Positions 1 through 64,000 of a stretch of 64,000 nt of DNA are shown piece after piece. The position numbers were made by a program, and so were the translations under genes. How positions within the stretch are numbered: position 1 is the stretch's first letter; every line of letters begins with the position of its first letter. The notes below the pieces were generated by a model. That model ran no database searches. It was given only the letters and a program-made list of their open reading frames with translations, and was not told the origin of the DNA. This stretch comes from an uncultured Clostridia bacterium (lineage in GTDB: Bacteria; Bacillota; Clostridia; Christensenellales; UBA1242), in NCBI GenBank assembly GCA_944381185.1, contig CALWKE010000001.1, positions 124,001 through 188,000 on the forward strand. The letters are read 5' to 3'.

Positions 1-1329
1 AAATAAAATGTCTGCAAAAATTCCGCTAAAATTTGAACTTTTTTAGTTTTATCTTTCTCTTCCATTAATTCATGATGGCTTAAAAGAATTTCATTTGTTA
101 GTGATGCAACTTCAGCCACAAAAATTGTGTAATGACTCTTTGAATATGGCTGATTTTTTGCTGAATAATATGAGTGCATTGCATGCCCAAATTCATGAGC
201 GATTGCCGACTTCCAATAGGCTGTTCCATCATAGTTAAGCAAAATATATGGGTGGTTTGAATAATTACTGATTGTGTAGCCACCACTTGCCTTATTTTCT
301 CTTGGAAATGCGTCTATCCAACCTTCATCAACTGCTTTTTGAAACATATCAGCATAATCTTCACCAAGAATTTTAAATGCTTCTTTTATTCTATCTACCG
401 CCTTTTCGTAAGGAATGCCGTCTTGTTTTGTTCTAACAATGTTAGCAAATATATCTGCAGTGTAAAATTCAGACAAATTCATAACTTTCTTTTTAAGTTC
501 AAAATACTCTTGAAGCAAATTGACCTTGCTTGAAACTCTTTTTATGTTTTGAAGCATAATATCAGGTGTAACTTCTTCATCAAATGTGAGCATATCAAGC
601 GTTGAATTAAAACCACGAATGTCAGAGATAAAGTTCATGTATTTCACATTAGATAAATATAAATTTGTGAGTGTTTGATTAAGATTTTTATATTCACCCA
701 GATAAGTTTCATAAACTTTTTTTCGTTCAAATTGTTTTGAAGACTTCATAAGCAAATTGAAATTACCCGTTGTTAATTTTATTTTTCTTCCACCTTCATC
801 AACAAATTCACCATGATTCATTTCAATATCTGTTAGAGTGTCATAGATATCATCACTTGTAACAAAACTTGAAAGCGATGCCAAGATTTTTTCTTCTTTT
901 TCACTTAAAATATGTTGTTTTTGACGAATAATATCACAAATTGCTCGGTCAAAATCTTTAAATTCTGGGTCAGACTTAATTTCATTTAAAAATTCATCTG
1001 AAAGACTTGATAATTCAGTTCTAACGAATGCAAGCCTTTTATTTGCATCAGTAAAAAATGTACTTACGGCTTGATAAGTTTTGATATTTTCTTCATTTCT
1101 GCCATTATCATCAAATTTAACTCGTGCATAAACTGCCAATTTTTCGGCAATAACAGAAAATTCTTCATCTTCTTTAAAATAATTTAAAAGTATTTTTTTG
1201 TCATTTTTTATTAATTTATTTTGATATTTTTCAATATTTTTTACATAATTTTTTGCCTTTGCTAAATCTTTTGTAAAGGCTGAATTTGAAGCATATAAAT
1301 CGCTTAATTTCCACTTTCCGAGTTCCATA
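1..1329 (-). CDS. pepF: Oligoendopeptidase F, C-terminus cut by window edge
   Basis: M3-family zinc metallopeptidase that degrades short peptides in the cytosol. The reading frame is open from the ATG at 1329 to the left edge, giving 443 residues of a family that usually has about 600, so the last quarter lies outside the window. The zinc-binding HEFGH motif (HExxH type) is at about residue 378, inside the characteristic AIAHEFGHAMHS context. The start is fixed by an AAGGAG site seven bases upstream. Nothing looks broken in the visible part. The gene points out of the window, so its downstream partners are unknown. Confidence 0.9.
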
Positions 1330-1385
1330 AAAATCTCCTTGAATATATGTAGTATAAAACTTTTAAAAAATCTTGTCAAAGATAA

Positions 1386-1410
1386 TAAAAAAGATAGGAT
1401 TATTCCTACC
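1386..1410 (-). terminator. Rho-independent terminator after the DUF378 gene
   Basis: On the minus strand a GGTAGGA/TCCTATC hairpin (one G-T pair, 4-base loop) is followed by six T. It lies directly after the stop codon at 1413. Confidence 0.75.
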
Positions 1411-1412
1411 TT

Positions 1413-1658
1413 TTATTTCATCTGCTTATTCATTTGTCTATTCATTGTTTCATCTTTAGAAAACAATCTTGTTCGCCTTACAATGAGTTGAATGAGCATC
1501 CAAATTCCTGCAAGTCCAACAATTGCATAGAGAATTCTTACAAATACTCCTACGCCAAAAATCCAAGTCAACAAATTCCAAGAAAACACTCCAACTAAAA
1601 ACCAATTAAGTGAACCCAGAATAATTATTGACAAGGCAACAATGTTTGCTATTATCAT
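1413..1658 (-). CDS. Small membrane protein, DUF378 family
   Basis: An 81-residue protein with two hydrophobic segments (about residues 3-25 and 32-60) and a charged C-terminal tail. The N-terminal pattern with LGSLNWFLVGVF is typical of the DUF378 (YuzA-like) family of small membrane proteins, whose function is not known. The start has a GAGGAG site at good distance. It has its own terminator and is separated from secG by another terminator, so it is probably a single-gene transcript. Confidence 0.8.
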   Translation of the reverse strand: MIIANIVALSIIILGSLNWFLVGVFSWNLLTWIFGVGVFVRILYAIVGLAGIWMLIQLIVRRTRLFSKDETMNRQMNKQMK

Positions 1659-1720
1659 ATACTTTTCTCCTCTACTTTTAGTTGTTTGCTATATTTAGAA
1701 AAATATACATATTTATTTAT

Positions 1721-1744
1721 AAAAAAAACACAACCGAAGTTGCG
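1721..1744 (-). terminator. Terminator of secG
   Basis: Minus-strand hairpin CGCAAC-TTCG-GTTGTG with a stable TTCG tetraloop followed by eight T, immediately after the secG stop codon. Confidence 0.85.
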
Positions 1745-1745
1745 T

Positions 1746-2072
1746 TTAAACAGCTGGATAGATTGTGTTTAAAATTAAAAATGCAATACAAAATACCATA
1801 ATTAAAACAGCATCAATAATTGTTAAAGTTTTAATTTTGCCTTGAAGTGTTGCACCTTTATTTCTGTTATAAAAAGTGTCAGACTGACCAGAAATTGCTG
1901 AAACACCATTAGTGTTAGATTTTTGCATAATAACAAAAACAATCATTGCAATTGAGCAAATTGCAAGCAAACATAACAAAACAATCTTGATTATTGGAAA
2001 TGAATCTGCAATCCATGGAGCCGTTGCAGCATTTTCGTCCCTAGCACATATAAAACTGATTAAGTTATACAT
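1746..2072 (-). CDS. secG: Protein-export membrane protein SecG
   Basis: Small subunit of the SecYEG protein translocase in the cytoplasmic membrane. Two transmembrane segments flank the conserved cytoplasmic loop, here VIMQKSNTNG followed by SAISG and a QSDTFYNRNKG stretch, which is the SecG signature. I chose the ATG at 2072 (108 aa) because an AGGAGG site stands just upstream; a start at 2087 would place the SD inside the gene. The N-terminus before the first membrane segment is slightly longer than in Bacillus SecG. It is followed by a strong terminator. Confidence 0.85.
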   Translation of the reverse strand: MYNLISFICARDENAATAPWIADSFPIIKIVLLCLLAICSIAMIVFVIMQKSNTNGVSAISGQSDTFYNRNKGATLQGKIKTLTIIDAVLIMVFCIAFLILNTIYPAV

Positions 2073-2122
2073 AATTCCTCCTAGCAAGTTGGATTATAAC
2101 ATAAAAAATATCAAATTTCAAG

Positions 2123-2353
2123 TTATTTATAATATATCATTAGCAAAATAAATACTACGATGACAATTATAAATAAAAATATTAAAAAACCACGAATAGG
2201 ACCTTTTTTTGGAACAAAATTGCCTTTTGCAAGCGAATCCATTATTAAAAACAATAAAAATGCACCAAAAAGAGCAACGCCTATTATTGTTAAGCGTTTT
2301 TCTATTGCATTTTGAGCGAGCATAAATACCAAAGATATAAGACTATTTATCAT
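2123..2353 (-). CDS. Small two-helix membrane protein, unknown
   Basis: A 76-residue protein with hydrophobic stretches at about residues 5-12, 21-41 and 54-74 and a short basic loop (KKGPIRG) between the last two. I do not recognise the family. The ATG lies 2 bp after the tpiA stop codon and an AGGAA site overlaps the end of tpiA, so it is translated as the last gene of the pgk-tpiA operon. It may be a membrane accessory protein, but nothing visible gives a function. Confidence 0.6.
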   Translation of the reverse strand: MINSLISLVFMLAQNAIEKRLTIIGVALFGAFLLFLIMDSLAKGNFVPKKGPIRGFLIFLFIIVIVVFILLMIYYK

Positions 2354-2355
2354 TA

Positions 2356-3075
2356 TTAATTCCTGCTTTTTGCAATTGCTATATAATCCTCTGCTTTAAG
2401 GCTTGCCCCACCAATAAGCACACCATCAACATTTTCAAGAGCTAAAATTTCTTTACTGTTTGAAGGCTTAACACTTCCACCATAAAGCACTGGCAAGTTT
2501 TTGCCATAATTTTCACTTACTAAATTTTTAATATATCCATGAACCTTAACAATATCGGCAGTTGTTGCAACTTTGCCTGTTCCAATTGCCCAAACAGGTT
2601 CATAGGCAATTATAACATTATCTAAATCAGCAACACCATCAAGCCCACCCAAAATTTGAGTTTTGATTACTGATTTATATTTGCTTTTTTCGTCTAATGT
2701 TTCACCAACACAAAAGATAACTTTTAAGCCTTCTTTTAAAGCCGAGATAATTTTTTTGTTAATCATTTCATCGTTTTCATTAAAAATGTGTCTGCGTTCA
2801 CTATGACCTAAAATAACATAACTTGCACCGGCAGATTTTACCATTTTTGCTGATATTTCACCAGTATATGCACCCTTTTCAGCAAAGTGGCAATTTTCAG
2901 CACCTGTTGACATCAATTTTTTTGATGCATCTGCAAAATCTTTTATCATAACAGATGGAACGCAAACAACAAGATTATCCTCGCCCTTTGCATTCTTTTT
3001 TACATATTTAACAAATTCTGGAATATCTGAAAAATCATTATTCATCTTCCAGTTTGCAACAATTAATTTATTCAT
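2356..3075 (-). CDS. tpiA: Triosephosphate isomerase
   Basis: Interconverts dihydroxyacetone phosphate and glyceraldehyde 3-phosphate in glycolysis. The 239-residue length is normal. All catalytic signatures are present: Lys10 in NWKMN, His91 in GHSERR, Glu159 in YEPVWAIGTG, and the C-terminal phosphate-binding LYGGSVKP. The start at 3075 has an AAGGTG site; an upstream in-frame extension would run into the tail of pgk and is not real. It is co-transcribed with pgk (10-bp gap). Confidence 0.97.
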   Translation of the reverse strand: MNKLIVANWKMNNDFSDIPEFVKYVKKNAKGEDNLVVCVPSVMIKDFADASKKLMSTGAENCHFAEKGAYTGEISAKMVKSAGASYVILGHSERRHIFNENDEMINKKIISALKEGLKVIFCVGETLDEKSKYKSVIKTQILGGLDGVADLDNVIIAYEPVWAIGTGKVATTADIVKVHGYIKNLVSENYGKNLPVLYGGSVKPSNSKEILALENVDGVLIGGASLKAEDYIAIAKSRN

Positions 3076-3085
3076 TTTTTTCACC

Positions 3086-4414
3086 TTATTTTTTTGAAGT
3101 TGTCTTTGTGGCTGTTTTTGCTTTTGATTTAGACTTAACAGTTGTCTTTTTAACTGCTGTTTTTGGCTTTTCAATTGTTTTTTTATCAATCTCTGCAAAA
3201 TTTGGAGTTTTTACCTTTTTCTTATCTTCATCTTTATCAAGAAGCATTGCAACACCCGGAAGAGTTGCACCTTCCAAAAATTTAAGGGTTGCACCACCAC
3301 CTGTTGAAAGGTGCGTTACTTTGTTTGCAAAACCAAGTTCTTGAATTGCAGCAACAGAATCTCCGCCACCAACAATGCTAACAGCACCACTCTTTGCAAC
3401 TGCTTTTGCCACTGCAAGTGTGCCCTTTCTGAATTTTTTGAACTCAAAAACACCCATTGGACCATTCCAAATGATTGTTTTGGCATTCTTTATTTCTTTG
3501 GCAAACAATTTTTGTGTTTTTTTGCCAATATCCATTGCCTGATAACCATCTGCAATGTTTTGAGCATCAAAAGTTTTGCGTTTTGCTGTTGGTGAAAATT
3601 CACTGCCAGCAACAACATCAACAGGAAGCACCAAATTAACATTTAAAGTTTCTGCCTGTTCCATAACTGATTTTGCAACATCAAGCCTATCTTCTTCATA
3701 TTTTGAGAAACCAATTTTGTAACCTTTTGCTGCAAGGAAGGTGTTTGCCATTGCACCACCAATCAAAAGAGTGTTAGCCTCTTTCATAAGTGCTGAAATA
3801 ACATTGATTTTATCTGAAACCTTTGCACCACCAAGAATGACAACAAGTGGCTTTTCAGCATTGCTTACAGCATTTGAAAGTGCAACAATTTCACTATCCA
3901 TCAAAAAGCCTGCAACTGCTGGAAGATATTTTGCTATGCCTGCATTTGATGCGTGAGCTCTGTGTGCAACGCCAAAAGCATCATCAACATAAACATCTGC
4001 AAGGCTTGCAAGTTCTTTTGCAAAAGCATCGTCATTAGCTTCTTCTTCTGCATGAAATCTAACATTTTCAAGAAGAACAATCTCACCTTCTTTCATATCT
4101 TTAATTAAACCTTTTGCACTTGGCCCAATAACATCTTTTGCCATTTTTACTGGCATGTTAAGAAGTTCTGAAAGACGCTCTGCAATTGGTGCAAGTGAAT
4201 ATTTTTCATTAACAACACCCTTTGGTCTGCCCAAGTGTGAGCACAAAATGACCTTTGCATTTTGCTTAACCAAATAGTTAATTGTTGGAAGTGTGGCACG
4301 AATTCTTGTGTCATCAGTAATCTTCCCTGTTTCATCTTGTGGAACGTTAAAATCAACACGAACAAAAACTTTTTTGCCCGCTACATCAATATCTCTAAAA
4401 GTTTTCTTTTTCAT
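3086..4414 (-). CDS. pgk: Phosphoglycerate kinase with Lys/Thr-rich C-terminal tail
   Basis: Makes ATP from 1,3-bisphosphoglycerate in glycolysis. Standard features are visible: VDFNVP near the N-terminus, RPKG, the ILGGAKVSDKI substrate motif and the nucleotide-binding GGGDSVAA near the C-terminus. I start it at the ATG at 4414, which has a GAGGTG site at correct spacing. The protein has 442 residues against about 395 in most bacteria: after the normal end (LEG..LPGVAMLLDK) there is an extra tail of roughly 45-50 residues, almost only K, T, A and S. The stop of the tail lies 10 bp before tpiA. Confidence 0.97.
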   Translation of the reverse strand: MKKKTFRDIDVAGKKVFVRVDFNVPQDETGKITDDTRIRATLPTINYLVKQNAKVILCSHLGRPKGVVNEKYSLAPIAERLSELLNMPVKMAKDVIGPSAKGLIKDMKEGEIVLLENVRFHAEEEANDDAFAKELASLADVYVDDAFGVAHRAHASNAGIAKYLPAVAGFLMDSEIVALSNAVSNAEKPLVVILGGAKVSDKINVISALMKEANTLLIGGAMANTFLAAKGYKIGFSKYEEDRLDVAKSVMEQAETLNVNLVLPVDVVAGSEFSPTAKRKTFDAQNIADGYQAMDIGKKTQKLFAKEIKNAKTIIWNGPMGVFEFKKFRKGTLAVAKAVAKSGAVSIVGGGDSVAAIQELGFANKVTHLSTGGGATLKFLEGATLPGVAMLLDKDEDKKKVKTPNFAEIDKKTIEKPKTAVKKTTVKSKSKAKTATKTTSKK

Positions 4415-4466
4415 AAAAGACACCTCGTTAATTTAATTATATGTGCTAAAACCAAAGCACATTATT

Positions 4467-4496
4467 ATTATAGTAAAAAAAATTATCAGTTGTCAA
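4467..4496 (-). promoter_or_regulatory. Sigma-A promoter of pgk-tpiA
   Basis: TTGACA (4496-4491), 18-bp spacer, TATAAT (4472-4467) on the minus strand. The -35 box lies inside the dusB terminator hairpin. The predicted 5' leader then forms a short ATGTGCT/AGCACAT hairpin (about 4439-4462) before the SD. Confidence 0.7.
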
Positions 4497-4511
4497 ATAA
4501 TAACAACTGAT
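4475..4511 (-). terminator. Terminator of dusB
   Basis: Minus-strand ATCAGTTGT/ACAACTGAT hairpin (9 bp) with a 9-base loop, then AA and eight T. It overlaps the -35 box and spacer of the pgk promoter. Confidence 0.8.
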
Positions 4512-4522
4512 ATTTTCAAGGT

Positions 4523-5461
4523 TTACAGCATATTTTGTCTTAATTTTTCAATGATTTCTGAATAACTGTTCATTTTTAAAAGTTCTATTAAAAGTTTGGT
4601 GTTTTTATATTCTTTTTTTAGATAGTTTGCAAGGTGCGTTCGCATAGACAAAACAACCGCCTTTTCAGGAAAAAATTTCATCAATGTTTCATAGTGATAT
4701 TTTATCTGTTCAAACTTATTAACATCAGGTTTTTTACCTGATAAAATTTCTTCAAAAATTTCAGGCGAGCCCAAACTTGCCCTGCCTATCATAATTCCGT
4801 CTGCACCCGTTATTTTTAAAATATTTTCATAGTCTTCTCTTGTTTCACAATTTCCATTTGCAAAAATAGGAATATTTACTGCTTGTTTTACTTGTTTTAT
4901 TGCCTCATAGTTAACAATTCCAGAATAGCCCTGTTTGGTTGTTCTGCCATGAACTGTTATTGCTGCCGCCCCTGCCCTTTCACACATTCTAGCAAAATCC
5001 ACAGCAATATTTTCTTTTTCATCAAAACCTATTCTAAACTTAACCGTTATTGGCTTGTCTGTTGCATTAACGCAAGCACTTATTATTTGTTCTGCTAAAT
5101 CAAAATTTTTTAACAGTGCCGAACCATCGCCATTTTTAACAATTTTTGGTGCGGGACACCCCATGTTTATATCTATAATATCAAATTTAGCAAGCAATGG
5201 ATTTTTTACCGCTTCTGCCATAACCTCTGGTTCATGCCCAAAAATTTGAACCGCTTTCGGAACTTCATGATCAAGTGTAATCAAAAGGTCTTCTGTTTTT
5301 TTGTTTTTATATGAAAGCGCCTTTGCACTAACCATTTCGGTGCAAACCAGCCCCGCACCAAACTTCAAACACATATTTCGAAAAGCAACATCTGAAAGAC
5401 CTGCCATTGGTGCAAGTATTAAATTAGATTTCAACTCAACATTTTTAATTTTTAAATTCAT
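4523..5461 (-). CDS. dusB: tRNA-dihydrouridine synthase, DusB-like
   Basis: FMN enzyme that reduces specific uridines in the tRNA D-loop with NADPH. Visible family signatures are LAPMAGLSDVAFR at the N-terminus, INMGCPAPKIVKNGDGSALL, HGRTTKQGYSG, and the FMN-phosphate site GADGIMIGRASLG. Length (312 aa) is normal. There is no SD. Instead a TTGAAT-N17-TAAAAT promoter (5496-5468) places the predicted transcription start on the A of the ATG, so the mRNA may be leaderless. It is followed by a strong hairpin terminator. Confidence 0.9.
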   Translation of the reverse strand: MNLKIKNVELKSNLILAPMAGLSDVAFRNMCLKFGAGLVCTEMVSAKALSYKNKKTEDLLITLDHEVPKAVQIFGHEPEVMAEAVKNPLLAKFDIIDINMGCPAPKIVKNGDGSALLKNFDLAEQIISACVNATDKPITVKFRIGFDEKENIAVDFARMCERAGAAAITVHGRTTKQGYSGIVNYEAIKQVKQAVNIPIFANGNCETREDYENILKITGADGIMIGRASLGSPEIFEEILSGKKPDVNKFEQIKYHYETLMKFFPEKAVVLSMRTHLANYLKKEYKNTKLLIELLKMNSYSEIIEKLRQNML

Positions 5462-5467
5462 AAAACA

Positions 5468-5496
5468 ATTTTAGCAAATTTTTGCAGGCTATTCAA
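5468..5496 (-). promoter_or_regulatory. Leaderless-type promoter of dusB
   Basis: TTGAAT, 17-bp spacer, TAAAAT on the minus strand. The -10 box ends so that +1 falls at about 5461, the first base of the start codon. The -35 box overlaps the end of the preceding flippase gene. Confidence 0.5.
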
Positions 5497-7054
5497 CTGA
5501 ATTATTTGAAAGTATTGTGACTTTTTTTTTATAGATAAAAAACATATAATAACTCACACAAAAAATCAGCAGAGAAATTGCTCCCGCAACAACAAGTGAA
5601 AGAGATGAATTTAAAATAATTTTTAAAAATCTATTTGAAAAAAATGCAAACAAACACACCATGACCGCCTGAATAGAAATATAAAATATTGCATTTTTAG
5701 GGCTTGCATCTGTTATTTTTTTAACTTTATGCTGATTTAATAATACAATAAATAACTGACAGAAAACACTGGCAATAACCGTTCCCATTATATTGAGTTC
5801 TGGCATGCGAATAAGCATTGCATTTAAAGCAACTTTTAATATACTTGCAACTATTAAAACCACAACTGGATATTTTGTGTGCCCCAGTCCTTGAAGCACG
5901 CTTGTTGTGATTTGAACGAGTGATAAAAAGATTATGTTTGCGGAACTCAAGAATAATATTTTTACAGATAAATAAACTTCTGCATCTGTAAAACTGCTTC
6001 CATATAAAAGAGAAATTATTTGCTCGCCGAAAATAACATAACAAACAGCCGCAGCCACAGCCAAACTCAATGTTATTTGATAAGTTTTACATATTAATTG
6101 TTTTACTTTTTCTGTGTTACCATTTGCCTGCAATCCACTTAAACTTGGAAGAAGAACCGTTGAAAGTGAAATTGCAATGACCACTGGCATGTGAATAAGA
6201 GGTTCAACTACTCCTGATTCAAGCCCCAACATCATGGCTGAAATTTCATTTGTGTAGCCAACTGACATAAGCGAACTTATTGTTATGAAACTATTGACCA
6301 TTGTGGTTATTGGAACAATTAAACCACCTAGCGTGATTGGCACAACCAATTGCAAAAATTGTTTTGTTACTTTTATTGTTGACAAACTTTCATAATTATG
6401 GTTAAAAATTATTTTTTTTGACTTTGCCCTATCAAAAATATAGCAAATAATTAAAAATAACAATGCAAAAAATTCACTTATTGATATACCTAAAAGTGCC
6501 CCAAAAACAGAATAAATAACACCAAAATTAGATAATTTTATTGCAAGAAATAGCCCTATAACAAGTTTTAAAACTTGTTCAATTAGTCCAGATACCGCAG
6601 TTGGCATCATCTTTAATTTTCCTTGAAAATATCCACGAAAAGCAGATAAGGTTCCAACAAATATCACCGCTGGTGCAATAGCATAATAAGTTATATATGT
6701 TAATTCATTTCCGTGAAGTTTTGCAAAAAATCTTGCTCCTAAAACCAATATGGAAGCACCTAAAAAGGTTATTACAAATAAAACTATAAAAGAAATTTTT
6801 AAAAGTTTTTTTATTTCTTTAAACCTGTTTTGAGAAGAATATTCTGCAACAAGTTTTGATATTGCTACTGGAATTCCTGAAGTTGAAATTGTTAAAAAAA
6901 GAGAATATAAAGGAAAGACAAGTTGATACTCTCCCATTCCCACACTGCCAATTATTCTTGCGAGTGGAATGCGATAAACAGCACCTATTACCTTTCCTAT
7001 CAAATTAAAAATTATTAAAATTAATGCACCTTTTAAAAAGGTTCGATTTTTCAT
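5489..7054 (-). CDS. SpoVB/MurJ-like polysaccharide or lipid flippase
   Basis: Multi-pass membrane protein of the MVF/MATE-like flippase superfamily, closest in pattern to SpoVB, which acts in spore cortex formation, and to wall-precursor flippases. The N-terminus has the family sequence FNLIGKVIGAVYRIPLARIIG followed by GMGEYQLVFPLY and STSGIPVAISKLVAEY; about 14 hydrophobic segments follow in 521 residues, a normal length. There is no SD. A CATAAT box would put the transcript start on the ATG, but the best -35 (TTGCAT) is at 19 bp, so that promoter is weak evidence. Flippase substrate is inferred from the family only. Confidence 0.85.
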   Translation of the reverse strand: MKNRTFLKGALILIIFNLIGKVIGAVYRIPLARIIGSVGMGEYQLVFPLYSLFLTISTSGIPVAISKLVAEYSSQNRFKEIKKLLKISFIVLFVITFLGASILVLGARFFAKLHGNELTYITYYAIAPAVIFVGTLSAFRGYFQGKLKMMPTAVSGLIEQVLKLVIGLFLAIKLSNFGVIYSVFGALLGISISEFFALLFLIICYIFDRAKSKKIIFNHNYESLSTIKVTKQFLQLVVPITLGGLIVPITTMVNSFITISSLMSVGYTNEISAMMLGLESGVVEPLIHMPVVIAISLSTVLLPSLSGLQANGNTEKVKQLICKTYQITLSLAVAAAVCYVIFGEQIISLLYGSSFTDAEVYLSVKILFLSSANIIFLSLVQITTSVLQGLGHTKYPVVVLIVASILKVALNAMLIRMPELNIMGTVIASVFCQLFIVLLNQHKVKKITDASPKNAIFYISIQAVMVCLFAFFSNRFLKIILNSSLSLVVAGAISLLIFCVSYYMFFIYKKKVTILSNNSVE

Positions 7055-7083
7055 ATTGCTATTATGGTTTAACGCTGAATTTT

Positions 7084-7677
7084 TTATGCAATTTGAAATT
7101 CAAGCGTAAAACTTATTTTTGAACCTTCAAGGGCATCGCTTGCAAGTGAACCAAGCCAAACATAAAAAGTTAGTTCTTGAGTGCCCGATACATCGCTAAA
7201 TGAAGCAATTTCAATTTCATTATCTTCAAGTGATTTAGTTGTGTTTTCTATATCTTTAATCGCAACAAAAATGTTTTTTCTTTCTTCGTTAGCAGAAGTT
7301 TTATCTTTTTTTGTTTCAATCAAAATATCTTTTAAAATAATTTTAAAATTCTGTGAAGTTGAAACATAAATTGTGGAATAATAACCCTCACTTGAATTAT
7401 CACTGGTTATTGTTGATGGAATTTGCGAATCGGGGTCAAGCTCACCCGTTGCAGGTTTTAGACCAAGTTCCATTTTTGAAAGTTTTAATTCACTAGCCTT
7501 ATTTTTTAATTCTTTATCATGATAAATGGATATTCCACTTGCTGAAATTAAACTGATTTTTGTTACTTCAATTTTTGTTGAGCCATAAACAAATGCTGAA
7601 AAACATATTCCAATAACTGAAAATATTATTGCCAAAAAAATTACTAAAATACTTGCTGCAACAGATTTCTTTTCCAT
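7084..7677 (-). CDS. Exported protein, possibly TasA/camelysin-like
   Basis: A 197-residue protein with one N-terminal hydrophobic segment (about residues 7-31) and an otherwise polar sequence. The C-terminal pattern, FYVWLGSLASDALEG followed by a short beta strand, resembles the end of SipW-dependent TasA/camelysin-type secreted proteins, but the resemblance is short and I am unsure. The start has a TGAGGT site. It lies upstream of the SpoVB-like gene with a 29-bp gap, so the two may be co-transcribed. Confidence 0.5.
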   Translation of the reverse strand: MEKKSVAASILVIFLAIIFSVIGICFSAFVYGSTKIEVTKISLISASGISIYHDKELKNKASELKLSKMELGLKPATGELDPDSQIPSTITSDNSSEGYYSTIYVSTSQNFKIILKDILIETKKDKTSANEERKNIFVAIKDIENTTKSLEDNEIEIASFSDVSGTQELTFYVWLGSLASDALEGSKISFTLEFQIA

Positions 7678-7734
7678 TTTTACCTCATTTTAATTCTTGA
7701 CAAGGTAAAAAAATATTATTCAAAAATCTGCATA

Positions 7735-7761
7735 AAAAAATAAGCCCGAAGGCTTATTTTT
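7735..7761 (-). terminator. Terminator of small membrane gene (works on both strands)
   Basis: AAAAATAAGCC-CGAA-GGCTTATTTTT, an 11-bp hairpin with tetraloop and T-tracts on both strands, just after the stop codon at 7765. Confidence 0.85.
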
Positions 7762-7764
7762 GTT

Positions 7765-7953
7765 TTACTTTTTAAAACTCTTACCATAGTGCCAAACAAG
7801 TATTGAAGAAATTACCACAAAGAGTGCAACACCCGCAAAAAGCCCAAGTGAAAGAACACTAAAATCAAGTAAGAACATACATGTTATTCCTGCTGCTAAA
7901 AGTAAAATATTAACAACCAAAGTTATAATTAATGCTTTTCTTGAAATATCCAT
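7765..7953 (-). CDS. Small two-helix membrane protein, unknown
   Basis: A 62-residue protein with two transmembrane segments (about residues 7-30 and 34-54) and a basic C-terminus. No family recognised. The start has an AAGGTGG site at good spacing and the gene has its own terminator, so I consider it real. It may interact with a neighbouring envelope protein, but there is no direct evidence. Confidence 0.6.
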   Translation of the reverse strand: MDISRKALIITLVVNILLLAAGITCMFLLDFSVLSLGLFAGVALFVVISSILVWHYGKSFKK

Positions 7954-8032
7954 AGTACCACCTTCTATAGTTTTTAGTAATGATATTATAACACATATAT
8001 ATGCAAATTTCCATAGTTTTGTTAAAATTTTT

Positions 8033-8296
8033 TTAATTTTTTAACAAAAATATTGTTCTTGCTGCATCTAAAACAACCTTTTTTTCAATTCTTTCGTGCT
8101 TAAACTCATCTTTAACTAACTTTTTAAGGATTGTTCCGCCATGATAGCCATGCACAACAACTAAACATTTGATGTCTGCATCAATTAATCCCAGTTCATG
8201 CAAAAGTGTTATTTTTGCGTCTTCTTTAGTTTGCCCATGCAAATCAACAACTTTGTATTTTCCATAATAATATTCTATGAAACTATCTGGAACCAT
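8033..8296 (-). CDS. Stand-alone Smr domain protein
   Basis: An 87-residue protein made of little more than one Smr (small MutS-related) domain. The two conserved motifs are present: VDLHGQTKEDA near residue 18 and VVHGYHGGTILKKLV near residue 47, the latter in place of the usual HGxGxG. Smr domains bind and sometimes nick branched DNA or mRNA on stalled ribosomes. The start has an AGGTGA site. It begins 7 bp downstream of the secreted-protein gene at 8304-9725, probably in one transcript; the pairing does not suggest a shared job. Confidence 0.7.
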   Translation of the reverse strand: MVPDSFIEYYYGKYKVVDLHGQTKEDAKITLLHELGLIDADIKCLVVVHGYHGGTILKKLVKDEFKHERIEKKVVLDAARTIFLLKN

Positions 8297-8303
8297 AATT
8301 CAC

Positions 8304-9725
8304 CTAAATTATATTTATCCCCACAAAACCAATTATATTCCCCAGTTCATCATAAACTTCATTTGAATATCTTGTTCTTGGGTCCCAATATTTGTAAGAA
8401 TAAATCTTTGTTTCTTCATTATATTCATAGAACTTTTCAAGATTTTCACTATTAAATTCAGCAAACTCAAATTTAAATGTGTGAGATAAATCAAAATCTG
8501 AAAGTGATATTGTTATATCAAAGGTTTGGTGTGTGTCAAAATACGCACTTGAAACTGTTAAGGTGTAATAAGTGCCATTGGCTGATAATTTTAAATTGTC
8601 TTCATCAGCAGATATTTCAAAAGGATTTTCACTATCATTTGGAGTTAAGTAAACAATGTCGCCATTGGTGTAGACCTTTCTAAACCTTAAATAAATTGTT
8701 GATACCTTGTCAGTAAAATAAGTATTATAAACTGAATTTTCATTTGTTAATTCAAGATTAGACTCGGCCTTTTGATAACTTAAGAACTTTTCTAATATTT
8801 CAGTATCATTTTGAATGATATCTTCTGTTAACGAACCTTCATCAATCTTTTCAGTGTTCATAAACACATAACCATCAGTAAAGTCTGGTGTTGTTGCAAG
8901 TTCAATTTGCAAAAATTCAGGTGTGTATGCCACAATACGAACATTGACATAATAATTATCAGAAATTTTTATTCTTCCGTCTGCAGTATAGTAATAAGTT
9001 TGAACAACAATGGTTTCATTCATATTATTTGTTAAATCAGACTTGCAAGTTAAAACAAGTTTTTTATTATCTGCATCAATATAAACTTCTTCAAAAACAT
9101 CTTTATTGACTTTTGTTTCATCAATTCTAATTAAACTGCTGTTAACAATTTCACTTGCATCACTGTTTTCAGGTGTTGAAACAACATAATCATAAGTATA
9201 CTGAATTGAATCTGAATAAGAAATTATTTGATTTGGAAAATAATTAGAATATTCACCATAATATCTGTTATCATAAACAACAAAGTCATCAGCAACTTCA
9301 TTATAAACATAAATATCAAAACTATCAACAACACTTCCAATTTTAACAGAAATTGTTGCAACCCCTGCACCAACATATTCAACATAGCAACGATTTCCCG
9401 TTATAATTACCCTTGCAACCGAAGTGTCTGAAGAAGAAATTTCAACATCGGTTGTGTTTATTGAAGTGTATGCATAAATACCAATTTCAAAACGATTTGA
9501 ACCATCGGCAGTCATGTATACTGTTTTATTTTTTATTGATGTAAATTCAGCTGTGCTATCTGTATAAACATATCCTCTAGCATTACTTACTGGTTCAACA
9601 ATTCGAAGGTCATAAATATAATAAGTTCGATTATTTTGCACTAAAAAATAGATGGATAATCCACCAACCAAAACAACCAGTGTTACCGCCATAAAAATTC
9701 CAACAAGTTTTAGTGTTTTTTTCAT
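8304..9725 (-). CDS. Exported protein with Ig-like domain, unknown
   Basis: A 473-residue protein with a single N-terminal membrane segment or signal anchor (about residues 7-29) and a large outside part rich in Tyr, Ser, Thr and Asp. Residues of about 85-140 (SSDTSVARV to GAGVATISVKIG) look like a bacterial Ig-like (BIG2) fold. The rest is beta-rich with no motif I know. A GGTGGAG site decides the start, and a sigma-A promoter lies at 9753-9782. Probably a cell-surface protein; function unknown. Confidence 0.65.
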   Translation of the reverse strand: MKKTLKLVGIFMAVTLVVLVGGLSIYFLVQNNRTYYIYDLRIVEPVSNARGYVYTDSTAEFTSIKNKTVYMTADGSNRFEIGIYAYTSINTTDVEISSSDTSVARVIITGNRCYVEYVGAGVATISVKIGSVVDSFDIYVYNEVADDFVVYDNRYYGEYSNYFPNQIISYSDSIQYTYDYVVSTPENSDASEIVNSSLIRIDETKVNKDVFEEVYIDADNKKLVLTCKSDLTNNMNETIVVQTYYYTADGRIKISDNYYVNVRIVAYTPEFLQIELATTPDFTDGYVFMNTEKIDEGSLTEDIIQNDTEILEKFLSYQKAESNLELTNENSVYNTYFTDKVSTIYLRFRKVYTNGDIVYLTPNDSENPFEISADEDNLKLSANGTYYTLTVSSAYFDTHQTFDITISLSDFDLSHTFKFEFAEFNSENLEKFYEYNEETKIYSYKYWDPRTRYSNEVYDELGNIIGFVGINII

Positions 9726-9752
9726 TATTCTCCACCCAATCTATACATATTT

Positions 9753-9782
9753 AATATATAATATTTATTCTAGATATGTCAA
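9753..9782 (-). promoter_or_regulatory. Sigma-A promoter of exported Ig-like protein gene
   Basis: TTGACA (9782-9777), 18-bp spacer, TATATT (9758-9753), minus strand, about 30 bp before the start codon. Confidence 0.55.
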
Positions 9783-9832
9783 ATAATTGTTTGCATAATA
9801 GTGTAAACTATACCTTTTATTAAACAGCATAA

Positions 9833-9861
9833 AAAAAGAGTGCATTTTCTGCACTCTTTTT
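9833..9861 (-). terminator. Terminator of beta-helix surface protein gene
   Basis: AAAAAGAGTGCA and TGCACTCTTTTT form a 12-bp hairpin with a 5-base loop, just after the stop codon at 9869. Confidence 0.85.
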
Positions 9862-9868
9862 ATTTTGA

Positions 9869-11614
9869 TTATCCAACAATTTCAACATCGAATGTTCTGA
9901 TTGTATCAAGTTTTTCAACTTGTGCGTAGATTGAACTAGAAACTTCAATTTTGATTGTTTCAAATCCACCAACTGTTTCACAATATCTGTCACCTGTTAA
10001 AAGGTCGTTTACAGCACCAACATAGAGAGCTGCAACTGTGCTGTTATCAGTATTTTTAAGTAAAACATTACCAGTGAGTTTGATGTTATATGTGAATTCA
10101 TTTTCAATGTCGTCAACTGTTTTTGTGAGTTCAACTTGATAGTGAGAACCAGTTTTAACAAGTCCAAATGCTTTTAATACATTTACATTAGATGTTACGA
10201 TTACGTCTTTAATTGTTACATAATTTTCACCAGCATCATAAGTTTTGTCTGTTGACCAAATTTCATTGATTGCACCAGCATAGATTGCATCCAAGTCAAC
10301 ATCTGCTTCAACTGTTACATTGTTAATTGTTGAAACTTGAGTGTTATCATTTGCTCTTAAAACACAAGCGATACCTGAAACCCAAGCAACTTTAACATCG
10401 TCAATTGTTTCAACAGCTGATGTGTCAAATCTAACATCACTTTCTTTTGCATCAAGAACAACATTTGTGTTTTGAATTGTTACTGTTTCACCATAACCTA
10501 CAACACCACCAACATAGAGAGCTTGAATAAATCTTGTTGTGAAGGTTAAGTTAACATTAACACCGTCAATTGTTGAGTCGTAAGCATATCCAGCAACACC
10601 ACCAACAAAGTAACGATCTTCAACATTTGTGATTATTTGAACATTAACCTTTCCAGTTACGATTGGTTTAACTTGTGCTTCAACTTTTTCTGGTTCAACT
10701 TCAACAACTTCATCAGAAACTGTTTCAGCATCATCAACTACAGGTTCTTCTGTTTCAGGAACTTCAACTTCTTCACCTTCAACTGGAGTTTCAGGAACTT
10801 CAACTTCTGGTTCTTCTGGAAGAGTAAGTTCTTCACTTGCAATAACACAGTTATCAGCAACGGCAACTACACCACCAATTGCATTGAAGCCTTGAACATG
10901 GTTTTCAGCATAAACTGAATATGCATCAGCATCGATAACAGCATCTACATTAACAGAAACGGTTGAGTTTTTAGCGATTGCTGCAACACTTGCAACAGTG
11001 ATTTCGTTCATTGCTGCACCCATGTCTGTTCCAAATAAGTCGTCAAGATTGTTAACATAGGTATAAACTTCGTCAGCAACTGTGATTTTAAGACCTTCAA
11101 CTGCTAAATATCTAATTTCAGCATCTTCAATGCTTCCAAAGATAGCAATATGTGCATTGTATCTGTTTTCATCATTTGCACTTTGGTAAATGAATGAATT
11201 AAGATTGTCTTTGTTAACATTGATTGTAATGTTTTTAAGTGAATATCCATTACCATTGATGTGACCATTGAATGCTACGTCTTTATTGAAGAGTGTTACA
11301 TAGTCAACACCTGCAAAGTCAACATCATTATAAAGTTCAAAGTATGCACCTTCTGCACCATGCTCATTAATTAATGCCATAAATGTTTCGGCAGAATAAA
11401 TATAGTATGGATTTTCTTCTGTTCCGTCAGCATTGTCATTGATATCAGCAGGAACATTAACTTCTTGCCCACCTTGTGAAGTGTGATCTGAATCAGGTCC
11501 TAATGGATTCTTTCCAAAGTTAGGAACAACAACGCTAGCAACAGTAACAGCAACAAGTGCAACTGTTAAAATTATGCTACAAATTAAAGATAAAAATAAA
11601 TTTCTCTTTTTCAT
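9869..11614 (-). CDS. Large secreted beta-helix-like protein with Pro/Glu linker
   Basis: A 581-residue exported protein. Residues 1-30 form a signal peptide or anchor. Then comes a region resembling GLUG-type right-handed beta-helix repeats: ENPYYIYSAETF, FNGHINGNGYSLKNITI and several later AVAxN and GGVAGYAYDS/GGVVGYG turns. Around residues 270-325 there is an acidic linker rich in Pro, Glu and Val, then more repeats. I start at the third of three close ATGs (11614) because the GGGAG site lies about 9 bases before it and abuts the first one. Two good promoters lie upstream. Likely a surface adhesin or scaffold; no enzymatic motif. Confidence 0.7.
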   Translation of the reverse strand: MKKRNLFLSLICSIILTVALVAVTVASVVVPNFGKNPLGPDSDHTSQGGQEVNVPADINDNADGTEENPYYIYSAETFMALINEHGAEGAYFELYNDVDFAGVDYVTLFNKDVAFNGHINGNGYSLKNITINVNKDNLNSFIYQSANDENRYNAHIAIFGSIEDAEIRYLAVEGLKITVADEVYTYVNNLDDLFGTDMGAAMNEITVASVAAIAKNSTVSVNVDAVIDADAYSVYAENHVQGFNAIGGVVAVADNCVIASEELTLPEEPEVEVPETPVEGEEVEVPETEEPVVDDAETVSDEVVEVEPEKVEAQVKPIVTGKVNVQIITNVEDRYFVGGVAGYAYDSTIDGVNVNLTFTTRFIQALYVGGVVGYGETVTIQNTNVVLDAKESDVRFDTSAVETIDDVKVAWVSGIACVLRANDNTQVSTINNVTVEADVDLDAIYAGAINEIWSTDKTYDAGENYVTIKDVIVTSNVNVLKAFGLVKTGSHYQVELTKTVDDIENEFTYNIKLTGNVLLKNTDNSTVAALYVGAVNDLLTGDRYCETVGGFETIKIEVSSSIYAQVEKLDTIRTFDVEIVG

Positions 11615-11644
11615 CTTCATCATCTCCCTTTTTTAGTTTAGAAC

Positions 11645-11673
11645 ATTATACTACATTACGCAATAAATGTCAA
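11645..11673 (-). promoter_or_regulatory. Consensus sigma-A promoter, proximal
   Basis: TTGACA (11673-11668), 17-bp spacer, TATAAT (11650-11645), both boxes perfect, 30 bp before the beta-helix gene. Confidence 0.8.
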
Positions 11674-11770
11674 TAGTTATTAAAAAATTTTTCAACTCAA
11701 AAAACTTAATTTCCGAAAATTTCAGAGATTAGGTTGTTTTTAAAGTTTGCTTAACATAACCATTACTTGT

Positions 11771-11799
11771 ATTATATCATAACTATTTACAAAATGCAA
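11771..11799 (-). promoter_or_regulatory. Second sigma-A promoter, distal
   Basis: TTGCAT, 17-bp spacer, extended -10 TGATATAAT on the minus strand, about 125 bp upstream of the proximal promoter of the beta-helix gene. The rest of the gap 11624-11885 is AT-rich and shows no gene. Confidence 0.6.
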
Positions 11800-11887
11800 T
11801 ACCTCCTGATAAAAAAATATGATTTTATATGATTTATATGTTAAAATGAGCAAAAAAGTTACAATTTTTATATAAATTAAGCAACAA

Positions 11888-12115
11888 AAAAAACACGGTT
11901 ATTTGCCGTGTTATATAGTGTAGACAATTTATTTAATGTAGGCTGCAGAAAAACGAGTGAAGCAAGGCTCGAAAAATGCCTAAAAGCAGGAGTTTAGTAA
12001 GTCTAAATGACTGTTTTTAGGCGTTTTTCAGTAAACGCAGAAAGAAAAATATTTCCATATTTTTCGGTCACGACGTTTTTATACAGCCTAAAACACGGCT
12101 ATTTGCCGTGTTTTA
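11888..12115. repeat. Structured element flanked by duplicated terminator hairpins
   Basis: Two near-identical hairpins (AAAACACGGYTATTTGCCGTGTT) lie at 11890-11912 and 12090-12112 in direct orientation. The right one is the terminator of the lipoprotein gene at 12119. The 175 bp between them is full of inverted repeats: TAGGCTG/CAGCCTA (11939 and 12083), AAAAACG/CGTTTTT inside it, a long imperfect hairpin from GAAAAATGCC (11971) to GGCGTTTTTC (12029), and GAAAAATAT/ATATTTTTC (12044-12065). No reading frame fits. It could be a small palindromic insertion that duplicated its target, or a structured RNA. Confidence 0.6.
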
Positions 12116-12118
12116 GTT

Positions 12119-13144
12119 TTACTTTAAATTAATATTAAAAATTACCGCAAACGCATTGCCATCGCCATCAATAAGCGGGGTCCAAATGTTGACTTTTAAT
12201 GACAAACTGCCATCAGTTGTTATTAAAAGTGTGCTTGCGTCGTTATCAATTTCAACATATCTTGAATTATTTGTTGTGCAAGATGATGTCGTTTCTGTGT
12301 AAAGCCCCGACTCACTGAAAGCATAGAGCCTCCAACTCAAAATATAATGACCTTCTTCATATTCTAAATCAGACAAATTTATGTCAATAGTGTCACCATT
12401 ATTGACAAATTTGTCATAGCCACTCACAAGCAAATATCCTGAACTTGCATTTTGAACAACATTGAAATGAATTGTAAATGAAAGACCTTTTGATTCACCC
12501 TGCATATCATTTAGAGTTACTGTTACTGTTGCAGCGGCTGAATTTCGCCTTACAGAACAAACTTTAAGCCTATTTTCATTTGGAACATCAATAACAGTTT
12601 CATCACTTGTTGCAATAGTAAAATTGAACTCATTATCTGTTATTGGTCTTGTGTAGGTTGAGCCCGCACCATCATCAAACTCACCATAAACATTGATTGT
12701 ATAAACACCAAAAGCATTTATGTTTACTTGAGTTAAGTCTGTTTGAATTTTTACTGGATATTCCTTTAATCTAACTATGCAAGTGTCCGTATGACCATTT
12801 ATATGAATTCTAATTTGAATTTCTTGGAAATCTAAACTTTTGACTGTTATTACGCCGTTTATAAGTTCATAACGAACACGATTGGCTGGGTCGCCACCTA
12901 TTGGCTGATATGTAACAGAATAACCCGACCAAGAAGATGGATTGACCTTATAGTCAAGGTTTGTTGCAACATTTAAATCAACTTCAAAAATTGCATATCC
13001 TGTTTCTTTATCATATTTTGATGAAACAAAATGAACGCCCCTTGCCTCATTTGTTGCCGTTGCACCACAGCCTGACAAAAGTATTGTGACAGGAAGCATC
13101 ACAACCATAAGAAATATCAGTGTTTTTGCTAACTTTTTTTTCAC
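12119..13144 (-). CDS. Lipoprotein with Ig-like domains, unknown
   Basis: A 341-residue lipoprotein: a basic start, a hydrophobic stretch, and the lipobox LLSGC with Cys at about residue 26. The mature part is beta-rich with two regions resembling bacterial Ig-like folds, each ending in a motif such as AAATVTVTL. The start is GTG, chosen because a GGGGAG site lies 7 bases before it. The gene begins 11 bp after pyk and is probably co-transcribed with it, which says little about function. It ends at a terminator that is also the right flank of the structured element. Confidence 0.7.
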   Translation of the reverse strand: MKKKLAKTLIFLMVVMLPVTILLSGCGATATNEARGVHFVSSKYDKETGYAIFEVDLNVATNLDYKVNPSSWSGYSVTYQPIGGDPANRVRYELINGVITVKSLDFQEIQIRIHINGHTDTCIVRLKEYPVKIQTDLTQVNINAFGVYTINVYGEFDDGAGSTYTRPITDNEFNFTIATSDETVIDVPNENRLKVCSVRRNSAAATVTVTLNDMQGESKGLSFTIHFNVVQNASSGYLLVSGYDKFVNNGDTIDINLSDLEYEEGHYILSWRLYAFSESGLYTETTSSCTTNNSRYVEIDNDASTLLITTDGSLSLKVNIWTPLIDGDGNAFAVIFNINLK

Positions 13145-13155
13145 TTGTATCTCCC

Positions 13156-14565
13156 CTATTCAATTTCTGAAACAACTAGCATATTAGAACCTGTTGAACC
13201 CGTTATTACTCCCGCAGTTTGAATAACTAAATCACCAGATTTAACAAGTTTGTTTTGTTTTGCCTTTTCACGAGCAGACTTTAAAAGTTCATCTGTATTA
13301 AAATAAACCTTATCTAAAATTGGATATACTCCCCAAAGCATGCCTAATTTAAAATAAACCTTATAATTTGGTGTTAAAGCTATTATTGGGCATTCTGGCT
13401 TAAACCTTGAAATGCTGATTGCTGATGCACCCGTGTTTGTTGTAACAAGAATTGCTTGAGCATTAAGACTTGATGCAAGAGCACAGCCAGCATAGCCAAT
13501 CCCCGATGTTACATCTTTAGCAAAGTGCAAATCTGCAATAGGATTTGAGTAGTTTATTGAATTTTCAGCCTCTGTTGCAATTTTTTGCATAGTTTCAACT
13601 GCAAGCACAGGGTTTTTGCCTGCACTGGTTTCACCAGAGAGCATAATAGCAGATGTTCCATCATAAATTGCATTGGCCACATCTGAAATTTCTGCCCTTG
13701 TTGGACGCACATTTGTTACCATTGATTCAAGCATTTGAGTTGCAGTTATTGAGTATTTGCCAAGGTCATTTGCAATTTTTATCATCTCTTTTTGAATTGC
13801 AGGAAGTTTTTCAAAGTGAATTTCAACACCCATATCACCTCTTGCAACCATAACGCCATCTGATGCACGAATAATTTCGTCCATTCGCTCAACACCCTTG
13901 GCTGACTCTATTTTTGAAATAATAAATGCATCTTTCTCTCCAAGGCTTGCAAGATAGTTTCTGACATCTTGAACATCTTGTGCAGAATTTACAAAAGAAA
14001 TTGAATAACAATCTACCCCATTTTGAACACCAAAGGCAAGATCGTTTTTATCATTTATACTTAAATATTCCATATTGAGTTCAACACTTGGAATATTTAT
14101 TGATTTATTATTTGAAAGTTCACCGCCAACATCAACTTCAGTGTAAATAACTGTGTTTGTTTTTCCTGTTACAACAAGTTCAATAAGTCCATCATTTAAA
14201 AGTATTCTTGTGCCTTTTTTAACAATTGAAGGAAGTCTGTTATATGTTACAGAAACAATCGTTTCATCACCTTCAACATTTTCAGTTGTAAGTGCAAAAT
14301 CTTGACCCTTTTTGAGCATGATTTTGCCTTTTTTGAATTGTTTAATTCGAATTTCTGGACCTTTTGTGTCAAGCATTATAGCAACTGGAAGCCCAAGCTC
14401 AAACCTTGCCTGTTTAACAAGGTCAATAAGTTGTTTGTGTGATTCATGTGTGCCATGACTCATGTTAAACCTAGCAACATCCATGCCAGCCAACATCATT
14501 GATTTTAATGTTTCAATATCACTGCAAGCAGGTCCTATTGTGCAAACAATTTTTGTTCTATTCAT
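13156..14565 (-). CDS. pyk: Pyruvate kinase
   Basis: Last step of glycolysis, phosphoenolpyruvate plus ADP to pyruvate plus ATP. All main motifs are present: TKIVCTIGPA at the N-terminus, RFNMSHG, MLDTKGPEIR, the catalytic IISKIES, MVARGDMGVE, and TATQMLESM. At 469 residues it is the standard form without the extra PEP-utiliser-like domain found in Bacillus. The start at 14565 has a TTGGAG site. No phosphofructokinase gene is nearby, unlike the common pfkA-pyk order. Confidence 0.97.
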   Translation of the reverse strand: MNRTKIVCTIGPACSDIETLKSMMLAGMDVARFNMSHGTHESHKQLIDLVKQARFELGLPVAIMLDTKGPEIRIKQFKKGKIMLKKGQDFALTTENVEGDETIVSVTYNRLPSIVKKGTRILLNDGLIELVVTGKTNTVIYTEVDVGGELSNNKSINIPSVELNMEYLSINDKNDLAFGVQNGVDCYSISFVNSAQDVQDVRNYLASLGEKDAFIISKIESAKGVERMDEIIRASDGVMVARGDMGVEIHFEKLPAIQKEMIKIANDLGKYSITATQMLESMVTNVRPTRAEISDVANAIYDGTSAIMLSGETSAGKNPVLAVETMQKIATEAENSINYSNPIADLHFAKDVTSGIGYAGCALASSLNAQAILVTTNTGASAISISRFKPECPIIALTPNYKVYFKLGMLWGVYPILDKVYFNTDELLKSAREKAKQNKLVKSGDLVIQTAGVITGSTGSNMLVVSEIE

Positions 14566-14588
14566 AATAATCTCCAATATAATAATAT

Positions 14589-14617
14589 ATTATACTTACA
14601 CATATTTATTATATTAA
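14589..14617 (-). promoter_or_regulatory. Probable pyk promoter
   Basis: TTAATA, 17-bp spacer, TATAAT on the minus strand, 24 bp before the pyk start codon. The -35 match is moderate. Confidence 0.5.
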
Positions 14618-14645
14618 GAAAAGAAATAAAAGGCAAATAAAAATA

Positions 14646-14663
14646 AAAGGTTTAAACCTTTTA
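14646..14663 (-). terminator. Terminator of M23 gene
   Basis: AAAAGG-TTTAAA-CCTTTT hairpin followed by ATTTTTATTT on the minus strand, overlapping the stop codon at 14661. The stem is short. Confidence 0.5.
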
Positions 14664-15293
14664 TTTGTTAAATGAAAAATATTCTGTTGGGTCAATGAGT
14701 TTGTTATCTTTAGTTAGTTCTAAATGAAGATGAACTCCGTCTGCTTTTTCGGCTAAAAAACCTGTGATTTTGCCAATATCTTGACCTTTTTTAACTTCAT
14801 CACCCTCTTTAACTAAAACATTTGAATCAAGCCCTTTATAGGTCACAACCAAATTGTCTGCTACCTCTAAATAAACAACAGTGCCGTTCATCATAGAACT
14901 TTCAACCTTAATTATCTTTCCATCATAAACCGCTTTTGACATCTGCCCGTCGTTGCAAGCAAAGTCAAGTGCTTGATGAGTGCACCAATACTTTGTTGTT
15001 GCATCATAAAGAAGTTCTTTTTCAGCATATTTTTTTGAAATTGTTGCATTTTCAAATGGAAGGTCAAACAAAATTTCGTTCGTTGAAGTCGTTTCATCAG
15101 AACCATCATTAACATTGTCTGTTTGTTCATTGCCAGCAGGATTATCAGTAAAGATAGATTCATTGCTATTTTTTATTGATGTGTATGCTGAAATTGCAAC
15201 AATCCCAAGCACCAAAACAGTGCAAAGTCCAACAGTTATAGGATAGATATTTCTCTTAAAAAAATGTTTTGCTTTGAGTAAGAAAGTTTTCAT
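14661..15293 (-). CDS. Membrane-anchored M23 (LytM) protein, SpoIIQ-like
   Basis: A 210-residue protein with a single N-terminal membrane helix (about residues 17-38), an acidic linker, and a LytM/M23 domain from about residue 85. The zinc-site motifs HQALDF (HxxxD) and HLHLEL are both kept, so unlike Bacillus SpoIIQ it could be an active endopeptidase. One helix plus M23 is the architecture of SpoIIQ, which joins forespore and mother cell in sporulation, but it also fits vegetative wall hydrolases. The start has an AAGGGGG site. No sporulation sigma promoter could be confirmed by eye. Confidence 0.8.
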   Translation of the reverse strand: MKTFLLKAKHFFKRNIYPITVGLCTVLVLGIVAISAYTSIKNSNESIFTDNPAGNEQTDNVNDGSDETTSTNEILFDLPFENATISKKYAEKELLYDATTKYWCTHQALDFACNDGQMSKAVYDGKIIKVESSMMNGTVVYLEVADNLVVTYKGLDSNVLVKEGDEVKKGQDIGKITGFLAEKADGVHLHLELTKDNKLIDPTEYFSFNK

Positions 15294-15363
15294 AAATTCC
15301 CCCTTCGTTACTCAAATATTTGACATCAAAAAAAATTTTATACAAAAAAAAAGAAAAAATTTA

Positions 15364-16764
15364 TTACACTTTTTTCTTTTTTAATTTATTATTTTTTGAA
15401 ATATTATACGCAATTTGCCCAACTTCATGAATAAATCCATGAATTAATATTAGGTAATACGATAAAAATCTCCATGAAAGTAATGCCCAAACAATATTAT
15501 TTCCAACACTCATGCCAAACAAGAATATGAATGCAATTTCAATTAAACCAGTTCCACCCGGAAGTGGGAGAAAACTGCTTGCCATTGAACAAATGTAATA
15601 TTTTGTTATACAGATAATAAAAAACAATACTGGTGACATTCCTGCACCATCTGTTCCAAGAAAAGCCATTACAACAAAATATGAAAGTGAAGCATATGAT
15701 AAGCACTCGCAAAGACATAGAAATATCATTTTAAATAGAAGTGCCTTATGCTTCCAAAGGTAAGACATTGAAAGTTTGTATTCTGCCACTTGATTTAAAA
15801 CTTTTTTATAGGTTTTGCGATAGTTTTTTACGATTTTTAATTTATAGCCGATACGAAGAAGCCCACTTATAAATGACCTAGTAAAGAGTGTGCCACTTGA
15901 AATAAAGAACATAAAAACAACGAGCAACACCGTTATAACCAAACCAATGACGCCTAGTATTTCAAAAATAAGCAAAAGAATATCATTAAAAGGTGTTGTT
16001 AAAGGAATTTTTGGAAGAAAAAATATAAAGAATATTAACGCAACAAAAGCATTAACTGCCGTGTTCATTATCATTTTAATGATTGGAATACTTGTTGAAA
16101 CACCAGCAGAAATATCGTTTTGTGCAAGTTTAACAATTTGCATTGGCTGACCGCCAACAGCAAAAGGGGTTACATTATCGTAATATTTTCCAGTTATGGC
16201 AACATCGTAAGAAAGCCACCACCTGTTTCGCCCTGTAAAATCTCGTATTATAACTTTATACATAATAGTTTGAATAAACATATAAAATATATAAGCTAAA
16301 ACACCACCTGCAAGCCACCAGAGCCTGTCACCTTGCATTTTAATCACCGATGAAAGAGATGCACCATCTTCACCCACCGAATTTATTAAGTTTTTCACAA
16401 TGAAAAACATAAAGATAAGGTTGAAAATTAAAAGGCAAGCATTAATTATTGTGCTCTTTTTTCGTTTTTTAGGCGATTGTGTTTCAAGGGCCTCTTTCAT
16501 CTTTTCATCAACAATTTCTTGTGAAAGACCCAAGCCACATTCACTTTTATTAAGTTCGGTTTGATTTTTATTCAAAGCCGATTTTTCATCAGCATTAATT
16601 TCACTATCATTTTCAATCAAATTTAGTTCATTATTTAAATTTGAACTTTCATTTGATTTTTTTTCAATATTTTTTTTCTTTTTAGAAAACTCTTTTGCAG
16701 GAGAAAAAATTGGTGAATTTTTCACATTTGTTTTTGCTGACTTAAATTTCTTTTTCTCCAACAT
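15364..16764 (-). CDS. Flippase-like membrane protein, UPF0104/MprF-N-like
   Basis: A 466-residue protein with a cytosolic charged N-terminal region of about 100 residues, rich in Lys, Asn and Glu, followed by about 8 membrane segments. The signature LPLPGGTGLIEIAF near residue 405 is typical of the lysylphosphatidylglycerol synthase transmembrane (UPF0104, YbhN-like) family, which moves or modifies lipids. There is no lysyltransferase domain. The start has an AAGGAAT site. It follows the PrsA-like gene (52-bp gap containing a terminator). Confidence 0.8.
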   Translation of the reverse strand: MLEKKKFKSAKTNVKNSPIFSPAKEFSKKKKNIEKKSNESSNLNNELNLIENDSEINADEKSALNKNQTELNKSECGLGLSQEIVDEKMKEALETQSPKKRKKSTIINACLLIFNLIFMFFIVKNLINSVGEDGASLSSVIKMQGDRLWWLAGGVLAYIFYMFIQTIMYKVIIRDFTGRNRWWLSYDVAITGKYYDNVTPFAVGGQPMQIVKLAQNDISAGVSTSIPIIKMIMNTAVNAFVALIFFIFFLPKIPLTTPFNDILLLIFEILGVIGLVITVLLVVFMFFISSGTLFTRSFISGLLRIGYKLKIVKNYRKTYKKVLNQVAEYKLSMSYLWKHKALLFKMIFLCLCECLSYASLSYFVVMAFLGTDGAGMSPVLFFIICITKYYICSMASSFLPLPGGTGLIEIAFIFLFGMSVGNNIVWALLSWRFLSYYLILIHGFIHEVGQIAYNISKNNKLKKKKV

Positions 16765-16794
16765 AATAATTCCTTAAATAAAATAATAATAAAA

Positions 16795-16815
16795 AAGCTA
16801 AAAATATTTAGCCTT
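16795..16815 (-). terminator. Terminator of PrsA-like gene
   Basis: GGCTAAA/TTTAGCT hairpin followed by six T on the minus strand, directly after the stop codon at 16817. Confidence 0.65.
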
Positions 16816-16816
16816 T

Positions 16817-19114
16817 TTATTGAATTGATTCCATTAATTCTTCATAAGTCATGCGGTCAATGAATTCAATGTTATTATTCTTATAATATTCATTTAGCCA
16901 CTTATATTGTAGGTCATAAAAATACGAACCTGAACTATTTGTGGTTGATGAATCACCTGCATAACTGGTGTAGAGTGAATCATAAAAATAATCGTAAAGA
17001 GTTTGATTTGAAGCAGTGCTTACATAAGTGTTTTTAAGTCTTTGAACCATCTCGTTAACGAAATCTTCATCATCAAGATTAGCATTATCAATAATGTCAC
17101 TTATATCAACAAGAGATTCACCTGACCTGTAAATATTTTCAATTTTTAAAATATGATAACCATAGTTTGTTGTTACAACTTGAAGAAGTTCACCAACATT
17201 TCCACCTTCAAAAATCTGTGCAATCTCTTCATCTGTTTTGCCTTCAATTTTTGCAAGAAGTTCCCTTGCACCAACAGCAAATTCAGTTACCCAAGAACTA
17301 TTTTCATCTTTATAATTTGAAACAACATAACCTATTTTATTTGAAAGTTCATTGCCAAGAGAGTCACTTGAATAAACCCATTCAAGTTGCAAAAACAGAT
17401 ATGATGCAACTTTTTCTTTTATCTCTAAAAGAGTGCTTCCATTTGCATACATATTGTCAATCGTGTCAAAAACATAAATCATGTCTTCATGGTCTTCACG
17501 AAGTTTGTCCATTTCGCTTTGATTGCTTGAAACAAGTGCATTATAGTAACTTGTTACATAGCCACTTGCACCGCACCAAGCATTATAGGCATTTACATAT
17601 ACTTCAAGAACTTGTTCTTTGGTTGCCATCAAAGTTACATTTGATTCACTATAAAGTTTGTCAACACCTTCTTCATAAGTTCCATTGCCGTTTACATCAT
17701 AGTAAAGTTTATCTGTATCTTCTTCATATAAGCCATTTTTGTTTACATCTTCAAAGAAAATAGTTTTTTCTTCACCATCTTCGGTTGTTGTTGTCTTTAA
17801 AATTTCAATGTAACCAAAGTTTTTGCTTTCATCATTACTTAATTTTTCATCATAATAATAGTATTTAGCATAACTTTCAATATCGATTGAATCAAAACCA
17901 TTATCAAGATTAACCTTTGTTAAAACTGTTCTATTTTCTGCAAGTTCATTTCTAGCCTCAACAAAAACACTATTAATCATTTCATCATAGTCAGAACTTG
18001 ATGATGATGTGTAACCTGGAAGTTTTGTGATTAAATTATTTGTTGCATCATCAAAGCCAACCAAAATTTGTTGAACTGTGAAAAAGTAGTTTTGACCATT
18101 ATAATGATATAAAACAAGTGATGCTCCGTCAGTGTTTGTCATGGTTGCAATGTAACTATTTTCAACTTGATAGGTTTGAACATCTGAATAATATTGTTTT
18201 AAAAAGGCTTCAACAACTGCCCTATCACTCATAAGGTCAGAGTTAACAAGTTCTTCTTCTAAATAATAATTTTGCATGAGTGTTGAAATTTTTGAAGAAT
18301 AATATGCTTCATAAATTCTAACAAGTTCATTTTCAAGCACTGTTTTTTCATTGGTTGAAGTTCCATTTGATTTGGCATTTGAAACAAGACCTTCAATATA
18401 TTTTGCATAGGCTTGATTTCTTGCACCAACAATAAAACCAGTTTCATCAATATCTTCTCTTACATCGTCGCCATCTTCAACTTCTTCAACAACATATTCA
18501 AAAAGATATTTTTTAAGGTCATTAATTCTTGCTTTAACTTCTTCTTCAGTTGATTTGTCAACAACCCTATCTTTTCTTGTTTCATCAGGTGCTTCTGGTT
18601 TTTTTGATTCATACGCTTCAAAAATTGAACCGCTTTCTTCTTCATCGTCTGTTTGAATCCAAATTGGATATTCAACTTCTTCATAGCCTTCAATTTTGTA
18701 AATTGCCTGTTCGTATGCACTTACTTGACTATAAATATATTCAAAAGTTTGTTCCCAAACTTCTTTTTCATCTTCATCGGTGTAGTATGTAAAACCATCT
18801 GGATTTGTTTCTGGGTCATAGAGTGCTTCTTCTGCTTTTTGACTCAATATTTCACGAATGGTTGCCCATGTGTAAAAAGAGTCTTCAATCGTTTGATTAT
18901 CATAATACGCAAAATAGTTGCTGTTATTTTGATAATATGTATAAAAAGAACTGATTATATCAGACCTATCTAAATTAACATTTCCAACCCTAACAACATT
19001 TTGACTGTTAATAACTGAATTGTTTGTTTTAACAAGTGAACATGCACAGAGTGAAAATAAACTAAACACCATCATAAACATGCCACAAAGTAATGATAAA
19101 ATTTTCTTTTTCAT
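16817..19114 (-). CDS. PrsA/SurA-like foldase lipoprotein
   Basis: Surface lipoprotein of 765 residues, likely a peptidyl-prolyl isomerase or chaperone for exported proteins. The N-terminus has a signal peptide ending in the lipobox LCAC. The first part after that (VGNVNLDRSDI and on) resembles the SurA/PrsA chaperone domain. The C-terminal part has the parvulin-like ending GGNVGELLQVVTT followed by YGYHILKI. It is about twice the length of Bacillus PrsA because of long acidic, Tyr-rich insertions. I use the ATG at 19114, which has a GGAG site. Position downstream of mfd matches the pth-mfd-prsA order seen in Clostridia. Confidence 0.75.
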   Translation of the reverse strand: MKKKILSLLCGMFMMVFSLFSLCACSLVKTNNSVINSQNVVRVGNVNLDRSDIISSFYTYYQNNSNYFAYYDNQTIEDSFYTWATIREILSQKAEEALYDPETNPDGFTYYTDEDEKEVWEQTFEYIYSQVSAYEQAIYKIEGYEEVEYPIWIQTDDEEESGSIFEAYESKKPEAPDETRKDRVVDKSTEEEVKARINDLKKYLFEYVVEEVEDGDDVREDIDETGFIVGARNQAYAKYIEGLVSNAKSNGTSTNEKTVLENELVRIYEAYYSSKISTLMQNYYLEEELVNSDLMSDRAVVEAFLKQYYSDVQTYQVENSYIATMTNTDGASLVLYHYNGQNYFFTVQQILVGFDDATNNLITKLPGYTSSSSSDYDEMINSVFVEARNELAENRTVLTKVNLDNGFDSIDIESYAKYYYYDEKLSNDESKNFGYIEILKTTTTEDGEEKTIFFEDVNKNGLYEEDTDKLYYDVNGNGTYEEGVDKLYSESNVTLMATKEQVLEVYVNAYNAWCGASGYVTSYYNALVSSNQSEMDKLREDHEDMIYVFDTIDNMYANGSTLLEIKEKVASYLFLQLEWVYSSDSLGNELSNKIGYVVSNYKDENSSWVTEFAVGARELLAKIEGKTDEEIAQIFEGGNVGELLQVVTTNYGYHILKIENIYRSGESLVDISDIIDNANLDDEDFVNEMVQRLKNTYVSTASNQTLYDYFYDSLYTSYAGDSSTTNSSGSYFYDLQYKWLNEYYKNNNIEFIDRMTYEELMESIQ

Positions 19115-19216
19115 AGAATTCTCCAAATTAAATGTCATAAAAAATTATAACGGCTATTGCAAAAAAAATCAACCCTTTTATTTATAAATTATTATATATA
19201 TGCAATAATTTTACCC

Positions 19217-22200
19217 TTATTTGTCAAATTTTAACTCAAGTTTTGAAGCCGTCACCAAAAATTTTTTGAGTGATAAAAAGTTTTTCATAATTTCTTGTTC
19301 TTTGTTAAATTTTATCATTGGCTTAAGCGTCATATCAATTGAACAATTAAATCTGTTTTGATAAATTGCTTCTGCAATAATATGACTGCCCGTTATGTCG
19401 GTGGATTTTTCAAAAATCACATCTATTTCACTGCCTATTGAAACAATTTCTGTTGCATTAATTTTCTTTGCAAGTTGACGAACAAGCGAAATTTGAATAA
19501 GATTTTCCGTTTCTTTTGGAATTTTACCATAATTTTCAACAAGTTCAGTTTCAAGTTTTGAAACATCTTCAAGCGATGAAACCGTTGAAATCCGCTTATA
19601 GGCAACCATTCGATCTTCACTTGTTGAAATATAGGTGTCAGGAACAAATGCATTTATTGCTATTTTTACCAAAACATCTCTCATTTCTTCAACTTTTTCG
19701 CCACGAAGTTCTTTTATTGCATCTGAAAGCAATCTTGAATACATATCATAGCCAATTTTTTGAAGATGACCGCTTTGTTCTGCACCTAAAATATTGCCAC
19801 TTCCACGAATTTCAAGGTCACGCATGGCAAGTTTGAAACCACTTCCAAACTCGCAAAACTCACTTATTGCATCAAGCCTTTTGTATGCCTCTTCCGTTAA
19901 AATTTTGCCTGACCTATAAGTAAAATACGCATAGGCAACCCTTGAGCCCCTACCCACTCTTCCACGAATTTGATAGAGTTGTGAAAGCCCAAGTTTGTCA
20001 CTGTCATAAACAATTAACGTGTTTGCATTTTCAATGTCAATTCCATTTTCAATTATGGTTGTGCATATTAAAACATTTGTGTTTTGATGATAGAAGTCAT
20101 AAATGATTTGCTCTAACATCTTTGAGTTCATTTGACCATGAGCAACTGCAACATTCGCCTCGGGAATAAGCCTTCTTATTTGTTCAGCAAAGGCAAATAT
20201 TTTTTCAACGCTGTTAAACAAAATAAACACTTGACCATTTCTTGAAAGTTCTCTGTTTACTGCGTCTTTAACAAGCGTTTCAGAATATTCACTGACATAG
20301 GTTTGAATAGGAAGCCTTTCGCTTGGCGGTGTTGAAATTATGCTAATGTCACGAATGCCTGAAAGTGACATTGAAAGAGTTCTTGGAATTGGCGTTGCTG
20401 AAAGTGTTAAAACATCAACAGCTGGATACTTATTTTTAAGTTTTTCTTTATCTTCAACGCCAAATTTTTGCTCTTCATCAAGCACAATTAAGCCAAGGTC
20501 TTTAAACACAACATCATCGCTTAAAACTCTGTGCGTTCCACAGACCACATCAACCTTTCCGCTGGCAATGTCAGCAATGATTTTTTCTGTTTGTGCCTTT
20601 GTTTTAAATCTATTTAAAACTTCAATATTAACACCAAAATTGAACATTCTTGCCCGTGCTGTGTTATAGTGTTGCTCGGAAAGTATTGTTGTTGGTGCAA
20701 TAAATGCCACCTGCTTTCCATTTGCAACTGCCTTAAAAATTGCTCGAAGTGCAACTTCGGTTTTTCCAAAGCCAACATCGCCACAAAGAAGCCTGTCCAT
20801 AACCTTTTGTGACTCCATGTCTTTCTTGATTTCCTCAATGCTGGTTAATTGGTCTTCTGTTTCAACATAGGCAAAAGAATTTTCGAATTCACTTTGAAGT
20901 TCATTATCTTGAATAAAGGCAAAACCCTTAATTTTTTCACGCTTTGCATAGAGTTCAACAAGATTAAAAGCAAGTTTTTTGATTGACTCTTTGACCTTAT
21001 TTTTAACAGCAGAAAAGTCCTGCCCACCAATTTTGCTTAATTTGCTAGGTTTTTCTGCTCCTGAAAAACGGTCAAGCATATCCATATGCGAAGTTGGAAC
21101 ATATAGTTTGTCACCACCAGCATAGCGGATAACAACATAGTCTTGAGTTCCAAAACTACCTGTGAGTTCGGTTACCCCCTCACACACACCAATGCCATGG
21201 TAATGATGAACAACATAGTCGCCGACCTTTGGCACACTGAAAACATTTTCTCTTGAAATTTTAAGTTTGTTTGTCTGCCTTTTTTTAGGAAAAATATCAT
21301 AAGTTCCAAATACTATAATTTTTTCATCAGGTATAATGAACCCCGAATGATAGCCACTTGAAACTATACTTGAAGCCTTATCTGATAATTTTAAAGATTT
21401 GTTAATATCAATTTCAATATCACGAGAAATTAGTAATTTTTTCAACTCTTCAGCACGAACATCAGTCTCTGCAAATATTAAAATTTTAAAACCTTTACCT
21501 ATATATGCCCTGATATCTTGCGAAAGTTCTCTTAAATTGTTTGTGTATCTTGAAACTGCGTTTGTTCTAAAATTAAAAACTGCCTTTGATTTAAAAAATT
21601 TATTTGAATTTGTTATTTTTAAAAAGGCTACGCAAGTTTCTCTTTCGAAGAATGAAAACAGTTCTTTTTGACCAAAACCAACAGGAAGATTGCCCGCAAT
21701 AAGCATTCCTGATTTTTTTAATTCGGCAAGACGCTCGCCAGTATCATTATAAAAACTTGTTATTGAATCAAACACCCTTTTACATTCATCAATAACCACC
21801 AAATAAGGCTCACCACTTGCATGAACAAAATCAAAAATAGATGATCGAAAATCATCTAAAAAACAAGAGAGAACATCTAGCGTGTAACCACGCTCTCCCA
21901 GTTCAAGCCTTGAAATAATTTCGCTTATTTCACTATTAAAAATTGTTGCAAGTGAAGCATCTTGAATATCTGTTTTCAATTTTAATTTTTCAAGTTTTGG
22001 AATCAAACTTTTAAGTTCATCATCAGTTAAAAACAGGTCAGAAAATGGGCAGACTTCAATTTGCTTAACTTCTTTTGTTCCCTTTTGAGTCTGCAAATCG
22101 AAAACTTTTATTGATTCAATTTCTGTATCAAAAAAATCAATTCTATATGGTTCGTCCGCATTTATTGGAAAGATATCAAAAACTTCGCCCCTTCGTGAAA

Positions 22201-22702
22201 ACTGCCCCGCTTCTGCCAACAGTTCTTCTCTTTTATAACCCGCTTCAACCAAGAGTTTTTGAAGAGTTTCAGGCTCAATGCTTTCGCCTGTTTTGAATTT
22301 TAAAATATGATTTTTAAATTCTTTTATTGAAGGCAAAAAATTGAAGAGTGACTCCACTGGAACAACAATAACTTCTGCCTGTTTTTTCAATATTTCAAAC
22401 AGAATTTTTGACCTTGTTACAAACGCTTCGTTTGACTGGGCATGCTTGTAGATAAAACTATCATAAATAGGTTCTAAAACGAAGGTTTTATAATTCATTA
22501 TTTCAAATTGTTCGGCTACGGATTTTGCAGAAATTAAATCTGCTGCGATATATAAAATTTTCTTTTTGAAACTTGAAACCAAGGCTGGACGCATTGAATT
22601 TTGCACACCAAAAATTGAGCAGGAGTTGCCAAGACTAACCTGCTCAATCAAATTTTTGTAGTCGCCACCAAGTTTTTCAAAATCAAAATTAAAATTTTCC
22701 AT
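19217..22702 (-). CDS. mfd: Transcription-repair coupling factor Mfd
   Basis: Removes RNA polymerase stalled at DNA lesions and recruits UvrA. At 1161 residues it is full length. Visible parts: UvrB-like N-terminal region with RRGEVFDIFP, the RNA polymerase-binding domain with VGDYVVHHYHGIG, then an SF2 helicase core with Walker A GDVGFGKTEVALRA, motif II DEEQ, motif III TLSATPIPRTL, and the conserved QIRGRVGRG. It starts 3 bp after the pth stop with only a weak SD, so translation is probably coupled. Confidence 0.97.
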   Translation of the reverse strand: MENFNFDFEKLGGDYKNLIEQVSLGNSCSIFGVQNSMRPALVSSFKKKILYIAADLISAKSVAEQFEIMNYKTFVLEPIYDSFIYKHAQSNEAFVTRSKILFEILKKQAEVIVVPVESLFNFLPSIKEFKNHILKFKTGESIEPETLQKLLVEAGYKREELLAEAGQFSRRGEVFDIFPINADEPYRIDFFDTEIESIKVFDLQTQKGTKEVKQIEVCPFSDLFLTDDELKSLIPKLEKLKLKTDIQDASLATIFNSEISEIISRLELGERGYTLDVLSCFLDDFRSSIFDFVHASGEPYLVVIDECKRVFDSITSFYNDTGERLAELKKSGMLIAGNLPVGFGQKELFSFFERETCVAFLKITNSNKFFKSKAVFNFRTNAVSRYTNNLRELSQDIRAYIGKGFKILIFAETDVRAEELKKLLISRDIEIDINKSLKLSDKASSIVSSGYHSGFIIPDEKIIVFGTYDIFPKKRQTNKLKISRENVFSVPKVGDYVVHHYHGIGVCEGVTELTGSFGTQDYVVIRYAGGDKLYVPTSHMDMLDRFSGAEKPSKLSKIGGQDFSAVKNKVKESIKKLAFNLVELYAKREKIKGFAFIQDNELQSEFENSFAYVETEDQLTSIEEIKKDMESQKVMDRLLCGDVGFGKTEVALRAIFKAVANGKQVAFIAPTTILSEQHYNTARARMFNFGVNIEVLNRFKTKAQTEKIIADIASGKVDVVCGTHRVLSDDVVFKDLGLIVLDEEQKFGVEDKEKLKNKYPAVDVLTLSATPIPRTLSMSLSGIRDISIISTPPSERLPIQTYVSEYSETLVKDAVNRELSRNGQVFILFNSVEKIFAFAEQIRRLIPEANVAVAHGQMNSKMLEQIIYDFYHQNTNVLICTTIIENGIDIENANTLIVYDSDKLGLSQLYQIRGRVGRGSRVAYAYFTYRSGKILTEEAYKRLDAISEFCEFGSGFKLAMRDLEIRGSGNILGAEQSGHLQKIGYDMYSRLLSDAIKELRGEKVEEMRDVLVKIAINAFVPDTYISTSEDRMVAYKRISTVSSLEDVSKLETELVENYGKIPKETENLIQISLVRQLAKKINATEIVSIGSEIDVIFEKSTDITGSHIIAEAIYQNRFNCSIDMTLKPMIKFNKEQEIMKNFLSLKKFLVTASKLELKFDK

Positions 22703-22705
22703 AAT

Positions 22706-23263
22706 CTATCCATTAAACTTTGTCATAATTTTGTCGATAGTTTCGCCATGAATGAATGCAGAAACTGCTTCACTTGCCCTAATAAGCCCCTGTTTTTGAA
22801 CATCAGACATAACCATTTTTGAAAGCACAAAATCTGCTAAATCTTGGTGTTCTTTTTGTTTGCCTATTCCAACCCTAACTCGAATAAAATTTTCACTTTG
22901 GAGTTCACGAATTATACTTTTAAGCCCATTATGTGTGCCAGCAGACCCAAACTTTTTTATTCTTATATGCCCCGGTTCAAGGTCAATATCATCATTGATA
23001 ATCATAACATCGGCAAGGTCTATTTTGAATTTTGAAACAAAACTTTTAACCGACCTGCCACTTTCATTCATATATGTTCGTGGTTTTGCAACAATAAATT
23101 TTTCACCCATAAAATTGAGTTCTGAATAATCAGCATCACACCCACGCTTATTGAATTTTAAATCAAATTCTTTTGACAAAAGGTCAAGCACTTCAAAACC
23201 TGCATTATGGTTTGTGTGCTCATACTCCTTTCCAATATTGCCAAGCCCAACAATAAGTTTCAT
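22706..23263 (-). CDS. pth: Peptidyl-tRNA hydrolase
   Basis: Recycles peptidyl-tRNA that falls off ribosomes. The protein (185 aa) has the family signatures GLGNIGKEYEHTNHNAGFE with the catalytic His, the PRTYMNESGRSV motif, and DDIDLEPGHIRIKKFGSAGTHNGLKSI. The start has an AGGAGA site. Located between the GlmU-like gene and mfd as in the glmU-prs-pth-mfd order of Bacillus, but prs is missing here. Confidence 0.97.
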   Translation of the reverse strand: MKLIVGLGNIGKEYEHTNHNAGFEVLDLLSKEFDLKFNKRGCDADYSELNFMGEKFIVAKPRTYMNESGRSVKSFVSKFKIDLADVMIINDDIDLEPGHIRIKKFGSAGTHNGLKSIIRELQSENFIRVRVGIGKQKEHQDLADFVLSKMVMSDVQKQGLIRASEAVSAFIHGETIDKIMTKFNG

Positions 23264-23271
23264 CTTCTCTC

Positions 23272-24288
23272 CTAAAATTTTGCATTTGCATTAATGGTGA
23301 TGTTTTCTTCAATCAAAATTGCATTTTCACCCGCAACAACTCTTGCCCCAGAACAAACCTTTGCATTTTTGCCAACTTGAACACGAACAGTTGTAACAAA
23401 ATCTTCAACAACCGCTTCATCTTCGATTTTTGATTTCAATATTTTTGAAGATGAACCAACCGAAACATTTTCGCCAATTACGGAATTTTTTATAACACTT
23501 CCAAAGCCAATTTGTGCACCTTGCTTGATAACACTATTTTCAATAATAGCACCTGCACCAATTATAACATCGTCATCAATTTTTGAGTTTGAAATTGTTG
23601 AATTTGTTAATATTTCACAATTTGTGCCAACCTTTGACTTATTGATAATTGAAACATTGTTGCCAATTTTTGAAAAATAGCCAATTTCAGAATTTGCATC
23701 AATTGAAATATTATTTGAATTTTCAAAAACAATACCCTTTTGATTATAAAAATCAACAAGCCTGCAAAGTAACACTTCACGAGCAACATCAAGAGATTTA
23801 AGGTCAGTAACTTCATAAAAATCACCTGACGAAAAATCATATTCATCAACAGAAAAAATCTCATTTATTGTTTGAATATATTCATTTCTAAAAATATATC
23901 CCTTTTTCAACTTGCACGCACTCATGTGTTTAACTTTAACAAAAGATAAAAGGTCAATTAAATGCTGTTTGTTAACAAGTGGAGTGTTTGCAAACAAAAC
24001 TACTGAATATTCAGCATTTGAAATGTATGGGCGGATAAGTGAAATAATCTCATCTTCATCTGTGCACCTTAAAACCATTGGCCTTGTTATGCAGGCACGC
24101 TGAACCCAATCAATCAAACTTTCGCCACAAATTTCATATTCATAGATGTTTTTTTGCAAATTTTCAGCTGAAATATCTTCACATAAAACAAAGAAATTTG
24201 CCGAAACACTCTCTTCTGCTCCCGAAACAAATTCTGGTTGACTGTCAACCATTATGCAATTAGTTTTTACTTTTTCAATAACTTCCAT
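23272..24288 (-). CDS. Degenerate GlmU-like protein with hexapeptide repeats
   Basis: A 338-residue protein that sits where glmU normally lies (before pth-mfd). The C-terminal half (from about residue 190) is a left-handed beta-helix of hexapeptide repeats such as IGNNVS, VGTNCE and IGAGAI. The N-terminal half aligns by eye with the GlmU nucleotidyltransferase, but the nucleotide loop (normally LAAGxGTRM) reads FVLCEDISAEN, and the metal-binding GDxPL reads ANTPL. Active UDP-GlcNAc synthesis is therefore unlikely; a structural or regulatory role, or an altered acyltransferase, remains possible. There is no SD; the promoter suggests a leaderless mRNA. Confidence 0.75.
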   Translation of the reverse strand: MEVIEKVKTNCIMVDSQPEFVSGAEESVSANFFVLCEDISAENLQKNIYEYEICGESLIDWVQRACITRPMVLRCTDEDEIISLIRPYISNAEYSVVLFANTPLVNKQHLIDLLSFVKVKHMSACKLKKGYIFRNEYIQTINEIFSVDEYDFSSGDFYEVTDLKSLDVAREVLLCRLVDFYNQKGIVFENSNNISIDANSEIGYFSKIGNNVSIINKSKVGTNCEILTNSTISNSKIDDDVIIGAGAIIENSVIKQGAQIGFGSVIKNSVIGENVSVGSSSKILKSKIEDEAVVEDFVTTVRVQVGKNAKVCSGARVVAGENAILIEENITINANAKF

Positions 24289-24294
24289 AATCAA

Positions 24295-24323
24295 AGTTTA
24301 TAATTTTAATAATTCTTTGTCAA
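24295..24323 (-). promoter_or_regulatory. Leaderless-type promoter of GlmU-like-pth-mfd operon
   Basis: TTGACA (24323-24318), 17-bp spacer, TAAACT (24300-24295). Predicted +1 is 24288, the A of the start codon, which explains the absent SD. Confidence 0.6.
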
Positions 24324-24329
24324 GCACGC

Positions 24330-24355
24330 AAAAAAAATATCACAACTTATTGTGA
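24330..24355 (-). terminator. Terminator of tadA operon
   Basis: TCACAA-TAAG-TTGTGA hairpin, then AT and a run of eight T on the minus strand, just after tadA. Confidence 0.7.
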
Positions 24356-24360
24356 CATTT

Positions 24361-24813
24361 TTAATCTTTTTTTCGTTTTTCTTTAAAATAGTTTGAAACA
24401 AGCATTGAGCATTCTTCTTCAAAAAAGCCACCCTCAACCTTTGTTTTATGATTGAGTTCTGCTCGCCTTGAAATTTCATCGGCTGAAATTGAGCCATTAG
24501 TTATTTTTGCACCAAAATAAACATTGTCAATTCTTGCATTTATTATTGCACCCATACACATAACACAGGGCTCAAGCGTAACATAAATCTCTGCACCATT
24601 AAGCCTGAAATCTCCAATTTTTTTGCAGGCTTTTTTTATTGCCAAAATTTCAGCATGTGCAGTTGCATCGCTTAAACATTCTCTTTTATTGAAGGCACTT
24701 GCAATTACCTTGTTATCAATAACAACAACCGCACCAACTGGAACTTCGTCATTCTCCTTTGCTTTTTTTGCAAGTGCTATTGCCCTTTTCATAAATTTTT
24801 CTTGATATGCCAT
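24361..24813 (-). CDS. tadA: tRNA-specific adenosine deaminase TadA
   Basis: Converts A34 to inosine in the anticodon of tRNA-Arg(ACG). The zinc-deaminase motifs are present: HAEILAIKKA with the catalytic Glu and PCVMCMGAI with two Cys ligands, at about residues 53 and 83. The start at 24813 has a GAGG site; a longer in-frame extension upstream lies inside the peptidase gene and is not needed. Length 150 aa is normal. Last gene of an overlapping four-gene operon. Confidence 0.95.
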   Translation of the reverse strand: MAYQEKFMKRAIALAKKAKENDEVPVGAVVVIDNKVIASAFNKRECLSDATAHAEILAIKKACKKIGDFRLNGAEIYVTLEPCVMCMGAIINARIDNVYFGAKITNGSISADEISRRAELNHKTKVEGGFFEEECSMLVSNYFKEKRKKD

Positions 24814-24814
24814 G

Positions 24815-25675
24815 TTATTTTTCCTCAAAATCCTTAAAAACATTATAAGCATATCGAAGGCAACTTGCAATAGTTTTGTGATGAGCATAAATTTCATCTA
24901 AATATTTTTCACTGATTGGGTGTTTTAGATTATCACTGCCAACTTCAATTGTTAGTGCTGGAATTTTAAGTTTTTGAACACAATAATCTTTAAATCCACC
25001 TGAACTTGTTTTTTCGGGATTTTTTATAATATAACCCGTTGATTTTGCAAAATATTCGGCAATTTTTTTGTCACGAACAAGCTGATATTTGTCTTGAAAA
25101 AAATTATAATAAATCTCTTCGCCCTTGCTGTGATAAGAAATCGTTATAAACGGATTTACGCCCTTTGTGTATTTAACAATGGCTCTTGTTTCAGGCTCAC
25201 TTTCAGCAAACTGACCAACATAGCCCGAAGGTGCGGGATAATGGCTATTTATATTTGTGCCAAAATTGGCATCAAAATTATTATTTAAATCAACTCCTCT
25301 GCCGTTAGCCTTCCAAAACTCAAATTTTGATGAATTTTTATTGATTTTTTCTATATTTTTTTTGAATTTTTTTGGCACAGAATTTAAGCCATTAAAAACC
25401 AATTCAACTCCATCGGGATTTGCCATTAATATAAATGACAAATTAAAATTATCTATATCATCAAAAAGTCCGTCATCAAGCATTTTACAAACCAAATCGG
25501 TTGTTATGTGTTCTCTTGCATGAATTGAACATAAAAAAATTGCAGTGGGAAATGCTGAACTTATTGTTCTTTCCACTGCAAAAATTTTTCTGCCAAAAAA
25601 TGAATTGCCAATAACTTTTACATTATATTTATTCTTATAAATCTCTATTTTTTTTAAAAGTGAATCATAATTCAC
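24815..25675 (-). CDS. M14-family zinc carboxypeptidase
   Basis: A 286-residue peptidase of the carboxypeptidase A superfamily. Zinc ligands are visible in SIHAREHITT (HxxE) and in the later SYHSKGEEIYYNF; RGVDLNNNFDANFG is the substrate-binding NxxR-type region, and TIEVGSDNLKHPI holds the catalytic Glu. Such proteins in Bacillota often cleave gamma-D-glutamyl-diamino acid bonds of peptidoglycan peptides. There is no signal peptide. I choose the GTG at 25675 with a TTGGAG site; it overlaps the preceding stop codon, so translation is coupled. Confidence 0.85.
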   Translation of the reverse strand: MNYDSLLKKIEIYKNKYNVKVIGNSFFGRKIFAVERTISSAFPTAIFLCSIHAREHITTDLVCKMLDDGLFDDIDNFNLSFILMANPDGVELVFNGLNSVPKKFKKNIEKINKNSSKFEFWKANGRGVDLNNNFDANFGTNINSHYPAPSGYVGQFAESEPETRAIVKYTKGVNPFITISYHSKGEEIYYNFFQDKYQLVRDKKIAEYFAKSTGYIIKNPEKTSSGGFKDYCVQKLKIPALTIEVGSDNLKHPISEKYLDEIYAHHKTIASCLRYAYNVFKDFEEK

Positions 25676-26796
25676 TAAACAACTCCAAAGCCCTTTAAAA
25701 GTGAAAGCAACCAATCAAATGCCAAATATGCAAAAGAGAGCGAAAATAGAACAATAACTGGTGCACTGATCTTTTTTTCATCTTTTGAAGCACTTTGCGT
25801 CAAGGTTTCTGACACATTTTTTTCCTCTGCTGTTTGCTGATCAACAACTTTGCCATCTATCATCATAACTGTTTGTTCTTCTTTGCCATCAACAACGATT
25901 TGTGCATTTGCATTTTTAGCATTATTACTATTAACTTTATCATTCTCTTTTATTAAATTTCTAATCAAATTTCTAACAAGCAAGAATGCAATGCCAGCAA
26001 AGATTAAAGCAACAACAAGGTCAATAATAAACTGAACCCAAGGACTCATGCTTGAAGATGCAACTGTTTCATCTAAAATTGATGAACCTGAATTTTTAGA
26101 AATTGTAATTAATATATAATATTCGGTTATTGAAATAAAGTTGTTAAAGAAGTGAATCAATACTCCTAACCACAAGTTACCTGTTTTCAAAAAGATATAT
26201 CCAACAACAATACCAATTATAAATTGATGAACTGTTTGTTCTGCATTGCCGTGCATAAGTGTGAATATCACTGATGAAACAATGAGTGCCACCATAAAAC
26301 CAAACTGCTTTAACCCTGAAGCAATAACACCCCTAAACAGAAGTTCTTCACATACCGCTGGCGTTATGCAACTAACCAAAACATATAAAAGATATTGCCA
26401 AAAAGTGTTGATAACAAAATTTGAAAGCACCGAACTATAGCCTAAAAGTTCAAGAAATTCAATAAATGCTGTTGTTATTTGACTAAACCCAATAAGGCAC
26501 ACAATAGAAATTAAAAAACAATAGAACACCAAATTTCCACTGACTTTTTTGTTCATTCCTGAAGCTTCTTTTATTTTTACCCTTCTTGCACTTGCAACAG
26601 TTATTGCAGTTAATGCAAACATAAATTCAAGCAAAAAATTCGCCAAAAAGTAAACAATTTGGTTTGACCTAACTGACCCCGGAAGAAAACTATAAAGTTG
26701 CAAAAATATAAAATTATAAATAATAAAAAGCAGTGATGCAAGAGCCGCTTCGTAAATTCCAAATTGTCTTCTTTTTTCTGTTAAAAGCCTTCCCAT
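25675..26796 (-). CDS. CPBP (CAAX-type) intramembrane metalloprotease
   Basis: A 373-residue multi-pass membrane protein. The three CPBP motifs are visible: CEELLFRGVI (EExxxR), FTLMHGN, and HFFNN. Eight or more hydrophobic segments surround them, and a charged loop of about 70 residues (from about residue 280) comes before a final membrane segment. Family members cleave membrane peptides or act in bacteriocin self-protection. The ATG overlaps the stop of the preceding MBL gene (TAATG), and its own stop overlaps the next start. Confidence 0.9.
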   Translation of the reverse strand: MGRLLTEKRRQFGIYEAALASLLFIIYNFIFLQLYSFLPGSVRSNQIVYFLANFLLEFMFALTAITVASARRVKIKEASGMNKKVSGNLVFYCFLISIVCLIGFSQITTAFIEFLELLGYSSVLSNFVINTFWQYLLYVLVSCITPAVCEELLFRGVIASGLKQFGFMVALIVSSVIFTLMHGNAEQTVHQFIIGIVVGYIFLKTGNLWLGVLIHFFNNFISITEYYILITISKNSGSSILDETVASSSMSPWVQFIIDLVVALIFAGIAFLLVRNLIRNLIKENDKVNSNNAKNANAQIVVDGKEEQTVMMIDGKVVDQQTAEEKNVSETLTQSASKDEKKISAPVIVLFSLSFAYLAFDWLLSLLKGFGVV

Positions 26797-27599
26797 TAAA
26801 AATCCTCTTTTAAACTAAATTTATTACCATGTTTATTTTGAAATGATAAACGAATAAAAACATCTTTGTCAAGCATCAAATGCTGACTTTCAAAATAGTC
26901 CACATAATTAACATACGCAAGTTCATAAGTGTTATTATTTTCTGATATATGTGACAGAACAAAACACTTTGTTCCCTGCTCAAATAGCCATTTTGCAAGT
27001 TCAAGTGATTGAAAATTTGATAAGTGTCCTTTTACCCCATCTATTCTCTTTTTTATTAAATACGGATAACTTCCGCCCCAAAGCATTTTTTCATCATAAT
27101 TTGATTCTAAAAACACCATCTTCACGCCTGCAAGTGCTTGTTTTACTGATTCAAAAACAACTCCAAGGTCAGTTGCAAACCCAACTTTTGACTTGCTTCC
27201 ACAAACATTCACAACAAATCCAACAGGGGCAACCGCATCATGAGAAATATCAAAAGGTTGAATTTCAAGTTCGCCAATAACGAATTTGTTATTACTAAAA
27301 ATATGAAGTTTTCCTTCTTTGAAATCTATTTCTTTTAAGGCTGGTGAACTGGCAAGTTTTTCATGAACATAAAAATCAATATCTGTTTTTTTTGCAAGTG
27401 CTGAAAGTGCTCTTATGTGGTCAATATGTTCATGAGTCACACAAATTGCATTAATTTTAGAAAGGTCATTGCCAACTTCATTTAGCGTTGATTTTAGTTT
27501 TTTTTCACATATTCCAGCATCTATTAAGATTCTAGTTTCATTATATTCAACAAGTGTTGAATTTCCCTTACTTCCCGAAGCCAAATTTATTATCTGCAT
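26796..27599 (-). CDS. WalJ/YycJ-like metallo-beta-lactamase fold protein
   Basis: A 267-residue MBL-fold hydrolase. The N-terminus NLASGSKGNSTLVE and the metal motif THEHIDH match the YycJ/WalJ family, which is linked to WalRK signalling and DNA repair in Bacillus and Streptococcus. Here no walRK genes are adjacent; the gene instead leads the CPBP-M14-tadA operon. An AGGAGA site precedes the ATG. Confidence 0.85.
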   Translation of the reverse strand: MQIINLASGSKGNSTLVEYNETRILIDAGICEKKLKSTLNEVGNDLSKINAICVTHEHIDHIRALSALAKKTDIDFYVHEKLASSPALKEIDFKEGKLHIFSNNKFVIGELEIQPFDISHDAVAPVGFVVNVCGSKSKVGFATDLGVVFESVKQALAGVKMVFLESNYDEKMLWGGSYPYLIKKRIDGVKGHLSNFQSLELAKWLFEQGTKCFVLSHISENNNTYELAYVNYVDYFESQHLMLDKDVFIRLSFQNKHGNKFSLKEDF

Positions 27600-27661
27600 A
27601 ATTTTCTCCTAGCAAAGTAAGTTTATCACACTTTTATTAAAAATTAAAATATTTTTCGATA

Positions 27662-29158
27662 TTAATTTAAGTTTGCAATTATCACTGTGCCATTAAGATA
27701 ACTATCAAAAAATCCGTCTAAATCTTTATGACATGCTGATTTAAATGCTTTGAAAAAGTCGGCAGTTGATGCAATTTTGAATTTATTATCTGCATAATAT
27801 TTTTTGAGCCCTGCAACAATTTTGTTTATTCCAACCACATCACGAAGATTGTCGAACATAATCACACCTTTAACATAAACCATGTATGAATATTCATAAT
27901 CATTTTGATATTCATAAACCTTAAGATTCATTTTTGTGTTGACCTCTCCCCTTATTGTTCCAATAACATCAACATAGAGAAGATAACTTGAAAGTGCATC
28001 TTGAACAAGGTCTTTGTAACTTAAACCATACTTATTATGATTTTCAAAAAATAGTGCTGTTGAATATTCAGCAAGCGACTCATCAAGCCAAGCGTCTTGA
28101 ATTTCATTATTGCCAACTGCTGAATACCACCACTGATGTGCAATTTCATGAACAATAACTTTTAAATATTCCTCTTCGTCATCAATAGCATCTGAAACAA
28201 ACACCACATTCGGATATTCCATTCCACCATAGATAAATGGCGTTTTGACAATTGAAAGTGTGCTGTATGGATAAGTTCCAAAAGTTTTATTAAAATATGA
28301 GAGAGCCTCTTTTGAAATTGTTAACATTTCATTATGATTTTCATCATCGCTATACCCCATATACATAACTTCAACCGAGCTGGCTTCATCTTTTACAATT
28401 TTTGATTTACTAGATAAGCACATTGCAAAATCTCGCACGGCTTTTGCCTTAATAGTTGCCGTCGTCGTTTCATTATTTGAACTTGAATCTATTTTGCCAG
28501 TTGAACAAAGCAAATACGATGACGGATATGTGAACCTTACTTCGTAATTTGCCACCGAAGAATTAAAGGGGTCACCTGTTGAGTAATAAGGTGATGTGTC
28601 AAAATTTTCACCGTCAAACTCACAGACTATTGGATACCAGTTGCCAAGATTAATATTTCCATCATAATAGCCAAATCTGTGTGTGCAATTTGGAATAGTA
28701 AGCAAAAATTCAATCTCAATTTCTGCGGATTTTTTGTTTTGAAGGTCAAAACCAAAGTTAAGTTTTAAAATGTCTTCATCTTCACCATCAATTTCAAAAT
28801 TATTACTTTCACCATTAACCTTTACACTTTTTATTTCAATATTTCCATAACTCAATCCATTTGGAAAGCATGTTGCAATGTTAAGTGAAGAATATGGTTT
28901 TATTAATGCATCTTTTCTAAATGCACGGGGATATAAATGCAGACACAAATAAGACAATTCTTTGCCCGTTTTATTATAATAAATAATACTTTCTTTTCCT
29001 TGAATTGTTTTTGCGTCATCGTCAAGTGAAATATCAAGTGAATAAGACGAAAGGTTTTTTGATGCTTTATCTACTTCACTTTTAGAACAACCTGTAAACT
29101 GAATTGATATAAAACAACAAAAAATAATTGAAAAAAATAAATAAAAAAACTTCTTCAT
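27662..29158 (-). CDS. M1-family aminopeptidase lipoprotein
   Basis: A 498-residue lipoprotein (lipobox FTGC, Cys at about residue 24). It contains the gluzincin zinc site HEIAHQWW with the third ligand Glu in DESLAEYST 18 residues on, and the exopeptidase loop GGMEYP, here in place of the usual GGMEN. This puts it in the M1 (leukotriene A4 hydrolase/aminopeptidase N) family acting outside the membrane on peptides. It is shorter than classic PepN and lacks its C-terminal domains. The start has a GAGG site. Confidence 0.9.
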   Translation of the reverse strand: MKKFFYLFFSIIFCCFISIQFTGCSKSEVDKASKNLSSYSLDISLDDDAKTIQGKESIIYYNKTGKELSYLCLHLYPRAFRKDALIKPYSSLNIATCFPNGLSYGNIEIKSVKVNGESNNFEIDGEDEDILKLNFGFDLQNKKSAEIEIEFLLTIPNCTHRFGYYDGNINLGNWYPIVCEFDGENFDTSPYYSTGDPFNSSVANYEVRFTYPSSYLLCSTGKIDSSSNNETTTATIKAKAVRDFAMCLSSKSKIVKDEASSVEVMYMGYSDDENHNEMLTISKEALSYFNKTFGTYPYSTLSIVKTPFIYGGMEYPNVVFVSDAIDDEEEYLKVIVHEIAHQWWYSAVGNNEIQDAWLDESLAEYSTALFFENHNKYGLSYKDLVQDALSSYLLYVDVIGTIRGEVNTKMNLKVYEYQNDYEYSYMVYVKGVIMFDNLRDVVGINKIVAGLKKYYADNKFKIASTADFFKAFKSACHKDLDGFFDSYLNGTVIIANLN

Positions 29159-29223
29159 AACAGCCTCATTAAAGTTTATGCAAAATAACTCTGTTTATGA
29201 AGAAGCACTCGAATTTATATTCT

Positions 29224-29844
29224 TTAATCAATATAATAACTGATTGTTTTTAAAATTTTTGCCCTGTCAGTTGAATTAAAATGCCCCGGATATGCAAAAT
29301 CAAAATTAATTGTTTTTATTAACTTTAAACTATTTTTCATATCTTCATTTGAACTATCGAAAAGGTCTGTTCTGCCAATTCCGTCATCAAAAACAGTATC
29401 TCCCGAAAACAAATCATTTTCAATCAAAAGGCAAACACTGTCAGCCGAATGCCCCGGTGTGAAAAACACATCTATATTAAATGAGCCAATATTTAATTTT
29501 TTTGCGTAATTTTTTAGCCTTTTTTCTGACACATTAAAATGCATATCCTTTCTAATCATAAAAGAAGCATTGAGTTTGCTATCATCAAAATAATTTTGGT
29601 GACCACTGACAATAAATATATCTGCATCAAACTCTTTCAAATATTTTTCAATATTCCAAATGTGGTCAAAATGCAAATGAGTTATCAAAATTGCAAGCAC
29701 TTTTGCACCTTGAAGTGCATTTTTTACATCTTCAATTTCTGCACCCGCATCAATAATTATTGCTTCCTTGCCCTTTATTAAAACATAGGTGTTTTGGTCA
29801 AACGAACCACGCATAAATTTTGATTTTATTGTTTTGATTTTCAT
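29224..29844 (-). CDS. MBL-fold hydrolase, glyoxalase II-like
   Basis: A 206-residue metallo-beta-lactamase-fold protein with the metal-binding THLHFDH motif, a further HSADS motif and FSGDTVFDDGIGRTD, as in YcbL/glyoxalase II-like hydrolases. The probable substrate is a small thioester, but this is inference. I chose the ATG at 29844 with an AGGGGA site; a longer in-frame start has no SD. Confidence 0.88.
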   Translation of the reverse strand: MKIKTIKSKFMRGSFDQNTYVLIKGKEAIIIDAGAEIEDVKNALQGAKVLAILITHLHFDHIWNIEKYLKEFDADIFIVSGHQNYFDDSKLNASFMIRKDMHFNVSEKRLKNYAKKLNIGSFNIDVFFTPGHSADSVCLLIENDLFSGDTVFDDGIGRTDLFDSSNEDMKNSLKLIKTINFDFAYPGHFNSTDRAKILKTISYYID

Positions 29845-29885
29845 ATTTTCCCCTATCAATTTAATTAAATTAATTACGCATAAAA

Positions 29886-29906
29886 ATAAAGAGCATAACA
29901 CTCTTT
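29886..29906 (-). terminator. Terminator of glycosyltransferase and small gene
   Basis: AAAGAG/CTCTTT hairpin followed by ATTTTTA on the minus strand, overlapping the stop of the 40-aa gene. Confidence 0.5.
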
Positions 29907-30027
29907 ACTTTTTCTTATCCTTATTTTTATTATCTTCCGCAGTTTTTTTGTTTTGCTGTTTTATATATTCTTCATACTCTTCGTCACTAACAATTCTGCA
30001 ACCTTTTTCATCACAAATATGTTTCAT
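29905..30027 (-). CDS. Small charged protein, unknown
   Basis: A 40-residue protein with CDEKGC near the N-terminus and a highly charged Lys/Asp/Glu tail. A GAGAGG site precedes the ATG at good spacing. It starts 4 bp after the glycosyltransferase stop codon, in the same operon. The CxxxxC pair could bind metal, but no family is recognised. Confidence 0.5.
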   Translation of the reverse strand: MKHICDEKGCRIVSDEEYEEYIKQQNKKTAEDNKNKDKKK

Positions 30028-30031
30028 ATTT

Positions 30032-30964
30032 TTACCTCTCAAAATTAATTTTATCACGAATAATATATTTTGGTCTACCTTGAACTTCATTATAAATTCG
30101 AGCCGTATAAACATTAGAAAGTCCATTAAAAATCCAAGTTATTGCAAATAAAAGTGAAATTGTTGGGAACAGCCAACTTGCAAGTGGAACAGAAACTTTG
30201 ACGCATTCAAGCACAATTAATGCAACAAATGTTAAAAGTGATAATACTCCCAGCCCAATGCCACACTTTATTGAAAGTGAAAGTGGATAACCGCTGTTTG
30301 CAACAATTCCGTTTGTCGCAAGTTTAACAAGTTTTTTAACATTATACTTTGTTTTGCCTGCAACCCTTTCCTTTCTTTCAAACTCAACAAAGGTCTGCTT
30401 GAAGCCAACCCACTCCGTCATGCCACGAAGAAACCTGTCATGTTCCTTCATGTTCACAAGCACATCAATAACTTTGCGGTCAAAAAGTTTGAAATCACCA
30501 CAATTTTTTGGAATTTTAAGCCCTGTTATTCTTTCAAAAAATTTTGTGTAGAGTGAAGAAGTTTTCTTTTTGAAAAATGTTTCACCCTTGCGAACAAGTC
30601 TTTTGCCATGAACAACATCAAAGCCCTCTTTCCACTTTTCAATCATTGGAAGTATTGCTTCAACGGGATCTTGAAGGTCAACATCAATATCAACAACTGC
30701 ATCACCTTCGGCTTCGGTGAACCCTGCAAGAATTGCCGCTTGTTGGCCAAAGTTTTTTGAAAAATTGATAACCTTTACCCTTTTATCTTTTTTTGCAAGT
30801 TCTAAAAGTAAATCTTCGGTTCGGTCTTTGCTTCCGTCATTAACAAAGATTATTTCAAACCTTTCCTTTGTTTGTTCCATAACAGGAATAACTGCATCAT
30901 AAAACGCATTAACAGTTTCTTCTTCATTATAGCATGGAACAACCACTGAATATTTTGCTTTCAT
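30032..30964 (-). CDS. Family 2 glycosyltransferase, DPM1/GtrB-like
   Basis: Transfers a sugar from a nucleotide sugar, most likely to a polyprenyl phosphate carrier. The 310-residue protein has an N-terminal GT-A domain with VVPCYNEEETV, the DGSKDRT motif, a DVDLQDP metal site and the RGMTEWVGF motif, and ends with two membrane helices, as in GtrB and polyprenol-phosphate mannosyltransferases. Start at the ATG at 30964; the GAGG site is 12 bases away, so an upstream TTG remains possible. Confidence 0.9.
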   Translation of the reverse strand: MKAKYSVVVPCYNEEETVNAFYDAVIPVMEQTKERFEIIFVNDGSKDRTEDLLLELAKKDKRVKVINFSKNFGQQAAILAGFTEAEGDAVVDIDVDLQDPVEAILPMIEKWKEGFDVVHGKRLVRKGETFFKKKTSSLYTKFFERITGLKIPKNCGDFKLFDRKVIDVLVNMKEHDRFLRGMTEWVGFKQTFVEFERKERVAGKTKYNVKKLVKLATNGIVANSGYPLSLSIKCGIGLGVLSLLTFVALIVLECVKVSVPLASWLFPTISLLFAITWIFNGLSNVYTARIYNEVQGRPKYIIRDKINFER

Positions 30965-31138
30965 AAAATTTTTCAACCTCTATTATAATTATTATATTTT
31001 TTTACAAATAAAGTCAATAAAAGTTGTAATTATTGTTAACAACTATACAAAAATTTAAATAAATTTATTTAATCAGTTAGTATAAATTTTTATATTGATG
31101 TATAATTGAATTTAGTAAAAAAAATTAGAAGGAATACT

Positions 31139-32161
31139 ATGGCTGAAAATAAAACTAAAAAAATAATTTATATTGTGACTGGTGCAAATGGATTTTTGGG
31201 AAACAATATTGTTAGAAAACTTCAAGACCAAAAATGCGAAATTCGTGCACTTGTTTTACCTGATGACAAAAGTCCTGCCCTTGATGGGCTTGATTGCAAA
31301 AAATACTTTGGAGATATAACAAATATTGATTCATTAAAAGATATTTTTGATGTTCCAAAAAATGCAGAAGTCTTTGTTATACACTGTGCCGCTTTTGTTT
31401 ACATAAAGGCAAAAAATAATCAAAGGGTTTTTGATATCAATGTTAACGGCACAAAAAATATTGTTCAAAAAGTGCTTGAAATTAATGCAAAACTTATCTA
31501 TGTTAACAGTGTTCATGCAATAACTGAAAAACCAAATGGTGAAGTTATGACTGAAATCACTGATTTTGACAGCACAAAAGTTGTTGGTTGTTACGCTAAA
31601 AGCAAGGCTATGGCTGCAAAGTATGTGCTTCAAATGGTTAAAGAAAAGGGGCTTAATGCCTGCATTATGCAACCATCGGGAATTATTGGACCAAATGATT
31701 ATAGCGGAACTCACCTAACCCAACTTTTTATTGTTTTCGCAAACCGCAAACTCCCTGCTTGCGTTAAAGGTGGGTATGACTTTGTTGATGTTCGCGATGT
31801 TGCAGACGGTGTTATTTCGGCTTGTGATAAAGGCAAAGCGGGCGAATGCTATATTCTTTCAAATGAATTTGTGCCTGTTTTAAGTCTTGTTAACATGTGT
31901 GCCGATGTGCTTGAAAAGAAAAGATTAAAATCACTATTCCCTATGTGGTTTGCAAGAATGTTTGCTCCTTTTGCAGAACTCTATTATAACATCAAAAAAC
32001 AGTCTCCACTTTTTACCAGTTACTCGCTTTATACACTGCGTTCAAACTCTAACTTTTCACATAAAAAAGCTGACAAAGAGTTGGGCTATAAAACTCGAAA
32101 TATCTACGAAACAGTTAAAGATACTGTTTTATGGCTCAAAGAAGTTGGAAAAATTAAATAG
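31139..32161 (+). CDS. NAD-dependent epimerase/dehydratase
   Basis: Extended short-chain dehydrogenase of 340 residues. The N-terminal Rossmann motif TGANGFLG lies at about residue 14; the catalytic Tyr-Lys pair is in CYAKSKAMA (YxxxK) near residue 152, with Ser in VNSVHA upstream. Substrate specificity cannot be read, but sterol- or dihydroflavonol-reductase-like members share this layout. The start is fixed by AGAAGGAA. It points away from the glycosyltransferase operon. Confidence 0.88.
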   Translation: MAENKTKKIIYIVTGANGFLGNNIVRKLQDQKCEIRALVLPDDKSPALDGLDCKKYFGDITNIDSLKDIFDVPKNAEVFVIHCAAFVYIKAKNNQRVFDINVNGTKNIVQKVLEINAKLIYVNSVHAITEKPNGEVMTEITDFDSTKVVGCYAKSKAMAAKYVLQMVKEKGLNACIMQPSGIIGPNDYSGTHLTQLFIVFANRKLPACVKGGYDFVDVRDVADGVISACDKGKAGECYILSNEFVPVLSLVNMCADVLEKKRLKSLFPMWFARMFAPFAELYYNIKKQSPLFTSYSLYTLRSNSNFSHKKADKELGYKTRNIYETVKDTVLWLKEVGKIK

Positions 32162-32168
32162 GTTTTTC

Positions 32169-32196
32169 TTGACAAAAATAAGTAATAAATTAAAAT
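32169..32196 (+). promoter_or_regulatory. Promoter of tRNA-Gly
   Basis: TTGACA, 16-bp spacer, TAAAAT, ending ten bases before the tRNA. Confidence 0.65.
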
Positions 32197-32205
32197 ATTA
32201 CTTAT

Positions 32206-32279
32206 GCGAATGTAGTTTAATGGCAAAACATAAGCTTCCCAAGCTTAGGTCGTGAGTTCGATTCTCATCATTCGCTCCA
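32206..32279 (+). tRNA. tRNA-Gly (anticodon CCC)
   Basis: Complete cloverleaf: acceptor GCGAATG/CATTCGC, anticodon loop TTCCCAA with stem TAAGC/GCTTA, T-arm GTGAG-TTCGATT-CTCAT, encoded CCA. A hairpin terminator follows at once. The T-arm and everything after it up to the terminator are repeated 292 bp downstream. Confidence 0.95.
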
Positions 32280-32596
32280 AAAAACAGAGTGCATTTGCAC
32301 TCTTTTTTTGTGGCGAAAGAATCGGCTCACGACAAAATTCTCAAGAAGTGCAAAAGTATAGTGATAAAAAATTATATGGAAAAACGAAGAGTAGCAGATT
32401 GATTTAGATTTTAGAGATAAAACGCAGCAAACAGGTTCTTGATAGAGGTGGCTCATCAATGGTTCTGTTTGATGCGTTTTAGCCTAAAATATGAATTAAG
32501 ATGCGTGTGTTAGTGTCGACGACGAACGGAAGTCGCAATAAATAACCGTTCGATTCTCATCATTCGCTCCAAAAAAACAGAGTGCATTTGCACTCT
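32256..32596 (+). mobile_element. tRNA-associated structured element A
   Basis: A 48-bp segment made of the tRNA-Gly 3' end and its terminator (32256-32303) is repeated at 32548-32596, with one extra A. Between the copies are about 245 bp without a gene. This interval begins with an inverted imperfect copy of the tRNA-Gly T-arm (32310-32335) and contains a 15/16-bp hairpin, AAAACGCAGCAAACAG with CTGTTTGATGCGTTTT (32419-32480), followed by ATGAATTAAGATGCGTGTGTT. The hairpin and tail are shared with the elements behind tRNA-Arg. This looks like integration at a tRNA 3' end with attL/attR-like duplication, but no recombinase is encoded. Confidence 0.7.
32286..32309 (+). terminator. Terminator of tRNA-Gly (first copy)
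   Basis: AGAGTGC/GCACTCT hairpin followed by seven T. An identical hairpin ends the duplicated segment at 32579-32596. Confidence 0.85.
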
Positions 32597-32611
32597 GCTT
32601 TTTTTATAAAT

Positions 32612-32641
32612 AAAAAAACAAATGCACTATTTTGCATTTGT
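32612..32641 (-). terminator. Terminator of marR gene
   Basis: ACAAATGCA/TGCATTTGT hairpin with a run of T on the minus strand, overlapping the last codons of the regulator. Confidence 0.75.
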
Positions 32642-33088
32642 TTTTCTTCTCTTTGGTGAAGCAGATTTATTTTCTAATTTACGAAGTTCTTCAACTGCTT
32701 TAGAGATGATGTTTATAACTTTTTTTGTGTCTCCTTCGCACACAGTGTCAATGTTGTCGAGCTTTTTTTGAAGCATCTCTTTGCCAACAGTTGTGATGTT
32801 ATAAAAGATTTCTCTTTTATTGTGCTTATCTTTATGGCTTTCAATTTGCCCATCTTTAATCATCTTTTTCGCAAGAATTGCCAAATTACTCTTTGCAATG
32901 TTTAATTCTGCAATGAGTTCTTTTGGAGTAACACTTTCCTTTCTGTCAAGCACATAAAGAATTTGGTAAGTGTTGCTGAAAATGCCAGCTTCCTCACCTT
33001 TTCCTTCGGCTATTCTATCCGAAATAAGTTTGAGTTCAACTATATTTCTTGAAAATAAATTGCTTTCTAATGTTGTTATCTGTTTCAT
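32627..33088 (-). CDS. MarR-family transcriptional regulator
   Basis: A 153-residue winged-helix repressor. The helix-turn-helix region is around TPKELIAELNIAKSNLAILAKK (about residues 53-76) and the wing around KDKHNKREIFYNIT. Such regulators respond to small ligands and often control neighbouring redox or efflux genes. The tail is Lys/Arg-rich. There is no SD; a TTGACA-N16-TATAAT promoter puts the start of the mRNA one base before the ATG. It lies downstream of an SDR gene but has its own promoter. Confidence 0.85.
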   Translation of the reverse strand: MKQITTLESNLFSRNIVELKLISDRIAEGKGEEAGIFSNTYQILYVLDRKESVTPKELIAELNIAKSNLAILAKKMIKDGQIESHKDKHNKREIFYNITTVGKEMLQKKLDNIDTVCEGDTKKVINIISKAVEELRKLENKSASPKRRKTNAK

Positions 33089-33095
33089 GACTATA

Positions 33096-33123
33096 ATTAT
33101 ACTTATATAACACTTTTTGTCAA
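33096..33123 (-). promoter_or_regulatory. Leaderless-type promoter of marR gene
   Basis: TTGACA (33123-33118), 16-bp spacer, TATAAT (33101-33096), predicted +1 at 33089, next to the ATG at 33088. Confidence 0.65.
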
Positions 33124-33153
33124 CCCTATTTCAAAAAAAATTATTAAAACATA

Positions 33154-33954
33154 TCAAAAATTTCTTTTCATCTGCGATTTTTTCCAAATTTTGCCCGTGC
33201 ATTTTGCTTGAAATGATTTTGATGTCGGCTTGCTAAATGCTACTAAAATTTTATTAAAACCACCGGCAATTACAACTTTCTTTTTATGTTTTAAGGCCTT
33301 TAATCCTATTTTTGCAACACGTTTGGTTGAAAGTGTTGAAAGTTTTCCACCAAGCCCCATTGACTTTATTGAATCTTTCATTGCCTGTGTTGTTGCCATT
33401 CCACCCGGACAAAGCGTTGTGAAAACAACATTCTGTTTTTTGTATTCCACTGCAAGCGATGTCATCATTGAAACCAAAAATGCCTTTGTTGCTGCATAGA
33501 CCGCCATGTGAGGTATTGGATAACTTGATGCAACACTTGCAACGGTTAAAACCTCAAACAAATTTTCTTTGTTTCTTATTCGAAGAAGTTTTTTAGTTAA
33601 ATCAAGTGTTCCAACACAATTAACTTCAACCGCATTTGAAATTTCTTCATCACTAAACCTTTCAAGGTCACCCTCAATAATAACCCCCGCATTGTTTATG
33701 AGTTTGTTTACTTCTAGATGATTTTCTTGAATAAATTTAATAAAATTTTCTCTATCTTCTTTTTTTGCCAAATCTAAAACAAAGGTAAACACCTTTATTT
33801 CTTTAAAAATTTCTGAAAATTCTTCTTCTAACTTTTTTAATTTTTCTGCACTTGTTCCTGTTAAAATTAAATTTTCTTTATTATTTGCCAAAATTTCAAC
33901 AAATGCCCTGCCAAGCCCCCCGCAAGCACCTGTTATAACTGTGTATTTTTCCAT
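33154..33954 (-). CDS. Short-chain dehydrogenase/reductase
   Basis: Classical SDR of 266 residues: TGACGGLGRAF cofactor loop, NNAGV, and the catalytic Ser and YAATKAF (YxxxK) near residues 145-161. The substrate is unknown. The ATG overlaps the stop of the upstream RsmF-like gene (TAATG), so it is translated from the same mRNA. Confidence 0.92.
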   Translation of the reverse strand: MEKYTVITGACGGLGRAFVEILANNKENLILTGTSAEKLKKLEEEFSEIFKEIKVFTFVLDLAKKEDRENFIKFIQENHLEVNKLINNAGVIIEGDLERFSDEEISNAVEVNCVGTLDLTKKLLRIRNKENLFEVLTVASVASSYPIPHMAVYAATKAFLVSMMTSLAVEYKKQNVVFTTLCPGGMATTQAMKDSIKSMGLGGKLSTLSTKRVAKIGLKALKHKKKVVIAGGFNKILVAFSKPTSKSFQAKCTGKIWKKSQMKRNF

Positions 33955-35345
33955 TAATTTCTCAACCCCTTTGGATATAAATTTTTAAGTTTTCCGCCAG
34001 CAAGCCGAACACCGCCAAGTGCATAACCCTTCGCCGTTACTACTGCGTAGCCCTTAACATTAGTCTTCCCCACAAGTTCTTCACCATGAAGATATTTTTT
34101 TATCTCAACTTCATCAAGTTCAATTCTATGCTTAAAAAGCCTGTCAAATGCAATAAATAGTGCATGATTAGGTTCAAACCTTCCATTTGTTATGCTTCCA
34201 AGTTTTGTGCCTATTGAAACAAATTTAAGTTCATCACAAGCCGTTTGCAAAGTTTCATCAAAAGCATTTGGTACGAGAAATAAATTTGAACCAACTTGAT
34301 AAATTTTTCCGTCAATTTTTTCAATTAAATTTTCACTCACAAATTGTTCAAAAAGTTTGAGTGATGACCTGCCTGCCCTTTCAATACTTTTAAAATGCTT
34401 CTTTTTATAAAGTTTTATTTTGTTTTCTTCCGAAATCTTTTTTAACACTGCAACAAATTGACCTTCACCTGCTGCAAGATATGGATAAAACTTAACAGCA
34501 TAGTTTTTTTGCCCCTCAACTACTGAATGCTTTGTTATATTTGCAATTTTGCTTGGAATTTTTTGAATCTCAAAATTTCCACTGTTAACAAGCCATTTAA
34601 CAATATCTTCATCTTCTTCACTTGAAAAAGTACAGGTTGAATAAACCAAAATTCCATTAGGTGCAACAAGTTTTTTTGCAACATCTAAAATTTGTTTTTG
34701 CCTATTTTGGCACATTTTAACATTTTCTTTTGACCATTCACCAATTGTTTCGGGATTTTTTCGAAACATTCCTTCCCCTGAACAAGGAGCATCAACAAAA
34801 ACATAATCAAAGTAATTTTCAAATAGCAAAAAACTTTCAGGTGTTTCGCTAGTCACAACAACATTTTTAAAACCCTGACGCTCAATATTTGAATATAACA
34901 CATCTGCTCTTGACTTAACTATTTCATTTGAAATAATGATTGAATCATCACTTACTCTGCAGACAATTTGACCCGTTTTGCCACCCGGCGAAGCACAGAG
35001 ATCTAAAATTTTTAATGGCCTATTTTCTCTTTCAATGCCACTGGCACAAACTGCAAGCATGCTAGATGGCTCTTGCATATAAACAAGCCCTGCAAGATGA
35101 GCAATATCTCCGCCAATTTTTTGATTGTCATTAAAAATAAAACCATCAGAAGAATAGTTTATTGGTTTTAAATCATAGTTAAAATTTTTTAAAAAATCTT
35201 CAATTGTTATTTTTTTTGTGTTTACTCGAAGTCCACGAACAGCCTTATCATTAAAAGCGTCAATGTATTTTTCAAAGTCACTGCCAAGGTCACTTTTCAT
35301 TCGAAGAACAAATTCATTTGGAAGTTTGCTTGATAATTTTTCCAT
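33954..35345 (-). CDS. RsmF/NOL1-type rRNA m5C methyltransferase
   Basis: SAM-dependent RNA cytosine-5 methyltransferase of 463 residues. Motifs: CASPGGKTGQIV (SAM site), DAPCSGEGMFRK and YSTCTFSSEEDEDIV, the last two carrying the two catalytic cysteines. The C-terminal 150 residues correspond to the PUA-like/RsmF-specific part. No SD precedes the ATG; a TAGACT-N17-TATTAT promoter predicts a leaderless mRNA. Downstream SDR overlaps by one base. Confidence 0.92.
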   Translation of the reverse strand: MEKLSSKLPNEFVLRMKSDLGSDFEKYIDAFNDKAVRGLRVNTKKITIEDFLKNFNYDLKPINYSSDGFIFNDNQKIGGDIAHLAGLVYMQEPSSMLAVCASGIERENRPLKILDLCASPGGKTGQIVCRVSDDSIIISNEIVKSRADVLYSNIERQGFKNVVVTSETPESFLLFENYFDYVFVDAPCSGEGMFRKNPETIGEWSKENVKMCQNRQKQILDVAKKLVAPNGILVYSTCTFSSEEDEDIVKWLVNSGNFEIQKIPSKIANITKHSVVEGQKNYAVKFYPYLAAGEGQFVAVLKKISEENKIKLYKKKHFKSIERAGRSSLKLFEQFVSENLIEKIDGKIYQVGSNLFLVPNAFDETLQTACDELKFVSIGTKLGSITNGRFEPNHALFIAFDRLFKHRIELDEVEIKKYLHGEELVGKTNVKGYAVVTAKGYALGGVRLAGGKLKNLYPKGLRN

Positions 35346-35351
35346 ACAAAA

Positions 35352-35380
35352 ATAATACTATAATTTAATTATTTAGTCTA
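35352..35380 (-). promoter_or_regulatory. Leaderless-type promoter of rsmF-like gene
   Basis: TAGACT (35380-35375), 17-bp spacer, TATTAT (35357-35352); predicted +1 at 35345, the A of the start codon. Confidence 0.5.
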
Positions 35381-35437
35381 TAAATTTTATTATTTTAATT
35401 ATTTTTAATATATTTTTGTAAAATTATTTTTAAAATA

Positions 35438-35466
35438 TAGACAAAATTAAATTTAGGTGCTATACT
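35438..35466 (+). promoter_or_regulatory. Promoter of typA
   Basis: TAGACA, 17-bp spacer, TATACT, about 55 bp before typA, which has an AGGAGA site. Confidence 0.6.
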
Positions 35467-35524
35467 AATAATGTTTAGGAAAAATAGAATTTTTTTTTTG
35501 CAAAAAATTTTTTAGGAGAAAAAA

Positions 35525-37363
35525 ATGGAAGACATAAAAATTAGAAATATCGCAATAATTGCCCATGTTGACCACGGCAAAACTACTCTTGTTAATGCAA
35601 TTTTAAAAGAAGGTGGAGTGTTCCGTGAAAATCAAGCTATTCAAGACAGAGTTATGGACTCGAATGCTTTGGAGCGTGAAAGGGGCATCACAATTTTCAG
35701 TAAAAACGCATCACTTATGTATAACGGCATAAAAATCAACGTTGTTGATACGCCGGGTCATGCTGACTTTGGCGGTGAAGTTGAGCGTATTTTAAAAATG
35801 GTTGATGGTGTTCTTTTGGTCGTTGATGCCTTTGAAGGCACAATGCCACAAACAAGATTCGTGCTTGAAAAGGCTCTTGCACTAAATCACAAGGTTATTG
35901 TTGTTATAAATAAAATTGACAGAAAAGATGCAAGAATTAAAGAAGTTATTGATGAAGTGCTTGACCTTTTGATGGATTTGGACGCAAACGAAGAACAACT
36001 TGACTCTCCTTTTGTTTTCTGTTCAGCAAGGCAAGGTGTTTGCTCACTTGATATGGACAAACCGGGCACAGATATGAAACCACTTCTTGACACTATTATA
36101 AAGCATATCCCTGCCCCACAAGCTGATGCAACAAAGCCATTTAAAATGCTTGTTTCATCTTGTGAAGCAAATGACTATCTTGGAAAACTTGCCGTTGGAA
36201 AGGTTGAACAAGGAAGCGTTAAAACAAATGAAACCCTTGATATTGTAAATTATCATGACACTGACAAGCACAAACAATTCAAAGTGGCAAATATTTTTGA
36301 ATTTCAAGGGCTTAAAAAGGTTGCAGTTCCAGAAGCAAAACCTGGTGACATTGTTTGTTTGGCTGGTTCAAGTGATGTGACAATTGGTGACACGATTGCA
36401 AAATCTGATGACCTTGAACCTATTCCTTTTGTAAAGATTAGTGAACCATCTATTGAAATGGAGTTTTCAGTTAATGACTCACCTTTTGCTGGCACCGAAG
36501 GCAAATTTTTTACATCAAGACACCTTCGTGACAGGCTTATGAAAGAAGCCGTTCGTGACCTTTCACTCAAAGTTTATGAAACTGATTCTGCTGATAAATT
36601 CAGAGTTCTTGGCAGAGGTGAAATGCACATTTCAATTTTGGTTGAAAATATGCGTCGTGAAGGTTATGAATTTCAAGTTTCTATGCCAAAAGTTATCTAT
36701 AAAGAAGAAAATGGTGTGAAATTAGAACCTATTGACAACTTAACTATTGATGTTCCTGAAACTTGCGTTAGCACAATTATGGGGTCTATGGGTGTTCGTA
36801 AAGGTGAACTTCAAAATATGTCACCAAAAGGCAGTCGAATTAGACTTGAATTTAAAATACCTTCTCGTGGACTTTTTGGATACAAAAACCAATTTTTAAC
36901 AGAAACAAATGGCGAAGGCATTATGAGTTCAAATTTTGCTGACTATGAACCATACAAAGGTCCAATCAACACCCGAAATTATGGCGCACTTATTGCCTAT
37001 GAAACTGGTGAATCAATCGTTTATGGACTTTATAACACTCAAGAGCGCGGCAGGCTTTTGATTGGCCCGGGCGTAAAGGTGTATGGTGGCATGGTTGTTG
37101 GTGTTAACCCAAAGGCTGAAGATATCGTTGTTAATGTTTGCAAGAAAAAACAACTAACAAACATTCGTTCATCTGCTTCTGATGAAGCATTGAGGCTCAT
37201 TCCAATAAAACCACTCACTTTGGAAGAATCTCTTGAATTTTTGGGCGAAGATGAACTTTTGGAAGTTACTCCTGAAAATCTTCGAATTAGGAAGAAAATT
37301 CTTGATCACACAATTCGTGGAAGAGAAACTTTTAGAAAAAAACAAGAACTTAATAATAAATAA
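35525..37363 (+). CDS. typA: Ribosome-associated GTPase TypA/BipA
   Basis: Translational GTPase related to EF-G that aids ribosome assembly at low temperature and under stress. G-domain motifs: [11 protein letters not shown] (G1), RGITI (G2), [12 protein letters not shown] (G3), NKIDR (G4). The specific C-terminal domain includes [21 protein letters not shown] and the [12 protein letters not shown] motif. Full length (612 aa), start fixed by AGGAG, own promoter and terminator. Confidence 0.97.
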
Positions 37364-37370
37364 AATTTTA

Positions 37371-37402
37371 AAATCCCCTATTAAAATTATGGGGATTTTT
37401 TA
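37371..37402 (+). terminator. Terminator of typA
   Basis: AAATCCCC/GGGGATTT hairpin with a 12-base loop and a T-tract, shortly after the stop codon. Confidence 0.8.
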
Positions 37403-37419
37403 TTTTATAAATTATTATC

Positions 37420-37448
37420 TTTACATTAAATTTTTTGTTTGCTATACT
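37420..37448 (+). promoter_or_regulatory. Promoter of hypothetical gene
   Basis: TTTACA, 17-bp spacer, TATACT, 25 bp before the start codon at 37473. Confidence 0.6.
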
Positions 37449-37472
37449 AATTATCGTAAAAGGTAATGTGAG

Positions 37473-38150
37473 ATGATTGATTTAACAAGTGGAAATCAAA
37501 TGTTTTTAGAAATGTTTAAAGCATCGAACCATTATTCATCGTTCTATGAACTTGATGAACTTTTATCTACAAAATTACCAAGCACATTCTATAAAAATTT
37601 ATTTGCCAAACAATTTTCTGGGTTTATAACACCAAATTTAAATGACATTAAATATAGAGAATATGACGAATATAAACTATCTTATGTTGCCTATAACAAT
37701 TTAAACAAAAACCTTTCTATTCAATATAATAACTTTAATTTTGAAATTTCTTACTATGATGAAGATGGCTCACTTTATAATGGCGAATATTACCCTATGT
37801 CAGCCGATTATCCAACTGATGAGAAAAACAAAAAAACATTGGCTTTAAATAATTTTTCGGAAGATGACTACAGGTTAGAAATTTTAAAATATTTATCACA
37901 GCACAGTAAATATAATGATTTATATTCAAAATATCTTAATGCTTTGCTTGCTGGCTATCCAAGAGAAATTCATTTTTATGAAGAAGCAAAACCTTTTGTT
38001 CAAACATTTGAACCCGGTGAAAATCAACGATATGTTCTTGAAAATTATTTTGAAAGTTTAATTCAAAGAAAAAGAAATTTTTTTAATGAAATTCAAAAAC
38101 TTTCAAGTGAACACAATTCTTTAAATAATTCGGAAAGAAGTTTTGAATAA
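37473..38150 (+). CDS. Hypothetical soluble protein
   Basis: A 225-residue protein with no signal peptide or membrane segment, rich in Tyr, Asn, Phe and Glu, with a charged helical C-terminus. It has a clear promoter and a weak GTGAG site, and sits alone between typA and the DUF1846 gene. No family recognised. Its style (Asn/Tyr-rich, about 220 residues, single gene) resembles the hypothetical protein at 54369-55010, but I see no clear sequence match between them. Confidence 0.55.
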   Translation: MIDLTSGNQMFLEMFKASNHYSSFYELDELLSTKLPSTFYKNLFAKQFSGFITPNLNDIKYREYDEYKLSYVAYNNLNKNLSIQYNNFNFEISYYDEDGSLYNGEYYPMSADYPTDEKNKKTLALNNFSEDDYRLEILKYLSQHSKYNDLYSKYLNALLAGYPREIHFYEEAKPFVQTFEPGENQRYVLENYFESLIQRKRNFFNEIQKLSSEHNSLNNSERSFE

Positions 38151-38266
38151 TACTTAATTTTTAAAAACTATTTTATAGTTTTTTTATTGTTTATTTTTTA
38201 TAAAAATTAGGATTTTACCTAAAATATTATTATATTTCAAAAGAAAAAATTTTGTTAGGAGAACTT

Positions 38267-39304
38267 ATGGCACCATTTGACAGCAAAAAATACACAAAAT
38301 TGCAAAAAGAACAAATTAATAAACGTATAAGTCAATTTGATAAACTTTACATTGAAGTTGGCGGAAAACTTTTTGATGACAATCATGCATCAAGAGTTCT
38401 TCCGGGGTTTAAGCCAGATGCTAAAATTGAGATTTTTAAAGAACTTAAAAATGACCTTGAAATTATTTTTTGCATCAACACTAATGATATAATTTCTGAT
38501 AAAATTCGAGCAGATAACAACCTGTCATATGCAGATGAAGTTTTGAGACTTCATGACTTGATGCTTAAAAATGAAATTAAAGTTTGTGGAATAGTTATCA
38601 CTTTTTATCATGAAAGTGAAGAAGTTGCCGAGTTCGAAGATGTTTGCAAAAAGAAAAATATCAAGACCTATCACTCTTACTTTATTGATAACTACCCTAA
38701 CGACCTTAAAACAATTTTAAGCAGTGATGGCTTTGGCAAAAATGACTACATAAAAACTGATAAAAATTTGATTTTGGTTGCCGCTCCCGGTGCAAATAGT
38801 GGAAAGCTTGAAACTTGTTTAAGTCAATTATTTTTAGATAAAACACACGGAATAAATTCATGCTATGCAAAATATGAAACCTTTCCTGTTTGGAACTTGC
38901 CCCTTGACCACCTTGTTAACATTGCTTACGAAATGGCTACCGTTGATATTGCTGATAAAAATATGATTGACCCATATTATAAAAAGGCTTATAAAAAAAT
39001 CGCTGTGAACTATAACCGTGACATTGCTGCCTTTCCAATTCTTTCAAACATGATTAAACTTATAACTGGGAAAGAGATTTATAAGTCACCAACCGATATG
39101 GGCATAAACGCCGTTGCCTTTGCCATTCAAGATGACTTCGCTGTTCAAACAGCTGCCTTTGAAGAGATTAAAAGACGCAACATTAAACATAAAAATCTTT
39201 ACGAAAGTGGAAAATTAACAAAAAAAGCACTTATTCGCAGTGAAAAAATTCTTAAAAGAGCAACTAAAATTTATAACAAACTTATAAAGCAGAATAAAAA
39301 ATAG
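38267..39304 (+). CDS. DUF1846 family protein, short form
   Basis: Family known from structural genomics in Bacillota, with an ATP-binding-like fold and no settled function. The N-terminal signature FDKLYIEVGGKLFDD followed by HASRVLPGF is unmistakable, as is AAPGANSGKLETCLSQL. As I recall, members have about 490-500 residues; this one has 345 and ends in a Lys-rich helix, so the C-terminal third is missing without any sign of a frameshift. Start at 38267 with a TTAGGAG site. Confidence 0.85.
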   Translation: MAPFDSKKYTKLQKEQINKRISQFDKLYIEVGGKLFDDNHASRVLPGFKPDAKIEIFKELKNDLEIIFCINTNDIISDKIRADNNLSYADEVLRLHDLMLKNEIKVCGIVITFYHESEEVAEFEDVCKKKNIKTYHSYFIDNYPNDLKTILSSDGFGKNDYIKTDKNLILVAAPGANSGKLETCLSQLFLDKTHGINSCYAKYETFPVWNLPLDHLVNIAYEMATVDIADKNMIDPYYKKAYKKIAVNYNRDIAAFPILSNMIKLITGKEIYKSPTDMGINAVAFAIQDDFAVQTAAFEEIKRRNIKHKNLYESGKLTKKALIRSEKILKRATKIYNKLIKQNKK

Positions 39305-39328
39305 AGATGAATGATTTCATCTCTATTT
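39299..39328. terminator. Bidirectional terminator between convergent genes
   Basis: AAATAGAGATGA/TCATCTCTATTT, a 12-bp hairpin with T-tracts both ways, overlapping the stop codons of DUF1846 and of the surface repeat protein. Confidence 0.8.
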
Positions 39329-40561
39329 CTTTTTGTTTATTTTAACTTTATTGACAACCATGTTTTTCAAAATTTTATCTTCAACATTTTCTTCAGTTGT
39401 TTCTGTTTTCTTTGCCTTTTTCTTTGGCTCATCTGAAACAACCGTTTCTTTTTTAGATAACAACTGAATTTTTTGATGCACTTCATCATCATTTTCATTT
39501 ACATCAATAAATTTTGTGCCGTCTGCTTGCTCAATAACCGCAACTTTTGGCTTTTCAAGATTTTCTTCTTTTTTTGCTGTTTGAATTTGTGCACCAACAC
39601 TACCCTGCAAAATTTCATTATTATCAATATCTTGTGTTTTGGTTTCTGCTTTTTTTACCCCATGCGAAGGTGTCACATTATTTTGAACAACTTCAACATT
39701 TTTAACCAAACCATTATCCATAAGCATTGAAGTTTGTGACCTTTTGTCAACCTCTTGCTTAAAATATGTTGCAACAAAGGTTACATCTTTTGTGAGAAGC
39801 ATGCCTTCATTAAAGTTTTTCCAACCTGCAAATTCATAAACAAATTTATCTGTTGATTGTTTTTGAGGGTAACTTGGCGAAATTATTGGTGTTCCATAAA
39901 GTGCCGTTCCTTGACTTATTATAGTTTTGTTATCATCATCAAGAAAGGTGTAGGTATATTTTTTGGGAATGGCTTTATAAACCGCACAAACATTTTCATT
40001 TTTATAAAATGCCGTGATATCCTTATCCCACCCAACAAATTCATAAGTGAACTCTTTTGTTTCTGGTTTCGTTGGTTTTATATCTGAAAGATTAACTCCT
40101 GCACCATATTCAACAGTGAATGACTTTAAAAGTGTTGCCTTATCGTCATCATACACATTTATATAACATTTTACGACTCTTTGAAGATATATTGCACGAA
40201 CAACAAAATTGCCATTTTCGTCAAGTGAATTTTTATCCCACCCAACAAATTCATAGGTAAATTTGTCAGTTGGAGCCTTTGTTGGAACAGGCAAAAACTC
40301 TGTTCCTGAATAGTTTAATGACTTATCACTATAAACAGTTTTAACTGTGCTGTTTGCAGTGAAAAATTCATATATCTTTTCACAGACATTATAGATGCCA
40401 CTTCCAATCGTTTTAAACAATTCTTTTATTGGTTTTTTCTTAACTTCTAACCACCAGAGTGCAACGATAACGCAAACAAAAAGCACAATAACAACACAGG
40501 TAAATGCTATTGCAAATTTCAAACCACCTGGCATTGCAAGATATGGGTAAACATTATTCAT
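39323..40561 (-). CDS. Membrane-anchored protein with InlB-type repeats
   Basis: A 412-residue protein: one membrane helix at about residues 15-38, then four beta repeats of the Listeria/Bacteroides (Flg_new, InlB B-repeat) type, recognisable by the recurrent YEFVGWDK or YEFAGWK ends and GT-x-x-x-P loops at about residues 85-265. The last 140 residues are charged and low in complexity, ending Lys-rich. Probably displayed on the cell surface, where such repeats act as stalks or mediate binding. Start at 40561 with an AAGGTG site. Confidence 0.75.
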   Translation of the reverse strand: MNNVYPYLAMPGGLKFAIAFTCVVIVLFVCVIVALWWLEVKKKPIKELFKTIGSGIYNVCEKIYEFFTANSTVKTVYSDKSLNYSGTEFLPVPTKAPTDKFTYEFVGWDKNSLDENGNFVVRAIYLQRVVKCYINVYDDDKATLLKSFTVEYGAGVNLSDIKPTKPETKEFTYEFVGWDKDITAFYKNENVCAVYKAIPKKYTYTFLDDDNKTIISQGTALYGTPIISPSYPQKQSTDKFVYEFAGWKNFNEGMLLTKDVTFVATYFKQEVDKRSQTSMLMDNGLVKNVEVVQNNVTPSHGVKKAETKTQDIDNNEILQGSVGAQIQTAKKEENLEKPKVAVIEQADGTKFIDVNENDDEVHQKIQLLSKKETVVSDEPKKKAKKTETTEENVEDKILKNMVVNKVKINKKK

Positions 40562-40634
40562 AAACACACCTTCAAATTATTTTATAATAATATTTTGCTA
40601 TTTTTTTACATTTTTGTCAAATAAATGGCAAGGG

Positions 40635-42947
40635 TTATTCAATTGTTTTAAGTGATTCAACCATATTGATTTTTATAACTTTATAAAAACAATATAATGC
40701 AATCAAAACAACAGTTAAAACAATGATTAAAATTGACAAAATAAAACTTACTGGGCTGATGTAAAAAATATAATTCATAACTTCAAGTTTGTTTACAACA
40801 AGAATTAAAATTAACAAAGGATAACCAAGTAAAAGCCCAACCGCCATGCCAATTAAACTAATAAACAGCATTTCAATCAAAATTGAAAGTGCTATGTTTG
40901 TTACTGAATAACCCAAAACTTTAAGCGTTGCAAGTTCTCTTATTCTTTCTTTTAAAATAAGTATTACAAAGTTGATTAAAACAACAACCGCAAGCAAGAT
41001 TGCAAACACTTTAAGAGTGGTTGTCATTGCTGAAATTGATGAAATTTGGCTGTTTGCACTATCTTTCATTTCAAACATTGTTAATGCAGAATTTGTTCCA
41101 TTTATTTTGTTTATTTCATCTTTAACATAACTAATATCTGCACCATTTTCACACTTAACCCAAACGCCATGGGTTGAAATTGTTTCATCAACACCAATAT
41201 CTTTGCAAAGATATACTCCGTTATAAATTGAGGTTTCTATTATTTTTGACACCTTAAATTCAACATTTTTATTACTGATAATAATAGAGATAGTCTCCCC
41301 CACTTTAACATTTAATTTTTCAGCAACAGATTTTGATAAGCAAACTTCATCATTTGAAATTTTTATTTCACAAAGGTTTGAATTTTCTTGAATTATATAA
41401 ACATTAACTTTTGATTCTTTATTCTCGGAAAAAACACTCATATTTGTTTGAGTGTAACTTTCAAAACTTTCAATACCTTCAACCGCTTTAATTTGCTCTT
41501 TAAAGTTTGAAGATGTATAAGTTGATGTTATATCATATTTAAAAACTTTTCCGAAATCATTATTAATGCTGTTCGAGAGTGTGTTTGATATTCCAAAACC
41601 CGAAAGAAGAAGTGCGGTGCAACCAGCAATTCCAATGCTTGCCATAACGGCTCGTATTGGTTTAAGTATGATATTCCTTGCACCCATTTTCAATGGAAGT
41701 GGCATCTTTGCAAATCTTCCTTTGGTTGATTTTAATGATTTTCTTGAAAAATTCACATCAAATCTCAAACACTCTATTGGTGACTTATGCAAAATTTTAT
41801 AACTTGTAGCAAATGAAACTAAATATCCTAAAAGAACAATTAACAAAAGCATCAATAAAAGCCAAAGTATTGGAACGGACATTTTTACATAGTCAACGGG
41901 AAGGCTATATAGAAGATTATATTTAACAAACATTACGTTAGGTATCACTAATACGCCTAAAATTATTCCAACTAGCGAACCAAAAAAACACATAATTGCC
42001 CCATATGATGAGTAATGCCCCAGTATTTTTTTATCAGATATTCCGATTGATTTTAATGTTCCTATCTTTGTTTTTTCTTGAATAATTAACTGGTCAACCG
42101 TTGTTAAAATAACAAGAACCGAAACAAGCAAAAATATAACAGGAAAAACATATATCATTTTCCAAGCCTGACTGATTTCATTTTTCATTACTTGATAAGA
42201 AGCATTTTCTTCACGAGAAGCAATAAACAAAAGGTTGCTACTTGCGCCTTCATAATAGCTTTCAATAACCTGTTTTGTGGCTCCATAATCATTTGTTTTT
42301 ATCAATATTTGATTATATGGCACACTTTCAATTTGTTCACTTACTCCAAGACTGTTAAGTGCTTCATTCACTTTGTAAATAAAAGTTTCTTCGTCAATAA
42401 AAATTGGAAAAGACGAATAACTGTCATAACTTTCAACAAAATTCATTTTGCCCGTAATTTTTTGAGTTATAGAGAGCGGAACAATTCCATTTTCAGTGGT
42501 TAAATTCAGCGTGAAAGTCATTTCATCAATGCCAAAATCTATATCGTTATTTTCTGCAATATGCTCATCAATCAAAAGCCCCTTCCAGCCAGAAACTATA
42601 ACAGGATTTGAAATTGCACCACTGCCAACATAAACCTGTGCATTTTGTTTGTTTTGCCCATTTGAAATTGTTATTGAAGTTTCAAAATAAAGTCTTTTAT
42701 TATATTTAATATTTTGGCTTTCAAAAAAATTTTCATCTTCCTGCGTTACACCATCAACATAGAGCCACATATCTGCAAAATTAGTTTCAGCATAAAACAT
42801 GTCAACTGAACTGCTTAATGTTGATGCGTTCACAATAAAACCCGATAACAACATTGTTGAAAGAAAAACAATGATTATTACCGAAATAAATTGTTTTATG
42901 TTAGACCGAATGTTTCTAAACTTAAATTTTTTAAAAGCTTTATTCAT
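40635..42947 (-). CDS. ABC transporter permease, FtsX/MacB type
   Basis: A 770-residue permease with two FtsX-type halves: an N-terminal helix plus outside domain, three helices around residues 270-380, a second isolated helix near 435, another outside domain, and three final helices. This is the layout of MacB-like and antimicrobial peptide-resistance permeases (BceB-like in size, but without its two-component partner). The ATG overlaps the stop of the ATPase gene by one base. Cargo unknown; peptides or lipoproteins are likely. Confidence 0.9.
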   Translation of the reverse strand: MNKAFKKFKFRNIRSNIKQFISVIIIVFLSTMLLSGFIVNASTLSSSVDMFYAETNFADMWLYVDGVTQEDENFFESQNIKYNKRLYFETSITISNGQNKQNAQVYVGSGAISNPVIVSGWKGLLIDEHIAENNDIDFGIDEMTFTLNLTTENGIVPLSITQKITGKMNFVESYDSYSSFPIFIDEETFIYKVNEALNSLGVSEQIESVPYNQILIKTNDYGATKQVIESYYEGASSNLLFIASREENASYQVMKNEISQAWKMIYVFPVIFLLVSVLVILTTVDQLIIQEKTKIGTLKSIGISDKKILGHYSSYGAIMCFFGSLVGIILGVLVIPNVMFVKYNLLYSLPVDYVKMSVPILWLLLMLLLIVLLGYLVSFATSYKILHKSPIECLRFDVNFSRKSLKSTKGRFAKMPLPLKMGARNIILKPIRAVMASIGIAGCTALLLSGFGISNTLSNSINNDFGKVFKYDITSTYTSSNFKEQIKAVEGIESFESYTQTNMSVFSENKESKVNVYIIQENSNLCEIKISNDEVCLSKSVAEKLNVKVGETISIIISNKNVEFKVSKIIETSIYNGVYLCKDIGVDETISTHGVWVKCENGADISYVKDEINKINGTNSALTMFEMKDSANSQISSISAMTTTLKVFAILLAVVVLINFVILILKERIRELATLKVLGYSVTNIALSILIEMLFISLIGMAVGLLLGYPLLILILVVNKLEVMNYIFYISPVSFILSILIIVLTVVLIALYCFYKVIKINMVESLKTIE

Positions 42948-43675
42948 CAAAGTTCAATTTCCTCAATTGATTTTGGATTTTTTATTGTTTCATCGCTTAC
43001 GATTTTGCCATCAGAAATTTTGATTACTCTGTTTGCTACTTTTGCAATATTTGAATTATGAGTTACAATAACCAAAATTTTGTCTTTATTTTTGTTCGTT
43101 TCAAGCAAAAGTTTTATTATGTGTTTGCCCGCTTTGCTGTCAAGTGAACCTGTTGGCTCATCACAAAGAAGAATTGTTGGGTCTTTCACAAGAGCACGAG
43201 CAATTGAAACTCTTTGTTGCTCACCGCCTGAAAGTTCTGACGGAAAACTATTTTGTTTTTCTTCAAGCCCAACCAATTTTAACATATCTTCCGCTTTTAA
43301 GCCTGCTGGAAGTTCTGACAACTGAACATTTTCAAGCACAGTTAAATTTGGCATAAGATTATAGAATTGAAAAATAAACCCCACAACTTCTCTTCTGTAT
43401 CTTGCGATTGTTTTTTCTGAAAGGTCAGTTATGTCAACTCCAGCAATATTGATGCTTCCCTTGCTCGCCTTGTCCATACCACCCATTAAATTTAAAAGTG
43501 TTGATTTGCCACTTCCGCTTGCACCAAGAATAACCACCGTTTGACCCATAAAAAGTTGAAGCGAAACATCATCAAGTGCCTTGACCTCTTGATTTTGACC
43601 ATAAAATTTTGACACATTTGAAAGTGTTAATGTGCCCATGTATCTTTCATCAAAAATAAATTCTTCTTTTTTCAT
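42947..43675 (-). CDS. ABC transporter ATPase, LolD/MacB type
   Basis: A 242-residue ATPase pairing with the adjacent FtsX-type permease. Walker A GASGSGKST, signature LSGGEQQRVSIARAL, Walker B ILLCDEPTGSLD, and H-loop VTHN are all intact. There is no SD. TTTACA-N17-TATAAT (43710-43682) predicts the transcript start exactly on the ATG at 43675; an internal start at 43639 is possible but also lacks an SD. Confidence 0.93.
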   Translation of the reverse strand: MKKEEFIFDERYMGTLTLSNVSKFYGQNQEVKALDDVSLQLFMGQTVVILGASGSGKSTLLNLMGGMDKASKGSINIAGVDITDLSEKTIARYRREVVGFIFQFYNLMPNLTVLENVQLSELPAGLKAEDMLKLVGLEEKQNSFPSELSGGEQQRVSIARALVKDPTILLCDEPTGSLDSKAGKHIIKLLLETNKNKDKILVIVTHNSNIAKVANRVIKISDGKIVSDETIKNPKSIEEIEL

Positions 43676-43681
43676 ACACTA

Positions 43682-43710
43682 ATTATATAAAAACAACTTT
43701 TTTTTGTAAA
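43682..43710 (-). promoter_or_regulatory. Leaderless-type promoter of ABC exporter operon
   Basis: TTTACA (43710-43705), 17-bp spacer, TATAAT (43687-43682); predicted +1 at 43675. Confidence 0.6.
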
Positions 43711-43725
43711 TTATTTTATATTAAA

Positions 43726-43748
43726 AAAAGAGCATTATGCATGCTCTA
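43726..43748 (-). terminator. Terminator of small gene
   Basis: GAGCAT/ATGCTC hairpin followed by seven T on the minus strand. Confidence 0.65.
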
Positions 43749-43773
43749 GGAGTAAAATATTAAGTTTTTTAGT

Positions 43774-43923
43774 CTAAAATTCTTCTTCATATAAATCATT
43801 TTTGTGGTAATCAAGGCAAATTCCAGAATAATAGCCATTAGGGTGAAACATTCCGGGTCGCCATGTGTTTTTTATTAGATTTTTATGCGAATTTTTATTG
43901 ATTTTTCTTATAATTTTTGTCAT
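43774..43923 (-). CDS. Small basic protein, unknown
   Basis: A 49-residue protein, basic in its first half and acidic at the very end (LYEEEF). An AGGGAG site lies at good distance and a terminator follows, which supports a real gene. It contains WRPGMFHPNGYYSG, not a motif I know. No function can be suggested. Confidence 0.5.
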   Translation of the reverse strand: MTKIIRKINKNSHKNLIKNTWRPGMFHPNGYYSGICLDYHKNDLYEEEF

Positions 43924-43968
43924 ATTTTTCTCCCTACTCTTATTTTTGTGTTCAAGGCACAAAATTAT

Positions 43969-43997
43969 TTGACGGAAAGGTAAAATTTTTCTAAAAT
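43969..43997 (+). promoter_or_regulatory. Promoter of alcohol dehydrogenase gene
   Basis: TTGACG, 17-bp spacer, TAAAAT, 17 bp before the start codon. Confidence 0.55.
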
Positions 43998-44014
43998 AAT
44001 TATGAGGATATGTT

Positions 44015-45169
44015 ATGGATAAAATTGTTTTTAATAATTCATGTTATTTTGGAGTTGGTGTAATCAACCAAATTGCCACCGAAATTAAAAATCGCCACTA
44101 TGAAAAGGGCTTCATTATCACTGATAATGGGCTTATTGATGCGGGAATTTATCAAAAGATTGCAAGCATTTTAAGCAGAAATAAAATTCCATCTGTTATG
44201 TTTTCTGATATTGATAGTGAACCAACCGTTAAAGACATCAAAAATGCCTATAATGAACTTAAAAGAGCAGATGCCGATTTTATTATTGCAATCGGTGGCG
44301 GAAGTTCTATTGACACGGCAAAAGCGGTTTCTGTTATTGCAACAAACCCAAAGTATGAAGATGTTGTTTCTCTTCGCGGAAAAAAAGATGACCTAAATCA
44401 CCCAATGCCAGTTTTCGCTGTTCCAACAACTGCAGGAAGTGCCGCTGAAATTTCTAAAAGTTTTGTTTTTGAAGATGAAGTTTCAAGAAAGATGGTTGTC
44501 TGTGAAAATGACAAAATTTTGCCAGTTGCTTCTTTTATTGACGCTGAACTCATGGTAACCATGCCAGACATTGTAACTTTAAGTTCAGGTTTTGATGCCC
44601 TTACTCATGCTATTGAAAGTTTGCTCTCAAAAAATGCCAACAGACTTTCAAAAACACTTTCTAAAGAAGCAATAAAATATATAGTTAAAAGCCTTCCAAA
44701 GTCTTATGATGAACCAGATGATATTGAAGCAAGAGAAGACATGGCTTATGCTGAATATATTGCAGGGCTTGCCTACTCTAGTTCGGGGCTGGGTATTTGC
44801 CACTCTATGGCACATGCTGTCAGCGGAAAATTTAAAATTAGTCACGGCATTGCCCTTTCAATAATTTTGCCGGCAGTTTTAAAATTCAATATGTATTCAA
44901 ATTCTGCTAGTGAATACAAAACTATTGCCGAAGCCTTTGACATTAACACAAGCAAAATGACCGAAGAAGAAGTTTGCAGAGCCGTAATCAAAAAAATTAA
45001 AGAATTTAGAGATGACTTTAATATTCCTAAAAAACTATCAGACTATGGCGTTCAAGAAGAAGACCTTGATGTTTTGTCGCTAAATGCTTTTGAAGATGCC
45101 TGCACACTTTCAAACCCACGAGAAGTCACAATGACAGATATTTACATGTTATTTAAAAAATTAATTTAA
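44015..45169 (+). CDS. Iron-containing alcohol dehydrogenase
   Basis: A 384-residue group III dehydrogenase that interconverts alcohols and aldehydes or ketones with NAD(P). NAD site GGGSSIDTAKAV near residue 94; TTAGSAAE; metal ligands in the region FIDAELMV (Asp), DALTHAIES (His), HSMAHAVSG and HGIALS. The set of ligands is complete. The start has a GAGG site and the gene is transcribed alone between its promoter and a hairpin terminator. Confidence 0.92.
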   Translation: MDKIVFNNSCYFGVGVINQIATEIKNRHYEKGFIITDNGLIDAGIYQKIASILSRNKIPSVMFSDIDSEPTVKDIKNAYNELKRADADFIIAIGGGSSIDTAKAVSVIATNPKYEDVVSLRGKKDDLNHPMPVFAVPTTAGSAAEISKSFVFEDEVSRKMVVCENDKILPVASFIDAELMVTMPDIVTLSSGFDALTHAIESLLSKNANRLSKTLSKEAIKYIVKSLPKSYDEPDDIEAREDMAYAEYIAGLAYSSSGLGICHSMAHAVSGKFKISHGIALSIILPAVLKFNMYSNSASEYKTIAEAFDINTSKMTEEEVCRAVIKKIKEFRDDFNIPKKLSDYGVQEEDLDVLSLNAFEDACTLSNPREVTMTDIYMLFKKLI

Positions 45170-45193
45170 ACACCAAAAATTTGGTGTTTTTTT
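45168..45193 (+). terminator. Terminator of alcohol dehydrogenase
   Basis: AAACACCAAA/TTTGGTGTTT hairpin with a T-tract right at the stop codon. The following 190 bp up to the tRNA are AT-rich and hold no gene. Confidence 0.8.
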
Positions 45194-45386
45194 ATTTTTT
45201 TGCATAATTTTTTGTGAATTTAATGATTTATATATGCTTTTTCATAAAAAATTAATTGTTTTTGCGTTTTTTATAAATTTATTTATTTTATTTTTATCAA
45301 AAGTTTTAATTATTTTTGTGTTTATGCTTTTAATTTTTTTTAGTTTGTGATAGAATGTTTCTTGTAACAAAATTAATAATTACTCT

Positions 45387-45463
45387 GCACCACTAGCTCA
45401 GCTGGATAGAGTCGACGGCTTCGAACCGTAAGGTCGGGGGTTCGAGTCCCTCGTGGTGCACCA
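45387..45463 (+). tRNA. tRNA-Arg (anticodon TCG)
   Basis: Acceptor GCACCAC/GTGGTGC, anticodon loop CTTCGAA, T-arm GGGGG-TTCGAGT-CCCTC, encoded CCA. The outermost pair of the anticodon stem (G27-A43) is mismatched. The last 24 bases recur downstream as part of the inserted elements. Confidence 0.92.
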
Positions 45464-45724
45464 AATAAAAGTCACGGCACAAGCCGTGATTTTTATTTTG
45501 TTTCAGGTGGACTCAAACAATCGACCTTTTGTCACGAGATGTGCAACACTAGAAGAAAATAATTTATTCGAGTAAACGGGTTGCAGCAATTTGGTTTAGA
45601 TTTTTGAGATAAAACTCTTCAAACAGGTTCTTCGTGAATGGCTATTTACGAATTGGTTCTGTTTGATGTGTTTTAGCCAAAAAGATGAACTAAAGTGCGG
45701 GTGTTTGAACCTCAAACTTCCCCC
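45440..45724 (+). mobile_element. tRNA-associated structured element B1
   Basis: First of two tandem copies behind tRNA-Arg. A 31-bp segment (tRNA 3' end plus AAATAAAA) at 45440-45470 recurs exactly at 45725-45755, a period of 285 bp. The unit contains a terminator hairpin (45472-45489), an inverted imperfect T-arm copy (45498-45520, 17 of 23 bases like tRNA-Arg), a segment shared with B2 (TTTTGTCACGAGATGTGCAA), and the family hairpin TCAAACAG/CTGTTTGA (45619-45666) flanked by AAAAC and GTTTT. It ends with ATGAACTAAAGTGCGGGTGTT, like element A. No gene. Confidence 0.7.
45472..45495 (+). terminator. Terminator of tRNA-Arg
   Basis: TCACGGC-ACAA-GCCGTGA hairpin followed by a T-rich tract, nine bases after the tRNA. 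Confidence 0.85.
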
Positions 45725-45984
45725 GTTCGAGTCCCTCGTGGTGCACCAAATAAAAATCCTGCAAATTAGTGCAGGGTTTTTATTTTTTGTTCTACGGGTT
45801 TCAAACAACTGACCTTTTGTCACGAGATGTGCAACACTAAAAGGAAATAATTTATTCGAGTAAACAGATTGTAGCAATTTGGTTTAGATTTTTGCGATAA
45901 AACTCTTCAAACAGGTTCTTCGTGAATGTCTATTCTCGAATTGGTTCTGTTTGATGTGTTTTAGCCAAAAAATTGTGCTTTTTA
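45725..45984 (+). mobile_element. tRNA-associated structured element B2
   Basis: Second tandem copy, starting with the duplicated 3' end of tRNA-Arg including CCA. It has its own, different terminator hairpin (CCTGCA/TGCAGG, 45758-45775), the inverted T-arm-like segment with GTTTCAAACAACTGACC, the shared TTTTGTCACGAGATGTGCAA segment, and the family hairpin (45908-45955). After GTTTTAGCC the similarity stops and no third tRNA end is seen, so the copy is cut at its right end near the DUF1848 gene. Confidence 0.65.
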
Positions 45985-46920
45985 CTACTCATACTCAAAT
46001 TCTAGTTCGGTTTTTCTTTCGTAAATTGTGCCGATAATGGTATCTCTTATCGATTTTTGATGAGATTTTTTTGCATAACAATACCTGCAATCATGAAAGC
46101 AAGTATCATACTGTCCAATGTCAATTGATGGCATACAAAGGCAGTTTTTGCGTTGCCCATCAAGTTTATTGTTTTTGCGTTTGACTTGAATTCCCAAATC
46201 TTTATACCTTTCAGTCAAAAGCTTCTCAAAAATTTCGCCGTCAATGCACTTACTTGGAACAATGCCATATTTTGAGTAATCACTTTCAGCACACGCTTCA
46301 ATTTGAATTTCATTTTCACTAGCAATTTTAGAAATCGCAGACAAAATTCTGTCTTTTTGCTGTTCGCTTGGTTTATGCAAATTCTTATCACAGCCCTTAT
46401 AACTTTCAATCAAAAAACTGATTTTGCAATGTTTGGTGTAACCCTTTAATGCTTTTGCCAAATATTCAAACTTTTCAATATGCCAATTTTCATCAATTCC
46501 GTCAGTGACGAGGATTGGGTCATATCTCCAAATAACAGGGCAGTATTTTGAAAGAATTTTGAAACTTTCAATCCTCTCTTCAAGTGGCGGAAGATTTGCT
46601 TCAATTTCTTTTGGGTAGGCGTTGAGAGTGTAAAGAAAATAATATTTAAAGTCTTTCAATTTATCAAGGCTGTTAAGCATAGGTTTTGGGTTCTTTGTCC
46701 AAAAAACGATACCTTCAATATTTCCAGATGTTTCAACTTTCTTTTCTCCAAGTAAATTTGTTTCAACACTCTCAATCTTCAGCGGTTTAAGTGCAATTTT
46801 TGCAATTTTTTCGTGTGCAATAGGGTTTGGCACCAAAACAAAACCTTGATCTAATTGCTTAAAAAACCAATCACTATAAAACGCAGGAATGTCAGTTCGT
46901 CTTGAAACACTTAAAATCAT
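45985..46920 (-). CDS. DUF1848 family protein with C-terminal cysteine cluster
   Basis: A 311-residue protein of the DUF1848 family. The N-terminal SVSRRTDIPAFYSDWF is the family signature, and GIVFWTKNPKPM follows. The C-terminus has CLCMPSIDIGQYDTC followed by HDCRYCYAK, a cluster with CxxxCxxC spacing that suggests an iron-sulfur site like that of radical SAM enzymes, although placed at the C-terminus. Function is not established. TTGGAG precedes the ATG. The gene abuts the truncated element B2, which covers its 3' side. Confidence 0.8.
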   Translation of the reverse strand: MILSVSRRTDIPAFYSDWFFKQLDQGFVLVPNPIAHEKIAKIALKPLKIESVETNLLGEKKVETSGNIEGIVFWTKNPKPMLNSLDKLKDFKYYFLYTLNAYPKEIEANLPPLEERIESFKILSKYCPVIWRYDPILVTDGIDENWHIEKFEYLAKALKGYTKHCKISFLIESYKGCDKNLHKPSEQQKDRILSAISKIASENEIQIEACAESDYSKYGIVPSKCIDGEIFEKLLTERYKDLGIQVKRKNNKLDGQRKNCLCMPSIDIGQYDTCFHDCRYCYAKKSHQKSIRDTIIGTIYERKTELEFEYE

Positions 46921-46932
46921 ATAAACTCCAAC

Positions 46933-47190
46933 TTATTTTATTTTTCCACTTATAATTATACCTTTTCCATCTAAAATTTCAAAACTATTATAACTAAAAG
47001 AATTTAATTCTCTTCTCAAACTTTTTAAAAAATCCATTTCTTCTTTTGGCATGTGATAGTTATTATTTATCGTATAATCACAAATGATGTAAAAGTTGCT
47101 TTAAACATTCAAATTGTTCTTTTGGTTGAAAATAATCATAAATTTGGCGATGCTTCCCTTTTGGTTTTAACACTTAACATCGCGCCTGTA
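46933..47190 (-). pseudogene. Decayed gene remnant
   Basis: On the minus strand one frame reads KPKGKHRQIYDYF...EQFECLKQLLHHL before a stop, and a second frame carries on with CDYTINNNYHMPKEEMDFL up to the stop at 46933, ending DGKGIIISGKIK. Together they read as the C-terminal part of one protein split by a frameshift, with no usable start. I do not recognise the family. The rest of this 380-bp gap holds only the terminator at 47219. Confidence 0.45.
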
Positions 47191-47218
47191 GAATAATAAT
47201 ATAATCAATTTAAAACAT

Positions 47219-47250
47219 AAAAAAGGTCATAAGATAAGTGACCTTTTTTA
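47219..47250 (-). terminator. Terminator of PRTase-DprA-HAD operon
   Basis: AAAAAGGTCA/TGACCTTTTT hairpin with T-tracts on both strands. Confidence 0.75.
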
Positions 47251-47298
47251 TTTTTTACAAACCATAGAATCAAATTTAGATAAAATTTTAGATTATTA

Positions 47299-47826
47299 TC
47301 AAACCAAGTATCCCCTAACATCAAACTTTTGATTTTTTATAACATCAATAATTTTATAATTTTTGCTTACAAAAAAATCCCTATTATTTTCATAAATAAC
47401 AATTTGTTTTGAATTTACATAATTTTTAAGTTTTGTGATAGATTCTTCAAATGATATTTTTTTATCAAAAATAACTTCTTTAAAATATCTGTCAAGTTTA
47501 CATTCTTCTAATATTTTTAATACTCTTGTTTTATTAGCCTTTGTCCATAAAAAACAATTAGATTTTTTATAAATTTCTAACTTTTTTATAATTAATTCAT
47601 TTAATGTTATTCTATATTTTAACCAATCTTGACAAAAATATAATTGTTTTAGTTCTATAATTTTATCTAATTTTAATTTATCAATAAATTTAAATTTTTC
47701 ACGAGTTAATCTCTCACTTGTCACTATTCTGCTATAACCATATTTCTCAAGTGCAAAATTATATGCATCATTATTTAAATTAGTAGAATTTATAAGAGTA
47801 TCATCAAGATCTACAAAATATTTCAA
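47299..47826 (-). CDS. HAD-family hydrolase
   Basis: A 175-residue small HAD phosphatase. Motif I is FVDLDDTLIN at the N-terminus; motif II Thr is probably in FLWTKANK (about residue 94); an acidic motif IV candidate is IYENNRD. The cap is small. The start is a TTG, one base after the DprA-like stop, with AAGGAA upstream. Third gene of a tight operon with a DprA-like and a PRTase-like gene; it may act on a nucleotide or sugar phosphate linked to those. Confidence 0.75.
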   Translation of the reverse strand: MKYFVDLDDTLINSTNLNNDAYNFALEKYGYSRIVTSERLTREKFKFIDKLKLDKIIELKQLYFCQDWLKYRITLNELIIKKLEIYKKSNCFLWTKANKTRVLKILEECKLDRYFKEVIFDKKISFEESITKLKNYVNSKQIVIYENNRDFFVSKNYKIIDVIKNQKFDVRGYLV

Positions 47827-47827
47827 T

Positions 47828-48661
47828 TTAAAACAATTCCTTTATATTTTTATTTGTTAAAATTTCTGCACCATCATCATTTTGAATTATATTGAGTTCG
47901 AAAATTTTTCTATTTAAATCAGTATTTTTATTAAACATTACATATCTCTTCTTTTTATATTCTTTTGCTTTTTGTAATGCATGACGTGACCCACTATCAC
48001 CATTTTTTCCAGCAAAACTGGCAACTAAAATAACTGCTTTTGAAAATAAAGCTTGAAGTCTATCTCGTTCAATAAATCTCTTTAATCTTTCAAACTTATT
48101 TTTTGGTTCAACAATATATTCTGTTAAAATAAGTCCTTTATTTTTAATTATCTCCTCTGCCAATAATTTATTTTCATTTGGATAAATTTTATCTAAAGTT
48201 GATGGCAGAATTGCAATTGTTTTCCCTTTTAAAGATAAACATGTTTTATGAGCGGTTGTATCACAACCTTTTGCAAGCCCACTAATAATATTTATACCAT
48301 TATTTACTAATTCTTTAACTATTTTTTCTTCTCTTTGTTCAATATCTTTCGTGGGTGTTAAAACCCCTATAATAGCTATATTTTTACTTATGTCTTCAAT
48401 TAAATTAAAATTACCTTTATATGCAAAAATAAAAGGTTTTTCACTATTTTTTATTTTTAAATTAAAGATTGGAAAGTTTCTATCAAAAACAGAAATTAAA
48501 CTAATTTCTTTCTCTTTTAATTCATCTTCGTAAAAAAATAAATCAATGTCTGTGTTATTTATCTTCTTTTCATCAAAAAATTCACGCCAAAACATAGCAT
48601 TTGATTTTATTATACCTTGTTTTATCATTCCGTATAATTTTAATGATATTTTTGAAAACAT
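47828..48661 (-). CDS. DprA/SLOG-family nucleotide-binding protein
   Basis: A 277-residue protein with the DprA Rossmann-like core. Key motifs: NGINIISGLAKGCDTTAHK near residue 130 (in DprA: SGLAxGID..AH), TIAILPSTLDKIYPNEN, LILTEY, and FIERDRLQALFSKAVILV, which matches the FPxRNRIIAGLS block. It lacks the C-terminal winged helix of competence DprA and is not next to topA or smf-type genes. DprA-like proteins in this kind of operon belong to the SLOG superfamily, thought to sense or process nucleotides in anti-phage and stress systems. Its start lies one base after the PRTase stop. Confidence 0.8.
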   Translation of the reverse strand: MFSKISLKLYGMIKQGIIKSNAMFWREFFDEKKINNTDIDLFFYEDELKEKEISLISVFDRNFPIFNLKIKNSEKPFIFAYKGNFNLIEDISKNIAIIGVLTPTKDIEQREEKIVKELVNNGINIISGLAKGCDTTAHKTCLSLKGKTIAILPSTLDKIYPNENKLLAEEIIKNKGLILTEYIVEPKNKFERLKRFIERDRLQALFSKAVILVASFAGKNGDSGSRHALQKAKEYKKKRYVMFNKNTDLNRKIFELNIIQNDDGAEILTNKNIKELF

Positions 48662-48662
48662 A

Positions 48663-49262
48663 TTAACCTCTTGTTTTTGCTATTACATAAAGTATAACAT
48701 CTTTTGCCCCTAAATCAAATAATGTTTGTATACAATCTTCAACAACATTAACATTCGGTGTATAAATATCATCTACCAATATAATATTTTTATCTTTTAT
48801 TCTGTTTTTATTTATTTCACATGTATCTAAAGTTATTCCTTTATATGGAGTCTTACCTGTGTTATTTTCAAGTCTCCAATCATGTGTCGTTTTTGTGTTT
48901 TTTATTCTATGAATAATATTTGTTCCATTTTCAAGACCTAAATTATCAACAATACATGAAATAGCTTTTTTAAATAAAAGCTGTGATTGATTATAACTTT
49001 TCTCTATTTTTGAGCGTGGAATCACACACACTAAATAATTTAAACTATTATTTATTAATTTTTTAATATCTTCAAATGCTTTTTCGTATACTTCAATAAA
49101 ATCATTTACTAAATCTAATTCATTATATTTTTTAGACATATTTTTTAAATGATTAATAAAATCTGGATTACCTTTTTTTTGATAACCAATATATTCACAA
49201 TTATAAAATGCAAAAACATCTCTATTTATATAATTATTCTTTTTAATTATAAACTTTTTCAT
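48663..49262 (-). CDS. Phosphoribosyltransferase-like protein (ComF-like)
   Basis: A 199-residue protein whose C-terminal half has the PRTase fold: NIILVDDIYTPNVNVVEDC near residue 160 corresponds to the PRPP loop DDVxTTGxT, and VIPRSKIEKSYNQSQLLFKK resembles the ComF hood (P.......R.fNq...la). The loop has lost its usual TTG, so PRPP transfer may be weak or absent. An AAGGAG site sets the start. First gene of the three-gene operon. Confidence 0.7.
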   Translation of the reverse strand: MKKFIIKKNNYINRDVFAFYNCEYIGYQKKGNPDFINHLKNMSKKYNELDLVNDFIEVYEKAFEDIKKLINNSLNYLVCVIPRSKIEKSYNQSQLLFKKAISCIVDNLGLENGTNIIHRIKNTKTTHDWRLENNTGKTPYKGITLDTCEINKNRIKDKNIILVDDIYTPNVNVVEDCIQTLFDLGAKDVILYVIAKTRG

Positions 49263-49405
49263 TATTACTCCTTAAATTTATTGTTACATAAACTTTAACA
49301 TATGCTTACCTGTTTTTTATCATTCCCCTGACAATAAATTAGATTTTTATAATAAATTTTATAATCATAATCAAAAGAAATTATGGGAATATTTTCTTTT
49401 TTAAT

Positions 49406-49433
49406 TTGTATTTTTATTCATTATTGATATAAT
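49406..49433 (+). promoter_or_regulatory. Promoter of membrane protein pair
   Basis: TTGTAT, 16-bp spacer, extended -10 TGATATAAT, 17 bp before the start codon. Confidence 0.6.
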
Positions 49434-49450
49434 AAATTTAGGAGAAAAAA

Positions 49451-50203
49451 ATGGATAAGTTACTTAAAAATTTAATAATTCCCTTAATTATTACTCTTGT
49501 TGTTATTATTCTTTTTGTTACGCTTTGCACATTACTATTGAAAAATAAAAGTGAAAAGGCAAAATTATGGCCAGTTAGAATTGTGTTTTTTGTTTTGGTT
49601 GCACTTGAAATTGCCAAAATATTCTATTTGATTGGAAGAGATGACTACTTTTTTCCAAACAGATTTCCGATTGTGTTCTGCTCAATGATAATGTATGCCT
49701 ACCCTATCTTTTGTTTTAAAGAAAACAGATTTTCTGATGTCGCAAAAGGTTTTTCAGTTATCCCTAGCATTTTGGCTTTTATTATGTTTGCGGCAATCCA
49801 GTGGAAATACAACATGTCAATTATGCAAGTCCACAGTTTTATTTATCATGGCTCTATGCTTGCAGTTGCAATTTATCTTTTAACTTCAAAACTTTATAAA
49901 TTTGAATTTAAAAAGTTCTATGGTCAATTTTTAGCAGTTGGTGGCTATCTTTTGATTGCAAGCACCATTAGCCTTTTGATTGGCGGTCCAATTTCTGTGT
50001 TTGCACCCGGTGACCCATATCTTGCATTTTTGTATGATGTTTCAGGTTTTAGCGTCGGCATTTGCATAATGATTGTTGCAGTGTTTGTTGCATATTTCGC
50101 CGTTTATGGAATTATTGAACTATGTTCAAGAGCTCTTAAAAAGAGAAGAGAAAAAAAGTCAAATAGCAATAAAAATGATTTAAAGAAGGTGCAAAATGTT
50201 TGA
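49451..50203 (+). CDS. Multi-pass membrane protein, YwaF/TIGR02206-like
   Basis: A 250-residue protein with six to seven membrane helices and a basic tail. RFPIVFCSMIMYAYPI and QVHSFIYHGSM match the pattern of the YwaF (TIGR02206) family, where the first motif is usually PLHLC. The function of that family is unknown. AGGAG sets the start. The next gene starts inside its last codons, so the two form a translationally coupled pair. Confidence 0.65.
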   Translation: MDKLLKNLIIPLIITLVVIILFVTLCTLLLKNKSEKAKLWPVRIVFFVLVALEIAKIFYLIGRDDYFFPNRFPIVFCSMIMYAYPIFCFKENRFSDVAKGFSVIPSILAFIMFAAIQWKYNMSIMQVHSFIYHGSMLAVAIYLLTSKLYKFEFKKFYGQFLAVGGYLLIASTISLLIGGPISVFAPGDPYLAFLYDVSGFSVGICIMIVAVFVAYFAVYGIIELCSRALKKRREKKSNSNKNDLKKVQNV

Positions 50204-50861
50204 TAGTTTATTTTTAATTTTAATTAGTATTTTTGTTCCAATAATTGTTTTTACAGGTTTTAAAATTTTTAAATGCTCAAATTACCAAAAGTTTTTGAAT
50301 GTTTTAAGCATTGTGCTACTTGCACTTGAAGTATTAAGATTTTTCTATAGCACAACATTTTACACCGATGCAGAAACTCCAAAAGAAGACCTTAAATTTG
50401 GAATTATCACCATTTTATCAATCTTTAGTTTGTTTGCAACTTTTAATAACAGCAAAATTAAAGATAGTTTGAGAAGTATATTTGTTCTTGTTTCACTCTC
50501 ACCAATTATTTTAGGACTATTTGACCCAAGCATATATATAAATTCACTTGATGTTAATGGTGTTTGCAAAGCAATGTTTATGGTTCAATGTGGTTTAACA
50601 CTGGCAATTGCACTGTTCTATGTTCTTGATAACTTGAAAATTAACCCTCTCAACATTCTTTGGTCTGTTATTTTCATTTTAATTTATGTTGGAATTAATG
50701 CTTTAACAATTTGGTATTGGAAAATGAATACCGAATTCAATTTATTATGGTATATGTCTTACCTAACAGTTGTTATATCAATCGCCGTCATGTTTGCAAT
50801 TTACTATATTTATAAATTTTTAACTAACAAAAAAGACAAAAATAAAATAGAAAATAAATAA
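50196..50861 (+). CDS. Multi-pass membrane protein, partner of preceding gene
   Basis: A 221-residue protein with about seven membrane helices and a Lys-rich tail. Its start overlaps the upstream gene by 8 bp with an AAGGTG site. Helix 2 (VLLALEVLRFFYST) resembles the corresponding helix of its neighbour (VLVALEIAKIFYLI), so the two could be distant paralogues forming a heteromer. Function unknown. Confidence 0.6.
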   Translation: MFDSLFLILISIFVPIIVFTGFKIFKCSNYQKFLNVLSIVLLALEVLRFFYSTTFYTDAETPKEDLKFGIITILSIFSLFATFNNSKIKDSLRSIFVLVSLSPIILGLFDPSIYINSLDVNGVCKAMFMVQCGLTLAIALFYVLDNLKINPLNILWSVIFILIYVGINALTIWYWKMNTEFNLLWYMSYLTVVISIAVMFAIYYIYKFLTNKKDKNKIENK

Positions 50862-50893
50862 AAAATAGTCTTCCAAATTTGGAAGACTATTTT
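50862..50893. terminator. Bidirectional terminator
   Basis: AAAATAGTCTTCC/GGAAGACTATTTT, a 13-bp perfect hairpin between convergent genes, overlapping the end of the GNAT gene. Confidence 0.9.
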
Positions 50894-51324
50894 CTTTTCA
50901 TATATAAAATTGGATAGGGATTGCCCTGCTCATCGAGTTCAGTTCGCTTGTAAGTTTCAAAACCCATGCCTTCATAAAACTTAATTGCATTTGGGTTTTG
51001 TTCATTTACACAAAGTTCATTAACACCATAGTTTGTAATTGCAAAGTTTAGCAAAGTTTTACCAATCCCCTGCCCTCTGCGGTTTGATTTAACAAACAAC
51101 ATTTCCAATTTTTTGCCGTCAATTCCCATAAAAGCAATAGGGCTTTTATTATCAAACTCAACAACTAAAATTGGAATATTTTTTATTGCCTGTGGCACAT
51201 ATTCATTTATTTTTTCAATTTCTGCATTTGAGAGAAACTCATGTGACGATCGCACAGAATCTTCCCAAACAGCAACTAGTTCACTTAAAAACTTTTCTCT
51301 TTCGTCTATAACTATTATTTCCAT
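50887..51324 (-). CDS. GNAT-family acetyltransferase
   Basis: A 145-residue N-acetyltransferase. The acetyl-CoA pocket is VKSNRRGQGIGKTLL (RxxGxG/A) near residue 85, followed by NEQNPNAIKFYEGMGF, the standard NxxAxxFYxKxGF block. The substrate is not readable. No SD; TTTACA-N17-TATATT (51360-51332) puts the transcript start one base before the ATG. Confidence 0.9.
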   Translation of the reverse strand: MEIIVIDEREKFLSELVAVWEDSVRSSHEFLSNAEIEKINEYVPQAIKNIPILVVEFDNKSPIAFMGIDGKKLEMLFVKSNRRGQGIGKTLLNFAITNYGVNELCVNEQNPNAIKFYEGMGFETYKRTELDEQGNPYPILYMKRK

Positions 51325-51331
51325 AAAACAA

Positions 51332-51360
51332 AATATATCACACAACAAAAAAATTGTAAA
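51332..51360 (-). promoter_or_regulatory. Leaderless-type promoter of GNAT gene
   Basis: TTTACA, 17-bp spacer, extended -10 TGATATATT, predicted +1 at 51325. Confidence 0.55.
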
Positions 51361-51389
51361 TTACATCTTAAAGTGTTTTTTATATTAAT

Positions 51390-51575
51390 TTTTAACTATT
51401 TATTATCAATCAAATAAATTTAGTTCAATTATTGGAACAATGGACGAATTTAAAATTCTTTGCGAGATTAAAAAAATGTAATTGCAATTTGTCTTATAAC
51501 AAAACTAATGGCGAAAACTCACTAAAAATAAATTGCAATAGTGGCGACTCAAATATTGATTTTGTTAATAAATAA
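51390..51575 (+). pseudogene. Possible gene remnant
   Basis: An open frame of about 60 codons between stops, without a normal start or SD, reading NLVQLLEQWTNLKFF then KKCNCNLSYNKTNGE and ending DFVNK. A hairpin terminator (AAGCCATAA/TTATGGCTT, 51579-51600) follows directly, which suggests the 3' end of a lost gene. Nothing else is seen in this 310-bp gap. Confidence 0.3.
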
Positions 51576-51661
51576 AAAAGCCATAATTAATTTATGGCTT
51601 ATTTTATTGCATAATTATTTTGAAATTATTTAATATAAGTTTAATATATTTAAATTTGCTT

Positions 51662-52195
51662 TTACAAACTTTTGCCAAGTTTGTAGGCTTCGGCTGGATA
51701 TTTTAAACTTCTTGTCATTGACGGAGTGCCACAGCCACGCCCAAGAACCATACCCATATCTTTAAAATTTAGATAACTTACAAGAGTTTTGTAATGAGCT
51801 TCAAGGGCTTCAAAGGTCCAACCGTCACTGTTCCAAGCGACAGCAAGCAGTGCTGATTTCATATTTTTTCGGTTGATTGAACTGTTAAATGAACAAAACC
51901 TATCCACCACAGTTTTTAATTGTGCCGTCATTCCATAATAATAAAGTGGCGTTGCAAAAACAACCATATCAGTAGATAACATTTCTGACCTAATTTTTTG
52001 CATATCATCTTTTTGAACACATGGACCTTCATAGCCACAGGCAACACAACCACCACACGCACCAATATTCATGTGTGCAACATTAAAAATTTCAACTTCA
52101 TGCCCTGCTTCGGTTGCACCTTTTTTAAACTCATTTGCTAAAATACTAGTTGAACCATTCATGTTTGGGCTTCCCATTAAAACAATTATCTTCAT
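51662..52195 (-). CDS. NAD(P)H-dependent flavin reductase, flavodoxin fold
   Basis: A 177-residue protein of the NADPH-dependent FMN reductase superfamily. GSPNMNGSTSILANEF is the FMN-phosphate loop; CGGCVACGYEGPC carries three to four cysteines typical of the iron-sulfur flavoprotein branch; TPLYYYGMTAQLKTVVDR follows. Start at 52195 with an AAGGAG site. Related to the gene at 52438-52980 but divergent enough to have a separate substrate. Confidence 0.9.
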   Translation of the reverse strand: MKIIVLMGSPNMNGSTSILANEFKKGATEAGHEVEIFNVAHMNIGACGGCVACGYEGPCVQKDDMQKIRSEMLSTDMVVFATPLYYYGMTAQLKTVVDRFCSFNSSINRKNMKSALLAVAWNSDGWTFEALEAHYKTLVSYLNFKDMGMVLGRGCGTPSMTRSLKYPAEAYKLGKSL

Positions 52196-52208
52196 AAGTT
52201 TCTCCTTT

Positions 52209-52345
52209 TTAATTTTCAAGTGACAATGTGACCGAAACGTCGCCGTCTCCCAAAATTGACATAAGTTCACTTTGTGATGTGTTTAATTTTAAAATTTGAT
52301 TTTCACTGTTTTAATTACTTCTTTAATTTCTTTTAATAGCCAATT
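52209..52345 (-). pseudogene. Possible gene remnant
   Basis: A short frame without start ends ELMSILGDGDVSVTLSLEN and a second frame just upstream reads WLLKEIKEVIKT, as if one C-terminus had been split by a frameshift. The evidence is thin. Confidence 0.25.
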
Positions 52346-52437
52346 ATAGTGAAAACTGAACATAATATTAATAAATAAAAAATTACTTTATTTTGTATAA
52401 TTTTCATTAATTTACCAACTTTTATACATTTTAATTA

Positions 52438-52980
52438 TTATTTTATAGATTTACCCATGTTGTAGGCTTCATCTAAAAGTTTTGGCATTGACTTTGTTTG
52501 ATTTGGTTCATCAGCACCAACTCCGTAGATGACACCTTTAAGTTCAACACCATCAAAACATTCAATCCAACCACCAAGTCCACTTATTGCCCTGTCAAGT
52601 GCCTGCTTTTCACCATCGGCACAAGTTGCAATCAAATATATATCTTTAAAATTATAATCTGACACAAAAAGTGGGTTGCCCCTGTCAAGCAATGTTTTCA
52701 TTTGCCCCGACATTTCATAATAATAAATTGGAGTTGCAAAAACAATTACATCTGCATTTTGCATTTTATGCACAATTTCATTTGAGTCATCTTTAATCAC
52801 GCACTCTTTTGTTTTTTGACAAGATAAACAGCCAATGCAAAAATTGATTTTCTTGCCTTTCAAACTAATAAACTCAACCTGATTGCCAACACTTTTTGCT
52901 CCTTCGGCAAATTTTTCTGCCAACACTTCGCTGTTACTACCTGCACGCAAACTTGTTGAAATAACTAAAACATTTTTCAT
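52438..52980 (-). CDS. NAD(P)H-dependent flavin reductase, flavodoxin fold
   Basis: A 180-residue FMN reductase-like protein: TSLRAGSNSEVLAEKF (FMN loop), CIGCLSCQKTKEC with a cysteine cluster, TPIYYYEMSGQMKTLLDR. The start at 52980 has an AAAGGTG site. It is transcribed divergently from a MerR gene, from a promoter with the 19-bp spacer and central dyad typical of MerR-activated promoters, so it is probably induced by that regulator in response to a thiol-reactive, quinone or metal signal. Confidence 0.9.
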   Translation of the reverse strand: MKNVLVISTSLRAGSNSEVLAEKFAEGAKSVGNQVEFISLKGKKINFCIGCLSCQKTKECVIKDDSNEIVHKMQNADVIVFATPIYYYEMSGQMKTLLDRGNPLFVSDYNFKDIYLIATCADGEKQALDRAISGLGGWIECFDGVELKGVIYGVGADEPNQTKSMPKLLDEAYNMGKSIK

Positions 52981-53043
52981 AAACACCTTTCCCTTTTCCA
53001 TTAAATATATTGACATAACCACCAAAGTAATATTATCATTTAT

Positions 53044-53074
53044 ATGATAAAACCTAAACATAAGTTTAGGTCAA
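53044..53074 (-). promoter_or_regulatory. MerR-type promoter and operator
   Basis: TTGACC (53074-53069), 19-bp spacer, TATCAT (53049-53044) on the minus strand. The spacer holds most of the perfect dyad CCTAAAC-ATAA-GTTTAGG (53053-53070). The long spacer with a dyad between the boxes is the hallmark of promoters activated by DNA distortion by MerR proteins. Confidence 0.8.
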
Positions 53075-53114
53075 GCATTTAATTATAAATTTTTAATTTT
53101 TAGGAGAAAAAATT

Positions 53115-53555
53115 ATGTATACAATTGGGCAAATCGCCGAAAAATTTGATTTATCAATTTCAACAATAAGATATTACGACAAAGAAGGACTTTTGCCTAA
53201 TATTAAGCGAAAAAATGGTATTCGCCAATTTGATGACCAAGACCTTGAAGTTTTTCTCGTTATTGAATGTCTTAAAAAGTCTGGCATGCAGATAAAAGAA
53301 ATTAAGCAATTTCTACTATGGGTTGACGAAGGAAATTCAACTTTAAATAAACGCCTTGAAATGTTCAAAAATCAAAAACAAAAAGTTTTAAATCAAATCA
53401 AAGAACTTGAAAGCACTTTAAACTTAATCAACTATAAATGTTGGTATTATGGCGAAGCAGTAAAGCAAGGCACCGATGAAAATCTTAAAACTCTACCTGT
53501 TTTAAGCATGCCAAAAGAAATTCAAAACTATTATAAAAAGGCACACAAAATTTAG
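53115..53555 (+). CDS. MerR-family transcriptional regulator
   Basis: A 146-residue activator. The N-terminal winged helix begins YTIGQIAEKFDLSISTIRYYDKEGLL, the MerR hallmark, followed by the coiled-coil dimer helix (about residues 75-115) and a short effector region with a single Cys in KCWYYGEAV. This subgroup often regulates NADPH-dependent oxidoreductases, which fits the divergent reductase gene and the 19-bp-spacer promoter. AGGAG precedes the start. DUF4186 follows 8 bp downstream. Confidence 0.92.
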   Translation: MYTIGQIAEKFDLSISTIRYYDKEGLLPNIKRKNGIRQFDDQDLEVFLVIECLKKSGMQIKEIKQFLLWVDEGNSTLNKRLEMFKNQKQKVLNQIKELESTLNLINYKCWYYGEAVKQGTDENLKTLPVLSMPKEIQNYYKKAHKI

Positions 53556-53563
53556 TTATAATT

Positions 53564-53950
53564 ATGGAAAATTTAGATAATATTGATATTAACAAATGTT
53601 TAAATGATTTGCAAAAATCAAAATTTCGTGCAAGTTTTAAACTTAAAAAAACAGATTTTGATTATATTGACAAAAAAGGTCTTGATGTGATTAAATCACA
53701 CGCAAAAGACTTTATTAAAACTCGCCTTGCACCTGCCCAGCCCACGAACGACGGAAAGCAAACACCGATGCATGGTCACCCTGCCTTTGTTGCCCAGCAT
53801 GCAACAGCAACTTGTTGCCGTGGGTGCTTTGAAAGGTGGTGGCATATTAAAAAAGGTCACATGCTGACTGAAAGTGAACAAAACTTTGCAGTTAATCTTG
53901 TTATGGGCTGGATGTCTCGTCAAATTGAAACTAATAAATCAAAAGAATAA
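53564..53950 (+). CDS. DUF4186 family protein
   Basis: A 128-residue protein. RLAPAQPTNDGKQTPM followed by HGHPAFVAQHATATCCRGC is the unmistakable core of DUF4186, with conserved His and a CCxxC group that may bind metal. The function is unknown. It is co-transcribed with the MerR gene; no clear SD, so translation is probably coupled. Confidence 0.88.
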   Translation: MENLDNIDINKCLNDLQKSKFRASFKLKKTDFDYIDKKGLDVIKSHAKDFIKTRLAPAQPTNDGKQTPMHGHPAFVAQHATATCCRGCFERWWHIKKGHMLTESEQNFAVNLVMGWMSRQIETNKSKE

Positions 53951-54012
53951 ATCACACAAAATTTGTCAACATTCACTATAAAATATTTTTAAAAAAATGT
54001 TAAAAAAAGTGT

Positions 54013-54041
54013 TGCATTATTTTAAGTCTTGTTATATAATA
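54013..54041 (+). promoter_or_regulatory. Promoter of tRNA-Asn
   Basis: TTGCAT, 17-bp spacer, TATAAT, 43 bp before the tRNA. Confidence 0.7.
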
Positions 54042-54083
54042 CCATTGTTGCTTGTCTTAAGTGACATAAACAAAACTTAATAT

Positions 54084-54158
54084 TCCCCAGTAGCTCAGTG
54101 GTGGAGCACTCGACTGTTAATCGATAGGCCGTAGGTTCGAACCCTACCTGGGGAGCCA
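54084..54158 (+). tRNA. tRNA-Asn (anticodon GTT)
   Basis: Acceptor TCCCCAG/CTGGGGA, anticodon loop CTGTTAA, T-arm GTAGG-TTCGAAC-CCTAC, encoded CCA. Unlike the other two tRNA genes here it has no inserted element behind it. Confidence 0.95.
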
Positions 54159-54160
54159 AA

Positions 54161-54189
54161 AAACCACCAAAATTTTGGTGGTTTTTTTT
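54161..54189 (+). terminator. Terminator of tRNA-Asn
   Basis: CCACCAAAA/TTTTGGTGG hairpin and eight T. The next 180 bp are AT-rich with only a promoter. Confidence 0.9.
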
Positions 54190-54307
54190 GTTTTTAATGT
54201 TTTAGAGTAAGCTGTTAAATTACAAATATTTTTAAATTAGAGATTTTTTAATATAGTTTGTCAATTACAGCAAATATTTCTTCACATTCATTTTTTTACT
54301 CCTTCTA

Positions 54308-54336
54308 TTGACAATTAAAAGATTTTTATCTATAAT
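54308..54336 (+). promoter_or_regulatory. Consensus promoter of hypothetical gene
   Basis: TTGACA, 17-bp spacer, TATAAT, both perfect, 33 bp before the start codon at 54369. Confidence 0.8.
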
Positions 54337-54368
54337 TTTCTTATTATAAAATGTTTGAGGTGTAAAAT

Positions 54369-55010
54369 ATGGATAAAAATAATTCAAATAAAATTAATTT
54401 TAATTCTTTGCCATTTGCAAATGAAATTGCTGAAATTTTTGAATATTTACAATATTCAGTTTCTTCTAAAAGAAGAACACTATCACAAAATGGTTCGTTA
54501 TCTGAAAAATTATCTTATTATGGTTCACTACGGTCATTATATAGTTTACTCAATAAATTAAATATAAATGATATTATTGAATATAAAAACGAACACTTAC
54601 AAAACCTTCAACAAAATCCCCTTCTTCTTGGTTGTATTGAAGTTGTTGAAAAAGTATATCATGCAAAATCAGTTGAAGAATTAGAAAAAATTTATGATGC
54701 ATATCAAGCCCTTCAAAAAGATTATCCTTTTGAAACTCATAAGCAAGACTATATTGACATGGGTTGCAATTTAACAACTGGATATTTAATTAAGGAAGAC
54801 AAAATTAAACTTTCTTATCCTGTAACATTATATACAGCATATGCTATGCATGGTGGCAATAGTGATGAAATTAGATTAGGTAATTTTGATCCAGTTCATG
54901 AGTTAAATAAAAATGAATTAAATGAACTTTATGAAATTTATCCATCTCTTATTGAAAATAATAAAAATATTTTAGAAGTATATAATAATTTGATGAATTA
55001 TAAGCAATAA
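54369..55010 (+). CDS. Hypothetical soluble protein
   Basis: A 213-residue protein without signal peptide or membrane segment, mostly helical, rich in Leu, Asn, Tyr and Glu. No family recognised. A consensus promoter, a GAGGTG site and a hairpin terminator frame it, so it is certainly expressed. It lies between tRNA-Asn and the CRISPR array; the context does not show whether it belongs to either. Confidence 0.6.
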   Translation: MDKNNSNKINFNSLPFANEIAEIFEYLQYSVSSKRRTLSQNGSLSEKLSYYGSLRSLYSLLNKLNINDIIEYKNEHLQNLQQNPLLLGCIEVVEKVYHAKSVEELEKIYDAYQALQKDYPFETHKQDYIDMGCNLTTGYLIKEDKIKLSYPVTLYTAYAMHGGNSDEIRLGNFDPVHELNKNELNELYEIYPSLIENNKNILEVYNNLMNYKQ

Positions 55011-55012
55011 AA

Positions 55013-55038
55013 ACAGACAATTATGTCTGTTTTTTTTA
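55013..55038 (+). terminator. Terminator of hypothetical gene
   Basis: ACAGACA-ATTA-TGTCTGT hairpin followed by eight T. Confidence 0.85.
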
Positions 55039-55104
55039 TTAATTAACTTTATTTTATTTTCGAATAGTAGTAAAATAAAAAGAGAAATTCAAAGGTAGGA
55101 ATAT

Positions 55105-55224
55105 ATGAGTGACGAATTTGATGATATGATGGAATTTTTCGCCATTGAAGACGAACAAAATGAAGAAAACCAAAACGATTTTGATGAATTTGATGATAAC
55201 AACAAAAATGATAATGAAATCTAA
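55105..55224 (+). CDS. Very acidic 39-aa protein beside the CRISPR array
   Basis: A 39-residue frame starting at the ATG at 55105 with AGGTAGGA upstream, ending 15 bp before the first CRISPR repeat. About 16 residues are Asp or Glu and 7 are Asn, with only one Lys and no Arg. No family recognised. Such acidity could mimic DNA, but a short disordered or regulatory peptide is equally possible. Any read-through would continue into the array in the crRNA direction. Confidence 0.5.
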   Translation: MSDEFDDMMEFFAIEDEQNEENQNDFDEFDDNNKNDNEI

Positions 55225-55239
55225 TAAAATCTTATATTA

Positions 55240-56133
55240 ATTTTATCACCTTATTCTTATTTGGTATGGTATAATAAAGGTGCTTCATTAGGACAATCTA
55301 ATTATGTTTTAGTTTCCTATTCTTATTTGGTATGGTATAATATATCAAAAATAAGGGAGTTATTAAATATGGTTTTAGTTCCCTATTCTTATTTGGTATG
55401 GTATAATTAATCAATTTATGACAAATAAAGCCAATTAGTTTTAGTTCCCTATTCTTATTTGGTATGGTATAATTATGGCTCTGGCGATGGCGATGGCTCT
55501 GGCGTTTTAGTTCCCTATTCTTATTTGGTATGGTATAATAAGATAGCGGAAGTTGACGAACGCATAAAAGTTTTAGTTCCCTATTCTTATTTGGTATGGT
55601 ATAATTAGTTTTTTCTAAATAAATTCTCTTCAAGAGTTTTAGTTCCCTATTCTTATTTGGTATGGTATAATCCAAGCAGTTTAACGGTAACTGAAAAATC
55701 TGTTTTAGTTCCCTATTCTTATTTGGTATGGTATAATCTCCAGACTGATCAAAGTCATCAGTGTTATGTTTTAGTTCCCTATTCTTATTTGGTATGGTAT
55801 AATCTGATTTTATAGATTCGCTATTAATGGAAAGTTTTAGTTCCCTATTCTTATTTGGTATGGTATAATAAAAATTAATTATAGACATTGGGAAGATGAG
55901 TTTTAGTTCCCTATTCTTATTTGGTATGGTATAATAGATGAAGTTAGAGTAACAGAGAGGGGTTGGTTTTAGTTCCCTATTCTTATTTGGTATGGTATAA
56001 TTGCGGCAAGCACGGCAATTGCTTTAAACAAGTTTTAGTTCCCTATTCTTATTTGGTATGGTATAATTTCATAAAGTGGTGCAATATTATCAATGATGTT
56101 TTAGTTCCCTATTCTTATTTGGTATGGTATAAT
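55240..56133 (+). CRISPR. Type II-C CRISPR array, 14 repeats and 13 spacers
   Basis: Fourteen 36-bp repeats start every 66 bp from 55240 to 56098, with thirteen 30-bp spacers. The repeat begins GTTTTAGTTCCC and ends TTTGGTATGGTATAAT. Repeat 1 (55240) is degenerate in its first 12 bases, repeat 2 has one change (TTTCC), and the rest are identical. The repeat end TGGTATAAT is an extended -10 promoter element, so each spacer is probably transcribed from its own repeat on the plus strand. The degenerate end is far from cas2, which suggests that new spacers enter at the cas2 side. Confidence 0.97.
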
Positions 56134-56145
56134 AGGTTACTAAAA
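56131..56145 (+). repeat. Array flank identical to part of tracrRNA anti-repeat
   Basis: AATAGGTTACTAAAA, directly at the end of the last repeat, matches 15 of 15 bases of the tracrRNA anti-repeat (61086 to 61069 region, minus strand) and could pair with the first half of the last repeat (13 of 15). Confidence 0.6.
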
Positions 56146-56192
56146 AAAACACTTAACTATTGAATTTATCAGTAGTTAAGTATTTTTATTTT
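56141..56192. terminator. Bidirectional terminator between array and cas operon
   Basis: ACTTAACTA/TAGTTAAGT hairpin (56151-56181) with T-tracts on both strands (TATTTTTATTTT on plus; eight T on minus). It can end both the crRNA transcripts and the cas operon. The 50 bp up to cas2 are AT-rich and may hold the leader. Confidence 0.75.
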
Positions 56193-56242
56193 ATTTAAAA
56201 ATTAAAAAATTCTTAATTAAAAATGATAATATTTTACTTTTT

Positions 56243-56551
56243 TTAAAAAAATGAAAGTTGTTGTGAATTAATTTTCTTTTCTTTCTTTTTTATTTGCCCT
56301 GTTAGAACTGACATGCTTGCATATTGCCTTTCAGTAACAATCATAGCACGAACAGAACCCACTTTTGGCACTTGAAGTGAAACACGGTCTTTATGAAGTT
56401 CAGCCGATTCAATTGTATTGCAAATTCTGCCATACAAACTAAACTGAATCATATAAAACCCATCTTTAATCAAAAAATTTCTAAATTGAGTTGCCTGCCT
56501 TCGCTCTGACTTTGTTTTTACTGGCAAATCAAAAAATATTAATAATCTCAT
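56243..56551 (-). CDS. cas2: CRISPR-associated endonuclease Cas2
   Basis: Cas2 supports spacer integration together with Cas1. The N-terminus MRLLIFFDLPV with the conserved Asp and the RRQATQFRNFL region are typical of type II Cas2. I choose the ATG at 56551 (102 aa), 4 bp after cas1, with an AGTAGG site; longer starts overlap cas1. The C-terminus is Lys-rich and ends LSFF. Confidence 0.93.
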   Translation of the reverse strand: MRLLIFFDLPVKTKSERRQATQFRNFLIKDGFYMIQFSLYGRICNTIESAELHKDRVSLQVPKVGSVRAMIVTERQYASMSVLTGQIKKKEKKINSQQLSFF

Positions 56552-56555
56552 AAAC

Positions 56556-57449
56556 CTACTCATACTTATGTTCATTCAATCCACAAATATAGACTTGTTT
56601 TAAATTATTTTTACTTTCTTTTAAACTTTTAACATACGACTCAACAACCATTTCAATTGCATTTGAAAGTGTTTGTTTTTGCCCATCAATCAAAACATCA
56701 TAGTTTATGATACCAAAGAGCAATGCCTTTGCTTTTGGCGTTAATTCATCAAAGTTTTCAAGTTTTGCTTTAACAAACAAATCAACCATTGGACGAAAGA
56801 TTTCAATAATATCATCAGCCAAATTGAAGGCATTATATTGATTTGAATGGAAGAGTGCAATAAATGGCAAAAGCCCATGCACAACAATGCTTCGAGCAAT
56901 AAAACCACGAACTATTGAATAACAATAATTTAAACATGAATTAATGAAGTTTTCATCTCTCCTTTTGAAAGATTTTCCAAATAATTCTTTAAAATAAATC
57001 AAACTTGCCTTTGCTTCAACATTCCCTGAATCTCCACTTAAAACTTCATTCTTTAAATTTTTTAATTTGTCAAACTTGCCAAAAATATTTAACACTTCAT
57101 TTTGATTTTCAATTTTATTTTTTATTATTGTTTGCCACAATTGCTTTTGAAGAGGCTTTGAAAGTGAAACTTGAGCATTATAAACCGATAAAGTTTGATA
57201 ATGTTCACAAAATGGCAAAACCACCCCGCAAGGAAGGTGGTTTTGATTACATATAAAAACTAAAATTCCAAACTCTGAACACTTAGATAATGTGTAAGTT
57301 GAAATTGTGGTATTCAAATTTTCAATCATAATGCTATTTATATCTTCAAGTGGATAGTCATTTTGATTTTCGTTATTTTCCAAAAACAACTGACTATTTT
57401 TAACATAAAGTTTTGCATCATTTGAAACATAAATATTAATATATCCCAT
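56556..57449 (-). CDS. cas1: CRISPR-associated endonuclease Cas1
   Basis: Integrase that inserts new spacers. The 297-residue protein has the type II Cas1 layout: N-terminal beta domain, then the catalytic helical domain with the metal-binding Glu in NVEAKASLIYF (about residue 145), His in VVHGLLPFIALFH (about residue 205) and Asp in NLADDIIEIFRP (about residue 221). The ATG overlaps the cas9 stop (TAATG). Confidence 0.96.
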   Translation of the reverse strand: MGYINIYVSNDAKLYVKNSQLFLENNENQNDYPLEDINSIMIENLNTTISTYTLSKCSEFGILVFICNQNHLPCGVVLPFCEHYQTLSVYNAQVSLSKPLQKQLWQTIIKNKIENQNEVLNIFGKFDKLKNLKNEVLSGDSGNVEAKASLIYFKELFGKSFKRRDENFINSCLNYCYSIVRGFIARSIVVHGLLPFIALFHSNQYNAFNLADDIIEIFRPMVDLFVKAKLENFDELTPKAKALLFGIINYDVLIDGQKQTLSNAIEMVVESYVKSLKESKNNLKQVYICGLNEHKYE

Positions 57450-60400
57450 TAAATTGGTTTCCTTTCTTCTTCTGGGGCTTTGTAAACATTGCCCATAATG
57501 TCAACATAATATTTTTCTATATTTAACATTGATTTTACTGGTAAATCACTTGTATAACAATAATCATTTGTATACGCATTTAAAGTCGGCTTTGAAACAT
57601 TAGTCGTGTTATAATACAACAAAAGTTTATTACCTTCAAATTTATCTGGCATTTTTGATTTTGGGTTTTTAAAGTTTTTATTCATAACAATATTTTTTTT
57701 GCTTGTAACTTTAACCAAATCATTTTTATATAAACTGAATTTAAAATTAAATGTATTATCAATAGTCGTCCAATCTTTATCTCTTTCAACAACTTTATTT
57801 GGCAATTTATGTGCATAAACATCTGCCATATAAACTGGACAAATATAAAATTTACCATTTTTTTCAAACACATCAATACGATGCATTGTTCCCCTTCCAT
57901 TTTCAGCTGCACCATTTGGCAAAATAACACATTTAGATAATTTTTTATAGACCTTAACTGTTTTAACAAGTGGACCATCTGTGCCATCACTCTTTGGTTT
58001 ATAAAATTTCATTGTTTCTGGAATTTTTGTTCCGTTTTCAACCAAAAATTCTTTTAGTTTTAAATATAGAAATCTATCATCTTGTGGACGATAATAATTT
58101 TCAATGCTAAATTCAGGATATTTATCATCTTTTAATTTGATTGGTTCTTCTTTTTCTTTTACATCTAAACTATAAATAGAAACTGACTTTATTAAATTTT
58201 TGGTTTCCTTATATTCCCTTGTGCTCATTATTGTTTCAGCATGAATTGGACCCGTGCTTTTAACATTTTTCATTCGGCTCACAAAAATTGGTTTTGCTGA
58301 TTTTAACTCTTCATCAAAGTAGCCCATTTTTGCAAGTTCAATTTTTTCGTTATCAGAAAAGTCAAAATTAAAATATTCTGCCCTACTTCTAATTTCAAGT
58401 TCTCTTAAAAACCATTCATAAGGCTGTGGCAACTTGCCACTCAACATATTGATGTTTTGTTTTTCAAATTCTTCCTTTTCTTCTTTTGTTAAAACTTCTC
58501 CAGTTACTTTATTTATAAATAAATCATCATGTTTAACAAACTTCTCTTTGAATTTATTAAATTTTGTTATTTTTTGAACAGTGCTGTCACTAACAGTTGC
58601 AATAACGGCAGCATCAACAGCATGATGTGTGTCGCCGTCATCACGAATTTTATTTATGCCCCAACACTTACGAAGATAACTTGTAACTGCACCATTAACG
58701 CTATAAACAACCTTTCTTTTGCCTTCTGTTTTTTCTTTTACAGGCTTCATCTGCAAGTAATCTTTAAAAAGTTCAAGAAGAAGTTTAGACATATATCTTG
58801 TGTCATTAAGATTTCTTGAAATATATTCTTTTTGGTCATCTTCAGAAATTGTCTGTTTTAAAAGATTTCGCTGTTTTTCTCTATTTTTCAAAAGTGAAAC
58901 ACGAGCCACAAAATCATTCCACTTCTTTTCATCACCGCCGAAAAATTCATAAGGTGTGCGGTCGCCCTTGTTTTGATTTTCGTTGGCAATAACCAAAACC
59001 TTGTTATTGTAACTATCATTCATGCTTTTGCTTATTGGAAGAATATGGTCAATTTGCAGATAATTTGGCTCGAAAAGTCGCTCTGTTTCAATTGTTTTCC
59101 CGCTATACATACACTTGCCAGCTTGCTCTTCATAAAGTTTAAGTTTAAGTATGTCTTGACCGGTTGGCTTTGTTAAATGAAATTCATTTGTGAGTCTATC
59201 TATAATTTTTTCATTATCTTCACTTCTTTTTTGCTGATTTTTTTCAATCTTATTTCTATCAGACAACGACCTTCCAAGTTCTCTTGCAAGTTCAATTGAA
59301 ACAAATTGTGGTGAGCCATATTTTTTTATTATTTCATTTAAAATTCGAAGTGTTTGATTAACTGACCTTCTAACAACATTATTTGTTACATCTGCAAGCC
59401 TTTCATCAACTGCATCACCTTTTAAATACTTTAATTTTTCATGCTCAAAACTGCTATGGTTAAACCCTGCTTCTTGACACGCTTTATCATATCTTAAACC
59501 TTGAAATAAATATGGTTCAATCATTTTCATTGCTTTAATTGAAAGTGAACCAAACTTATCAAAATTAAGTTTCTTGATATTATCAATTTGTTCGTTTGTT
59601 AAATTTTTAAGTGTGTCACTATTTTTTATATATTCATCGATGGTTGAATCACTTTTAAAATGTGAAAGCATAAAAGCAATTTCATCAATCAAATCTCTAT
59701 TTTCAAAAGAAGTATCAAACATTAAAGCCTTGCGAATTTCATAACTGCTTGCCATTTTAACAAAAACTCGGCTTTCACATTTTTTGATATATTCATCTTG
59801 TGGAAGGTCATTTTCTTTTTTTGTTAAATAATAACTGCACAAATTAAAAAATTTATCACTTTCAACATTTAACAATTTTCTGACATCTGAAAACTTTAGT
59901 TCTTTTTTCTCTTTTATAATTTCATATAATTTTTGTTTTTGCTCTAATTCTAACTCTTTACCATCAATTTTTAAATTGTTAATCTTTGATAGTGCACTGA
60001 ATAGTTCAAATGTATATGATGCTTTTGGTGCACGCCTTTCAGATTTAATAAAGGTGCAGAAACCTTCTTCAATACGTGCTGAATATGGACTACCTTCGCC
60101 CGGACCTTCATCAAAATTTCTCTGTGCTTCAAAAATTGAAATGACCTTATTAATAAAATTGTCAGTAATTTTACTATTTCCGAATTTTTGTTGTGAATTT
60201 AAAATTAACTTTAACTCTTCTGAAAGATTTGCTCTATAAAAACAATTTGAATAGTCACCTGAATGATTACGAATATTATAAATAACATTTCCCGCTGAAT
60301 TAGTTTTAAATTTTTCATCTTTAAAAAGCATTTCACCAATTGTTCTGTAACCTTTTTCTTCTAAATATTTAGTGTTATCCGAAATTGCTTTTAAAAGTTT

Positions 60401-60862
60401 GCCTTCTTCCTTGCTTGCCTCTTGATTTTTTCTATTACTTTTAAAACCACGACGTTTTAAAATATGCAAAATTACTTTTGAAAGTTGGGCGTCTGTTAAC
60501 TTTTCATCAAGAGCCTTTGCACGAAGTTCATAAACATCTGCAGGCTTGATGTCATTATTCTTATCACCAAAATTTAACAAATCAACTTCTTTAAAAATAT
60601 CTTTTCCAAAGGTTTTTTTAATTAAATTTTTCATTCTAACAAAACGAAATTCTTTTCTTCGTTTTCTTCTTCTGATACCTCTTGCTTCCCTTCGTTTTTT
60701 TGCTGTGCTTTCCCCTGTTTTTTCAACTTCATTAGGACTGAAAGTTCTAACACCAACTTTTATTATTCTTGTTGGTTCTTCTGTTACAGGGTCATTTTCT
60801 AAAACAGCATAACCAACACTTCCAATCCCAATATCAAATCCTACTCTATAAAACTTATCCAT
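57449..60862 (-). CDS. cas9: CRISPR-associated endonuclease Cas9, type II-C
   Basis: RNA-guided DNA endonuclease of 1137 residues, in the size range of II-C Cas9 and slightly above the Neisseria protein. RuvC-I Asp10 (VGFDIGIGSVGY), arginine-rich bridge helix (KKRREARGIRRRKRRKEFR, about residues 55-73), RuvC-II Glu in VSIELARELG (about 524), HNH motif LQIDHILPISKS with NENQNKG (about 602-630), and RuvC-III HHAVDAAVIA (about 746) are all intact, so both nucleases should be active. AAGGAG sets the start. There is no csn2 or cas4, which fits type II-C. Confidence 0.98.
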   Translation of the reverse strand: MDKFYRVGFDIGIGSVGYAVLENDPVTEEPTRIIKVGVRTFSPNEVEKTGESTAKKRREARGIRRRKRRKEFRFVRMKNLIKKTFGKDIFKEVDLLNFGDKNNDIKPADVYELRAKALDEKLTDAQLSKVILHILKRRGFKSNRKNQEASKEEGKLLKAISDNTKYLEEKGYRTIGEMLFKDEKFKTNSAGNVIYNIRNHSGDYSNCFYRANLSEELKLILNSQQKFGNSKITDNFINKVISIFEAQRNFDEGPGEGSPYSARIEEGFCTFIKSERRAPKASYTFELFSALSKINNLKIDGKELELEQKQKLYEIIKEKKELKFSDVRKLLNVESDKFFNLCSYYLTKKENDLPQDEYIKKCESRVFVKMASSYEIRKALMFDTSFENRDLIDEIAFMLSHFKSDSTIDEYIKNSDTLKNLTNEQIDNIKKLNFDKFGSLSIKAMKMIEPYLFQGLRYDKACQEAGFNHSSFEHEKLKYLKGDAVDERLADVTNNVVRRSVNQTLRILNEIIKKYGSPQFVSIELARELGRSLSDRNKIEKNQQKRSEDNEKIIDRLTNEFHLTKPTGQDILKLKLYEEQAGKCMYSGKTIETERLFEPNYLQIDHILPISKSMNDSYNNKVLVIANENQNKGDRTPYEFFGGDEKKWNDFVARVSLLKNREKQRNLLKQTISEDDQKEYISRNLNDTRYMSKLLLELFKDYLQMKPVKEKTEGKRKVVYSVNGAVTSYLRKCWGINKIRDDGDTHHAVDAAVIATVSDSTVQKITKFNKFKEKFVKHDDLFINKVTGEVLTKEEKEEFEKQNINMLSGKLPQPYEWFLRELEIRSRAEYFNFDFSDNEKIELAKMGYFDEELKSAKPIFVSRMKNVKSTGPIHAETIMSTREYKETKNLIKSVSIYSLDVKEKEEPIKLKDDKYPEFSIENYYRPQDDRFLYLKLKEFLVENGTKIPETMKFYKPKSDGTDGPLVKTVKVYKKLSKCVILPNGAAENGRGTMHRIDVFEKNGKFYICPVYMADVYAHKLPNKVVERDKDWTTIDNTFNFKFSLYKNDLVKVTSKKNIVMNKNFKNPKSKMPDKFEGNKLLLYYNTTNVSKPTLNAYTNDYCYTSDLPVKSMLNIEKYYVDIMGNVYKAPEEERKPI

Positions 60863-60933
60863 TGTAATTCTCCTTACCTATATAATACAAAACAATGTGA
60901 CAATAATCTAGTAAATTTATTTTATTCTCAATA

Positions 60934-60961
60934 ATTATAGTTATTTCGACAATGTTCGACA
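60934..60961 (-). promoter_or_regulatory. Candidate cas9 promoter with TTCGACA direct repeats
   Basis: On the minus strand a TATAAT box (60939-60934) lies 72 bp before cas9 with no good -35. Just upstream two copies of TGTCGAA (plus strand TTCGACA at 60945 and 60955) repeat at exactly 10 bp, one helical turn, over the expected -35 region. This may be a regulator binding site. Confidence 0.45.
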
Positions 60962-60985
60962 TAGTTTTTATAAGTAATTAAATAC

Positions 60986-61107
60986 AATAAAAAAGACTGC
61001 CAAATGGCAGTCACTTACTGGATAGTTTTATAAAAAACTACCTTCGGCAACAAATTATGTTGCCTTTATTTTAGTAACCTATTCTAATTTGGTATGGTAT
61101 AAGTTAC
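60986..61107 (-). ncRNA. tracrRNA
   Basis: Predicted RNA of about 120 nt transcribed toward cas9 from 61107. The anti-repeat (61103-61068) is complementary to the CRISPR repeat at 31 of 36 positions. It is followed by a GGCAACA/TGTTGCC hairpin (61064-61046), a GGTAGTTTT/AAAACTATCC hairpin (about 61042-61020), and a GACTGCC/GGCAGTC terminator hairpin with T-tract (61012-60988). The direction matches the plus-strand transcription of the array. Confidence 0.92.
60988..61012 (-). terminator. Terminator of tracrRNA
   Basis: GACTGCC-ATTT-GGCAGTC hairpin followed by TTTTTTATT on the minus strand. Confidence 0.9.
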
Positions 61108-61113
61108 ATTTTT

Positions 61114-61142
61114 ATTATATAGGCATAAATAAATAATGTCAA
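61114..61142 (-). promoter_or_regulatory. Consensus promoter of tracrRNA
   Basis: TTGACA (61142-61137), 17-bp spacer, TATAAT (61119-61114); both boxes perfect. Predicted +1 at about 61107, right before the anti-repeat. Confidence 0.9.
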
Positions 61143-61225
61143 GAAAAAATTTTGTTATATTTTTAGAAAGTGCTAGTAATCTTTTTATTTATATGTTACT
61201 ATTAGTATATAAAGGAGAAAGGTTT

Positions 61226-61615
61226 ATGGCACAGGGGTATTTTGAATATTATAAAACACTTAAGGGCAATTATAATTTTAGGCTGAAAGCCGCAAACAAA
61301 GAAACTATTGCTGTTAGTGGCGGTGCTGGCTACACTTCTCTTCCTGCTTGCAAGGCAGGTATTGAAAGTGTTAAAAAGAACTGCAATGCAAAAATTGAAG
61401 ACCAAACTCTTAAAAATTTTGAAACGCTAACAAACCCTAAATTTGAAATTTTTATCGACAAATCAAACAAGTTTAGATATCGTTTGAGAGCAAGAAATGG
61501 TGAACTTGTCTGCACAAGCGAAGGTGGCTACGCCTCTAAAGATGGTTGCAAAAAAGGCATTGCAAGCCTTGCAAAGTGGTCAGAAAATGCTGATGTTATT
61601 GCTGTTGACAAATAA
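61226..61615 (+). CDS. YegP-like protein with two DUF1508 repeats
   Basis: A 129-residue protein with two copies of the DUF1508 module: YNFRLKAANKETIAVSGGAGY with CKAGIESVKKN, and FRYRLRARNGELVCTSEGGY with CKKGIASLAK. The fold is known from YegP; the role is not. The start has an AAAGGAG site; a longer frame from 61136 has none. It faces away from the CRISPR locus and is not part of it. Confidence 0.9.
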   Translation: MAQGYFEYYKTLKGNYNFRLKAANKETIAVSGGAGYTSLPACKAGIESVKKNCNAKIEDQTLKNFETLTNPKFEIFIDKSNKFRYRLRARNGELVCTSEGGYASKDGCKKGIASLAKWSENADVIAVDK

Positions 61616-61630
61616 AAACTATAAAAAAAC

Positions 61631-61667
61631 AAAAAATGACCATAGGTTTTCTATGGTCTTTTTTATT
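61631..61667. terminator. Bidirectional terminator
   Basis: GACCATAG/CTATGGTC hairpin with T-tracts on both strands, between the convergent YegP-like and cls genes. Confidence 0.85.
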
Positions 61668-61687
61668 TGATTAATTTGAATAAACTT

Positions 61688-63274
61688 TTACATAAATGGT
61701 GAAACTATTCTTAAAACACCTGCAAGCATACGGTAACGAAGTTTGTTATAATTTCTATTTTTAAGTGTTATTTGTTTCGATTCTCGAATAGTTGAACTTA
61801 TATCTGATTTGATTGCTTTTAAAACACCAACATCATTTGTGTAGACAGCAATTTCAAATTGTTGATAAAAACTTCTTAAATCGAAATTTACTGAACCAAC
61901 TATTGCCCCACTTTCAGTAAGCATAATTTTGCTATGCACAAAACTGTTTTTCATAACATAAATTTTTACGCCATAGTCAATTAGTTTTTCTGCATTGCTT
62001 CTTGAAACTTGATAAACCATTCTTTTATCTGCAACATCTGGAAGAATTATTTTTACATCAACACCAGATTGAGCCTTTGAAATAAGCAAATCACGAATGG
62101 TGTCGTCAATAATAAAGTATGGCGTCATTATATGTATTTTTTGTTTTGCATTTGCAATTAAATTTGCATACATATTTTTTGCAATATTTTGAGTGTAGTC
62201 AAGCCCATCAGCATAAGGCACAACAACAGATGAATTTTCTATCTTTTCTTCTTGATTTAAAAATTCAGCAAAATCTAATTTTTCATCTTTAATAAATTCC
62301 CATTGCCTTAAAAAGATTATTGAAAATTCATTAACTGCCGAACCTTCAATCTTTAACCCTGCATCTTTCCAATAACCATACATTCTTTTTTCATTCACAT
62401 ATTCATCAGCCAAATTTATGCCACCAGTGAAGGCAACCTTGCCATCAATATCAATAATTTTTCGGTGGTCACGATAATTAACGCCCACACTAAATTTTGA
62501 TATTAAAGGATTGAATACAGCAATCTTTATGCCCATATTTTTCATTCTTTTTTTAACTTTTCGTGAAAGTGTTCTGTGACTGCCCATGTCATCATAAATC
62601 AGCCGAACTTCAACACCCTGTTTTATTTTTTGTTCTAAAATTTCTAAAACTTTGTTTAATAAAATTCCGTCAGAAATTATAAAAAATTCAATAAAAACAA
62701 ACTTTGTTGCTTTCTCTAATTCTTCTAAAACATCATCAAAAAGTTGAGCACCACTTGAATAATATTTTAAATTTGTTTCTTTGTAAGCATAAAAATTGCC
62801 CGCTTCTTTTAAATACTCACAATTTTTTTGAACGTCAATTGAACCACCAACTTCTTCCACCCTTGGCACTTCATATTTGTTTGCTTCATTAAAAATTGCC
62901 TTGTATTTCTTTTTTGACTTTCCAAAAAACACCCTTTCATCTGCTATGAAGTAAATGATATATGCAAACCAGAAGAATATTAAAACAAAAAATATCCATG
63001 TTGCTTTTGATATGCTGTTTTTATTAGATGAAATTATATATATGCTTGTGATTATGCTCAAAATAAATGAAACTAACAAATAATAGCCAATTAGTGAAAT
63101 CAAGTACATATTCATAAGCACAATAAAAACAACTTGAAGCAGTATTACAAAACCAGAAAACAAAAGTTTTATTATTCCAAAAGTATTTGTTTCCGTTTTG
63201 ATTTTCATCACTTCAAATTCAGGGTTTTTAGCCAATTTGAATGACCTAGGATTCGTGATTTTCTTTGAACTCAT
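61688..63274 (-). CDS. cls: Cardiolipin synthase
   Basis: Membrane phospholipase D-family enzyme that joins two phosphatidylglycerols. Membrane helices occupy about residues 30-120; the two HKD motifs are HRKIIDIDGKVAFTGGINLADEY (about residue 265) and HSKIMLTESGAIVGSVNFDLRS (about residue 445). Length of 528 residues is normal. Start at 63274 with a GAGG site, 29 bp inside the end of the preceding gene. Confidence 0.95.
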   Translation of the reverse strand: MSSKKITNPRSFKLAKNPEFEVMKIKTETNTFGIIKLLFSGFVILLQVVFIVLMNMYLISLIGYYLLVSFILSIITSIYIISSNKNSISKATWIFFVLIFFWFAYIIYFIADERVFFGKSKKKYKAIFNEANKYEVPRVEEVGGSIDVQKNCEYLKEAGNFYAYKETNLKYYSSGAQLFDDVLEELEKATKFVFIEFFIISDGILLNKVLEILEQKIKQGVEVRLIYDDMGSHRTLSRKVKKRMKNMGIKIAVFNPLISKFSVGVNYRDHRKIIDIDGKVAFTGGINLADEYVNEKRMYGYWKDAGLKIEGSAVNEFSIIFLRQWEFIKDEKLDFAEFLNQEEKIENSSVVVPYADGLDYTQNIAKNMYANLIANAKQKIHIMTPYFIIDDTIRDLLISKAQSGVDVKIILPDVADKRMVYQVSRSNAEKLIDYGVKIYVMKNSFVHSKIMLTESGAIVGSVNFDLRSFYQQFEIAVYTNDVGVLKAIKSDISSTIRESKQITLKNRNYNKLRYRMLAGVLRIVSPFM

Positions 63275-63809
63275 TTTTATCAACCTCTACTAACTTTTTT
63301 GACATATCACAAATCGAACTGATTTCTGCATTTATTGATTTTAATTGCTCAACATATTTTTCATTATCAGACTTTTTTAATTGGTCAATTTTAATGAGCA
63401 TTAACACTAATAAAACAGAAGAAATTATTGTTAATATTATTCCCCCAAACCTTGAAAAGATTGTGTTTTGTTCTGCCATTAAAAATATTCCAAGAGAAAG
63501 CAAAAGAAACAAACCTATACCAGCAGTTAAACCAAATATAATTGATTTTGAATATTTATATTTTTCGCATTTGCCCAGTTCATTAAGTTTTGACTCTAAT
63601 CTTACTTGCAAAAGTTGAAGCCTTTCTTTATTTTTTAATTTGTGTGCACGATAAAAAGTTATGATGAGAGTGTCATCATATTTTTCATCTTCTTTTTTTT
63701 CATAAATTTGCCAACCAAAACTCTTGTAGTATTTTAAGATATTTTCAACATCTTTCTTCTTTACTAAAAGGGTTAAGTAATCAAAATTTTTATGATCTAA
63801 CATATCCAT
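63246..63809 (-). CDS. Membrane protein with coiled-coil, unknown
   Basis: A 187-residue protein: a soluble N-terminal part of about 85 residues (KNKERLQLLQVRLESKLNELGK, probably helical), two membrane helices at about residues 88-112 and 120-140, and a cytosolic helical tail. I do not know a named family. It overlaps the start of cls by 29 bp and is co-transcribed from the promoter at 63832, so it may modulate lipid synthesis. Confidence 0.65.
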   Translation of the reverse strand: MDMLDHKNFDYLTLLVKKKDVENILKYYKSFGWQIYEKKEDEKYDDTLIITFYRAHKLKNKERLQLLQVRLESKLNELGKCEKYKYSKSIIFGLTAGIGLFLLLSLGIFLMAEQNTIFSRFGGIILTIISSVLLVLMLIKIDQLKKSDNEKYVEQLKSINAEISSICDMSKKLVEVDKNEFKENHES

Positions 63810-63831
63810 AGATTAAACTCTTCCTGTATTA

Positions 63832-63860
63832 ATTATAAAAAATTCTGTGTAAATTGTCTA
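63832..63860 (-). promoter_or_regulatory. Promoter of membrane protein-cls operon
   Basis: TAGACA, 17-bp spacer, TATAAT on the minus strand, followed by a GGAAGAG site. The remaining sequence up to 64000 is AT-rich without a gene. Confidence 0.65.
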
Positions 63861-64000
63861 CATTTTTTAAAATTTTTATCATAGTGTTATTTTTTATTAA
63901 TTTAGTTGTTATTTAACTTATTCTTCCTAATAAAATATCTATCGTTATTAATATATAACAAATTATAAATATAATGTTATGATTATATAATTATTATGTT

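Follow-up and report, generated by a model that had tools for sequence, protein, structure and literature searches.

The antitoxins of the shosTA, syrTA, and rqlHI systems are DprA homologues, and a DprA-phosphoribosyltransferase (PRTase) pair of a P2-like phage guards E. coli against T7 and lambda (PMC9122126). PMC12593503, summarizing Pu et al. 2025, describes ShosT as a phosphoribosyltransferase and pyrophosphatase that disturbs the purine pool and thereby causes DNA duplications, filamentation, and death; it describes ShosA as a DNA-binding protein that counteracts ShosT, with T7 Gp0.7 as a trigger. In the RqlHI system, RqlI is needed to keep the PRTase domain of RqlH from being genotoxic (PMC4670107). 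Solved structures exist for ShosT (PDB 8zvb-8zvd, 9w2p, and 9w2q) and ShosA (9vzo). The ShosT of Pf phage PfAC02a is one protein of 478 amino acids (aa) with an N-terminal HAD domain (HAD_2, 3.9e-23) followed by the PRTase, and its record is annotated accordingly. Both this protein and a Psychrobacter relative, which lies on a plasmid, are HAD-PRTase fusions adjoining DprA. The P2-type ShosT (PADLOC, 973 bits; phmmer, 977 bits to the crystallized ShosT 8zvb, to which it is identical or nearly so) has a HAD-like N-terminus where DxDxT reads SIADV and the nucleophile Asp is lost. In the literature consulted, the HAD-PRTase fusion is a subtype feature and not a defining criterion of ShosTA.

The window analyzed here is the whole 64,000-nucleotide stretch of DNA, taken from a clostridial genome of 1.37 Mb in 5 contigs. 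Three open reading frames (ORFs) lie on its minus strand at positions 47299-49262, in the order PRTase, DprA-like, and HAD and with a single base between each gene and the next, which agrees with the initial annotation. The features of the locus are as follows.

48663..49262, minus strand: PRTase gene, 199 aa; PRTase part of a split ShosT (predicted toxin)
47828..48661, minus strand: DprA-like gene (277 aa); ShosA, the predicted antitoxin, consisting of the core without winged helix
47299..47826, minus strand: HAD phosphatase gene (175 aa; TTG as start codon); predicted to be the HAD part of ShosT, split off
48735..48773, minus strand: PRPP-loop segment DDIYTPNVNVVED, PRTase residues 164-176, from an alignment of nine relatives
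47797..47811, minus strand: HAD motif I DLDDT, residues 6-10; predicted nucleophile and acid/base
47217..47251, unstranded: terminator-like hairpin of 14 pairs, with A and T tracts on its two sides, just 3′ of the HAD gene

Ribosome-binding-like sequences (AAGGAG and AGAGG) stand ahead of the PRTase and DprA genes, and these two genes, adjacent and separated by one base, would belong to one predicted transcription unit. The hairpin, for which 0.4 are expected in the shuffled region, was called on the plus strand; its A-rich 5′ side would become a U tract on the operon strand. A promoter scan told little in this AT-rich region, with 33 candidates versus 25 expected. The GC content of the operon is 21.9% versus 30.9% for the window, a value that ranks with the four lowest among 621 size-matched windows. 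The flanking decayed gene proposed earlier was not confirmed: the stretch (46921-47298) has no recognizable frame and contains the terminator-like hairpin. A tRNA-Arg (45387) and a tRNA-Asn (54084) are located 1.8 and 4.8 kb off, with no integrase recognized between them.

The DprA-like protein matches Pfam DNA_processg_A (1.5e-40), PADLOC ShosA (3.4e-52, 175.6 bits), and the solved ShosA 9vzo (2.3e-17). Its 277 aa stop after the Rossmann core, while the genome's own DprA frame continues into an extra C-terminal region, in line with its first description as a DprA core without the winged helix. The 199-aa PRTase has no Pfam PRTase match; it is recognized by PADLOC ShosT (E value, 2.1e-9; 35.6 bits), and its best general match is NCBIfam comF (3.5e-6). 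The N-terminal HAD carried within the same protein by the fused ShosT subtype (Pf, Psychrobacter, and P2-type) is absent from it. An AlphaFold model built from four sequences (pLDDT 78, pTM 0.79), a check suggested by the initial annotation, displays a PRTase fold. The top structural match (VIA) of this model is 8zvc, ShosT with PRPP-Mg (Z 11.1, 167 residues, 3.6 Å), over ShosT residues 168-360 and with 15% identity in the structural match; H. pylori ComF 7p0h is practically tied (Z 10.9), and HPRTs follow from Z 8.8. The PRTase is strongly diverged from characterized ShosT and, by Z, about equally near ComF. We consider the locus ShosTA-type, and not a helicase-free PsyrTA, because its proteins match PADLOC ShosT and ShosA and because ShosT and ComF are the closest structures.

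A changed PRPP loop had also been noted in the PRTase, and the change is real, although one part of it is partly local to this copy. The window loop reads DDIYTPNVN. In all nine aligned PRTases, DD[IV]YT keeps both Asp residues, its Tyr, and its Thr, and another residue stands in place of the final Thr of TTGxT. Five of the nine have the canonical Gly (e.g., DDIYTEGVN); it is missing from the window copy, a loss that is partly local since relatives read DDIYTEGVN or DDIYTEGVF. The P2-type ShosT, a protein solved with PRPP-Mg, is likewise non-canonical at the equivalent place (DDFCTEGNA), so the changed loop is no evidence of a dead enzyme. A loss of PRPP binding through this change was dropped on the same ground.

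The third protein was first described as a small HAD phosphatase, and profile searches agree. Its match to Pfam HAD_2 (2e-4) falls slightly below the Pfam cut-off, which the relatives of the gene pass, and a profile of eight HAD relatives finds HAD family IA phosphatases (3kbb, 7.8e-8), with weaker matches to an XMP phosphatase (7ef6, 3.2e-4) and to SSM1 of yeast (0.07). DLDDT, LWT, the K in IFDKK, and YEN represent motifs I to IV of a HAD superfamily (family IA-like) phosphatase. Motif I (DxDxT; D6, D8, and T10) and the Glu of motif IV are invariant in 8/8 intact relatives, and the catalytic residues are intact in all eight unbroken copies. The AlphaFold model of this protein is poor (pLDDT 51) and was left out of the fold search. 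Aligned with the HAD half of ShosT, the HAD of the window clade gives an hhalign probability of 88% over 85 columns, which represents superfamily-level homology only. At that level a true split looks the same as an independent recruitment, and the separate HAD gene may be the latter.

The module is real, conserved, and patchily distributed. A profile of the PRTase clade, run against 396 genomes of the order, found seven carriers, including the window's genome and none of its seven congeners. A class-wide draw added no further carriers, and a phylum-wide draw added one, matching Thermosyntropha lipolytica. The linkage of the three genes seen in the window recurs in six further genomes of the order: PRTase, DprA, and HAD follow in the same order and on the same strand in 6/6 other carriers, with the genes a few bases apart or overlapping in the five intact ones. 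Relatives are 38-69% identical to the PRTase of the window, 33-60% to its DprA, and 22-48% to its HAD. When all eight loci are compared, the pairwise distances of the three proteins are correlated (r = 0.78-0.91; Mantel p = 0.0006 to 0.003); the correlation weakens to r = 0.24-0.60 when the five closest are taken alone. The plasmid pSYLB of Synechocystis PCC 6714 has the rearranged order HAD-PRTase-DprA, and the MAG JZ-1 (L025:4179-5819) has PRTase and DprA fused in one ORF of 546 codons, with the HAD gene just upstream. This natural fusion suggests that the toxin and antitoxin act in one complex. The Thermosyntropha locus has the PRTase-DprA pair with no HAD within the stretch read, so that the HAD is probably not indispensable, while the pair itself is kept in all relatives inspected. 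In a tree of DprA proteins, the ten module DprAs form one supported clade (99/98) separate from the genome's own DprA; the deeper position of this clade among ShosA, PsyrA, and housekeeping DprA lacks resolution. Scans of viral contigs yielded no relatives with any of three queries, namely the DprA protein, an alignment of the PRTases, and a PRPP-loop DNA pattern, and tblastn found nothing for PRTase and HAD in phages or for HAD in plasmids. The scan of genome contigs picked N-terminal patterns and yielded three loci only.

Comparison with described ShosTA systems identified both shared and distinct traits. Shared are a DprA-like and PRTase pair in one operon, additional to the housekeeping genes and located on mobile DNA, a HAD or HAD-like part that ShosT also carries, and, with the P2-type protein, a non-canonical PRPP loop. 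By sequence, ShosT proteins repeatedly combine a HAD with a PRTase, and in the window clade the two are separate genes. The novelty relative to the ShosT proteins compared here is the HAD part as a gene of its own in this clade. This HAD retains its catalytic residues, whereas that of the P2-type ShosT is dead, and the window clade further differs in its PRTase of about 200 aa, in the order PRTase-DprA-HAD, and in the one relative that fuses PRTase to DprA. Separate PRTase, DprA, and HAD genes in this order are also found on a Segatella copri plasmid (L020:2009-4239) and on Sinorhizobium meliloti pHRB800 (L032:2190-4326). These sets, however, have near-canonical PRPP loops (DDIITRGRT and DDFVTRGGT) and standard HADs; their PRTases do not belong to the window clade, and their DprAs fall outside the module clade in the tree.

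Several neighboring genes are suggestive of defense islands. A tyrosine recombinase frame, recognized from sequence, lies directly upstream of the PRTase at two loci (L056 and L026), and a serine recombinase recognized in the same way lies about 3 kb from the set at a third (L060). The Synechocystis set has an AbiD homologue 0.5 kb away, and another set (L058) has a type II methyltransferase and restriction enzyme nearby. A type II CRISPR-Cas locus (window positions 55237-60862, minus strand) encoding a Cas9 of 1137 aa (8.5e-169), Cas1, and a Cas2-like protein lies 6 kb from the operon, beside an array in which a 66-base unit occurs about 13-14 times.

Collectively, we interpret the locus, at a probability of roughly 80%, as a mobile ShosTA-type toxin-antitoxin/phage-defense operon with a split toxin. 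Because known ShosT proteins are HAD-PRTase fusions, the HAD gene is best read as the missing half of that toxin. The toxicity, antitoxin role, and phage defense attributed to the operon are predicted by analogy with published work on ShosTA and RqlHI; the role given to the separate HAD is our own proposal from this analysis. As the ShosT core, the PRTase would bind PRPP and, when unrestrained, would disturb the purine/PRPP pool, after which DNA synthesis would fail and the infected cell would stop growing or die. The HAD enzyme would work with the PRTase in the manner of the HAD domain fused to ShosT elsewhere and probably dephosphorylates the PRTase product or pyrophosphate. The DprA-like ShosA would bind single-stranded DNA and either restrain the toxin or repair its damage until a phage upsets ShosA.

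We put forward more tentatively that the operon is a three-component ShosTA, in which the active separate HAD would be an obligate partner of the PRTase with its rewritten PRPP loop. The two enzymes might then act in two successive steps on a nucleotide or PRPP derivative absent from the products of two-gene ShosTA systems, with the DprA-like protein as a DNA-sensing control. It is also imaginable, though rather unlikely, that within a ShosTA-type module the HAD stands on the antidote side and destroys a toxic nucleotide or PRPP derivative made by the PRTase, as a second antitoxin or a house-cleaning enzyme. Such a role would suit a separate gene placed downstream of the antitoxin gene, as is often seen with accessory antidotes, a Thermosyntropha locus that manages without HAD, and the nucleotide phosphatases among the matches of the HAD profile. 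The fusion of HAD to the toxin in other ShosT proteins argues against it, however, as does the position of the HAD gene in Synechocystis and JZ-1, where it comes first, ahead of the PRTase. In the carrier G641 (L061:607-2600), a frameshift breaks the PRTase, a stop codon interrupts motif I of the HAD, and the DprA-like gene is open, a pattern that fits toxin genes decaying while the antitoxin remains; with PRTase and HAD both broken, this single case is silent on the side to which the HAD belongs.

A competence or DNA-uptake operon, combining DprA with a ComF-like protein, or a nucleotide-salvage operon instead of a conflict system is quite improbable. Transformation does use both DprA and ComF, and the PRTase resembles ComF in its NCBIfam match and, structurally, as closely as ShosT. 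The window's genome, however, has a separate comF at C1:226207 and, on contig C2, a longer, full-length dprA (258 bits). The operon is therefore additional to the housekeeping set, with which it shares folds, and its DprA-like gene is not the only dprA of the genome, a point on which the first interpretation had depended. The missing winged helix, the very patchy distribution with absence from congeners, and the occurrence on a plasmid near an AbiD-like gene and beside recombinases likewise speak against an uptake or salvage function, and the competence reading was dropped. The same genome has a third weak DprA-family match at C1:441773-442168 (L003; 3e-5, a 181-aa frame), which is perhaps another SLOG-fold protein.

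Least probable of all is a PsyrTA/RqlHI-type system that lost its RecQ helicase: it shares the logic of a DprA-like antitoxin and a PRTase toxin domain (PMC4670107), and PsyrA (4.7e-17) and PsyrT (1.6e-4) match weakly, but ShosA outscores PsyrA (175.6 versus 60.2 bits) and ShosT outscores PsyrT (35.6 versus 18.1 bits), the PRTase of those systems sits behind a RecQ helicase while that of the window is a 199-aa protein with no RecQ-family helicase fused to it, no helicase was recognized beside the operon, either in the window or at the related loci inspected, and a PsyrTA-like plasmid locus consists of DprA and RecQ without a separate HAD. The initial annotation had proposed a nucleotide-centered conflict system, specifically a helicase-free variant of this type with a HAD partner. 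A conflict system of this nature resting on a DprA/PRTase pair is supported, and the linkage recurs, but the helicase-free variant is not the best description and was abandoned: the pair scores far better as ShosA/ShosT, ShosTA is itself a known DprA/PRTase system that lacks a helicase, and a HAD or HAD-like domain is already part of known ShosT.

The ShosTA-type reading would add small-genome bacteria of this order and a cyanobacterial plasmid to the range of these systems; there, public ShosT models score the PRTase weakly and leave the HAD gene unlisted. The PRTase chemistry of ShosT and the reason for its accompanying HAD are still thinly documented in the literature consulted, and with HAD, PRTase, and DprA as separate conserved genes each activity can be switched off singly. 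Adjoining the operon is a DUF1848 gene (45985-46920), a family with no match in the congeners; elsewhere in the window's genome, DUF1848 matches at two more places, of which one is short (a 177-aa frame).
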